From: a virus
DNA: 27,819 bases
Reading direction: 5' to 3' (one strand)
IMG/VR virus record: IMGVR_UViG_3300003629_000011
Span: 1 to 27,819 of that record
A program made the position numbers and the translations under genes. This document shows, one piece after another, positions 1 through 27,819 of the stretch (position 1 is its first letter; each line of letters starts with the position of its first letter). The notes beneath the pieces are model-generated. The model saw only the letters and a list, made by a program, of their open reading frames with translations, was not told the DNA's origin and did no database searches.

Positions 1-525
1 TCCGCCTGTCCAATTCGGATGATTTTGTCCTGTTCTATTCACTGATTGCCACGAGCCATAACAGGCCTTTGAACAGAAGTGGTATTCTTCTCGTTCTATT
101 TTGCAGTTCTCCTCACGATACTTGGTATCGCACCACTCGCACGATATTTGTTCCGTTCCTGTCTCAGTTTTGAACTTTCCAGAGCATTTTTGTGAGCAGA
201 ATCGTGCATCATCTGCTCGATATGGGTACTCGTTAAACGAGTCTCCACAATTCTTACAGGTTAGTTCTATTTTTTCTTTTGAGTTGTGGTGATTGTCTCC
301 TGTAACACAAGAACTGTAACAATCGTGGTCACAGAATAAATTTCCGCTATCGCTAACTTGACTTTCACGACGGGAGATAAATGAGCCACAATTCTCACAA
401 TTTCCATCCACGTAAGATGCCCCTCCATCGTGAATGGTTGTTTTATGTACACTTAACCCGCTTTTGCTTTCTGTCTCAAAAGAACAACCTTCTATTGAAC
501 AAGTGTATTTTTGAACTTGGCTCAT
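1..525 (-). CDS. Zinc-finger HNH homing-endonuclease-like protein, N-terminal part (runs off window)
   Basis: The frame is open from an ATG at 525 to the left edge, giving 175 residues with no stop, so the gene is truncated by the window. The translation begins MSQVQKYTCSIEGC. A C2H2-type finger (C9, C14, H27, H32) is followed by three Cys4 treble-clef modules of the form CxxC...FCxxxC: CENCG...FCDHDC, CKNCG...FCSQKC and CEWCD...FCSKAC. It ends QNHPNWTGG, the segment that typically precedes the catalytic HNH domain in free-standing phage HNH endonucleases; the HNH itself would lie outside the window. TATAAA at 548-553 is 25-26 nt from the ATG, so it probably has its own promoter and a leaderless message. 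It looks more AT-rich than the baseplate genes, consistent with a mobile insertion between tail-fibre genes. The zinc modules are seen; the endonuclease role is inferred from family architecture. Confidence 0.7.
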   Translation of the reverse strand, partial: MSQVQKYTCSIEGCSFETESKSGLSVHKTTIHDGGASYVDGNCENCGSFISRRESQVSDSGNLFCDHDCYSSCVTGDNHHNSKEKIELTCKNCGDSFNEYPYRADDARFCSQKCSGKFKTETGTEQISCEWCDTKYREENCKIEREEYHFCSKACYGSWQSVNRTGQNHPNWTGG

Positions 526-547
526 ATATTTTACTCGCTTAAATTAG

Positions 548-553
548 TTTATA
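548..553 (-). promoter_or_regulatory. TATA box for the HNH-like gene
   Basis: TATAAA on the minus strand lies 25-26 nt upstream of the ATG at 525 and just beyond the stop codon of the preceding gene. This spacing is that of a haloarchaeal box A driving a leaderless transcript. No Shine-Dalgarno sequence precedes the ATG, which fits. Confidence 0.45.
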
Positions 554-557
554 GAGT

Positions 558-1184
558 CTATACGTCACTGAACGAGAGTGTGACATCGAATGTCACAGTT
601 TTTGAATTATCTTTCGTAACAGACGAAAACGTTGCGTGGTTGACCATAAATACTTCCGAGTTGGCAAGATTTGCCGGGTCACCAGTAAAGAGACCAATTT
701 CATCGACTGTATTTCCGTTCGCTTCTGTCGAGTCGATAAACGTCGATGCAAGAAGCTCCTTGCCGTTGTCTGCGTGGTCTGTAATAGTTTCTGAGTACAC
801 TCTGTTGTTTAAGTCAGTGTCAGAAGTTGCAGTACCGGAAGCAGAATCATCGCCAAGCGCCATCCACGTCACATTAACGTCATCCTTTGTCCCAATCTGA
901 GCCGGGTCAAGATTGTCAACGAAATACTCGTGGAATCGGTCAGTTGTCACGTTATAAATATGCTCTACTTCTGTGGGTTCAGGGTCGAGCTTTGCAAGCT
1001 CAACTTGTTCTGCTGTTAGTGAACTAAAATCAATCGAGTCAGGGGAACGGGTAACGAGACGCTTCTCTTGTTTCGAGAGGTCATTCCATCCGTCAACTTC
1101 CTCGCGCAGCGTGTTCACATCGTGTACTCGCTTGTCGATACGTCCTTCAATCGCCATCGTGTTTCGTGTATTGCGGTGTTCCAT
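558..1184 (-). CDS. Baseplate/tail-fibre-like protein
   Basis: A 208-aa acidic protein. Residues 1-70 are polar and helical, with 'SIDFSSLTAEQVELAKLDP'. Residues 100-208 follow a pattern common in tail-fibre and collar N-terminal domains: 'TWMALGDDSASGT' followed by 'DLNNRVYSETITDH', then 'DEIGLFTGDP', then 'MVNHATFSSVTKDNS' and a final beta strand. This domain usually attaches a fibre to the baseplate. The start has GAGG followed by ATTAACT and ATG. It follows the gpI-like gene, the expected place for a fibre gene, but it lacks a long receptor-binding region, so distal fibre parts may lie beyond the HNH-like gene. The function is inferred from context and pattern. Confidence 0.55.
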   Translation of the reverse strand: MEHRNTRNTMAIEGRIDKRVHDVNTLREEVDGWNDLSKQEKRLVTRSPDSIDFSSLTAEQVELAKLDPEPTEVEHIYNVTTDRFHEYFVDNLDPAQIGTKDDVNVTWMALGDDSASGTATSDTDLNNRVYSETITDHADNGKELLASTFIDSTEANGNTVDEIGLFTGDPANLANSEVFMVNHATFSSVTKDNSKTVTFDVTLSFSDV

Positions 1185-1218
1185 AGTTAATCCTCGTTTA
1201 GTCCGGTGAAAGGTTCCT

Positions 1219-1252
1219 CTTATAAGCCTTACTATCTCTGTCTACTTAAAGC
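1219..1252 (-). promoter_or_regulatory. Possible internal promoter ahead of the fibre-like gene
   Basis: The 74-nt gap 1185-1258 holds two TATA-like elements on the minus strand, CTTTAAG (about 1246-1252) and CTTATAAG (1219-1226). The second would start transcription at about 1197, leaving a 12-14 nt leader that contains the GAGG ribosome binding site. No transcript data are available. Confidence 0.3.
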
Positions 1253-1258
1253 TTTCGG

Positions 1259-2434
1259 TTAGTTATGCTCTTTCGTCCACGTCATTGTGTTCCACGTACC
1301 GCTTTCCCAAGCGACATTGGTGACGGAGGTGGACACACCATCCGCCGCTCCTGCAACGTCGGTGCTTGATACAGTGTTACCGTCGATGCTGACTGTATCA
1401 TCCGAGTAAGCTGTATCAGTGACAGACGTAACGTTGAACCGAATATCAACAGAGTCAGACACACCAGCACTCTCGGCTGCTGCGGCGACTTTGTTCTGGT
1501 CAACAAATACGTCGTCGGCTGCTCCAGATTCATCAGAAGCGGTATTTTTGTTTGCGTCAATTGCTGTAGCGTCAGTGACGGACATTTCCTCAAGTGGGAG
1601 AGAACGACTGAGTTCTGTCAGTGCTTCCCACTCGAAGAAGTCCCACCCGACGCGCTCTTGGTCCCAACGTGCGGTCTCAGTTTCGTACACTTCTGTGTTA
1701 TCATCGACAGCCGCCTCGTCGGTGGTGGTGGTTTTGTCAGGGTTAACCTGTGCTGTATCATCTGCTGTTACCTCTTCTGTAGTAGTAGTCAGGTCGGGAT
1801 TCACTTCAGCAAGGTCATCGACTTCCATTGCATCTGCGATGTTTGTCAGGTCGGGATTCACTTCAGCAAGGTCAGCGATGGAAATATCCTCATCCTCGAC
1901 ACGGGTTGATACTGTAACGTTTATCGAATCATCAACTTCCATTTCCTCTTCGTCAATTTTATATACAGTCCGTTTGAGGTTTGACACAGATGCGTCAGCC
2001 AGTTCAGACAACTCCTCAACTGTACTTCCTCTGTGGTCCGTCCATTCGTAGAGTGTAATAATATATTCGAGATTTTGATAATCTTCTTCAATCTCGATTT
2101 GGTCTTCGTCAACGTTAAGACCTGCGGCGACAGCCGAAATGATGCCGGGAATCGTACCACGGCCACGGAACGACTGAACCAAAGATTTAAGATAAATCCG
2201 ATATTCTTGGTCGTTACGTTCACGACGACGACCGAGAATACCGAACGCAGCACCAATCTCGTCAAGTTCGTCACCACTCGCATTGTCAATCTGGTGACTT
2301 TCGAGTGCTTCTTCGAGCTTGTTACCGAAGTCGTCGGTTTCATCGTTGTGTGCTTCGATATACTTCCGAATAGTGCTGTCCTTGTCCCGAGCAAGGAAGA
2401 ACGGAAGGTCGAAAATGTCGTCAAATTCTATCAT
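1259..2434 (-). CDS. Baseplate protein, P2 gpI-like, with Ala/Thr/Asp repeat C-terminus
   Basis: A 391-aa protein encoded right after baseplate J, as gpI-like proteins usually are. Residues 1-150 contain 'DELDEIGAAFGILGRRRERNDQEYRIYL' (as two overlapping pieces: DELDEIGAAFGILGRRRERN, then DQEYRIYLKSLVQSF), typical of the N-terminal domain linking the baseplate wedge to fibres. Residues about 184-255 carry imperfect 18-20 aa repeats of the form (D)DLAEVNPDLTxxx: two near-identical copies, one degenerate copy with AQVNPDKT, and a remnant. The rest is Asp/Ser/Thr/Val-rich and predicted beta, ending 'AWESGTWNTMTWTKEHN'. The ribosome binding site ACGGTG overlaps the stop of the upstream gene. The repeat region is unlike the compact P2 gpI and could be a fibre stalk or adaptor. 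Confidence 0.6.
   Translation of the reverse strand: MIEFDDIFDLPFFLARDKDSTIRKYIEAHNDETDDFGNKLEEALESHQIDNASGDELDEIGAAFGILGRRRERNDQEYRIYLKSLVQSFRGRGTIPGIISAVAAGLNVDEDQIEIEEDYQNLEYIITLYEWTDHRGSTVEELSELADASVSNLKRTVYKIDEEEMEVDDSINVTVSTRVEDEDISIADLAEVNPDLTNIADAMEVDDLAEVNPDLTTTTEEVTADDTAQVNPDKTTTTDEAAVDDNTEVYETETARWDQERVGWDFFEWEALTELSRSLPLEEMSVTDATAIDANKNTASDESGAADDVFVDQNKVAAAAESAGVSDSVDIRFNVTSVTDTAYSDDTVSIDGNTVSSTDVAGAADGVSTSVTNVAWESGTWNTMTWTKEHN
1739..1880 (-). repeat. In-frame repeats in the gpI-like gene
   Basis: The 20-mer GGTCGGGATTCACTTCAGCA (plus strand) occurs at about 1793 and again at about 1850, 57 nt (19 codons) apart. A degenerate third copy lies near 1740. The copies encode AEVNPDLT, AEVNPDLT and AQVNPDKT. 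The high nucleotide identity of the first two points to recent duplication. Confidence 0.75.
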
Positions 2435-2438
2435 AGCT

Positions 2439-3884
2439 TTACACCGTCGTTACGCTGATGTTACCAGCAGTTGCAACCTCTGCGTTGTTGATGATAATGT
2501 CTTCTTCGATTCTGTATGTGACTTCGAATATCGTATCCTCGTCTGGATTGTCACCATCGGGGGTACTGTCACCGTCCACGTCGAAGTTAACCGAGTCAAG
2601 GCCCGGCGACGTGTAATCGTTGTTCGTACTGTCGTACTCTTCGTAGTCAGTACCCTCAGCCAGAACCGTATCAGCGCTACCACCAACAGTGGCAAGCACT
2701 TCTGTGATTGCTGTGTCCTGCTCCATCTGGTCTCCTTTGTCGAGGATGTAGTACGGGTGATTCGGAGCATCGCCACCAGAGTTGTCGCTGTCGTAAGTGT
2801 GTGACTCTTCGTTAATCTCTATCTCAAGCGTGTCGATGTTCTCGATGCCATCGTCAGCGTTGAGAATTGTTTGAATAATCTTGTCACGGTAAACGTTTTC
2901 TGCAAGTAGCAGGTCGTCAAAGTACGCTTCTATGTCGTTCTCAACTTCAGTAGTGTCGATTGTGCTACCTTCAACAGTTGCCGTAACGTTTACACCGAAC
3001 GACGTAGGACGCACGAGAATGTGCTGTACAGCGCTCGGGTGAGATTCGGCAATGGCTTGCTCAACTTCGGAGTCTGTTCCACCAAGCACAATCACGTCAC
3101 CGTGGGGATAGTTACCGTGTTCTGAGTCACCCTGATACTTCTCGTCAACAGTGACCTGAATCGCAGCAGTGTTGTTCTCGATGTACGCTTCAACTCCGTC
3201 CTTTGTTCCACCACCAGAGTTTTCAATAATGGCATTCTTAATGTCGTCGCGGAGTGAACTATTAGACTGAATCCCTTCACCACCAGTGGTAGCGTTCGGA
3301 TTAGTTACAGATTCAACACCTGTCGGTGGGTTCGGTAGGTGAGTGATTGTGTTCGCTCCGACGTTGTATGCTGTACCCACTTCAGCGGCCTGAATACTCA
3401 CAGTAACCGTTGTTGCGGAGTTCGTAGAGACGCTTTCAGTTGTGAAGAACGACAGGAACTCACCGTCGCTATCTGGCTCTGTACCGAACTCGACGCCTTC
3501 TGGAATTGTCGTTGCTTCACTCACAGTAACTTCGACCTCACCAACGGCTTGGCTACCGAGGTCTCGGGCCACACCGAATGCCTTGGCGAACTCATCAAGG
3601 TGTTCGTCCTCGACGTACTGATTGATTTCTTCCGCTGTTGCACCGTCAATGTCGAGGTCGTCAAGGTCTTCGGATGTGAGCGTCTTACCGGCGTAGTTTG
3701 CCCATCCAGACAGTTGCACAGCCGTTGCAGCGACTTCTTGCTCGTGCTGCTCTCTGGCGAATGCTTGTGTCCAGACGTAGTTAAAGCTATTCTCTACGAA
3801 GTTCGTCAGTCCAGAAATCTTGCCCTGAAGGTTCGACTTCAAGGACTGATAAATCTCGTCTTGTGTTCGTGGGTCAAGTGACAT
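2439..3884 (-). CDS. Baseplate J-like wedge protein
   Basis: A 481-aa protein with the baseplate J layout. There is a helical N-terminus, then beta segments around residues 115-215 ('VEVTVSEATTIPEGVEFGT', 'AEVGTAYNVGANTITHLPN'), then 'SNSSLRDDIKNAIIENSGGG' near residue 225, where the family has its conserved Ser/Arg-rich helix followed by the GT(K/R) linker 'TKDGVEAYI'. The C-terminal part, 'RPTSFGVNVTATVEG' to 'NIDTLEIEINEES', corresponds to the distal domains. The final 90 residues are an acidic extension. Known family role: a ring of wedges linking the hub to the fibre-bearing protein. The neighbours (gp25-like upstream, gpI-like downstream) are the canonical order. GGAGG precedes the ATG by 11 nt and lies in the tail of the upstream gene. 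Confidence 0.85.
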   Translation of the reverse strand: MSLDPRTQDEIYQSLKSNLQGKISGLTNFVENSFNYVWTQAFAREQHEQEVAATAVQLSGWANYAGKTLTSEDLDDLDIDGATAEEINQYVEDEHLDEFAKAFGVARDLGSQAVGEVEVTVSEATTIPEGVEFGTEPDSDGEFLSFFTTESVSTNSATTVTVSIQAAEVGTAYNVGANTITHLPNPPTGVESVTNPNATTGGEGIQSNSSLRDDIKNAIIENSGGGTKDGVEAYIENNTAAIQVTVDEKYQGDSEHGNYPHGDVIVLGGTDSEVEQAIAESHPSAVQHILVRPTSFGVNVTATVEGSTIDTTEVENDIEAYFDDLLLAENVYRDKIIQTILNADDGIENIDTLEIEINEESHTYDSDNSGGDAPNHPYYILDKGDQMEQDTAITEVLATVGGSADTVLAEGTDYEEYDSTNNDYTSPGLDSVNFDVDGDSTPDGDNPDEDTIFEVTYRIEEDIIINNAEVATAGNISVTTV

Positions 3885-3890
3885 AAATTA

Positions 3891-4238
3891 TCAAGCCTCC
3901 CCTACAGGGAATACTAATTCGTATGATTCGTTATCTTCTGCAACAAGTTCTACAGTAATTGTCAGTTCGTCTGTTCCTGTTCTCTCAAATTCGATTGATG
4001 TAACAGATTCAATACGCTCGTCTTCTGTGAATGCGGAACGTAGTGTTCCGCGAATCTTTTGTGCAAGTGTCGAGTCGATTGGACGACCGAGGAAGTCCTG
4101 TAGAACAACCTCAGAGCGGAACGCTAAGTCTTTTTCGAGTTCTGACGTTCCGGTAACCTTCGCTATATCTCCCGTTTCATCAACGTCAAAGTCCCAATTT
4201 CTATTTAGTGCGGGACCACCACCAAGTTCTTCTGACAT
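3891..4238 (-). CDS. Baseplate wedge protein, gp25/gpW-like
   Basis: A 115-aa protein starting MSEELGGGPALNRNWDFDVD. I place the start at the ATG at 4238 rather than an in-frame GTG at 4247, because that GTG is part of the ribosome binding site AGGTGATTATT-ATG. The motif 'ELEKDLAFRSEVVLQDFLGR' followed by 'STLAQKIRGTLRSAFTEDER' and 'VTSIEFERTGTDELTITVEL' matches the gp25-like fold of T4 gp25, P2 gpW and type VI TssE, which joins the sheath initiation site to the wedge. Length is normal for the family. AGGTGA is also the end of the upstream gene (its stop is the TGA), so the two genes are translationally linked. Confidence 0.82.
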   Translation of the reverse strand: MSEELGGGPALNRNWDFDVDETGDIAKVTGTSELEKDLAFRSEVVLQDFLGRPIDSTLAQKIRGTLRSAFTEDERIESVTSIEFERTGTDELTITVELVAEDNESYELVFPVGEA

Positions 4239-4243
4239 AATAA

Positions 4244-5197
4244 TCACCTATTTAGTTTCTTGAGACTGAATGTTGATTGATTTGCGACAGGATAGAGATT
4301 GCCTGTTTGGGCTTCCTGTTGTGTCTCGACTCGAATTACGTCACCCTGACTGAACTGGAAGCGCTTTGTAAAGTCTGTCGATGCGGTGTTATTGTTCGAC
4401 TGACCACTCACGAAACCGTCAGATGACCTGCCGGGAAGTGGGCTACCGTTCTTCGTAAAGCGCATATCAATGTTCATCCTGTTTGTCGTGTCGGGTGTGC
4501 TGTAGTAGAGATTTGAATACACTTCATAGTGTCCGTCTTCCTCTATCGTTATCGCTTCAGTTCCATCGAACGTGTAGGCAACATCGTTGTATTCGTCCAC
4601 TGCATCCCACGGAACGACCGCCCACGATGGAGCATTCAGGTTGTGTTCATTTGCTCCGCCATTGGCGAGTGCAGAACTTTGCGTCAATTGCACAAGCTGC
4701 TCTGAATCAGAGATGAACACACGGCTCGCCTGAATGTCGATTGTTCCGTCCTGCTTGACCTCAAGCTCTGCGTTCGTTGAGCCGTCATCGGAATCTTTAT
4801 GAACTATTCGCATCCAGTCACCATCAGGGTGTGCCTCCAAATAGAGGTCCCCTCGCTTGAGTCTGTATATATTCTCAGAGCCGAGGATAGAACGCTGCTG
4901 TGCGTTATAGAGTTGCCCCATAACGACAGGCGCTTCACCAGACCCATCGAGGAACCCGACCACAACCAAATCACCGTTCTCGGGTGGCTGAATACTCCCC
5001 GGTGTGTTGTTGAGAATCGGAACACGTCGGCGCTCCTTATCTTCGTCACGAAGAATGATATTTACTTCGTGATTACTGTCGTCGTCAGCCTGTGTGTGTT
5101 CCCAAACCTTTACAACACGACCAAGTTCGAGCGCACTCTTCTCCTGCTCAATCTTGTTCTCGATGTAACTCGATTCTGTGCGGTCAAACTCAGCCAT
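4244..5197 (-). CDS. Baseplate central spike, gpV/gp5 OB-fold, with C1q-like C-terminal domain
   Basis: A 317-aa protein in three parts. Residues 22-100 ('LGRVVKVWEHTQADDDSNHE', 'RRRVPILNNTPGSIQPPENG', 'DLVVVGFLDGSGEAPVVMGQ') form the OB-fold of P2 gpV, T4 gp5 and VgrG spikes. Residues 105-165 hold short beta repeats ('GDLYLEAHPDGDWMRIVH', 'AELEVKQDGTIDIQAS'), as expected for a triple-stranded needle. Residues 190-317 look like a C1q/TNF-type jelly roll: 'VPWDAVDEYNDVAYTF', 'ITIEEDGHYEVYSNLYYS', 'MNIDMRFTKNGSPL', 'FQFSQGDVIRV' and 'STFSLKKL'. Known spikes usually end in an apex with metal ligands, not a jelly roll, so the end domain may bind the cell surface. The start shares one base with the hub stop codon. 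Confidence 0.78.
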   Translation of the reverse strand: MAEFDRTESSYIENKIEQEKSALELGRVVKVWEHTQADDDSNHEVNIILRDEDKERRRVPILNNTPGSIQPPENGDLVVVGFLDGSGEAPVVMGQLYNAQQRSILGSENIYRLKRGDLYLEAHPDGDWMRIVHKDSDDGSTNAELEVKQDGTIDIQASRVFISDSEQLVQLTQSSALANGGANEHNLNAPSWAVVPWDAVDEYNDVAYTFDGTEAITIEEDGHYEVYSNLYYSTPDTTNRMNIDMRFTKNGSPLPGRSSDGFVSGQSNNNTASTDFTKRFQFSQGDVIRVETQQEAQTGNLYPVANQSTFSLKKLNR

Positions 5198-6345
5198 TAT
5201 TCATCACCTTCCTCTTCTTCGGGGTCGTCAAAGTACACTGTATCTCCGGGTTCCTTGTCTTCATCGAGGATGACGTTCTGTTCAGGAACAGCACCCTCAC
5301 ACGTAATTACAGTTTCATATCCGCTGTTGCTCATTTTGTGATTCACCTTACCGACGTAGTAGTAGTCTCCACCAAGCTCGTCAGGTAGACGAACAACGTC
5401 GCGTTCCTGAATGTCTTGCCGCCCGACGACAGTTACCTTCCCACCCTTTACCTGCCGGAGCAGTTCACGAGCGAAGTTGTCTGCGACAAGGGATGCAGTC
5501 TTGGACTGCTTGATACCCTTGTCCTTATAAGTGAACACAGGCTTGCGTACTTCACCTTTCTTAATGCTCCAAGTCTGTGTCGCCTCGTTGAAGACGATAG
5601 CCCGCTCTGCGATAGCAGGCTCGTAGCCCGGAATGTGGGAAAGGCGTCGTCCGTACTCGGACACAACGCTGTCTCCTGTGACACGGATTCCACGATACGG
5701 TGGCTCAACCTGACCGAAGTTCGAGTCTTTCTTTACGTATTCCAACTGCTTTAGTTCGGAGTCTGGAATACCAAATCGAAGGATGTTGTTCGCGTCGAAC
5801 CACCAGTCTGCGTTGGCCCACTTTGCGAGCTTGTCGAGAACCTTCGAGGCAGGTGTATCTGTCTCCTCGATTCCGATTGGGTAGTCGATGGCAGCAAGTC
5901 TGTCATTGGCAACTCTGTTTTGCTGTGTATACCACGTTAGCTCAGTTTCACACGTTACATCTGCTTGGTCACAGACCTCTTCGACAACTGACGAGAGTGG
6001 TGTCGCTTCTGTAATCGAAAGCGTGACGTTCTCCGTCTTTGTCCGAACGAGGTCATTGAAAACCTTTACGGTGTACGTGCCGGGATTCTCGAAGTCCACA
6101 CGGCCACGCTTGTTGTTAATCTTGACCTGTTGAATCCAGCCGGTAAACACGTCAGTGTTGTTGATATTCAAGTAAGCGTGGTCGAGGTTGTCCGGGTCAG
6201 ACTCTTTCTGTGGGTCGATGACAGTAAGTTCCGCGTAGTCCGTCTCCGAATATCTGTTGAAGTCTGTGTTCATTTCGATGACAAAGAACTCTTCGCCATC
6301 AATGAACAGGGACACATCGACTTCTTTCGATACTACTCGTCCCAT
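5197..6345 (-). CDS. Baseplate hub, gpD/gp27-like
   Basis: A 382-aa protein with the late-control-D/gp27 layout. An N-terminal beta domain 'EMNTDFNRYSETDYAELTVI' is followed by 'VFTGWIQQVKINNKRGRVDF', then a middle domain containing 'TPASKVLDKLAKWANADWWF' and 'NILRFGIP'. The closing strand 'GDYYYVGKVNHKMSNSGYET' is characteristic of gpD. Hub trimers adapt the hexameric tube to the trimeric spike, which is encoded immediately downstream. The C-terminus EEEEGDE is acidic, and its Glu-Gly-Asp-Glu codons carry the ribosome binding site AAGGTGAT for the spike. Its own upstream ribosome binding site is weak. Confidence 0.8.
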   Translation of the reverse strand: MGRVVSKEVDVSLFIDGEEFFVIEMNTDFNRYSETDYAELTVIDPQKESDPDNLDHAYLNINNTDVFTGWIQQVKINNKRGRVDFENPGTYTVKVFNDLVRTKTENVTLSITEATPLSSVVEEVCDQADVTCETELTWYTQQNRVANDRLAAIDYPIGIEETDTPASKVLDKLAKWANADWWFDANNILRFGIPDSELKQLEYVKKDSNFGQVEPPYRGIRVTGDSVVSEYGRRLSHIPGYEPAIAERAIVFNEATQTWSIKKGEVRKPVFTYKDKGIKQSKTASLVADNFARELLRQVKGGKVTVVGRQDIQERDVVRLPDELGGDYYYVGKVNHKMSNSGYETVITCEGAVPEQNVILDEDKEPGDTVYFDDPEEEEGDE

Positions 6346-6347
6346 AA

Positions 6348-6803
6348 TTATAGTAGGTATTCTCCGAAGTCGAAATCGAAGTCGAATCTATCTTCTCGGA
6401 TTCCGACAAGTTCAATTGTAAACCTGTGCAACCACTCTTGGTCGTTGTCCATACCCCCACCTTCTGCGATTGGGCGGGTACTTGTAGACGCGACCTGCGC
6501 TTGGCCGTTCCATCTGTTGCTCACGACCTCGACAAGCTCTTCGTCCTTAAGCTGGTCGATTTCGTTAGCTTCATCGAGCGTACAGACACCTTCGATACTT
6601 AACTCGTCGGGGTCTTCTCCAAGCTTCTGTCGCACAGTTACATTTCCGATAACTTCGTGAGTTGCGAATCGAGCAGACGTATTTACCGAAATGTTCGGCT
6701 GCTCGTATTTCAACTCAACATCTCCGATGGAAACGAACGGGCGATTGTCTCGAAAGGCCCTATCGTCTCCGGCTTCTGTGTCAAGGTTGTTGTTTGTTGA
6801 CAT
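6348..6803 (-). CDS. Tail protein, GpU-like
   Basis: A 151-aa protein between the tape measure and the hub. Residues 35-140 read 'SVNTSARFATHEVIGNVTVR', 'KLGEDPDELSIEGVCTLDEA', a helix 'NEIDQLKDEELVEVVSNRWN' and a final 'EWLHRFTIELVGIRED'. This resembles P2 GpU-family baseplate/tail proteins, in which a beta sandwich carrying an RxG-like loop precedes a helix. The hub gene follows directly, matching the P2 order U-X-D but lacking the small LysM protein X. The start lies behind GGAGGTATCTAACA-ATG, with GGAGGT supplied by the last codons of the tape measure gene. Family assignment is by motif and position. Confidence 0.55.
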   Translation of the reverse strand: MSTNNNLDTEAGDDRAFRDNRPFVSIGDVELKYEQPNISVNTSARFATHEVIGNVTVRQKLGEDPDELSIEGVCTLDEANEIDQLKDEELVEVVSNRWNGQAQVASTSTRPIAEGGGMDNDQEWLHRFTIELVGIREDRFDFDFDFGEYLL

Positions 6804-6805
6804 TG

Positions 6806-9800
6806 TTAGATACCTCCATCACGTAGTCGCTTCGTGCGGTTGGCTTCTTCGATAGCCTCTTGGACAAGCCCCTTGACACGAGCCTTCTCCTCGGGCTTCA
6901 TATTAAAGTCACCGAAGTTGTAGTTGTTCTGTTCGTATGTGTTGATGACGGTCTGTTGACCACCAGCCATATCATCCTGTCCACGGCTTTCGTCATCGTC
7001 CATAATGTCGCCAGCGTTTTCCCGAGCTTCGGCGGCGCTTGCTTCGGCTCCAGCAAGCCTTTCTGAAGCGGGCGAATCTCCTTCGCCGCCGAACGAAAAG
7101 TCGCTGAGTTTTTCGATGTTTACGAATGGAACTTTATTAATCATATCAATGAAACCATTGATAAGACCAATGATAAAGTTGACCATTCCTTCAACCATAT
7201 TCTTCACAAACTTCACTACTGAATCAACCATAGACATTAGCGCATCCCACGCTTTAATAAGGTTCTGAACGGCAGCGTTGATTCCATCAATTACTTGCTG
7301 TACAGGACCAAGCTTCATAAACCAGTTAATGGCTTTACCGATAAGGTCAATCAACCAAACAAATCCATCAATTAATAGAATTGTTGGTATATAAAGTGCT
7401 TGGTAAATCAAGTCAGCTATGAAACTTAATGGTCCAATGAGTGAGCTAAAGAACTCGGCTGTAACATCTACTAAGAATCCAAGCACATCTCCAATCATCC
7501 CCAAAATACTGAAAGCTTCTTCTCCGTTTTCTGAAGCCCATCCAAGCTGTTCTGCAAGGTAACCAAAGGCATCTGTAAACGGCCAAATAAATGCTCCAAG
7601 TGCTTCAAGAATGCTGATAAATACGTTCCAAATTGGAACTCCCATCTTGATAAGAGAATCGAATACAGCTTGTGCAGCGCTCTTTAGTCCTTGGAACGCA
7701 CTCTGTGCGCCGCCAATAATACCATCCATATTGGAAAGGATTCCGGCAAGAATACCAGCGAAGGCTACGATAGCAGCGATAGCCTTGAGGATGAGACCAA
7801 TTCCAATCGAGTTGAGGGCAAAGCTCAGTGCAGCGACGGCGGCAGCGGCGAGTGTCGACGTAGATGCAACTCCCAAGAACGTCAGTGCTGTTGCGGCCAT
7901 CGTTGAGATTACTGGGATACCGGCTGCCGAAACAGTTGACAGTGAAGCAGCGAGCGTTGTGTTCATCAGGGATGCCGTTGTTGCTCCTGTAATGTATCCC
8001 CACATCGTCGCGATAAGGCCTCCGAGTGCGACGATTGCTCGAATCGGGGCACGGATAAGTCCTTTCATCGACGTTGCGAACGCGCTCGTGCTTATCGTAG
8101 ACGGAATCACTGCGGAGATGTACTTGTAGAGCCGTCCGGTCATACTACTAATAACATTTCTCACACCGGACGCCTTCCGTCCGACAAGCGCCATTGCATC
8201 GTCATAGTTTTCAACGTCAGAAACAGCGGAAGCGAATCCGTCAGCAGAGCTTCTAATGGCACCACCGGCTCTTGTGATTGGCGAGACAGCAGTTCCGAGG
8301 GCACTCTTTACGCTGTCCATACTCGGAAGGAATCCACCAAGTATTCCTTTGAACCTACCGAATGCACCAGCAGTATCATCAGCAGACGACGCCAGTACAG
8401 GCAGATTATTTGCGGCCTCATCTGCACTGTTTGTGACGGCAGGGAGAGCGCCTGCAACCTCATCCGAACCGGATGCCAGTGCAGACAGGCTGTTGCTTGC
8501 TGAACTAATCGACGGAATAAGACCACTTAGACTGAAGGAGAGATTGCTTATCTTCCCTCGGAGGTCACCGAACATTCCACCGATACTACCGAATATACCT
8601 AACGAGCCACTGAATCGGCTTGTTAGTCTACCGAATGCTCCACGGAGTGACGAGAACGATGGAATCATCGACGCGATTCGGCTTCTGAGTCTGCCGAAAA
8701 TGCTTCCGGTTTCGTCAGCAGACGAAGCCAGAACAGGCAGACTACTTGCTGCTTCGTCTGCGCCGCTCGTCACAGCAGGGAGAGCGCCTGCAACTTCATC
8801 AGAGCCGGATGCCAGTGCGGGTAGCGAGTCAGTCACACCACCCAGTCCACCGAATCCACCAAGGCTGAATCCGCTAAAGCTAAAGCCTCTGAGTCGCTCA
8901 CCGAATCCGCTCAGTGCGTCGGTAGCATCACCCATCGAGGTCGGGATTTTCGACGCCATATCGCTGGCGAAGGATGCAAGCTCAGGGCTGATGATTTGGA
9001 GACCGGACTTGATGTTGCCCATAGCACGACTGAAGTTACCAAGACCGGGGACAGCACTTATTGCTGCCTCACCAACGCCAGTGAACACACTCACGACACC
9101 AATTCCGCGTGCCGCGAGTGACTGTAGCCCTTTCCCGACAGCCGATAGAGCGTTACTTGCGAGATTGCGTGCCCGGCGTCCGACTCCAGCAAACGTTTCA
9201 CCGAGGCTACTGAGCTTTTGGCGAGCTTGGGCAGTACGTGTGGTTACCCTCGTCTCCGTAACAGCCTCGGCCTCGAAGTCACCTTCCAGAAGTGTTTTCT
9301 TGGCTTCGTCAACATCTTTGAAAGCCTCTGCGGAGCCACCCATATCAGGGTGAACATCTTTCACCATACTTCTGTATGCAGATTCTATGGTTTCCTTCGA
9401 CGCATCTGCGTCCTGAATGTCGAGTGTTTTCAGTGCCTCCATCTTCATTTCCGGCGCTGGAATAGTGGTCTCAGTAGTGGTCTCCACTCTGTTGAGACTC
9501 GCAAGTCGCTCGCTTATTGCTTCACCAACACCACCGACTGCTCCTGATGCAGCACTCGTGAAGCTGGTATTTCGCATTCTGTCGGCAGCAGCCTCGAAGA
9601 ATCCGCCAACGATTCCCGGCATTTCACCCATCTTCTGAGTGACAGTACTCAAGACACCTTCGAAGACTGTACCAACTCGTGTTGGTAGGCTAATGTTTCT
9701 GATTCTGTCAGCGGCAGCACCGAATCCATCTGTAACAGCAGTCGCAACATCGCCCATCTTGCTTCGTGCTTTTCCTGCTGCATCAGAGAGAGTGTCTGAA

Positions 9801-11623
9801 ATGCTACTTTTAATACCTTGGTATCTCTCTCTAAGTCCATCGAGTGGTTGTGTTTTGACTCCTTCACCGCTGAAGTCTTCGGTAATGTCGAGTGACGAAA
9901 TCTGCGCCATCGACTTCTGTGCGGTTTCAGATGAGGCTTCAGCAAGCTCGTCAATCATTCCAAACCGCTGTGCCAGAAGTCCAAGTGCCTCTTGAGCGCC
10001 TGTCAGGTGGAGTGCTGCAAGGACGGAATTAAATGCACCGAGAGCCGTCCGTGAGGTCATAATAGCAGTACCGAGTCCACCAAAGAAGCGCCCCATACGG
10101 ATACCAAGACTGAGCGCACCGCTCATTGCTCGGCTGAGAACGAGGAATGCTGTAGCGGCAGCAATTACCTCATTCGGTAGCATATTAAGAATATCGGCTA
10201 CCATCCGAATAGCTTCGAGGACGCCAGCAATAGCTGGAAGAATGCCCTCGAATGCGGCAATACCAACTTCAGTAATCGCTCGGAAGAAGTTCAAGAAGGA
10301 ACGACCGAACTCTCCGAGGAATCCAAGGAACTCCATTCCTTCCGTGTTGAAGAACTCAAGTGCCGCTGGTAACTTCTCCATAAACCACACGAAGAAGTCT
10401 GCAATAACTGGAAGGAACGCTTCTACAGTGCTTTCGAGTGCAAGTAGTATTTCGTTTGCGTTATCGAAGAACGCTGTCGAAAGTTCACCAAGGAAGGCGT
10501 CGAGTTCTCCACGGAGCCTATTAGCAAGCTGTGCAAAGAGGTTCAGTGCAGATGCAAGTCCTGTAATTGCATCTTTGAACATCTCCACGTTTTCTTGATT
10601 AGCTAATGGCTCTAAGGCCCGCATAATAGTTCCACGGACCTCTTTCATTACACCTTCCATCGCTTCCCACGTATTCTTGTACTCGTCGTTGGTCTGTGCC
10701 ATTTGACGAGCCATAGCCAACATTCCACCACCATAAATGGCGGCGAGTGCTGAACCAGCAGTTACAGCGGCGGTTGCGAGACCACCGAGTGCTGCGGCAA
10801 GCGAACCTGTCACAGCAGCAAGCTGTGGGATTTGGACAGCAGCTTGTCGGAGAGCGAAGTTGAACGGACCAAGGTTAAAGCTTGTGGCTGCGAATGCGCC
10901 GCTCAGTCCTGCCATTTCGAGAGCAGTTTGTGACGCCTCATCACCTGTTTCCTCAATAGAGTCTTTGAGGTCGTTCAAGGCTTCTTCGTCAATTCGAGCA
11001 GCGACAGCGTTCGCCAACTGTGCCGAGGTCATACTTTCAATATTCATCTCGGCAAAGTCTATCGACTCCGCAAGCTGTAACTCGCTATTACGGAGGTCGT
11101 CGGCAAGCTCTTCAGCACTGTCTGCTGCACGCGCCATCCGGTAGAGCGCACCAATTTCTCCCTGTAGCGCGTCCTGTGTTGCCTTTGCTGTACCACTGAG
11201 CATCTGGTTCGCTCTGGAAACGGCGTCCTTGGCTTCTTCAAGACTCCCGGCACTCATTACGGCTTCTCTGAAGGTCTGTGCCTCTTCAGCCAGCGAGCGC
11301 TCTGCTGACTGGTTGGCTTTGTCCATTGCCATCTGCGCGTTCCGAACGTTTTCACCGGCATCAGCAAAGTCTTCAGCAGACATTGCAGCTTGCCGTGCTT
11401 CAACGCTCACACCTTCGAATCCTTCCTGAGCTTCCTGCAATACAGCAGACGTTTCGGCCATTGCATTGCGTACTTCATCCGCTGCATCCTCAGTAGAATC
11501 CATAGCTTCGCCACTAACGCCAGCAGATTCAGCTACCTCGTCCAACGCATCAGCTACACTCGCCAGTGACTCAGAAATAGTTTCCTGAGCGCTTAGAATA
11601 GCAGTAAGAGCCTTCTCAGCCAT
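6806..11623 (-). CDS. Tape measure protein with an embedded J-domain
   Basis: A 1605-aa protein, the largest in the window, placed after the frameshifted chaperone as tape measures are. Residues 1-230 are Ala/Glu-rich coiled coil. Hydrophobic stretches lie at about 254-300, 1245-1296 ('FLGVASTSTLAAAAVAALSF', 'IGLILKAIAAIVAFAGILAG') and 1391-1434; tape measures use such segments to cross the host membrane during DNA entry. Residues 729-780 resemble a DnaJ J-domain: 'MEALKTLDIQDAD', helix 'SKETIESAYRSMVKD', then V-HPD-MGG (HPD at 758-760) and 'SAEAFKDVDEAKKTLLEGD'. Two copies of a Gly/Ser/Ala/Asp module (933-968 and 1045-1080) suggest internal duplication. The C-terminus is Asn/Gln/Lys-rich and helical ('MKPEEKARVKGLVQEAIEEA'). 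The start has no clear ribosome binding site and lies 12 nt after the frameshift extension. Confidence 0.85.
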   Translation of the reverse strand: MAEKALTAILSAQETISESLASVADALDEVAESAGVSGEAMDSTEDAADEVRNAMAETSAVLQEAQEGFEGVSVEARQAAMSAEDFADAGENVRNAQMAMDKANQSAERSLAEEAQTFREAVMSAGSLEEAKDAVSRANQMLSGTAKATQDALQGEIGALYRMARAADSAEELADDLRNSELQLAESIDFAEMNIESMTSAQLANAVAARIDEEALNDLKDSIEETGDEASQTALEMAGLSGAFAATSFNLGPFNFALRQAAVQIPQLAAVTGSLAAALGGLATAAVTAGSALAAIYGGGMLAMARQMAQTNDEYKNTWEAMEGVMKEVRGTIMRALEPLANQENVEMFKDAITGLASALNLFAQLANRLRGELDAFLGELSTAFFDNANEILLALESTVEAFLPVIADFFVWFMEKLPAALEFFNTEGMEFLGFLGEFGRSFLNFFRAITEVGIAAFEGILPAIAGVLEAIRMVADILNMLPNEVIAAATAFLVLSRAMSGALSLGIRMGRFFGGLGTAIMTSRTALGAFNSVLAALHLTGAQEALGLLAQRFGMIDELAEASSETAQKSMAQISSLDITEDFSGEGVKTQPLDGLRERYQGIKSSISDTLSDAAGKARSKMGDVATAVTDGFGAAADRIRNISLPTRVGTVFEGVLSTVTQKMGEMPGIVGGFFEAAADRMRNTSFTSAASGAVGGVGEAISERLASLNRVETTTETTIPAPEMKMEALKTLDIQDADASKETIESAYRSMVKDVHPDMGGSAEAFKDVDEAKKTLLEGDFEAEAVTETRVTTRTAQARQKLSSLGETFAGVGRRARNLASNALSAVGKGLQSLAARGIGVVSVFTGVGEAAISAVPGLGNFSRAMGNIKSGLQIISPELASFASDMASKIPTSMGDATDALSGFGERLRGFSFSGFSLGGFGGLGGVTDSLPALASGSDEVAGALPAVTSGADEAASSLPVLASSADETGSIFGRLRSRIASMIPSFSSLRGAFGRLTSRFSGSLGIFGSIGGMFGDLRGKISNLSFSLSGLIPSISSASNSLSALASGSDEVAGALPAVTNSADEAANNLPVLASSADDTAGAFGRFKGILGGFLPSMDSVKSALGTAVSPITRAGGAIRSSADGFASAVSDVENYDDAMALVGRKASGVRNVISSMTGRLYKYISAVIPSTISTSAFATSMKGLIRAPIRAIVALGGLIATMWGYITGATTASLMNTTLAASLSTVSAAGIPVISTMAATALTFLGVASTSTLAAAAVAALSFALNSIGIGLILKAIAAIVAFAGILAGILSNMDGIIGGAQSAFQGLKSAAQAVFDSLIKMGVPIWNVFISILEALGAFIWPFTDAFGYLAEQLGWASENGEEAFSILGMIGDVLGFLVDVTAEFFSSLIGPLSFIADLIYQALYIPTILLIDGFVWLIDLIGKAINWFMKLGPVQQVIDGINAAVQNLIKAWDALMSMVDSVVKFVKNMVEGMVNFIIGLINGFIDMINKVPFVNIEKLSDFSFGGEGDSPASERLAGAEASAAEARENAGDIMDDDESRGQDDMAGGQQTVINTYEQNNYNFGDFNMKPEEKARVKGLVQEAIEEANRTKRLRDGGI
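8382..8824 (-). repeat. Duplicated segment within the tape measure gene
   Basis: The segment around 8382-8490 is repeated at 8718-8824, offset 336 nt (112 codons). Both encode LASGSDEVAGALPAV, a variable spacer, and LPVLASSAD. The plus-strand block AGGGAGAGCGCCTGCAAC is identical in both copies. Confidence 0.75.
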
Positions 11624-11635
11624 ATGATATAGTCC

Positions 11636-12342
11636 CTATAGTTGGTGCTTCAGTTGTTGTTTGTTTTGCTCTGCCTCTACTTTCTCTTGCTTCATCTTCT
11701 CGCGCTCTTGCTCGGCCAAGAAGCCGAACTTCAACTGACCATCAGTTAGGTCACCCATAAAGGCTTCGCGCTCAGTGGTTGGATGCCTGCAATCTTCGTC
11801 AGGGAAGCCGGGTGTCTCGTAGCAGTTACAGACGTACTCAGTTACAGAGTACGATTTTCCGTTTGTGACTGCTGAGAGGAGCGACTGCCCTAACTGCGTT
11901 CGTGAAAACTTTGGACAGCGCCCCCGTTCTCAAGGGAGTACGTAAGTACTTCGCTGCCAAGTTCGAACAGCATTTCGAAGCCGAAGTCTTCGATAATGTC
12001 ACGCATCTGCGTGGTAGAAAGGCCGTCGTGGTGAAGCGAGTTAGAACAGAGATTTTCGAACGCTTCAACCATCTCCGGTGAAACTTGCGTCGTTCCACCG
12101 GCTTCTCGGGCCATCTCCTCGGCCTCTTCAGGGTCAATGTCTTCTTCCTCAGCATCAACCGCTTGGAATAGTTCTTCAGGCATCGAGCTAATCGCTTCGG
12201 CAAGGTCTTCCTTGCTTACAACGTGTAGTTCGACTCCTGTAAGTAGAGCGCCGTCGTCGCGCTCGAACTCGATTTCCTTCGATGCTCCAGTACCCTTGAT
12301 GGTACGGTCGTAGAACTCTTCTGCATCAACTTCTTGTGTCAT
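11636..12342 (-). CDS. Tail assembly chaperone, long form made by -1 frameshift
   Basis: The -1 frame is open from 11929 to a TAG at 11636-11638. It overlaps the last codons of the chaperone gene by 40 nt and has no plausible start of its own. A -1 slip in 11890-11929 gives a fusion of about 235 aa, adding about 89 residues: 'SRTQLGQSLLSAVTNGKSYS', 'VTEYVCNCYETPGFPDEDCR', a Met-Gly-Asp-Leu region and a charged Lys/Glu/Gln helix. This is the lambda G-GT arrangement, conserved in tailed phages directly upstream of the tape measure. Possible slip sites in the zero frame are T-TTT (AGT TTT CAC) and G-GGC in the run of five G. The extension carries a CxC...CxH pattern that could bind metal. Its stop is 12 nt before the tape measure start. 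Confidence 0.72.
11890..12342 (-). CDS. Tail assembly chaperone, short form
   Basis: A 150-aa acidic, mainly helical protein: 'KEIEFERDDGALLTGVELHV' (beta), then 'SKEDLAEAISSMPEELFQAV', an Asp/Glu linker and 'SPEMVEAFENLCSNSLHHDG', 'MRDIIEDFGFEMLFELGSEV'. Position immediately before the tape measure gene, length, and a -1 frame extension identify it as the G-type chaperone that coats the tape measure during tube polymerisation. No sequence motif proves it. The ribosome binding site is weak (GGGACTGATTAACT-ATG), so it may be translated less than the tube gene. It is separated from the tube gene by 122 nt filled with hairpins. Confidence 0.7.
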   Translation of the reverse strand: MTQEVDAEEFYDRTIKGTGASKEIEFERDDGALLTGVELHVVSKEDLAEAISSMPEELFQAVDAEEEDIDPEEAEEMAREAGGTTQVSPEMVEAFENLCSNSLHHDGLSTTQMRDIIEDFGFEMLFELGSEVLTYSLENGGAVQSFHERS

Positions 12343-12363
12343 AGTTAATCAGTCCCGTTGGGT

Positions 12364-12443
12364 CAAAAGTTTTTGTTCTTTGCGGTGAACACACCGCGCA
12401 CGTCTGTAGAGACGAAAATCGGCAGCCAGAACAAGTGGCTGCC
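12364..12443 (-). terminator. Row of four inverted repeats after the tail tube gene
   Basis: Four perfect inverted repeats lie back to back between the tube and chaperone genes: GGCAGCCA/TGGCTGCC (12421-12443, 8 bp, 7-nt loop), CGTCT/AGACG (12401-12414, loop 4), GCGGTG/CACCGC (12382-12397, loop 4) and CAAAA/TTTTG (12364-12375, loop 2). Together they take up 65 of 80 nt. In the mRNA the first stem is followed by GAUUUUCG. I read it as an attenuator or processing site; whether it terminates is unknown. Confidence 0.6.
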
Positions 12444-12464
12444 TGTGTTCATCTTCTCTGTACG

Positions 12465-12893
12465 TTAGTTGGTCTTAACGACCATCTCTTCCGCAACGAA
12501 GTCATAGCTCTCGCTCGTCCGGTCGTCCGAAGGAACGTCCTTGTCGCGGGAGCTAATGATTACTCCACGGAAGATTACAGTTCGTTCGTGTTCCTCGACT
12601 CGCAGCGTGAAGCTGTTAGGGTCTACGGGAAGGCCGTTATCCTGTCGAACAGCACCTCGAAGGTCTTCGTTAGAGCCTGTATGCTCGAACGAACCGGAGT
12701 AGGACATTCCTGTCGTTACGATGGACTGTCCCATCCCAGTCGAGAACTGCTGCTCGGAGGTGTTGGCCTCAGCGGAGTAGCTGACGTTCGTGACAGCGTA
12801 CTCGTCACCGCCGATGATAAGGCGGTTGTCGTAGCCAATCTCCTTCTGCGGGTCATCACGGAGAGGTCGGTTTGGTTGTGGTCCTGTAGGCAT
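12465..12893 (-). CDS. Tail tube protein
   Basis: A 142-aa protein directly after the sheath gene, the position and approximate size of myovirus tube proteins (P2 FII, T4 gp19). It is beta-rich: 'NRLIIGGDEYAVTNVSYSAE', 'FSTGMGQSIVTTGMSYSGSF', 'FTLRVEEHERTVIFRGVIIS' and 'SESYDFVAEEMVVKTN'. 'SYSGSFEHTGSN' resembles the substrate-like loop of tube proteins. The start has a near-ideal ribosome binding site, AAAGGTGATGAATT-ATG, located just after the sheath stop. A strong hairpin follows the stop. The call is based on context and beta pattern. Confidence 0.75.
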   Translation of the reverse strand: MPTGPQPNRPLRDDPQKEIGYDNRLIIGGDEYAVTNVSYSAEANTSEQQFSTGMGQSIVTTGMSYSGSFEHTGSNEDLRGAVRQDNGLPVDPNSFTLRVEEHERTVIFRGVIISSRDKDVPSDDRTSESYDFVAEEMVVKTN

Positions 12894-12905
12894 AATTCAT
12901 CACCT

Positions 12906-14258
12906 TTAGGTGTTGATGGTAATGGACTCGTCAACTCGCTTGACGATGCCCTGTGGCGTGATGCCAATGTCGATATTTACTTGGTCAGCGTCGTTGGCAT
13001 CCTGATACACGTCTACGTACCAGTTTGTCTCGCTGTCCGTGTTCGGCTCAAGGAGCCGTTCACCGACGAGAGCGTCAAGCTCTCCGAAGAGTGTGGCCTC
13101 TGCTGCGTTACGAGTCTGCTCGTCGTTGATTCGACCAACCGTGGCGTCACCAACAATCTTCCCGAGCAGGATAACGCGGTCAACGATACGACGCCGCCAG
13201 AAGTCACGCTGCCAGTCGGTCTCAGTGGACGTGGAGAGGTTGTCCTTGAGTCGGACAGTACCAGACTGTCGGACTGGAATTACCTCTGTATCACGAAGGT
13301 CCTGAGCCTCGGAGCGAGCGAGCTTCTGCTCAATGTCAGTGTAGCCGCTGATAGCGTCATTGTACACCGGCTCGTTGATGGCGTGGCCTGCGAAGAGACC
13401 AGCGACACCACCAACAATAGTGTACGCAGAGTCCAGCGGTCGCGCTGGAGCAATCAGGAACATCGAGCCGTCGTCAATGGCGTCGGAGTAGTTAGCCGTG
13501 TCGTACCGTGGACGGAGGTCAGTACCGTCAGCGACGGCGGTAGCATCGTCTGCAACCGTGTCGTTCGGTTCTGCGGCTGTAACTCCCTTGACCATCTGGT
13601 ACTCGCCACGAAGCGTCGTGACCTTACCGCTGAGAGTACTTGCAACTGCTTCTGTGTCAGTGAGAGCGGCGTAAACTGCTGTCTCGTCTTCGTCTACAAC
13701 GTTATCGGCTGCACCGAACGCACCGCCCCAGTCAGGGGTCTTGTACGTCACGTCGTAGTCGTCGCTCGTGTCAGCAGTCCACTCACCAGTCTTCGGGTTG
13801 ATGAAGATGGTGTCAGCAGTGGTCGGCGTTGGTGGAGCAGTACCTCCAGAGCCATCACCGTAGTAGAATGCTACGGTAATGTCGTTAGCGCTACCATCCT
13901 GAACGGATACGCTTTCCTCTTCAACTGGCGTGTTGGAGAGAGTGCCGCTTGCTGTAGCGGAGAAATTCTCCGTCGTGTCTGTATCGTAGTCGTAAGCGAC
14001 ACCGTAGAGGTAGTTGATGTTTGCTCCGTTTGCCAGCGCTTCTTTCATCGCATTGGCAAGCTCAGAGCCGTCACCAAACTTAGCGTCAGCATCCTGCCGC
14101 GACCCAACCTGAGTCGGGTCGTTTACGGAAGCAGAGCCGTTGTTGGTATCGGCTGCACCGAAGAGAACAAGTGTCTCCTCAGCACCAACTTGGACACCAC
14201 TAATGCCGCCTCCCTGCGTCTGAACCTGTACACCGGGGAAGCTTCCAAATGTTGTCAT
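12906..14258 (-). CDS. Contractile tail sheath protein
   Basis: A 450-aa protein whose N-terminus, 'FGSFPGVQVQTQGGGISGVQ' then 'VGAEETLVLFGAADTNNGSA', is the sheath linker strand plus first core strands. 'ELANAMKEALANGANINYLY' follows, the helix found in most sheath proteins. The middle carries an insertion ('FSATASGTLSNTPVEEESVS' onwards). The C-terminal half has 'LARSEAQDLRDTEVIPVRQS', 'TETDWQRDFWRRRIVDRVIL' and 'NWYVDVYQDANDADQVNIDI', matching the conserved sheath C-terminal domain. Length is close to P2 FI. It makes this virus a myovirus. Ribosome binding site AGGTGATAAACA-ATG is strong. A long antisense open frame across this gene is a codon-usage shadow. Confidence 0.88.
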   Translation of the reverse strand: MTTFGSFPGVQVQTQGGGISGVQVGAEETLVLFGAADTNNGSASVNDPTQVGSRQDADAKFGDGSELANAMKEALANGANINYLYGVAYDYDTDTTENFSATASGTLSNTPVEEESVSVQDGSANDITVAFYYGDGSGGTAPPTPTTADTIFINPKTGEWTADTSDDYDVTYKTPDWGGAFGAADNVVDEDETAVYAALTDTEAVASTLSGKVTTLRGEYQMVKGVTAAEPNDTVADDATAVADGTDLRPRYDTANYSDAIDDGSMFLIAPARPLDSAYTIVGGVAGLFAGHAINEPVYNDAISGYTDIEQKLARSEAQDLRDTEVIPVRQSGTVRLKDNLSTSTETDWQRDFWRRRIVDRVILLGKIVGDATVGRINDEQTRNAAEATLFGELDALVGERLLEPNTDSETNWYVDVYQDANDADQVNIDIGITPQGIVKRVDESITINT

Positions 14259-14309
14259 TGTTTATCACCTGTAGTTTGTGTCAGTCTGCTATCGTCCGAC
14301 AATTCCCCA

Positions 14310-14879
14310 TCAACCAGCAGGTTGAGGGTTGAAGTTAACATCCGAGACGGATGTTTCGCTGTCGGTTTCGAACTCGCTGGCAGACCAGACTGACACGTCA
14401 ATCCGCCAGCGTCGTAGTTCGGGTGTCGTCTCAAGCTCGTGCGCTGGTTGACCGTCACCAACTTCGAGCCGCCACGACGCATCCATATCCCCACCATCTT
14501 CGGCAGGGAGTGGCTGATTTGGACCTGCGTTATCGTGTGTGTACAACACAGACCAGAGCTTCGTGCCCAGTTCGCGGGCATCGTACTTGCTGCCCTGTGC
14601 TGTGTACACATCGAATTGCAGGTCGAGCCTGTACTCAGAGTGGTAAATCCGACCAATGGCGTTTCCATCGTCGTCCGTCTTCACATCCACTACGTCAGTG
14701 TTGAAGTCCTGAATCTGGATTTCATCAATGGGTTGTACTTCCACAATCGGAAGCTTGATGTTCCCATCTTGTCCATTTCGAGATGCCTCGTATGGGAGAT
14801 AGTTCATCTCTGACGGCATCTTACCGGAGGTCTTGACAGACCGCATCAGTCCATCAATAATGTCTTCGGGTCGAACCAT
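14310..14879 (-). CDS. Tail terminator/completion protein (putative)
   Basis: A 189-aa protein between the gp10-like and sheath genes, the usual place of the tail terminator. It begins 'MVRPEDIIDGLMRSVKTSGK', then 'IKLPIVEVQPIDEIQIQDFN' and 'EYRLDLQFDVYTAQGSKYDA' followed by the helix 'RELGTKLWSVLYTHDN'. This alternation of helix and sheet, with a central 'DLQFDVYT' strand, fits the terminator fold. A final strand lies at 'RRWRIDVSVWS'. The ATG and the upstream TGA share one base, and GAGGTG lies 9 nt before it. The family is inferred from position and predicted fold. Confidence 0.6.
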   Translation of the reverse strand: MVRPEDIIDGLMRSVKTSGKMPSEMNYLPYEASRNGQDGNIKLPIVEVQPIDEIQIQDFNTDVVDVKTDDDGNAIGRIYHSEYRLDLQFDVYTAQGSKYDARELGTKLWSVLYTHDNAGPNQPLPAEDGGDMDASWRLEVGDGQPAHELETTPELRRWRIDVSVWSASEFETDSETSVSDVNFNPQPAG

Positions 14880-15385
14880 CAGTTGAACACCTCTTGGAAC
14901 ATCTCTTCAACAGACTCAATTGCCTGTTCTGCAAGCCATCCTTCCTCTTCTGCCTTGTTGACAGCACTTCGGAAGAACGACCGGGGCTTCATCCCTTCAA
15001 CGGATGCCACAACAACCTGCTCACCGTCTGCCGTTTCGAACGCCAGCGCTTGCATATCGGTTGGTGTGATTGGCTCGTTACCACCTGAGCGCTCATTGTA
15101 GATGCCTGTACCGTACTCGATGTAGATAGCGTGTTCAGCCGTGGGTCCGACTGTGTACACACCGGACTCGATTTGAGTCCATTGAACCGAGTTGAATAGC
15201 TCTCCAGTATCGTAGGCATCAAGCCGTAGGATGTTTTCACGCATCTGCGACTGGAGAAGCTTGGCGGTCTGTTCTGCGCCATCGTCAACTGCTCGCGGTA
15301 CTCGTTGCTGCGCCTCCTCGACCTCGTTCTTAAACTCCTGAATCTGCTCTTGTAGCTCGTCAAAGCCTGAGAAGTTCATACTCAT
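14879..15385 (-). CDS. Head-tail joining protein, HK97 gp10-like
   Basis: A 168-aa protein. An N-terminal helix 'FDELQEQIQEFKNEVEEAQQ' is followed by 'AEQTAKLLQSQMRENILRLD', then the family signature 'AYDTGELFNSVQWTQIESGV' and 'YTVGPTAEHAIYIEYGTG'. A further 'MKPRSFFRSAVNK' closes the domain. This is the classic HK97 gp10/minor tail pattern (DTGxLxxS, then YAxxxExGT), here with an insert at 'YNERSGGNEPITPTDMQ'. Such proteins sit at the neck between connector and tail terminator. The start overlaps the upstream stop as ATGA, so translation is coupled. Confidence 0.8.
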   Translation of the reverse strand: MSMNFSGFDELQEQIQEFKNEVEEAQQRVPRAVDDGAEQTAKLLQSQMRENILRLDAYDTGELFNSVQWTQIESGVYTVGPTAEHAIYIEYGTGIYNERSGGNEPITPTDMQALAFETADGEQVVVASVEGMKPRSFFRSAVNKAEEEGWLAEQAIESVEEMFQEVFN

Positions 15386-15846
15386 ACGTCGTAATCATCC
15401 TCCACGTCGAGGTCGAAGTCCACGTCGTTGAAGTAGCGGTCCCAGTCGGACCAGTCTTCGGACGGACTCGTGTTGTACACGTAAACACCTGTGTACTCGT
15501 TTTCGAGGGCTGACTGAATACCGTCAACAATTTCTTTATAGCGTTCACAGAACGCCTGCATCGAGTAGTCTACTTTCGTGTCACCCGTATCATCGAGGTC
15601 GGCAAGCGCCACATCGTCATTATCTTCTGCACCTTTGGCAAGTTCGCACGTACCTTTCTGTTTTAGTGCAGCAATGTGATATGGCGTTAAGTCACCGTCA
15701 GCAATCTCTTCTCCACCGTTTACATCGAGTTCCAGCATTGCCTCTGCGAACTCGATAGCATCCAGCTTCTCGTCCCTGTCGTAATCGTCAGGGATTTGAA
15801 CTGGAATATCGCTCGGGGAGATGTATTTTGGGTCGTAGTCTGACAT
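15382..15846 (-). CDS. Head-tail connector protein (putative adaptor)
   Basis: A 154-aa very acidic protein right after the major capsid gene, where the gp6/gp15-type adaptor is found. 'DRDEKLDAIEFAEAMLELDV', 'LTPYHIAALKQKGTCELAKG' and 'MQAFCERYKEIVDGIQSAL' are three helices in the order seen in adaptors; the C-terminal tail is almost all Asp, Tyr and Val. It has no clear ribosome binding site and is preceded by a hairpin overlapping the capsid gene stop, so its expression may be set below that of the capsid protein. Function is inferred from position and helical pattern. Confidence 0.6.
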   Translation of the reverse strand: MSDYDPKYISPSDIPVQIPDDYDRDEKLDAIEFAEAMLELDVNGGEEIADGDLTPYHIAALKQKGTCELAKGAEDNDDVALADLDDTGDTKVDYSMQAFCERYKEIVDGIQSALENEYTGVYVYNTSPSEDWSDWDRYFNDVDFDLDVEDDYDV

Positions 15847-15892
15847 TGCTGGTAGATTGTAGGGTGTCGGACGATAGCAGGCGATTCAAGTA

Positions 15893-15911
15893 TGGATAAC
15901 GAAGTTATCCA
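15893..15911 (-). terminator. Hairpin overlapping the major capsid stop codon
   Basis: TGGATAAC-GAA-GTTATCCA is a perfect 8-bp inverted repeat with a 3-nt loop. On the coding strand its 5' arm contains the last Gly codon and the TAA stop of the capsid gene. No U run follows, so it may stabilise or process the mRNA 3' end rather than terminate transcription. Confidence 0.55.
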
Positions 15912-16768
15912 GTGATGGCGACGGCAGCATCTTGGAAGATTGCCTTCCACGAGCGCCGCGTGTAGACCTGAACGTTGTCGGCCATCCGCTCGTTGTCTTC
16001 GTAACGGTTGGACGCCATTCCGGTACGAGTAAGCTCGTAGCCGAAGTAGTCAGTGTCTACGATGAACGCACCGGGACCGGAGTCGTCACCGAACTCAGAA
16101 CCGATGGCGTGAGCGTTGTCAACGACAACGTTGAGGCCAGCAATCTGACCAATCTCACCGCTTGCAACAACGTCGTCCCCGCTTTCCGTAGCGCGGTTGA
16201 AGTTGTTGTCAGTGAGGAGGTCACCGTAGGCCTCAAGGTCGAGGATGAGCATATCCGGCGAGTAGTCTCCGCGACGGACCTCAATCATACCGTCACGAAT
16301 GTCACCGAACGTCATCGTTCCGTTGTCGTCACCAGCGTACCCAACGTCCGTGGAGCCAGTACCGTAGTCGGCGTCCGGCTTCACGTTGTCACGAAGCTCT
16401 ACGAAAGCCTCGAAGTTAAGGCGCTCGTCCATAGCACGAGCAAGCTGGTCAACTTCTCGGGCCTTCATATCGAGAAGACCGTCCTGCTGTGCCTCCATCG
16501 TGATGGAGATTTCGCCAGCGAACTTGTCGAACGTGACGAGAACCTCCTTCACAGTCGTCTGGTGACGCGGAACCTCAGCGCCCTCGGGGACAACCTGCAC
16601 ACGTCCCATATCGTCTTGGGCGATGTTGAATTGGTAGGCGTTACTACCAATGCTGGAAGCGTCAATCTGTGCGAAGGCGTCTCGGTAAATGAGGTCCTCC
16701 TCCACAAATTCTTCTACCGTATCACGGACGAAATCCTCAGTGATAACGTCCTGAACTTTAAGTGTCAT
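15905..16768 (-). CDS. Major capsid protein, HK97 fold
   Basis: A 287-aa protein. 'EDLIYRDAFAQIDASSIGSN' and 'VVPEGAEVPRHQTTVKEVLV' are followed by 'TFDKFAGEISITMEAQQDGL' and the long spine helix 'DMKAREVDQLARAMDERLNF'. The P-domain and A-domain region contains 'GDIRDGMIEVRRGDYSPDML', 'ILDLEAYGDLL' and 'GEIGQIAGLNVVVDNAHAIG', with the closing 'MADNVQVYTRRSWKAIFQDA'. These are standard HK97-fold elements. No long N-terminal delta domain is seen, consistent with the separate scaffold encoded upstream. The ribosome binding site GAGGTGAATAAAT-ATG is strong and is almost identical to that of the preceding gene, suggesting matched high translation. Confidence 0.88.
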   Translation of the reverse strand: MTLKVQDVITEDFVRDTVEEFVEEDLIYRDAFAQIDASSIGSNAYQFNIAQDDMGRVQVVPEGAEVPRHQTTVKEVLVTFDKFAGEISITMEAQQDGLLDMKAREVDQLARAMDERLNFEAFVELRDNVKPDADYGTGSTDVGYAGDDNGTMTFGDIRDGMIEVRRGDYSPDMLILDLEAYGDLLTDNNFNRATESGDDVVASGEIGQIAGLNVVVDNAHAIGSEFGDDSGPGAFIVDTDYFGYELTRTGMASNRYEDNERMADNVQVYTRRSWKAIFQDAAVAITG

Positions 16769-16788
16769 ATTTATTCACCTCTTCTATA

Positions 16789-17214
16789 TTATGGTCGCTG
16801 CGAGACCAGTGCGTAGTCGTCGTCAGAATCACTACGCGGATTTGTCTTCGTACCTACACGGAGTACAACGTACTCGTCGCCGTTGACCGAAAGGTCGCCA
16901 GCATCGACGTTCTCTGCGGAACCGTCGTGAGTACCTACCGTGTCACCAGCCGTGGCGTCAGCCTCAACAGCAGCGAGAACTGGGCCGTTGGTCTTAATGG
17001 TGACCTCTTCACCTGACGAAGCGTTGATGTACGCGATACCGTCAACGGAATCGCTACCGTTGGCCGATACACGAGTTGCTTCGCCGTTCGAGTCGATGGT
17101 GACAGCCTCGCCAGCGTAGAGGTCTTCCGCTGCGTCCACGTAGATGTAGTGACCGTAGCGGGAAGTCTCGTCTCCGGGGTCGAGGTCTTCACCGATTTCG
17201 TTTGTAAATGCCAT
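16789..17214 (-). CDS. Capsid decoration/stabilisation protein (putative)
   Basis: A 141-aa protein encoded between the protease-scaffold and the major capsid gene, the usual site of decoration genes. The sequence 'HYIYVDAAEDLYAGEAVTID' and 'NGEATRVSANGSDSVDGIAY' with 'EEVTIKTNGPVLAAVEADAT' is the beta-barrel pattern of phage capsid cement proteins (DUF2190-like: Gx-AVx(I/V), then GIA, then G-x-V). It ends with a polar tail 'NPRSDSDDDYALVSQRP'. It has a strong ribosome binding site, AGAGGTGAACAAAT-ATG, as expected for an abundant virion protein. Confidence 0.68.
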   Translation of the reverse strand: MAFTNEIGEDLDPGDETSRYGHYIYVDAAEDLYAGEAVTIDSNGEATRVSANGSDSVDGIAYINASSGEEVTIKTNGPVLAAVEADATAGDTVGTHDGSAENVDAGDLSVNGDEYVVLRVGTKTNPRSDSDDDYALVSQRP

Positions 17215-17230
17215 ATTTGTTCACCTCTTT

Positions 17231-17785
17231 TTACTCAAGGATGCGCTGTCGGATTTCTTCCTGCTTCTCAGAAGCCTCCTCCGATGTGGAGTCTCCTTCG
17301 CCCGCTTCAACCTCAGCAGCTTCCTCAAGCTCTTCCTCGTCAGGGTCAGCACCCTGCGGGTCAGGCGTAAGCTCACCTTCAAGCTCTTCACCTTCCTCAA
17401 GCTCGTCTTCGAGGTCTTCTCGCATTTCTTCGAGCGTCCACTTGTCCTGAATACGCTCTGCGGGGACACCAGTGCGCTCGGAGAGTGCTTCAGCGTAGAG
17501 CGAGCGAACCGATTCTACGTCTTCTTCGAGCTGTTCGTACTTTTCGCTCTCCATAATGTGAGGCTCGTCAGTCTCCTGAAGTGCCTCAACGTCAGAGCGG
17601 TCTACTTCGTCAAGGATTGCCGTTCGCTCCTTGAGTTCTTCAAGGTCCGACTGGAACTCCTCTCGAAGCTCCTCGACGGCCTCGGACGGGTCAGCCCCGC
17701 CCTCGTCGCCTTCCTCAAGCTCGTCGTAAGCGTCAGCCTTGCGACGAAGCTCTTCAAGCTCGTCCTGAGTAATCTCATCTGTCAT
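17231..17785 (-). CDS. Nested scaffold protein (internal start inside the protease gene)
   Basis: An in-frame ATG at 17785 is preceded by AGGTGATTCAACT, an excellent ribosome binding site identical in type and spacing to those of the main structural genes here. Starting there gives 184 aa beginning MTDEITQDELEELRRKADAY. It is dominated by Glu-rich coiled coil ('AVEELREEFQSDLEELKERT', 'EKYEQLEEDVESVRSLYAEA') and ends in a very acidic tail. This is the C-terminal part (residues 682-865) of the protease fusion. The lambda C/Nu3 pair is a known nested protease-scaffold arrangement. Separate translation is inferred from the ribosome binding site. Confidence 0.65.
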   Translation of the reverse strand: MTDEITQDELEELRRKADAYDELEEGDEGGADPSEAVEELREEFQSDLEELKERTAILDEVDRSDVEALQETDEPHIMESEKYEQLEEDVESVRSLYAEALSERTGVPAERIQDKWTLEEMREDLEDELEEGEELEGELTPDPQGADPDEEELEEAAEVEAGEGDSTSEEASEKQEEIRQRILE

Positions 17786-19828
17786 AGTTGAATCACCTGT
17801 GTTATCAGCAGCAACGATTGTCGCAGGCTCGTTGCCAGTGCCATCGTTGTCCGATACAACGTCGATGGAGCGGTCAGCGGAGAGAACAGTCACCGAGTCA
17901 TCATTCTCTCCTGCCTCATCGCCCGCATCAGCCGTTGAATCGGCATCATCTGCGGGGGTATCAGACATTTCTTCTTCGTCGTCTTCGTCTTCTTCTTCGT
18001 CTCTGTGCTTGGAAGTCGATGCAACAACGTCCATATACTCTTCGTGAGTGTCACCCGGAACCCACATCGTCTCACCGTCAAACTCCATCTGGTGGACGCC
18101 TGTGAGACCGTCAGTGTCTTCAACGAAAGCCATCGCGTCGTCCTTCGACGCAAACCGATGGTCTTCTGGTACTTCTCCGTGTTCAGCCATTTGTTCACTA
18201 CCTCCGTGCATTTGAAGGTCAGAGTAACCAGCCGTCACGGTGAAGCCAGTCGATACAGGTTCGCCGTCCTGCATTTCGTGAACCTCTACCATCACAATGT
18301 CCTTCTCGTCATCAATGTGGACAATCTTTCCGAACATCGCCGGGTTAACTTGCCACTCGACCATCTGACCTTCGCTAAATTCGGGCGCTTCGGCGGCTTC
18401 TTCCTCACCCCAGTCCTTGTCGAAAACTTCACTGGCGGTTTCGTTGACCCACTGCATAATACGGCTTTCCATTTCACTGGAAAGTCCATCAACAGCAGTC
18501 GCGCCACGTCCACCTTTTACAGCGGAGAGAGCGTTCAACGAAAGCTCACCATCCGGTTCAACAACCGGAAGCTTTAAGTCTCCGTAAGACTCTGGAGGGA
18601 AGCCACCTCGCGCAATCAGGAAGTGATTCCCGATTGCATTTCGCGTATCCTCGTCAAGCTCACCAAAGTCAGTACCAGCTTCAAAGTCGTACTCACTGGC
18701 GAAATCTTCGAGGTTCGGATTGTTCCATTCATCGGTGTGTTCGCCATCCCACTCAGGCGTGTGCATCGAGTAATCTGCAAGTTCTTCCACGTTCATCTCG
18801 TCTGCTTCAGATGCTCGTTCTTCCTCTTCATACTCGTGCATACCCTGACGGTCTTCGTCTGGCGTGTCACCTTCTTCTGGATACCGTTCCGGCTCTTCAT
18901 CGTACTTGTGTGGGTTGCCGTCAAACTCTGCTCCTTCTGGAACGTCGTAGGACGACTGTTCTGCGGAATCCCACTCTTGGAGCGCCGAGAAGCGCTTTGC
19001 CATCAGTGTCTCGGTTGGTTGCCACTCACCTTCACTGTATTCGTACACGCGAAGAAGAGCAGCAGGATTTTGCTCCGTACCACTGACAGGTTGATTATTA
19101 CTGATGTTCTGATTCTCGATTGTTCCGTCGTAAACTACTTCCTCAATCCGAGCCGGTGTCGGATTTTCTTCATTGTTCATCACGCTGTCATTGAGTCCAG
19201 CAAGGACAAAATCGCCTTCCTTGAACTCTTGTAGCTCGTCACCGTCAACGTCAACGCCCATCATCTGAGCGCATTCGGCAGCGGAAAGTTCCGAAGACGG
19301 ACCCATCTCGGCGGTGTTGCTCGGTGCAGCACCAGATGGGACAATACTCAAATTATCGAATTTGACTCTCTGAACCAACTTTGCACCGTTTTCGGCCTCC
19401 TCCATATTCTCAACGTCACCGTGATACCCACGGATAGAAACTTCGAGAAGACCATTCTTTACGCGCTCTGCAAGTTCCTCGTCGTATAGTTCGGCTTCGT
19501 ACAGCACACCAACTCCATCTTTATAGGTAGTCGAAATAACTTCACCTACGACTCCTCGGGATGAATTGTCGTGGTCTTCCACAAGGGAACGACCTTCGAG
19601 GGAGTCTACGGCTGGCTTGAGCGCTTCTCGGGGCCACTTCTTCCGAATACCGGATTGACCACGAGTAACGTCACCTTCCCCAATAGCGATTCCGTGAATC
19701 GTCCACGGTGCATCACCTTCAAGTTCACTGGAAAGATGTGCGTTATTGCGTTCAAGTTCTACCGATTCTTGCTGTACACTCATATGTTGAAGTTCAGAAA
19801 CAGCCAACTCAGTTGTGTCTCGTCTCAT
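17231..19828 (-). CDS. Prohead protease-scaffold fusion protein
   Basis: An 865-aa protein. Residues 40-175 are an HK97-type (S78) prohead protease: 'SLVEDHDNSSRGVVGEVIST' with His86, 'NGLLEVSIRGYHG' with Ser131, and 'VKFDNLSIVPSGAAPSN'. Further domains follow. 'EGDFVLAGLNDS' to 'ALLRVYEYSEGEW' (about 205-275) looks like an SH3-type barrel. 'FLIARGGFPPESYGDLKLPV' with 'LSAVKGGRGATAVDGLSSEM' (about 400-460) resembles XkdF-type segments. 'EFSEGQMVEWQVNPAMFGKI' (about 490) is Tudor/SH3-like. 'HRFASKDDAMAFVEDTDGLT' to 'MWVPGDTHEEYMDV' (about 565-610) is a domain common in phage head proteins. An acidic linker and the scaffold coiled coil end the protein. The first ATG lies about 26 nt from a TATA box, so a leaderless start is likely. 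Confidence 0.82.
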   Translation of the reverse strand: MRRDTTELAVSELQHMSVQQESVELERNNAHLSSELEGDAPWTIHGIAIGEGDVTRGQSGIRKKWPREALKPAVDSLEGRSLVEDHDNSSRGVVGEVISTTYKDGVGVLYEAELYDEELAERVKNGLLEVSIRGYHGDVENMEEAENGAKLVQRVKFDNLSIVPSGAAPSNTAEMGPSSELSAAECAQMMGVDVDGDELQEFKEGDFVLAGLNDSVMNNEENPTPARIEEVVYDGTIENQNISNNQPVSGTEQNPAALLRVYEYSEGEWQPTETLMAKRFSALQEWDSAEQSSYDVPEGAEFDGNPHKYDEEPERYPEEGDTPDEDRQGMHEYEEEERASEADEMNVEELADYSMHTPEWDGEHTDEWNNPNLEDFASEYDFEAGTDFGELDEDTRNAIGNHFLIARGGFPPESYGDLKLPVVEPDGELSLNALSAVKGGRGATAVDGLSSEMESRIMQWVNETASEVFDKDWGEEEAAEAPEFSEGQMVEWQVNPAMFGKIVHIDDEKDIVMVEVHEMQDGEPVSTGFTVTAGYSDLQMHGGSEQMAEHGEVPEDHRFASKDDAMAFVEDTDGLTGVHQMEFDGETMWVPGDTHEEYMDVVASTSKHRDEEEDEDDEEEMSDTPADDADSTADAGDEAGENDDSVTVLSADRSIDVVSDNDGTGNEPATIVAADNTGDSTMTDEITQDELEELRRKADAYDELEEGDEGGADPSEAVEELREEFQSDLEELKERTAILDEVDRSDVEALQETDEPHIMESEKYEQLEEDVESVRSLYAEALSERTGVPAERIQDKWTLEEMREDLEDELEEGEELEGELTPDPQGADPDEEELEEAAEVEAGEGDSTSEEASEKQEEIRQRILE

Positions 19829-19858
19829 AATGCTTGTAATTAGGATGGGTACTTAAAA
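19824..19858 (-). promoter_or_regulatory. Promoter of the protease-capsid block (shared 20-nt element, copy A)
   Basis: On the minus strand TTTTAA (19853-19858) is followed by 9 nt and CTAATTACAAGCATTATGAG (19824-19843). TATA centre to the ATG at 19828 is about 27 nt, so the transcript probably begins at or next to the ATG. The TATA box overlaps the stop codon of the membrane-protein gene. The 20-nt block and its distance to the TATA box are identical to the copy at 26514-26548. Confidence 0.65.
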
Positions 19859-20065
19859 GGGTCCGATTCTTCTGTCCACAAGTGCGTAGACGACGAGTAA
19901 ACACAGTACCAACAACGGCCACAGCCATATACCCGATATGGAAGTGACGATAGTTAGCTTCTCAAGGACAGCCTCAAGCCAGAAAGTTGTCACTACTGTC
20001 AACGCAAAAAGCACTCGCGTTTTGAAGACGCTCTCTGTCTCCTCGTCGTCTATCTCTAAATCCAT
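19853..20065 (-). CDS. Small two-helix membrane protein
   Basis: A 70-aa protein. An acidic, probably cytoplasmic N-terminus (MDLEIDDEETESVF) is followed by two hydrophobic segments: 'VLFALTVVTTFWLEAVLEKL' (about 18-37) and 'IWLWPLLVLCLLVVYALV' (about 47-64), with a basic end 'DRRIGPF'. It could be holin-like or anchor head assembly at the membrane, but nothing in the sequence decides this. The ATG is 2 nt after the upstream stop with no ribosome binding site, so it probably depends on reinitiation. Its stop overlaps the TATA box of the next transcription unit. Confidence 0.6.
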   Translation of the reverse strand: MDLEIDDEETESVFKTRVLFALTVVTTFWLEAVLEKLTIVTSISGIWLWPLLVLCLLVVYALVDRRIGPF

Positions 20066-20067
20066 AC

Positions 20068-20598
20068 TTATGAGTTCTGTAGCGTTTCAATCTCGACTTT
20101 GTGTTCACCTTGTTCGTCGCTATCTATAATAATGAGACCATAGTCAAGGTCTGTCAGAACACGTCTTCGTGAAATACCAAGTGTTCGTTGTGCGGATGTT
20201 CCTCCGGCATCTGATGTTGAACTGATGCTTGCGTGACCAATCTGGTAACCGCCCGGATTTGTAAGAATATTAGCCGTTTCTGCACCATCAACATCCGTAC
20301 CAACAGCGCTTGCGTCCGGTCCTGTCGGTGCGCCTGCTGCACCGTCACCTTCAACCTGTCGAATGGCGCTGTTCTGTTCACTGTGTTCAACAGGAACAGA
20401 AAAGTCTCCATCAACGTAATTAGTAGAAGATGGGTCAACTGATACCATTATTACCTCAGCGTCAGTTGTGGATGATGGGGTTTTACGAATACTAATTTGG
20501 TCAATCACAGATTGTACAAGTGGTCTATCACTATCGGTTTGTATTATATTAAATACACTATCTTGTGCGTTTTTATGAAATTCAGAATCTTCTACCAT
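20068..20598 (-). CDS. Unknown head-module protein
   Basis: A 176-aa protein starting MVEDSEFHKNAQDSVFNIIQ. I choose the ATG at 20598 because an in-frame GTG at 20610 lies in the ribosome binding site GTGAGGATTACT-ATG. A helical N-terminus of about 35 residues is followed by a low-complexity Gly/Ala/Asp/Ser middle ('VEGDGAAGAPTGPDASAVGT') and a beta C-terminus ('LDYGLIIIDSDEQGEHKVEI'). I do not recognise the family. Position between portal and protease suggests a virion or assembly protein. It follows the upstream stop by 12 nt. Confidence 0.6.
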   Translation of the reverse strand: MVEDSEFHKNAQDSVFNIIQTDSDRPLVQSVIDQISIRKTPSSTTDAEVIMVSVDPSSTNYVDGDFSVPVEHSEQNSAIRQVEGDGAAGAPTGPDASAVGTDVDGAETANILTNPGGYQIGHASISSTSDAGGTSAQRTLGISRRRVLTDLDYGLIIIDSDEQGEHKVEIETLQNS

Positions 20599-20610
20599 AG
20601 TAATCCTCAC

Positions 20611-21222
20611 TTAGAAGCGATTTCTCCAGAGTTCTGTGCCAAGAACTTCGTCTTTGAGTGCAGCACAGAATCGGGACGGACTACGAATATCTCCGACCAT
20701 CTGTGCGCGGCACGTTGTAAATGTTCCGCCGAGTGAAGCCCACGCATCGAGAACCGATGCACGGTCCCACCCTTCTGGAAGCTCACTAAATCCAACTTCA
20801 GGGTCGTCAACTCCCCGAATATTCAGTAGTTCGTCAACATTGTCAACGTCGTGCTTGTCACATAACATCCGCTCCTTCGCTCGCTGAAGCTCGGCGTAAT
20901 CGTGTGGGTTGTCCGTGTATTGATACACTTCTGCCATCTCAGCCTTACCAGCGAGGTCCTTTGCATCTGCGTCATCGTCTGCGAAACTTTCGCCGTCGTA
21001 TTCAGACAGGTCAGACGCCCTGAAGACACCATTACCGCCTCCTGTGAGTCCCACGATGTACGCAGGAGAATCGGATGATGCTTCAACGTCTACCGTTTCA
21101 GGTTCATCATCGTCACCTTCTGGTGCGCCAGTCGGGAACTCAAAGTCTGTTGTCATCTTTCCGGTAATGACACCGGGACCTTCAGGTGTTTCGACTCTGT
21201 TTCCTTCTTTGAACTCAACCAT
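20611..21222 (-). CDS. Unknown head-module protein with SH3-like N-terminus
   Basis: A 203-aa protein with its start placed at the ATG at 21222. That ATG overlaps the portal stop by 8 nt, and a longer in-frame start at 21276 would lie entirely in the portal gene. Residues 1-75 look like a small barrel: 'VEFKEGNRVETPEGPGVITG', then an acidic linker, then 'SPAYIVGLTGGGNGVFRASD'. Residues 95-135 are helical. The C-terminus 'GWDRASVLDAWASLGGTFTT', 'CRAQMVGDIRSPSRFCAALK' and 'DEVLGTELWRNRF' is compact and has Trp and Cys. I do not recognise the family. Coupled translation with the portal suggests a role in portal or prohead assembly. Confidence 0.6.
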   Translation of the reverse strand: MVEFKEGNRVETPEGPGVITGKMTTDFEFPTGAPEGDDDEPETVDVEASSDSPAYIVGLTGGGNGVFRASDLSEYDGESFADDDADAKDLAGKAEMAEVYQYTDNPHDYAELQRAKERMLCDKHDVDNVDELLNIRGVDDPEVGFSELPEGWDRASVLDAWASLGGTFTTCRAQMVGDIRSPSRFCAALKDEVLGTELWRNRF

Positions 21223-23608
21223 TGTTTTCAACCTCAATGCCGTACTTATCCTCAAGCTTTTCGAGAGTGAACACACTGCCTTCCTCGGGGGTCGCGTGTG
21301 TTAACTCTTCGCCGTCTTCTGTTTCTACGACTGGCACAATCTCTGTGTCGCAGCCGAAGTGCCACGGCGGTACTTGTGGAAGCGGGTCAAATCCACTGTA
21401 TATATAAGCCCCGCTCGCTGCATCAGTCCACTGTTCACTCAGCGACTCCTCAGAGTCGAACCGAGCGATGGCAGGTTCACCGTCACCGCAGCCAACAAGC
21501 TGCTGACAAACTTGTGTCGTGCCCTCTCCACAGGTGTTGATAGGTTGCACTCCCACAACATTCTCGTGGTTCTCAAACTCGATAAGCTTCGTCGTGTTAA
21601 CGGCAGACTGCATCTCCATATGTGCAATCAGTCGTGCCCGTTGACGGAGCTTATCTCGCGTGAACGTGGCCTTGATGCGCTCCACGATGTTCTGCATTTC
21701 TTCTCCAGACTGTGCGCCTCGCGTAACGTGTTCGCTAATACGGTCTCCTAAGTCGTTAACAGCACGCTCCGTAGCTCTGATTACGTTGTTGGAAAACTGA
21801 GTCGTATTGTTTCTGTGTGTTGTGTTGTACGACGCTGTGTAGTCCAACTGTGTGTCGCTCTCAAGAGTCGTGAGCGTGTCTCTGACAACTTCTTCCATCA
21901 CCGAGGGTGATACATCCCGTAAGTCGCTGGAATCCATTGCCGACCGGCTCGCTCGCGTATTGATGGTATCAATCTGCGTCATCGCATTGCGGGGTGCGTT
22001 CCGGTACTGGTCACGTAATCTCTGGACAACATTGTTTACGTAACCCTCGAACACACTGTCTATGGCTGACGTAAGTTGTCGCCGCTGTGGATTCGTTCCG
22101 ACGAACCGTGGGTCAGCAAGCTCTGCGGTCCAGATGTTTTCCTCTTCGTCTTCGGGGGAGTCAGAGTCCGACTGCTCCCCATCCTGCTCTTGCTCGTCGT
22201 TGTTCTGCTGACCCTGATTCTGGTTTCCCGAACCATCTCCAGTCTCGTTCTGTCCACTGGTGTCGTTGCCGCCATCGTTACCTTTACCACGGTAGTCGAT
22301 AACGTTCTGGTTCGGTCCAACCTCTTCGTTCTGCTCGTTCGGTCTTCCCATCTTGAACTTCACTTCGTCAACGTCTTCGTCAGAGAGACCGAACATCTCC
22401 TGAGACTTCTCCTGTACGATTTCGGAGAACTCAGACTCCATCTCACGACGTGCTTCCTTCAGTTGGCGCTGAATGTCGCGCTCCTGAGACTGTGAGACGA
22501 ACTGGTTAATCTGACTCTCGAACGCACCGAGCGTGTACTTCGGCATCGGCATCGCAGTCAAGATGTAGTCAAGGTCGAACTGCAAGTATTCGGCAATGTC
22601 AGCGACCTCACCAGAGATAGTCTTTACGCTCACGTCACCACGGACACCTTGCTTGAGTCCGGGCTGGAAGTTATCCATATCGTGTGCGTTCATAAACCTG
22701 TCAATGTCGTCTCGCTCCCACGGCTGCTCTTCGCTACCGAAGAGGAATAGCCAGAGGGGATATGCCTTGGACGCGATAGCTTCGTCGTTGTCCTGAAGTT
22801 TCTTCTTCAGACCTTCGACACGAGAGCTAACGGACTCGATTCTCGATGTACCGAAAATCTCACCAACGTCAGCGTCACGAGTAAGCGGGACAATCTGCTC
22901 AGAGGTCCAGTACTGCGTGTACTCGTCATTTCGACGCCATCTGTTCGTCGTCACGTCCTGCTGATATGCAGCAGCGAGACCATCAGACGTAGTAGGCACG
23001 TCGTCAACAGTAACGTTCGGGTCGTCGGCAAAGATTTCCCGTGGCCGTTCTGGTGGAAGGAGCATCGCCTGTCGCGGCATTGTGTTCACTTCCACTGTCT
23101 CGGCATTGATAAGCTTGACACCGTACAGAATGTCGTTGTCTTCGCGTGCTGGAACCTTCTCGATGAGTGCAGTCCCACGCACTTCACGCTGTACAGCGGC
23201 CTTCTTAAGCAGCTTCATTACGTCTCTGTCGCTCTTTCCGCTGACGATAGCTGCGTTCGAGAGCCACTGCTCGATGCGCTCGATTTCGTCTTCGGAAAGT
23301 ACTTCGGCTTCAACTCTGTATCCGGGTTCTACGACCTGTCGTGCGAACGACGTAATCGGTTCTCGGATGAGCGGCGTGGTCTCGAATTGACGCCAGTAGC
23401 GGCGCATTCTGTCTTTCGGTGGCTTCGAGCGATTGAAGTCACCCTTCGAGATGTGTGGCCGGTTAGCGAACTGGTCCTGACTCCGAGGAGCAGGCTTTCC
23501 TGATTGGTTCGCAAGCTCTTCGGTGTCAGGCGTGCCACCAGTCTCGGTTGCACGACCACCACCGCCGCCAAGAATCCGACTTCGTAGATTTGCTGTATTA
23601 TTCGCCAC
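21215..23608 (-). CDS. Portal protein fused to MuF-type head morphogenesis domain
   Basis: A 797-aa protein. Residues 55-440 form the portal: 'MRRYWRQFETTPLIREPITS', 'LINAETVEVNTMPRQAMLLP', 'YTQYWTSEQIVPLTRDADVG', 'GTSRIESVSSRVEGLKKKLQ', 'YPLWLFLFGSEEQPWERDDI' and 'MPKYTLGAFESQINQFVSQS'. Residues 445-515 are a disordered Asn/Gln/Glu/Asp linker. Residues 525-765 are a MuF (SPP1 gp7-like) domain with 'RQRARLIAHMEMQSAVNTTK' (about 650) and 'QVPPWHFGCDTEIVPV' (about 746), the conserved His-Cys end. Known families normally have two separate genes here. The start is GTG at 23608, supported by AAGGTGATTAATC. Portal dodecamers are the DNA channel; MuF proteins act in prohead assembly or are carried into the cell. 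Confidence 0.85.
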   Translation of the reverse strand: MANNTANLRSRILGGGGGRATETGGTPDTEELANQSGKPAPRSQDQFANRPHISKGDFNRSKPPKDRMRRYWRQFETTPLIREPITSFARQVVEPGYRVEAEVLSEDEIERIEQWLSNAAIVSGKSDRDVMKLLKKAAVQREVRGTALIEKVPAREDNDILYGVKLINAETVEVNTMPRQAMLLPPERPREIFADDPNVTVDDVPTTSDGLAAAYQQDVTTNRWRRNDEYTQYWTSEQIVPLTRDADVGEIFGTSRIESVSSRVEGLKKKLQDNDEAIASKAYPLWLFLFGSEEQPWERDDIDRFMNAHDMDNFQPGLKQGVRGDVSVKTISGEVADIAEYLQFDLDYILTAMPMPKYTLGAFESQINQFVSQSQERDIQRQLKEARREMESEFSEIVQEKSQEMFGLSDEDVDEVKFKMGRPNEQNEEVGPNQNVIDYRGKGNDGGNDTSGQNETGDGSGNQNQGQQNNDEQEQDGEQSDSDSPEDEEENIWTAELADPRFVGTNPQRRQLTSAIDSVFEGYVNNVVQRLRDQYRNAPRNAMTQIDTINTRASRSAMDSSDLRDVSPSVMEEVVRDTLTTLESDTQLDYTASYNTTHRNNTTQFSNNVIRATERAVNDLGDRISEHVTRGAQSGEEMQNIVERIKATFTRDKLRQRARLIAHMEMQSAVNTTKLIEFENHENVVGVQPINTCGEGTTQVCQQLVGCGDGEPAIARFDSEESLSEQWTDAASGAYIYSGFDPLPQVPPWHFGCDTEIVPVVETEDGEELTHATPEEGSVFTLEKLEDKYGIEVENNG

Positions 23609-23619
23609 GATTAATCACC

Positions 23620-24009
23620 TTACTGTTGTAGGTCCTCGTAGATTCGCACGCCGACGAATCCATCTGTCGGGAACGTCCGTTCCTGCGAGGTGGAATCGTC
23701 AACGACGACAATTTCGAGGTCGTAATTGCCTTCTGCGTCTGTTTCTGCGCTACTCCACTCATATTTGACTTGACCGTCAACTTCATCAACGACGGTCATT
23801 GCTACACCATCAATCTGCTTGGAAGAAAGGTCAGACCCTTCTTCGTTCATATGTAGCTCTGGTGTCTTGCCGGTCAAGTCGTATGGGTCACCGTTGTGAA
23901 GCAGTTGTGCCTCGAATACTGGGAGTGTATCGCCAGCCTTGAGGGTCGTTCCCTGCTCCACGTCAACTGTTGCTTGTGTCATAGTTGTAGTAAATTCTAT
24001 TTGCGCCAT
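23620..24009 (-). CDS. Ig-like BppU_N-type protein
   Basis: A 129-aa protein. The pattern 'LKAGDTLPVFEAQLLHNGDP', 'YDLTGKTPELHMNEEGSDLS', 'VDEVDGQVKYEWSSAETDAE' and 'GNYDLEIVV' then 'TFPTDGFVGVRIYEDL' fits the Ig-like N-terminal domain of BppU/DUF2479 phage proteins (GDT, the DLTG loop, a YxW strand, the Y-x-x-E strand and an FPxxGF-x-x-(I/V) strand). Those are usually baseplate or receptor-binding parts, so finding one alone between terminase and portal is unusual; it could decorate the head. The first ATG (24009) follows the AT-rich promoter-like gap, while a second in-frame ATG (23982) has no better ribosome binding site. Confidence 0.6.
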   Translation of the reverse strand: MAQIEFTTTMTQATVDVEQGTTLKAGDTLPVFEAQLLHNGDPYDLTGKTPELHMNEEGSDLSSKQIDGVAMTVVDEVDGQVKYEWSSAETDAEGNYDLEIVVVDDSTSQERTFPTDGFVGVRIYEDLQQ

Positions 24010-24010
24010 T

Positions 24011-24041
24011 GTTATAATCTATTATAACATCTCTAATATTT
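24011..24041 (-). promoter_or_regulatory. AT-rich gap with perfect palindrome, possible promoter-operator
   Basis: GTTATAAT-CT-ATTATAAC (24011-24028) is a perfect 8-bp dyad starting 2 nt from the ATG at 24009. Upstream, AATATT (centre about 24037) is about 28 nt from that ATG, in the box-A range. The dyad would then lie between the TATA box and the transcription start, where a bound dimer could block initiation. Confidence 0.35.
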
Positions 24042-25382
24042 TCAACGGACACTGCCAAGATTAAAAGGCTTCATACTCTCCTTGTCCGACAGAGCCGTGT
24101 TCTTCTTATTTTTTGCCCACACAGCGAGTGCGAGCGAGTCACAGAAGTCGTCGTGACCGCCAGACGGGTGTGCAATCTTTAGCTTGCCTGTACTCGTGTA
24201 ATCGTACTCCAGCGCCGTAAGCTGCTGCTTCATCGTGTTCGAGTCACGGCCAGCGTTTGGCTCGAAGCGGAACGTCAGCGCACGGTTCTGGAAGTTGTTC
24301 TTCAGGTTGGAATAGATGGACTGCTTTTTGTCGTTCGTGAACTTGACACCTTCCACTTTTTGACCGAGGTCTTCCTGTACTTGGTCAACCACACCAGCAC
24401 CGAGACCAGTCTGGTCGATAAGGATTTTGTCGTACTGGTTGTACTTGTCAAGTTCTCGAATACGTCCCATCGCGTCCGTAAGCTGCTTGCTCTTTGTGTG
24501 TTCAATGTCGAAGATGTTTCCGTTTCCGTCAACAGAGATGTACACAGATTCGTCTTCACCAGTGTGAGCAAGGTCTACGCCGAGGTATGCGTCGTTGGTC
24601 TCCCGAGTAACTGGGTGTCCAACGGCGACTTCCTCGTGCGTCACTTCTTCCTCCGTGAAGTACGCATCCGCGTTCTCATCGAACTCTCCACGAATCTCGC
24701 GCTTGAACTGCATTGGCGTGAGGTTGTTCCGCTGTCGCTCTATGAATTTCTCTGGTACACGCGGATTCTTCCACGTCGGAACTTGTTGAACGAAGTAGTC
24801 GTTCTCGTCCCGTTCGGCTTCATCGAAGCGCTTGTAGAAGAAGCCACGCTTGCCGCGTGGTGTGGAAATCATCACGAACTGGTTCTCACCAACAGCGAGG
24901 AACGGCATCAGGACTTCTTGGAAAATCTCCTCGGGAACGTAAGCTGCCTCGTCTACGATAAGGAGGTCAGCCCCGTATCCACGAATATTAGAGCCATCAC
25001 GACCAAGAGGTAAACACACAATGCGCGAACCGTTAGAGAAGTTAATCTCCGTTCGCGTCTCTCGCTGGATTCCCCATTCGTCGCTTTCAGCCTTACTGCC
25101 TCGCATCTCCGACTTGATTTGTCGGAACAGTTCCATCGACTGGCGCTGTGTCTTCGCTGTCAGCAGCACTTCTGCTTCAGCGTGCGTGATAGCGTACCAG
25201 AGCGCTTTCCACGAAGCAGAGCGTGACTTACCAACACGACGGCCAGCTACGAAAAGCTTTCGATTATTGGCGGAGTCCAAAAATTCCTTCTGGTAGTCGA
25301 ACGGCTCGACACCGATAAATTCCTCTACGAAGTACGAGGGTTCAGTGACAAGCCGCTTCAGGTCGAGGTCTTCACCAATCAT
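24042..25382 (-). CDS. terL: Terminase large subunit (ATPase-nuclease)
   Basis: A 446-aa protein. Walker A is AGRRVGKS (46-53), Walker B LLIVDE (140-145), and the coupling motif MISTP is at 171-175. In the C-terminal RNase H-like nuclease, the acidic residues are D270 ('YLGVDLAHTG'), D323 ('ILIDQTGLGAG') and D411/D412/D415 ('HDDFCDSLALAVW'). Both domains are complete and of normal length. It packages DNA into the prohead through the portal, with the small terminase choosing the site. The start overlaps the previous stop (ATGA), so translation is coupled. No intein or frameshift is seen. Confidence 0.93.
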   Translation of the reverse strand: MIGEDLDLKRLVTEPSYFVEEFIGVEPFDYQKEFLDSANNRKLFVAGRRVGKSRSASWKALWYAITHAEAEVLLTAKTQRQSMELFRQIKSEMRGSKAESDEWGIQRETRTEINFSNGSRIVCLPLGRDGSNIRGYGADLLIVDEAAYVPEEIFQEVLMPFLAVGENQFVMISTPRGKRGFFYKRFDEAERDENDYFVQQVPTWKNPRVPEKFIERQRNNLTPMQFKREIRGEFDENADAYFTEEEVTHEEVAVGHPVTRETNDAYLGVDLAHTGEDESVYISVDGNGNIFDIEHTKSKQLTDAMGRIRELDKYNQYDKILIDQTGLGAGVVDQVQEDLGQKVEGVKFTNDKKQSIYSNLKNNFQNRALTFRFEPNAGRDSNTMKQQLTALEYDYTSTGKLKIAHPSGGHDDFCDSLALAVWAKNKKNTALSDKESMKPFNLGSVR

Positions 25383-25780
25383 TGTTCGAATGGAACCTCC
25401 GAAATCTTTTCTTCGAGTCTCTCACTTGCAGAGAGCATATATGCGAATCCCGGCTCGACAAGCAAGACCCAGTGAATGTGCCCATTGTCGAGGACTGTGT
25501 GTTCCTCGATGAACCTCTCGGGTAGACCGAGTACGTTACCGGGCACACCCGGCTCGGCATCAAGCTCGAAGTACGGTGATTCTGTCATTCCAACACGCGC
25601 CCACGGCGGAGCGTCTGTCTGTTGGTAAATTGACGAGTCGATGTAATCGTAGAGCGTTTGCTCGATTACTGGCCCATCGTCGTAGGCCTGCACTTCCATT
25701 CGAGCGCCGTAGTAGCCAGCACTGAACGGTTCGATTGGCGTGTCGGCAAACTCGCTCGCATTCGACCAGCCTTCACTCAT
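25379..25780 (-). CDS. Unknown protein between the terminase subunits
   Basis: A 133-aa protein: 'GWSNASEFADTPIEPFSAGY', 'VIEQTLYDYIDSSIYQQTDA', 'SPYFELDAEPGVPGNVLGLP' and 'HIHWVLLVEPGFAYMLSASE'. It has a Trp/Tyr-rich mixed fold with no recognisable family. It overlaps both neighbours by ATGA and has a good ribosome binding site (AAGGTGATGACGA-ATG) supplied by the acidic C-terminus of the upstream gene. The tight coupling to both terminase genes suggests a packaging accessory role, which is inference from position only. Confidence 0.6.
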   Translation of the reverse strand: MSEGWSNASEFADTPIEPFSAGYYGARMEVQAYDDGPVIEQTLYDYIDSSIYQQTDAPPWARVGMTESPYFELDAEPGVPGNVLGLPERFIEEHTVLDNGHIHWVLLVEPGFAYMLSASERLEEKISEVPFEQ

Positions 25781-26478
25781 TCGTCATCACCTTCAGCCTC
25801 TTTTCGGAGTGCGGCGAGTTGTTCTGCAATCGACTCGCCACTCTGTGCCTTCTGACTCTCGGGGTCATCGAGCAGGCCAAGTTCCTTCATCTTTCGCGTC
25901 ATCGTTCTGTCGAGGCGGTCGTAGGCGACGTTGATAGGGTTCTCCTCGTCTTCCGTGACGAGTTCCCCGTCTCGCATCACTGGGTCACCCTCGTCGTCGC
26001 GTACAATGTTTTCCTGAATGAGACCTTCCTCGGCAGTGTAGTCGTTAGCTCCGCGCTTCTTGTGCATATCAATCGCAATTTCGCGGAGCATCTGGAACTT
26101 CTGGAAGTTGTCTGCATTAAAGGGTGCATCGTTCAACATCGAGCGTACAAGCTCGTCAACCCACGCCTTCTCAATCTCTCCGAGGTTCTCGTAGTAGTTC
26201 GAGCGCTCGGTGTAGAGATTGTGCTTGGCAGCGTTGACGTTGTTCTTCGGTGCGCCACTCTTGCCACCGTGATAGGCACACCGACCAGCGCCAACGTGGT
26301 CAGTCTTGTATCCTGCTCGGTTGTTACAGTATCCTTTAAAGTACTGATTCTCCTTCTCGTCTTCATCTTCCCACCCCCACCGTCGTGCGTTACAGTCAAA
26401 GTCGGGGTCCTTCTTCGGAACATCATCCATTGGTTCCCCAATGAGTTCCTCTTCGTCGGGTGTGTCTTGCTCAGTCAT
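25777..26478 (-). CDS. terS: Terminase small subunit-like, zinc-finger type
   Basis: A 233-aa protein beginning MTEQDTPDEEELIGEP. The ATG at 26478 is chosen over an in-frame GTG at 26487 because the GTG is part of the GGTGATTACT ribosome binding site. Cys/His residues C29, C51, H61, C67 and H70 ('HVGAGRCAYHGG') form a zinc-binding-like cluster, followed by 'KSGAPKNNVNAAKHNLYTER' as in many terminase small subunits (HGG...APxGNxNAxKHGxY). The rest is helical ('WVDELVRSMLNDAPFNADNF'). It would recognise packaging DNA and load the large subunit. The call rests on this motif and on position. Confidence 0.68.
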   Translation of the reverse strand: MTEQDTPDEEELIGEPMDDVPKKDPDFDCNARRWGWEDEDEKENQYFKGYCNNRAGYKTDHVGAGRCAYHGGKSGAPKNNVNAAKHNLYTERSNYYENLGEIEKAWVDELVRSMLNDAPFNADNFQKFQMLREIAIDMHKKRGANDYTAEEGLIQENIVRDDEGDPVMRDGELVTEDEENPINVAYDRLDRTMTRKMKELGLLDDPESQKAQSGESIAEQLAALRKEAEGDDE

Positions 26479-26518
26479 AGTAATCACCGTGTGGGAGTCG
26501 GGCGCAGTTGGTCCTCAT
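26471..26518 (-). CDS. 15-codon leader peptide overlapping the terS start
   Basis: ATG at 26518 lies in the shared promoter element and reads MRTNCARLPHGDYYD before a TGA at 26471-26473. The stop overlaps the terminase ATG as ATGACTGA. A transcript starting at this ATG would translate the leader without a leader sequence and end within the next gene's start region. The same ATG in the other copy of the element starts the protease gene, which suggests that it is used. A short open frame alone is weak evidence. Confidence 0.4.
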   Translation of the reverse strand: MRTNCARLPHGDYYD

Positions 26519-26548
26519 AATGCTTGTAATTAGTGTTCGCCTTTAAAA
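26514..26548 (-). promoter_or_regulatory. Promoter of the packaging block (shared 20-nt element, copy B)
   Basis: TTTTAA (26543-26548) is followed by 9 nt and CTAATTACAAGCATTATGAG (26514-26533). The spacing and the 20 nt are identical to the copy ahead of the protease gene. It drives the terminase to portal genes and starts the 15-codon leader frame. The remainder of the gap (26549-26594) is AT-rich with no other clear element. Confidence 0.65.
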
Positions 26549-26594
26549 GAGAATATGGGTCTCTATGGGGGTAAAGTGTGTTCACGGTCATATA

Positions 26595-27221
26595 TCAATA
26601 AAAGTCTGTTCTGTCTCTAATCGCTTGTCGGATTTGTTGGTGGTCCTGTGAACCCATATCAAATGCCTCAAGTAAATCGCGGAACTCGTCGCGTAGAATA
26701 ATACGGTTCTCGTAGACGGTTGTATTCTCGTCGGAGACGAGAGACGCACACGCGACTAATACCTGTTCACTCTTGTACGAACCAAAACTATTAAAATCTA
26801 TCTCTTCTGTCATCAACAACAGCTTTTCGCGTTCGTCGGGGGCCAGCGAAAGATGGTCGGCAATCAGTTTCGCATCGTTCATCTTGCCTGCTTGCCAGTT
26901 CCGTTTACCGCGATTCTTGTCCTGCACGCCGTCATTCAGTTGATTGAGCCATTCCCACTTGTCCATCCATTCACCCTGCCGGAATACTCGTTCCCTGTTC
27001 GAAGCATCGCGTGGGTCAAAGCCTGTCACAGTTTCAGAGCGTCCGTCATTTTCCTGTGGACTTGTACTATCAATAAAGCGTTCTTGGTCTCCATTCCCGC
27101 CACCAGTTTGCTGAGGACGAAGTGATTTTTCGTCCAGTTCGCGTACAGCGTGTTCGTTATCTGCTCGCTCGTCAGCAGTCATCGAAGAGAAGGCGGCAGA
27201 AGATTCGTCATCGGTAGACAT
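26595..27221 (-). CDS. Unknown acidic helical protein, first gene of the module
   Basis: A 208-aa protein starting MSTDDESSAAFSSM. I place the start at the ATG at 27221 because a TATA box at 27244-27251 lies about 26 nt upstream, the distance of a leaderless transcript; an earlier in-frame GTG (27236) is upstream of the probable start site. Residues 1-85 are acidic and disordered. Residues 90-208 are helical: 'NWQAGKMNDAKLIADHLSLA', 'EREKLLLMTEEIDFNSFGSY', 'KSEQVLVACASLVSDENTTV' and 'LRDEFRDLLEAFDMGSQDHQ'. The helix order has a faint likeness to cyclin-type folds such as archaeal TFB, but no motif supports a firm assignment. It lies outside the next unit, since a new promoter follows. Confidence 0.6.
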   Translation of the reverse strand: MSTDDESSAAFSSMTADERADNEHAVRELDEKSLRPQQTGGGNGDQERFIDSTSPQENDGRSETVTGFDPRDASNRERVFRQGEWMDKWEWLNQLNDGVQDKNRGKRNWQAGKMNDAKLIADHLSLAPDEREKLLLMTEEIDFNSFGSYKSEQVLVACASLVSDENTTVYENRIILRDEFRDLLEAFDMGSQDHQQIRQAIRDRTDFY

Positions 27222-27243
27222 ATATATGGTTTGCACCTACTGG

Positions 27244-27251
27244 TATAAAAA
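27244..27251 (-). promoter_or_regulatory. TATA box of the first gene
   Basis: TTTTTATA on the minus strand is centred about 26 nt upstream of the ATG at 27221. It is consistent with leaderless initiation. AGGTG lies about 12 nt before the ATG but is probably outside or at the edge of the transcript. Confidence 0.5.
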
Positions 27252-27324
27252 GGTTACGATTGTTGTCGAAGTAGTAACTGGTCGCCTCACGCGCACGCAC
27301 GCGCTCGCGCATTTAATATTGATA

Positions 27325-27367
27325 TAGTATATACTAATACACTATAGTAAGGGTGTACCCTATAGGG
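27325..27367. promoter_or_regulatory. Cluster of short perfect palindromes
   Basis: Three palindromes lie within 43 bp: TAGTATATACTA (27325-27336), ACTATAGT (27341-27348) and CCCTATAGGG (27358-27367). Their centres are about 14 and 18 bp apart. They could bind dimeric regulators; there is no direct evidence of use. Confidence 0.35.
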
Positions 27368-27590
27368 GGTGAACACACGACTGCCTTAGTTTTCAAAAGG
27401 TAGTTCAAGTAGTACTGAATGCTTAGTGTTGATTGGGAGAGTGTGGTTGTGGTTTGGGTGAGTGGGGAGGTGGCCGTGGTTGGGTGAGGTGGATAGGCTT
27501 GGGGGTGGGTAATGTTAGGTTTTTGAAGGGAAGGGGTAATTCGGTTGCATATTTGAGATATTTTCAATCGCGGGTTGCCCCCCTTAAATT

Positions 27591-27736
27591 CGCAAAGAAA
27601 TCTTTGCGTTATAAAAAAATTGGTTGGTGGTTCGCAAAGCGATTTTGGTGAATCACAAAACAATTTTTTGCGAATCACAAAAATCGTTTTGCTCACTGCT
27701 AAAATCGCTTTGCTCACAGCAATATATTGTTTGCAT
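27591..27736. repeat. Ladder of 21-22-bp AT-rich dyad repeats
   Basis: Four head-to-tail units of 21-22 bp begin at 27651, 27673, 27695 and 27716, each of the form A(A/C)xxC...AAAA...TTTTGC. Examples are AATCACAAAAATCGTTTTGC and ACTGCTAAAATCGCTTTGCT. GCAAAGCGATTTT (27634-27646) is the exact reverse complement of AAAATCGCTTTGC (27701-27713). CGCAAAG-AAAT-CTTTGCG (27591-27608) is a further perfect dyad. Confidence 0.65.
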
Positions 27737-27761
27737 ATAACCAAATATAGCGCACGTATTA

Positions 27762-27819
27762 CAGCAGCAGCACAGCAGCAGCACAGCAGCAGCACAGCAG
27801 CAGCACAGCAGCAGCACAG
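27762..27819. repeat. 11-bp tandem repeat reaching the window edge
   Basis: The unit CAGCAGCAGCA is repeated perfectly five times (27762-27816) and a sixth begins at 27817. The array is cut by the window edge, so its true copy number is unknown. Confidence 0.9.

Follow-up and report, generated by a model that had tools for sequence, protein, structure and literature searches.

J-domains act through Hsp70, and tape measure proteins (TMPs) are known both to need chaperones and to be ejected. Hydrophobic regions of the TP901-1 TMP have been linked to chaperone recruitment (PMC5099701), and HFTV1, an archaeal virus, has a hexameric TMP in the 36 Å lumen of its tube; the C-terminal end sits at the baseplate, and the protein is gone after ejection (PMC12494034). 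For jumbo phages, it has been predicted that their DnaJ proteins draw host HSP70 into folding and assembly (PMC7824862). Our literature search, whose scope left out most subscription journals, returned phage J-proteins and phage TMPs, none of them joined in one protein. A built-in co-chaperone was not described in the literature searched, and the initial annotation of this DNA was right in knowing of no established TMP function of this kind, as we found no published precedent. The parts of the protein reported here are of known kinds, and the combination of J-domain and TMP is new.

The tape measure gene and its J-domain

The virus record analysed here, taken at its full length of 27,819 bases (the window), appears to be the head-tail module of a haloarchaeal myovirus. 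Its genes, all minus-strand, encode terminase, portal, major head protein, neck proteins, tail sheath, tube, tail-assembly chaperone, TMP and baseplate proteins. We infer the haloarchaeal origin from the relatives of the virus; its sheath is 56% identical to that of HGTV-1 (Halogranum tailed virus 1). The TMP matched the PHROG tail length tape measure families phrog_58 (E = 7e-22) and phrog_1272 (E = 1e-18), and also phrog_5493, and its gene is a long open reading frame, immediately preceded by the frameshifting G/GT tail-assembly chaperone, followed by the baseplate genes and syntenic with HGTV-1 gp21 (Table 1). The chaperone, a 150-aa protein with an overlapping -1-frame extension upstream of the TMP, has the same layout as the lambda G/GT tail-assembly chaperone and a weak match to phrog_19808. 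Its G/T overlap (FH.../FSRT.LGQ) is common to the window, HGTV-1 and a second virus described below (IMG/VR contig 3300007631_000007, hereafter L029/L034), and a TTTTC run in this overlap is a possible slip site. Because the usual TMP chaperone is already present, the J-domain would be an addition to it.

Table 1 Features of the tape measure locus (positions in the window; residues of the TMP)
Feature	Position	Strand	Basis
Tape measure protein, 1605 aa, carrier of the J-domain	6806..11623	-	PHROG matches and gene position
G/GT-like tail-assembly chaperone	11636..12342	-	G ORF of 150 aa (11890-12342) and overlapping -1-frame T extension, end 11636
J-domain, residues 722-782	9278..9460	-	Pfam PF00226, AlphaFold2, Foldseek, L029 conservation
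Helix I (predicted), residues 724-733	9425..9454	-	AlphaFold2
Helix II (predicted), residues 743-757, KETIESAYRSMVKDV	9353..9397	-	AlphaFold2
HPD tripeptide, residues 758-760, loop between helices II and III	9344..9352	-	Translation, AlphaFold2
Helix III (predicted), residues 765-780, AEAFKDVDEAKKTLLE	9284..9331	-	AlphaFold2
Conserved, partly hydrophobic segment directly downstream of the J-domain, about residues 800-884, contains ...KGLQSLAARGIGVVSVFTGVGEA...	8970..9225	-	L029 identity, hydrophobicity

The TMP has hydrophobic regions at about residues 453-504 and 1234-1432, and the J-domain lies between them in a variable linker. The conserved segment 3' of the domain has a hydrophobic peak at residues 840-858. 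Farther along, an internal repeat, LPALASGSDEVAGALPAV...LPVLASSAD, occurs in two copies at about residues 934-966 and 1046-1078, and is repeated in the L029 protein too.

The initial annotation had placed a J-domain at positions 9284-9439, which correspond exactly to TMP residues 729-780 with HPD at 758-760, and its quoted strings for helix II, the GG turn and helix III are correct. The core of that assignment stood and its boundaries did not: helix I, at about residues 724-733, had been missed, so the domain is nearer 722-782. The excised segment gave a significant match to the Pfam DnaJ profile PF00226 (33.3 bits, E = 5e-8; curated cut-off 27.8), the full TMP scored 27.8 bits, exactly at the cut-off, and a genome search with the same profile gave 33.2 bits (E = 1.5e-9). 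Four PHROG families of phage proteins also match the segment. Using a profile of the segment and nine other J-domains, we obtained 69 distinct PDB sequences at E < 0.001, the listed ones being J-domain proteins. The best PDB sequence match by phmmer, histone H2B, was discarded as spurious, being a match to an HPD string.

AlphaFold2, run on a 10-row alignment, predicted three helices, the second and third of which form the hairpin expected of the fold and are joined by the HPD-containing loop (block pLDDT 78-88), and a model from the two TMP rows alone had the same three helices. Helices I-III were predicted; helix IV, which is variable in J-domains, was not seen in the predicted structure. 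When the model was compared with the PDB using Foldseek, the first ~37 matches were J-domains, led by Tim14 (2guz_A, probability 1.00, TM 0.75 by target); the J-domain of DnaJ in complex with DnaK (5nro) matched with TM 0.62 and an rmsd of 2.1 Å. None of the Foldseek E-values fell below 0.001, because the query is short (~60 residues). Judged by profile matches and predicted fold, residues 722-782 are a real J-domain, beyond chance resemblance.

Haloarchaeal J-domains used for comparison have three to four basic residues in helix II, versus two in the window and one in L029, and the basic patch that would face Hsp70 is therefore probably weak; the lysine at position 755, almost always present in J-domains, is absent from L029. 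Both features would fit a domain that kept the J fold and lost its Hsp70 work, and whose remaining role in the TMP is structural, as a spacer or an oligomer contact, and J-like domains without HPD do exist, as in BJ1 gp05 with HGD. We consider this unlikely: HPD is intact in both TMPs despite the diverged linker, and a pure spacer needs no HPD.

A second virus and the distribution of the domain

Scanning with the J-domain alignment identified a second TMP with the domain in L029/L034, a contig from another metagenome that shares synteny with the window across 17 genes. This TMP is 1800 aa long, its J-domain is at the same place as in the window and scored 30.3-35.6 bits against PF00226, and the HPD that the initial annotation had proposed to follow among related TMPs is kept. 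Proteins shared by the two viruses are about 35-64% identical, the head protein excepted. The major head protein (window 15905-16768; L034:2275-3138) stands out at 91% identity between these viruses, which suggests head gene exchange or unusually strong constraint.

This second contig also bears on a very different account of the locus, namely chance resemblance or a chimeric assembly joining a host J-protein to a TMP. HPD alone is short, and a related contig, IMGVR_UViG_3300003635_000023, near-identical to the window (99.8% over 14 kb), ends before the J-domain. The profile and fold matches are nonetheless significant, the frame is uninterrupted, and the account is refuted by the same architecture with syntenic flanking genes in an independent contig; we regard it as scarcely credible.

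Where aligned, the two TMPs are 49% identical, with about 23% identity at residues 551-700, about 64% at 722-782 and 66-70% at 801-900. HPD, GGSAEAFK and the lead-in TTIPAPE are unchanged, and the P and D codons of HPD differ synonymously. Across residues 712-800, 31 of the 55 identical residues use a different codon, which points to selection on the protein and not to recent shared ancestry. The J-domain was somewhat better conserved than the TMP mean (p = 0.013, two sequences), and, with positions defined from other J-domains, columns conserved in those domains were identical between the two TMPs in 19/25 cases compared with 14/29 elsewhere (one-sided p = 0.035). The latter test replaced one on a hand-picked core (p = 4e-5), which was partly circular because its positions had been chosen with the alignment known. 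Conservation tests on two sequences are modest, and more weight lies on the retention of HPD in a protein that has diverged. The same domain at the same place in a second, clearly different virus suggests that it functions when the tail is assembled or when it is emptied.

The domain is not general among halovirus TMPs; on the sequences searched, it is so far a trait of one sub-lineage of haloarchaeal myoviruses, with two members known. Wide spread was not found across HGTV-1, related contigs, reference haloviruses and proviral TMPs. The nearest other TMPs, from HGTV-1 and contigs L006, L007 and L008, are 983-1095 aa long and have no J-domain, so that the proteins with the domain (1605 and 1800 aa) are 1.5-1.8 times longer. 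Among 18 reference halovirus genomes, no J-domain was found in TMPs, and it occurred only in standalone reading frames of HCTV-2, BJ1 and HJTV-4; that of HJTV-4 (L012:3959-4177) is unannotated and encodes a J-domain with HPD. A profile of the two TMPs applied to 394 Halobacteria genomes recovered five proviral TMP-like proteins, all without the domain, and its J-domain part otherwise matched host J-proteins outside TMPs; of these matches, it was the long-frame cases that were read singly. Candidates rejected on reading were a host protein that contains repeats and restriction-like segments (G383), a host J-ferredoxin protein behind a spurious frame (G255) and three regions with the J match in a short separate ORF (G309, G158 and G348). 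In 50,697 phage records, some of them unannotated, none of the J-domain matches coincided with an annotated tape measure feature. Viral contigs scanned with the J-module and with the two-TMP alignment yielded no third J-domain TMP, and scans with P0002 alone and baseplate J (viral contigs) and with the TMP alignment (genome contigs) returned nothing useful.

Other J-domain proteins were met in these searches. A family of ~200-aa proteins (L010, L011, L015, L025, L030 and L033) starts with LxWPxGWxRT and has a C-terminal J-domain; it is carried by haloviruses, cyanophages and alphaproteobacterial phages, and the BJ1 member is the one with HGD for HPD. A 1941-aa phage protein (L035:8523-14345, IMG/VR 3300028666_000603) has a J-domain at 38.3 bits, a weak M90-like metallopeptidase match with a HEIGH motif and an HNH-like C-terminal stretch. 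By sequence it resembles a polyvalent, possibly injected protein; the paper on polyvalent proteins mentions no DnaJ domain (PMC5512222). In Rhizobium phage RHph_N65, a 222-aa J-domain protein (MN988536.1 27999-28667, L103) is annotated 'putative protease/scaffold', which looks wrong; it was dismissed as a second structural case, as it sits among replication-region genes.

Possible roles of the J-domain

Hsp70 is encoded in 5/5 haloarchaeal genomes tested, in agreement with the earlier expectation of a host partner, and the suggestion that DnaK is recruited, whether during assembly or once the TMP has been ejected, is plausible. Our preferred reading, to which we give about even weight, is that the J-domain recruits host DnaK in cis to the very long, partly hydrophobic TMP before tube closure, beside G/GT. 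The HPD loop would dock on host Hsp70 (DnaK) and trigger ATP hydrolysis, and DnaK would then be loaded in cis onto the nascent TMP. Its likely client would be the hydrophobic segments of the TMP, the conserved one just 3' of the J-domain included. DnaK would thereby keep the unusually long protein soluble and extended until the tail-tube protein polymerises around it, and the action of the J-domain would add to that of the ordinary G/GT chaperone.

Hsp70 should be too large for a 36 Å lumen, so a J-domain in mid-TMP would be within reach of DnaK only while the tube is still open or once the TMP has been ejected. We favour assembly because the TMPs with the domain are longer, a conserved hydrophobic segment follows it and the TP901-1 precedent links such regions to chaperones. 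Also in keeping with this reading are the action of the phage J-protein Rki on host DnaK (PMC3486835) and the prediction for jumbo-phage DnaJ proteins (PMC7824862). Against assembly stand the apparently weak basic patch of helix II and the two known members, as well as the presence of G/GT and the fact that relatives lacking the domain still build tails.

The main alternative is that the domain acts after ejection, which we consider possible but less likely. The TMP would exit the tail first and span or enter the host membrane, and the J-domain would reach the cytoplasm and recruit DnaK, which might assist in pulling in or unfolding the TMP or in genome entry, or might be diverted early in infection. 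Emptied HFTV1 virions are without TMP (PMC12494034), and the domain lies between the two hydrophobic regions, the arrangement in which the intervening TP901-1 stretch was predicted to be cytoplasmic (PMC5099701). Nevertheless, the membrane placement of the window TMP is putative, and the TP901-1 authors doubted a membrane role of the second hydrophobic region (PMC5099701). The best fold match, Tim14, also among the best sequence matches, is a J-protein of the mitochondrial import motor, but this likeness is one of fold, not function. Two other phage proteins fit action in the infected cell: Rki, a J-protein that acts on host DnaK (PMC3486835), and the 1941-aa protein above, a second giant phage protein whose J-domain, zincin-like and HNH-like segments give it the look of an injected multidomain protein. 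On the other hand, some six J-domains would need to travel through a narrow tube, which would require staggering or unfolding, and the few basic residues in helix II call for caution here as they do for assembly. By analogy with Tim14, a J-domain carried in the tail could leave with the genome and make host DnaK at the entry site a pulling motor for TMP or DNA, a speculative extension that we think improbable. The sequence separates neither the assembly role nor the post-ejection role from the other.

Through a J-domain in its TMP, a virus would make tail assembly or genome entry depend on host Hsp70. The domain offers a one-motif handle, HPD, on how so long and hydrophobic a TMP is kept workable and how it is helped across the host membrane.

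Comparison with known systems

The closest described relatives are HGTV-1 and contigs L006, L007 and L008, whose sheath and baseplate J proteins are 52-57% and 54-55% identical to those of the window. Their TMPs (gp21 in HGTV-1) have the same gene place and family, and their N- and C-terminal parts can be aligned with that of the window at about 25% identity, but they differ in their shorter length and in lacking the J-domain. Standalone J-proteins, namely HCTV-2 gp5, BJ1 gp05, Ssp-JY39 and phrog_9210, have J-domains 31-46% identical locally to that of the TMP. Unlike it, they are about 200 aa long, with the J-domain at the C-terminus and their genes in early or accessory regions, and by position they are not virion proteins.

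Tim14/Pam18 (PDB 2guz) is the closest fold match, but is a subunit of the mitochondrial import motor, and no evolutionary or functional link to it is claimed. Rki of phage RB43 is, like the TMP segment, a phage-encoded J-domain, and differs in being small, standalone and expressed early, with no tail protein part (PMC3486835). As cited in PMC12494034, the TMP of TM4 carries a peptidoglycan hydrolase motif and so likewise has a functional domain inside a TMP; accessory domains of the TM4 type are cell-wall enzymes, whereas the domain in the window TMP is of the co-chaperone type.
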